IMG/VR virus record: IMGVR_UViG_3300043543_000361
Location: 1-24,681 of that record
Strand: one strand, 5' to 3'
Length of the DNA stretch: 24,681 nucleotides
From: a virus
How positions within the stretch are numbered: position 1 is the first letter of the stretch; the number at the start of each line of letters is the position of its first letter. The notes beneath the pieces are model-generated. The model saw only the letters and a program-made list of their open reading frames with translations. It had not been told where the DNA came from and ran no database searches. Of the stretch, positions 1-24,681 are shown piece by piece. The translations under genes were made by a program, and so were the position numbers.

Positions 1-2776
<2,776 letters not shown>

Positions 2777-2779
2777 GAC

Positions 2780-9268
<6,489 letters not shown>

Positions 9269-9272
<4 letters not shown>

Positions 9273-9671
9273 TGCCGATACTCCTTCGTCCAAATTCTAT
9301 AGATGCCGCCGAGCTGACGATACACGACACCCTGCTCACCCTGCTCGACGAGCGCAAAAGGCTCGATGCGCACGCAGGCAAATACGGCGCCAGTCGCAGC
9401 AAAAAAACTCGAATTGTGCAGCAGAGTATCGATGCGGTCAGCGAGCGGCACAAGCGGCTGATACGAGGGTGTGCGCCCTACGGCCACGATTTTCCACTCG
9501 CCTCGCACGAAAATGCGTTCCGGCCCATTCCCGAACACGTCGGCGGGAGCCAGCGGCGCATAGATGACAAGCGGATACACAGCGGAAGGTGGAGCAAGCG
9601 AGCTATAGATGCCAACCTGCGCCAGCAGCGGATCGCCAGCAAGCGTCGAGTACAGCCAGCGCTCGACGAAT

Positions 9672-9691
<20 letters not shown>
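9269..9691 (-). CDS. Tail completion / tail terminator protein (gp17-like)
   Basis: About 140 residues, between the gp10-like protein and the tube gene. Motifs FVERWLYSTLAGDPLL near the N-terminus, then VYPLVIYAPL and ADRIDTLLHN resemble the tail-terminator/DUF3168-like proteins that cap the tail tube at the head end. It overlaps the preceding gene by 20 bases. The ATG at 9691 directly abuts a GGAGG with no spacer; a GTG two codons later (9685) would have an ideal 6-base spacer, so the true start may be there (138 residues). Family assignment rests on resemblance and order. Confidence 0.65.
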
Positions 9692-10695
<1,004 letters not shown>

Positions 10696-10706
10696 GTCAC
10701 ACTCCT

Positions 10707-11799
<1,093 letters not shown>

Positions 11800-11815
11800 C
11801 TCTCACCTCCCTCCA

Positions 11816-12238
<423 letters not shown>

Positions 12239-12249
12239 GCTCTCCCCTC

Positions 12250-12831
<582 letters not shown>

Positions 12832-12866
12832 TGTAGCGCTCTCCTTTATTGCATGCAAATCGTTTT

Positions 12867-16634
<3,768 letters not shown>

Positions 16635-16638
<4 letters not shown>

Positions 16639-16994
16639 GCGCTCTCCTCCTGCTGCCTGTTCTCGTCCTCGTACACGACGCGCACAACCAGTGCCCCCTC
16701 GTCTCCTCCCAGACTCACGTTATCGCCGTAGCGGTTGCGCCGTCGTCGTGAAAGCCACCAGCGCGCCGTCGCCTCGTCGCCTTCCCGAATTTTTTGGATC
16801 AGCACGCTTTCGGCCAGGTCGTCGATGGCTTCTTCTTCATCGCGCAACATGCGCGAAAGCTCTTCGTCCGCAGCGATAAAATCCCGCACGGCTCCCCACG
16901 AGTGTCCGGTCCGCCGTGCGATCAGGGCAATAACGCCCCCGCTGTTCGGAATCGCTGCTTTTATTTTCGCGCGAGAAAGACGTGGTCGGGTCAT
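16635..16994 (-). CDS. Terminase small subunit
   Basis: A 119-residue protein directly upstream of the large terminase with a 4-base overlap. The N-terminus has a helix-turn-helix-like segment (GGVIALIARRTGHSWGAVRDFI, about residues 19-40), followed by an acidic helix (SRMLRDEEEAIDDLAESVL) and the RRRRNRYG motif common near the end of the oligomerisation core in TerS. It should recognise pac or cos DNA and hand it to TerL. The only purine-rich site, AGGAG, is far upstream (about 19 bases) of the ATG; no other in-frame start is available, so translation initiation may be weak. Confidence 0.85.
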
Positions 16995-17080
16995 GGTATC
17001 TGAGTTAAGCTCACTCCTGCAGCCTGCGAAGCGCAGAACTTACAAGCTGCGGAGCCGTGTATGTCCAGCTGAGTCCATTT

Positions 17081-17302
17081 TCATCTCGCCTGCGGCGCCA
17101 CCATACCCGCCAGTGCGCCAACCGCAACGGAGCCGAGCACAATCACGCTTTCCGGCAGGCTTTTGTCGACATATGCCAGCACCACACCGCCGAGCACCGT
17201 CAGCACACCAAGCGCCGCCAGGGCAACAACAACGATTGTGTAGATTGTGGCAGCGCGAGGGGAGGAAACAACGGGCTCAGGTAAGCTTTGCAATTCGTTC
17301 AT
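17081..17302 (-). CDS. Small two-helix membrane protein (possible holin-like)
   Basis: A 73-residue protein overlapping the nuclease stop by one base (TAATG) with AAGGAG 7 bases upstream. After a polar N-terminus it has two predicted membrane segments, IYTIVVVALAALGVLTVLGGVVLAYV (about 20-45, given here in outline) and ESVIVLGSVAVGALAGMVA (about 51-69), joined by a short charged loop. Size and topology fit small phage holins or membrane anchors, but it lies by the terminase, not beside a lysin. Holin function is only a suggestion. Confidence 0.6.
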   Translation of the reverse strand: MNELQSLPEPVVSSPRAATIYTIVVVALAALGVLTVLGGVVLAYVDKSLPESVIVLGSVAVGALAGMVAPQAR

Positions 17303-17667
17303 TAGAATTCTCCTTTTTCGACACGCTCGATCAGGTTCAACACCATCGCCGCCGCCTCGTAGTCGATCTGGCTTGTCACAAACTCAAAGACGCGCCAGCC
17401 ATCGGCGACGGCGGCATTGATTTTTTCTCGATCTTTAGGAAACGTGGAAGGATGGTTGTGCCTGCCGTATTGCCAGATGCCGCCATGCAGCTCGACCGCC
17501 ACCTTCGTCGCCGGGTGCGCAAGATCAAAACGCCAGCGCCGCTGCGGACAAAAGCGATATTCTCGTTCGAGCTGCGGCCCGTCCAGCAGCCGCCAAAAAA
17601 ACAGGAAGCGATCAGGGAGGGTTGATGCGGCCGAGGATGAGGGATTGGAGGCGGTTTCTTTCTGCAT
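17302..17667 (-). CDS. PD-(D/E)XK nuclease (DUF559/Vsr-like)
   Basis: A 121-residue protein. The frame is open further upstream to 17895, but the LexA box and a promoter occupy 17685-17733, so I use the ATG at 17667, which has GGAG about 10 bases upstream. The core reads EYRFCPQRRWRFDLAHP then KVAVELHGG and HPSTFPKDREKINAA, ending GWRVFEFVTS: an Asp in a beta-strand, a second acidic residue in 'VELHG', then a basic helix and a final strand, as in the very-short-patch-repair/DUF559 fold. It leads the virion operon and precedes terminase, as HNH or Vsr-like nucleases often do, where they help in packaging or genome cutting. Substrate unknown. Confidence 0.75.
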   Translation of the reverse strand: MQKETASNPSSSAASTLPDRFLFFWRLLDGPQLEREYRFCPQRRWRFDLAHPATKVAVELHGGIWQYGRHNHPSTFPKDREKINAAVADGWRVFEFVTSQIDYEAAAMVLNLIERVEKGEF

Positions 17668-17684
17668 TGCTCTTTTTCTCCAAA

Positions 17685-17696
17685 GAACAGATGTTC
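17685..17696. promoter_or_regulatory. LexA / SOS box
   Basis: GAACAGATGTTC exactly fits the GAAC-R-N-R-Y-GTTC core of the Gram-positive (DinR-type) LexA operator. It begins 8 bases downstream of the -10 element of the minus-strand promoter at 17705-17733, so it covers the predicted transcription start. A LexA dimer bound here should block the virion operon until DNA damage. The wider dyad AACAGA-TGT-TCTGTT overlaps it. Confidence 0.7.
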
Positions 17697-17704
17697 TGTT
17701 GAAG

Positions 17705-17733
17705 ATTGTAAAGCATGAAGGGAAACGACGCAA
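17705..17733 (-). promoter_or_regulatory. Promoter of the virion operon
   Basis: On the minus strand TTGCGT (17733-17728), 17-base spacer, TACAAT (17710-17705). Predicted start near 17698, inside the LexA box, leaving about 30 untranslated bases before the nuclease ATG at 17667. Spacing and both hexamers fit sigma-70. Confidence 0.7.
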
Positions 17734-17843
17734 GAGGGAAAAGAAACCGGCTGCGGCAGAGGCAAAAACTGTAGAAAGGAGGAAACAAGAGGCGATTGGG
17801 GAAAAAGCGGGACTTCTGCCGCAGCCTCTCCGAACCCACATCA

Positions 17844-17873
17844 ATTGTAACACGAAGAGGGAGAAAAGTGCAA
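17844..17873 (-). promoter_or_regulatory. Second candidate leftward promoter
   Basis: On the minus strand TTGCAC (17873-17868), 18-base spacer, TACAAT (17849-17844). It would give a leader of about 170 bases through the LexA box region. Its role next to the SOS-linked promoter is unclear. Confidence 0.45.
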
Positions 17874-17885
17874 ACGTGCATCGGA

Positions 17886-17914
17886 TTGACGTCATAAAGT
17901 TTTAGTTTTATACT
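17886..17914 (+). promoter_or_regulatory. Promoter of the rightward accessory operon
   Basis: TTGACG (17886-17891), 17-base spacer, TATACT (17909-17914), predicted start near 17921, 36 bases before the ATG at 17957. It is back to back with the leftward promoters. The intergenic region 17668-17956 otherwise shows no gene. Confidence 0.75.
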
Positions 17915-17956
17915 TCAGGCACGACAAAAAAACATTTTGCACGAAAGGAGCACACA

Positions 17957-18283
<327 letters not shown>

Positions 18284-18285
18284 GG

Positions 18286-18672
18286 ATGGCAGAATGGACG
18301 TTGTTTAAGATGCGCAACGGTCACGACGACGAACCGGTCGTGACCGTTGTCAACGTTCCAGCGGACGTTCCGCAATGGAAGATCCGCCGGGGGCTGAAAC
18401 AACACGGCTACACGAGGGGCTGGGGGACAGATGAACTTTACTATCTTTCCCTCAGCAGCCCCAGGCGGGCACCCCTCGAAATCGACTACAACGACCTGCA
18501 CACCGAGACCCCTTACGTCGCCACCTCTTTACGTATCCCACATCAGCTCCACGAGAAGCTGAGTGCTTTGTCGTATGCGACCGGCGAGTCGATGAACGCT
18601 TTGATCAACGAAGCGATCCGTCTTTTTTTGCTCGATCAAGAGAAAAATGAAACTGATAGCGTTCGATCTTGA
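18286..18672 (+). CDS. Ribbon-helix-helix (Arc/CopG-type) DNA-binding protein
   Basis: A 128-residue protein. Two ATGs are possible; 18280 abuts the GGAGG with no spacer, while 18286 has a 6-base spacer, so I use 18286 (MAEWTLF). The C-terminus (about 78-115) is a ribbon-helix-helix: VATSLRIPHQLHEKLSALS with a beta-strand then 'h..LhekL..la..tg.S~N.LI.eAi' (GESMNALINEAIRLFL). The N-terminal ~65 residues are unrelated to known RHH proteins and are rich in Val, Trp and Gly. A perfect 13-base inverted repeat lies within its first codons and could be its own operator. It overlaps the next gene by 26 bases. Confidence 0.8.
   Translation: MAEWTLFKMRNGHDDEPVVTVVNVPADVPQWKIRRGLKQHGYTRGWGTDELYYLSLSSPRRAPLEIDYNDLHTETPYVATSLRIPHQLHEKLSALSYATGESMNALINEAIRLFLLDQEKNETDSVRS
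18315..18349. repeat. Perfect 13-base inverted repeat in RHH gene
   Basis: CAACGGTCACGAC (18315-18327) and its exact reverse complement GTCGTGACCGTTG (18337-18349), with a 9-base spacer. The stem lies at codons 11-22 of the ribbon-helix-helix gene. It could be an operator for that protein or an mRNA hairpin that limits translation. Confidence 0.8.
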
Positions 18673-19345
18673 AACCTCGCTCGATCTCACAGAGGAAAAC
18701 ACCGCGCCGCCTCTCGCCTGCGCCGCCGTCTGGATCGAGGGCGAGAGCGATGCCCACTTTTTCTACTCTGCCGAAGAAGACGACCCTGCGGCCGAGATGA
18801 GCAAAAGCGACACCATGGCGCTTGTACATTTTTTGCTTGAGTGCACGAGAAGCGGCGACGTGGTCGTGACGTGGAACGGAGCGGCTTTTGATTTTCGCCT
18901 GCTCGCCTCCGCATCGGGGCTACACAAAGAATGCGTAGAGGTGGCGCGCAACCACGTCGATCTGATGTTTCTTGTCGTCTGCGCCCGTGGTCATTTTCTT
19001 TCGCTCGACAAAGCCGCACGAGGATTCGGCCTTGACGGCAAATCCGAGGAGGCGACAGGGAAAGAGGTCCCGGCGCTGTGGCGCAGCGGCGAGACGGCGC
19101 AGGTGTTGCGCTATCTGGCGCAGGACGTGCGCACGACGCTCGACGTTGCGCTGAGGGTGAGGGAAACAAGAAAGCTGCGCTGGCTCAACAGCAAAGGGAA
19201 GAAGAACCAAATCCCCGTCGAATTTCTAACGGTTGAAGAGGCGCTAAGGATGCCCCGGCCTCAGGTGCCGGAATGGCTTAAAAACCCCGTCCGGCGCGAG
19301 GACTTACTTACGTGGATGATGGACGATGAAGAAAAAACAATCTGA
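18647..19345 (+). CDS. DEDDy-type 3'-5' exonuclease (RNase H-like)
   Basis: A 232-residue DnaQ-like nuclease. Exo I is AFDLET with Asp7 and Glu9; exo II is TWNGAAFDFRLL with Asp82; exo III is YLAQD with Tyr156 and Asp160, giving the DEDDy arrangement of PolB-related exonucleases. The C-terminal ~60 residues (KGKKNQIPVEFLTVEEALRM and so on) are outside the core. It starts inside the RHH gene (26-base overlap) with only a weak GAGAAAA site, so coupling is likely, and it overlaps the membrane protein by 20 bases. No polymerase is attached in the window, so it could be a proofreading partner, a recombination exonuclease, or a nuclease against host or rival DNA. Confidence 0.85.
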   Translation: MKLIAFDLETSLDLTEENTAPPLACAAVWIEGESDAHFFYSAEEDDPAAEMSKSDTMALVHFLLECTRSGDVVVTWNGAAFDFRLLASASGLHKECVEVARNHVDLMFLVVCARGHFLSLDKAARGFGLDGKSEEATGKEVPALWRSGETAQVLRYLAQDVRTTLDVALRVRETRKLRWLNSKGKKNQIPVEFLTVEEALRMPRPQVPEWLKNPVRREDLLTWMMDDEEKTI

Positions 19346-19799
19346 GCGCCTCTATCCGCAGCGAACAAAAAACTTTGTCGCCCCAGCCCCTCCAGCACGC
19401 AAAAACGAACGCATCGACGTGCTGCAGGAGAAAATGCCTCCATCGCTGTACGCACCGGTCGAACTCAAAAGCATAGCGCAGAGCGAGATCGACCGGGCGC
19501 TGGGCTTCACGATTGGCACCGCAACGCTTGCGGGCATTGTCGGTCTGGGCGCCGTACTGATTGCCGCCGTAGGCTGGAAGGTTCCATTGATCAGCGTCAC
19601 GGCGTTGACGATCTTCTTCGTCGTTGCGGCGCTGGTATGGCTGAGCGCATGGACTTTACACACGCTCAGCAGCGAAGGGGGGATCGGATTGATGTCCGTA
19701 CTGCTGCAGTATCGCCTGCTGCGCCACGAGCAACGGGCGAGGCTGGAGCGCATCAGATATTTGCTTGAGGAAGAAGACGAGTCAACTACTCCCCCCTAA
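19326..19799 (+). CDS. Two-helix membrane protein with IS-derived C-terminus
   Basis: A 157-residue protein. After a basic, Pro-rich N-terminus (~60 residues) it has two membrane segments, about 61-83 (GFTIGTATLAGIVGLGAVLI) and 87-112 (PLISVTALTIFFVVAALVWL), then a charged cytoplasmic tail (YRLLRHEQRARLERIRYLL). The last codons (...DESTTPP, then TAA at 19797-19799) lie within the right-end hairpin of an IS605-type relic, so the original C-terminus was probably replaced when the element inserted. It overlaps the exonuclease gene by 20 bases. No family is recognised. Membrane topology is inferred from hydrophobicity. Confidence 0.7.
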   Translation: MKKKQSERLYPQRTKNFVAPAPPARKNERIDVLQEKMPPSLYAPVELKSIAQSEIDRALGFTIGTATLAGIVGLGAVLIAAVGWKVPLISVTALTIFFVVAALVWLSAWTLHTLSSEGGIGLMSVLLQYRLLRHEQRARLERIRYLLEEEDESTTPP

Positions 19800-19940
19800 A
19801 GGGGGAAGCTTGTCCCTGGCGCTACGCCGCTGAGGGCGCGTCCGAGACGTGTGGCTGGCTGACAGCAGCCGGCGGGAAATGTTCACCGCCGCGACGTGGT
19901 CTGCGAACCCGGAGTGCCCGCAAGACACACAGGAGAAGGG
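19782..19940 (-). pseudogene. tnpB: Relic of IS605-family tnpB 3' end with right-end hairpin
   Basis: On the minus strand the frame ending at the TGA at 19782-19784 reads PFSCVSCGHSGFADHVAAVN followed by ISRRL. This is the TnpB C-terminal signature: the second CxxC of the zinc ribbon, the RuvC-III Asp (ADxxAAxNI) and a basic helix. The 3' end, AAGCTT then CCCCCT-AA-AGGGGG and AGTAGTTGA, is the usual IS200/IS605 right end, where the omega guide RNA overlaps tnpB. Everything upstream of the Phe at about 19937 is missing, so it is a deletion remnant of about 50 codons. Stems CGGCGG/CCGCCG (19872-19893 region) and GGCTG/CAGCC are retained, so RNA structure may persist. It lies antisense between two phage genes. 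Confidence 0.8.
19792..19805. repeat. Right-end hairpin of IS605-type element
   Basis: CCCCCTAAAGGGGG is an almost perfect palindrome (6-base arms, AA centre). On the minus strand it follows AAGCTT and precedes AGTAGTTGAC, as in IS605 right ends. The TAA stop of the plus-strand membrane gene is inside it. Confidence 0.7.
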
Positions 19941-19949
19941 ATCTTGAAA

Positions 19950-20459
19950 ATGAACCGCACGATTTACACAGAGCTTTTGCGCAGCGAAGCCATCGCTTCC
20001 ACCCCTCCGCCCGAACGCCACACGCCACTGCGCCAGGTGGCGCTGAAGCTGACGCGGCGGGGCGTCATGGCGGCAAAGGCGGAGTTGGCAAACGCTGCGT
20101 TGCTTGCGTTCATAGAAATTCTTTTCGACGTCGATGAAGATCAAAACTATGCCAACATCGACGCCGACGGCCGCATCCTGCTGCCTGCGCCGTGGGGGCG
20201 CAACGGATCCGTGCACTGGGGCTTGCGTCGCAGCGAACAGCGCGCGCTGTCATGGCTGCTGCGCAGGCGGATGGAGACAGAAGAAAATCCGCTGTTCATT
20301 TACGACGACGAGACCCGGAGCTGGTACGTCGGTCGAGGATACGCCAGGCGGTCGGCGCTGGCTTACCTGAAGGCATTCCCAGTGACAGTAGGCGAGTGGC
20401 GGACCGCCTGGCGCGCAACCGGTAGCACCTGGGGCGGGCCGCAGCTGGAAGGAGAGTAG
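19950..20459 (+). CDS. Unknown phage protein, 169 residues
   Basis: Last gene of the rightward operon. I take the ATG at 19950 (MNRTIYTELLRSE); the longer frame from GTG 19896 runs through the tnpB relic and has no ribosome binding site. The AGGAGAAGGG that serves as its ribosome binding site is inside the relic (19931-19940). The protein is soluble, with a helical N-terminal half (QVALKLTRRGVMAAKAELAN) and a C-terminal half with aromatic segments (NPLFIYDDETRSWYVG, LAYLKAFPVTVGEWRTAWRA). No motif is recognised. Function unknown. It is followed by a strong terminator. Confidence 0.65.
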   Translation: MNRTIYTELLRSEAIASTPPPERHTPLRQVALKLTRRGVMAAKAELANAALLAFIEILFDVDEDQNYANIDADGRILLPAPWGRNGSVHWGLRRSEQRALSWLLRRRMETEENPLFIYDDETRSWYVGRGYARRSALAYLKAFPVTVGEWRTAWRATGSTWGGPQLEGE

Positions 20460-20552
20460 AAATAAATAAGCCGTGGGTGTGCAAGGAAGCGGAATGGGGG
20501 GTGAAACGAGCATGAAGATAACGCAGCACGGGGGTGGGCTGGGGTAGAAACG

Positions 20553-20588
20553 AAAAGCCTCGGAGAATTTTTTCTCCGAGGCTTTTTT
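20553..20588. terminator. Bidirectional intrinsic terminator
   Basis: A perfect inverted repeat, AAGCCTCGGAGAA (20555-20567), loop TTTT, TTCTCCGAGGCTT (20572-20584), with A-runs before and T-runs after. It ends the rightward operon and the leftward gene at 20599-20844. Positions 20460-20552 hold no credible gene. Confidence 0.93.
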
Positions 20589-20598
20589 GCTTACGGGA

Positions 20599-20844
<246 letters not shown>

Positions 20845-20858
20845 TTTTGCCTCCTCTC

Positions 20859-20898
20859 AAAAAAAAGCTCCCCCCCTGGGGTTTCCAGGAGGGGGGAG
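20859..20898 (-). terminator. Intrinsic terminator or attenuator between two small genes
   Basis: On the minus strand CTCCCCCC...CCAGG...GGGGGGAG forms a strong hairpin followed by eight T (20866-20859). It ends the 20905-21207 gene. The AGGAGG of the next gene begins four bases later (20855-20850), leaving no room for a separate promoter, so the second gene may depend on read-through. Confidence 0.85.
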
Positions 20899-20904
20899 TA
20901 CATA

Positions 20905-21207
<303 letters not shown>

Positions 21208-21257
21208 GTTTCCTCCTTGCCCCTCCCCCCGGCTCTCAGGGCTTGCCAGGTGTATGG

Positions 21258-21286
21258 TTGACTTATCGCTTGCAACTCTATAATAT
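21258..21286 (+). promoter_or_regulatory. Rightward promoter P1 of the primase gene
   Basis: TTGACT (21258-21263), 17-base spacer, TAATAT (21281-21286). The spacer contains the 12-base operator-like element. Its -10 overlaps that of the leftward promoter, so the two cannot be occupied together. Confidence 0.65.
21263..21274. promoter_or_regulatory. Operator-like element, copy 1
   Basis: TTATCGCTTGCA on the plus strand, TGCAAGCGATAA on the minus. It sits in the spacer of P1 and over the start site of the leftward promoter. The same 12 bases recur exactly at 24670-24681, at the same distance downstream of that promoter's -10. The flank GCTTGCAAC is a partial dyad around TGCA. Confidence 0.6.
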
Positions 21287-21308
21287 CATAATTTTAGCGA
21301 TTTGTCGA
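21280..21308 (-). promoter_or_regulatory. Leftward conserved-type promoter for 20905-21207
   Basis: On the minus strand TCGACA (21308-21303), 17-base spacer, TATTAT (21285-21280) with an extended -10 TG. It is one of three promoters in the window with the same layout. Confidence 0.65.
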
Positions 21309-21327
21309 CAGGCAATTTTGCTTTTTC

Positions 21328-21356
21328 TTGCACAAATTTACGCAAGGGGATAAAAT
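21328..21356 (+). promoter_or_regulatory. Rightward promoter P2 of the primase gene
   Basis: TTGCAC (21328-21333), 17-base spacer, TAAAAT (21351-21356). Predicted start near 21363, about 36 bases before the primase ATG. This region (21208-21398) is AT-rich. Confidence 0.6.
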
Positions 21357-21398
21357 AACCAAAGGCTTTCTATCTCTATTTCCGAGAGCGAGGAGATT

Positions 21399-24125
<2,727 letters not shown>

Positions 24126-24138
24126 CGAAATTGAAAGC

Positions 24139-24176
24139 AAAAAAAGCTCCGGGGAGTGGTCCCCGGAGCTTTTTTT
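24139..24176. terminator. Bidirectional intrinsic terminator after primase
   Basis: AAAAAAAGCTCCGGGG (24139-24154), loop AGTGGT, CCCCGGAGCTTTTTTT (24161-24176): a perfect 16-base stem with A and T runs on both sides. It ends the primase transcript and the leftward gene 24189-24425. Confidence 0.95.
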
Positions 24177-24188
24177 CTACGTTTTTTT

Positions 24189-24425
24189 TTACTTGTTGTA
24201 GTATCGCTGTGATTCTTCAGCGAAGATGATCGCCCGTATGTACTCTCTGATGCGTCGGGCATCGGGCTCTTCGCCCTCCTCTGCGAGCAGGTAAGCGACA
24301 CCCAACCTCCGGAAGATCTCATCACGTTGCTCGTCGCTTAGCCCTGCTGCATCTGAAACTGCAATTTGTACCACTCGCTTTGCGCTCTGAGCTTGGACCG
24401 CTTTCTCCAGGATTGAGAGGTTCAT
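24189..24425 (-). CDS. Small helical protein, unknown
   Basis: A 78-residue protein. The ATG at 24425 (MNLSILEKAV) has AAAGGAG with a 7-base spacer. An in-frame ATG at 24476 would lie upstream of the predicted transcript start (about 24471) and is therefore rejected. The product is almost all helix and charged: LEKAVQAQSAKRVVQIAVSD, then LSDEQRDEIFRRLGVAYLLAE and REYIRAIIFAEES. It may oligomerise or bind nucleic acid, but no family is recognised. It has its own conserved-type promoter and shares the terminator at 24139-24176 with the primase. Confidence 0.65.
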   Translation of the reverse strand: MNLSILEKAVQAQSAKRVVQIAVSDAAGLSDEQRDEIFRRLGVAYLLAEEGEEPDARRIREYIRAIIFAEESQRYYNK

Positions 24426-24477
24426 TTTTCTTCTCCTTTCTTGTTCTGAATTCGTGTTTGTTGTTGTTCTTGACATT

Positions 24478-24506
24478 ATAGTACCATAATTCTACACGTT
24501 TGTCGA
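24478..24506 (-). promoter_or_regulatory. Leftward conserved-type promoter for 24189-24425
   Basis: On the minus strand TCGACA (24506-24501), 17-base spacer, TACTAT (24483-24478) with an extended -10 TG. It matches the 21280-21308 promoter over much of its length (TCGACAAA, then GAATTATGG) but has no operator-like element behind it. Confidence 0.65.
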
Positions 24507-24545
24507 TACCCTGTTTTCACGAATTTTCGTTCGTTTTGCTGAGCT

Positions 24546-24638
24546 TTCCCTTTTTTCGATCGACTGCCGTCGAATGAGCATTATTTGCCACAAGCAAAGG
24601 AGGATCTCGCGACGGTCAAACGAAAAATTGGGTATTGA
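24546..24638 (+). pseudogene. Decayed copy of the primase C-terminus
   Basis: CAT TAT TTG CCA CAA GCA AAG GAG GAT CTC GCG (24579-24611, quoted in codons) translates to HYLPQAKEDLA and runs on to a TGA at 24636-24638. The intact primase ends HYLPQAREELAAAD. Most base changes are at third positions, so the two were once both functional genes. Upstream, CGTCGAATGA (24569-24578) matches CGGCGAATGAAG of the primase with one base lost, a frameshift. Similarity fades before about 24546. No upstream coding part remains. Confidence 0.6.
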
Positions 24639-24664
24639 CAAAAGCAATGAAATCATGGTATTAT
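24635..24664 (+). promoter_or_regulatory. Rightward conserved-type promoter at window edge
   Basis: TTGACA (24635-24640), 18-base spacer, TATTAT (24659-24664) with an extended -10 TG. It overlaps the stop of the primase relic, drives a gene beyond the right edge, and is followed by the operator-like element. Confidence 0.75.
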
Positions 24665-24669
24665 GAAGC

Positions 24670-24681
24670 TGCAAGCGATAA
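24670..24681. promoter_or_regulatory. Operator-like element, copy 2
   Basis: TGCAAGCGATAA, identical to copy 1 read on the minus strand, beginning 5 bases after the -10 of the edge promoter, the same distance as in copy 1. The window ends in it, so any right flank is unseen. Confidence 0.6.

Follow-up and report, generated by a model that had tools for sequence, protein, structure and literature searches.

TnpB guide RNAs are derived from the 3' end of tnpB together with the right end of the element, the guide itself being taken from the flank (PMC8612924). In the omegaRNA of ISDra2, the tip forms a pseudoknot with a loop located far upstream (PMC10097598). Phages can domesticate TnpB, as seen with TldR, phage-carried nuclease-dead TnpB repressors with a guide RNA (PMC13418256). 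Free-standing IS605 stem-loops have been reported at the 3' ends of genes in Borrelia plasmids (PMC2775950), and these are the nearest precedent for the locus described here.

The sequence analyzed (the window) is an entire virus record of 24,681 bases. Between two of its phage genes lies, in antisense, a 166-nt relic of the 3' end of an IS200/IS605-type tnpB element, whose parts are half of the TnpB zinc finger (the second half, with the RuvC-III Asp), an omegaRNA scaffold and a right-end tip, GTTGAC. Zinc finger, scaffold, hairpin and tip follow one another in the order and at the spacing seen in IS200/IS605 tnpB elements such as ISDra2 (PMC8612924, PMC10097598), which the relic also resembles in the pseudoknot between tip and upstream loop and in a guide position adjoining the tip. 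Unlike these elements, it has no left end and no tnpA, close to 90% of tnpB is missing and the remaining frame is broken. Like the Borrelia stem-loops, it is an end sequence without its genes at the 3' end of an unrelated gene; however, it is longer, retains the whole scaffold and part of TnpB, is antisense, resides in a phage and reaches the likely ribosome-binding site of the next gene. In further contrast to the Borrelia case, it was found in a single contig. TldR loci share with it a TnpB-derived guide-RNA scaffold in a phage, but TldR keeps the protein that the relic has lost. Finally, the HEARO RNA of IscB elements (RF02033) has a 5' hairpin that is roughly the reverse complement of the relic's right end, although the relic locus has neither HEARO body nor iscB and the window contains no HEARO match.

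Results

Identity and extent of the relic

The relic and its protein-coding part comprise the following features. L002 is another virus contig and R1 a covariance model, both described below.

19781 to 19946, minus strand: whole relic (PF07282, R1, alignments with 58 TnpB loci, absence from L002)
19869 to 19946, minus strand: TnpB codons in the original frame, QDPFSCVSCGHSGFADHVAAVNISRR, with the second CxxC and the RuvC-III Asp (comparison with 63 relatives)
19869 to 19871, minus strand: one-base deletion that shifts the TnpB frame (alignments A5 and A6, translations, R1 alignment)
19822 to 19824, minus strand: TAG, probably the stop of the original TnpB, which follows AAVSQPHVSDAPSAA in the shifted frame (translations)

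The translation of minus-strand 19785-19949, which begins FQDPFSCVSCGHSGFADHVAAVNISRR, matched PF07282, the TnpB zinc ribbon. The match lay at 19878-19946 (E=4.5e-6 in a search across the whole record) and covered profile positions 38-60 of 60. With the relic as a single protein it scored 21.7 bits (E=2.4e-4), which is under the gathering score of 26.3 because half of the domain is missing. By tblastn, annotated plasmid TnpBs were 60-65% identical to the relic, and TnpBs from virus contigs reached 73%. The Phe is conserved in 62 of 63 relatives, and both Cys and the Asp in all 63. Homology to TnpB extends to the Gln codon at 19944-19946 (Q in 50/63 and R in 9/63 relatives) and the right tip GTTGAC ends at 19781, matching intact relatives. 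The relic is present at this place far beyond chance.

The initial annotation had placed the last ~50 codons of a TnpB, with its CxxC and RuvC-III Asp, at 19782-19950. The place was right, and the C-terminal codons, a CxxC of the zinc ribbon and the Asp that follows it are all present; however, the relic spans 19781-19946, only the second CxxC of the four-Cys finger remains, and only about 26 codons run in the original frame before the deletion, so that there is neither a full-length intact frame nor a complete RuvC. The left end and Y1 TnpA of a complete IS200/IS605 element were likewise not found: R1 detected no second end in the window, and the Y1_Tnp profile had no match in the record (the control was positive in 10 of 14 genomes). 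A PF07282 search located no further TnpB zinc ribbon elsewhere in the record.

Two lesions are visible. Everything upstream of the second half of the zinc finger has been lost, and one G is missing at 19869-19871, where relatives read CCGGGC and the relic CCGGC. The latter deletion falls at the base of scaffold stem 1 or immediately 5' of it, and the stem remains paired. In relatives the TnpB tail reads AAVNQPxVS, and in the relic the corresponding AAVSQPHVSDAPSAA and stop occur only in another frame. As the deletion shifts the frame, the end of the 55-codon open frame (LPPLGGSS, then stop) is not TnpB's own.

A search of genome contigs with the relic protein found one distant TnpB (L004), and none was found among 299 genomes of the phylum of L004, which may not be that of the host. 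The searches brought up no intact element so closely related that the relic could be dated by it, or its left end and target-adjacent motif read off; these two features and the family of the lost transposase were therefore deduced from the subfamily.

The guide-RNA scaffold

A subfamily set of 58 virus loci was fetched starting from three full-length TnpBs (alignment A3). Most of these loci share a 3' layout of zinc finger, a stem with loop GTCAA or GTAAA, a second stem (GTCTCGG...CCAGGGACAAGC in the closest relatives), a hairpin with loop TTTAG or TTCAG at the right end, and a tip, GTTGAC or GTTTAC. The relic agrees with this layout in order, spacing and tip:

19781 to 19883, minus strand: omegaRNA scaffold core, three helices with a pseudoknot that joins the right-end tip to the loop of stem 1 (R1, covariation in relatives)
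19788 to 19809, minus strand: right-end hairpin, loop TTTAG (comparison with relatives, R1)
19765 to 19780, minus strand: would-be 16-nt guide, antisense of membrane-gene codons (position beside the right end, as in ISDra2; PMC8612924)

The covariance model R1 was built from 19 intact relatives, with the relic left out. It matched the relic over the entire model (positions 1-105 of 105) at 73.8 bits (E=1.7e-24), recovering the scaffold helices, hairpin and tip of an omegaRNA and right end, and had no other match in the window. Across the 58 sources, the score of the relic fell among those of intact elements; of the elements outside the model set, L041 alone scored higher. In the 19 relatives, changes on both sides were seen in 18 of the 22 pairs of the three helices, and 88.9% of helix cells pair, compared with 66.6% in shuffled and no more than 46% in slid versions. 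The pseudoknot also covaries among relatives (GUCAA/UUGAC, GUAAA/UUUAC and GUCAU/AUGAC). In the relic it is GUCAG/UUGAC, with one G-U pair, and 20 of the 22 helix pairs stand. To judge by its sequence, the guide-RNA scaffold is intact. The proposal of an antisense tnpB/omegaRNA relic was thereby borne out by PF07282, by the TnpB alignments and by the covariance search.

The scaffold had been thought the best-kept piece of the relic, which did not hold: the zinc-finger half scored 55.8 bits in the family HMM, above 42 of 56 leave-one-out relatives, and so also scores like those of intact elements. That the protein and RNA parts are about equally well kept points to a recent event more than to selection on the RNA.

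Searches of viral contigs with a DNA pattern for the right end, and with a back-translated ADHVAAVNIS pattern, gave no matches, both patterns being too strict. An Rfam scan of the locus found no relevant family. Short R1 matches of 12-16 bits, to the part of the model representing the right-end hairpin, were seen ~65-90 nt upstream of tnpB in five loci (L007:752-776, L008:748-769, L025:1410-1433, L036:1428-1451 and L043:1413-1436), and are probably left-end hairpins, with the orientation of the right-end hairpin. The phage contig of L044 carries a second such TnpB 3' end, again with a scaffold (L044:64-199; 39.2 bits with R1), upstream of the fetched TnpB.

The flanking genes and an empty site

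The plus strand of the locus carries three features that involve the relic:

19326 to 19799, plus strand: membrane protein gene, with its final five codons (STTPP) and its stop, at 19782-19799, derived from the right end; the L002 homologue ends differently
19931 to 19935, plus strand: AGGAG, which lies antisense of the codons for TnpB Phe-Ser-Cys and is the likely Shine-Dalgarno sequence for the next gene
19944 to 20459, plus strand: next gene, start TTG 19944 or ATG 19950, no assigned function, 70% identical to its L002 homologue

In L002 both genes are present with no insert between them, and the stop of the membrane gene overlaps the start of the next gene. The proteins of the two phages are 51% (membrane protein) and 70% (next gene) identical. 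Two conserved points are 249 nt apart in the window and 89 nt apart in L002, a difference of 160 nt, and the alignment score against L002 was 220.5 without 19782-19946 and 85.0 with it. R1 had no match in L002. The empty site expected in a related phage was thus found, with a different C-terminus on its membrane protein (SMMDGERWHEQ, then stop, versus STTPP in the window), and the observation that would have spoken against a relic, an IS-free relative conserving the same bases as plus-strand protein, was not made in L002.

The membrane gene ends GAG, then TCA ACT ACT CCC CCC TAA, the last 18 nt (19782-19799) lying within the right end. Because L002 lacks the insert and ends differently, these five codons and the stop were donated by the relic, as the initial annotation had claimed. 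It had also put the AGGAG of the next gene inside the relic, and the motif is indeed antisense of the zinc-finger Phe-Ser-Cys codons; it belongs to the relic because similarity to TnpB continues as far as the Gln codon at 19944-19946. Upstream of the next gene, ACAGGAGA (19929-19936, -7.4 kcal/mol) is the strongest Shine-Dalgarno match, and its end is 7 nt from TTG 19944 and 13 nt from ATG 19950. In other genes of this phage such a match mostly lies 2-8 nt before the start, and TTG 19944 is therefore favored. The AGGAG of the relic is thus likely to be the ribosome-binding site of the next gene. As the homology reaches the Gln codon antisense of TTG 19944, the relic may have supplied the start codon too.

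The membrane protein used alone as query found no relatives, and L012, considered as a further relative, was rejected as a chance likeness. Phages of Thermus and Meiothermus make up most of the best-covered relatives of the large terminase (15397-16638; 28-32% identity). No match to it was present in the L002 record; what the two phages have in common includes the gene pair but not this gene.

The minus strand

It had been suggested that an omega-like RNA could still be made from the relic. A search of 19300-21300 for sigma-70-like promoters, the only type sought, found none on the minus strand. Such RNAs are processed from the tnpB mRNA, which no longer exists here, and the record holds no other TnpB zinc ribbon and no Y1 TnpA; the suggestion is unsupported. 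Nothing supports a minus-strand product of the relic, and it would appear that none is made. Further downstream, between the plus-strand genes and the minus-strand genes at 20599-21207, a strong hairpin at 20553-20587 has runs of T on each strand. It looks like a two-way terminator, which would limit antisense read-through into the relic.

Discussion

The best explanation for these observations, to which a probability of about 0.85 is assigned, is that of an insertion followed by deletion and loss of frame, with the plus strand using the resulting scar by default. A TnpB-encoding IS200/IS605-type element would have inserted antisense to two neighboring genes, at the point where they meet; these genes overlap in the related phage. 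A deletion ending beside the start of the downstream gene would then have taken away the left end, tnpA (if there was one) and nearly 90% of tnpB, and the loss of one base would subsequently have broken what remained of the TnpB frame. We infer this order from the anatomy of the locus. The remaining 166 nt would have no product of their own, and their use by the plus strand would be incidental: the membrane gene would read five codons into the right end and stop at the TAA in the right-end hairpin, and ribosomes would most likely start the downstream gene from the AGGAG antisense of TnpB Phe-Ser-Cys. Three points count against this explanation. For a scar, the scaffold is remarkably well preserved, and no more than two lesions are visible; a single insert-free relative was found, at 51-70% protein identity, which places the ancestral junction only approximately; and the searches gave no intact element of close kinship.

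An alternative is that the scaffold is a kept orphan guide RNA: a minus-strand omegaRNA would be loaded onto a TnpB encoded by the host or by another element, or would cover the next ribosome-binding site as an antisense RNA. The scaffold outscores all but one intact element outside the model set, the helices (20/22 pairs) and the pseudoknot, with its one G-U pair, are kept, and the frame-breaking deletion leaves stem 1 unharmed. However, the minus strand shows no sigma-70-like promoter, the tnpB mRNA is gone, no TnpB is present in the record, and the would-be guide has no match in L002 at up to 4 mismatches. The zinc-finger half, which is useless for an RNA-only role, is equally well kept, which argues for youth rather than selection on the RNA. 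A functional guide RNA is therefore unlikely, and a working orphan guide RNA from this relic is unsupported. It is quite doubtful, too, that the phage shed tnpB and kept an omegaRNA made from the minus strand that borrows a TnpB in trans. If it did, the RNA could take a guide from the phage's own gene junction and cut relatives with an empty site, or could be an antisense RNA covering the ribosome-binding site of the next gene.

An assembly artefact, in which an element from part of the population or from elsewhere was misjoined into the contig, is very improbable. The relic does come from a single metagenomic contig, and no second contig with it was found, but both neighboring genes read through unbroken, the element has a one-base deletion of its own, and the right joint falls just before the downstream ATG. 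That the plus strand instead represents the 5' end of an IscB-type guide RNA (HEARO) with a left end can scarcely be credited and was rejected, since the 88-91% identity of 19780-19812 to a HEARO RNA 5' end (L006, an Rfam match) and a similar stretch of L005 stops after ~33 nt, HEARO (RF02033) had no match at E up to 5 in 19300-20600, TnpB codons and a whole TnpB-type scaffold adjoin on the minus strand, and R1 matches the relic.

The likeness to HEARO arises because the end motif is nearly palindromic and common to both RNA types in opposite senses. The reverse complement of the HEARO 5' region is matched weakly by R1 (27.6 bits for L006:2002-2079 and 24.9 bits for L005:170-247, both minus strand), and the L005 stretch sits in another plasmid. 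On these alignments, the left end of IscB-type elements and the right end of TnpB-type elements appear to share one end motif, in opposite senses.

Insertion and decay of an IS200/IS605-type element, the preferred reading, is an ordinary kind of event, here with unusually clear anatomy. The locus is a well-documented single case of such a scar being absorbed by a compact phage genome, in which it splits an overlapping gene pair, giving five codons and a stop to the first gene and a probable ribosome-binding site to the second. A by-product of the analysis is a usable scaffold model for this TnpB subfamily, including its covarying pseudoknot. The case also shows that loss of the nuclease gene can leave a complete TnpB guide-RNA scaffold behind, and searches that do not require a nearby tnpB may therefore find more such orphans.
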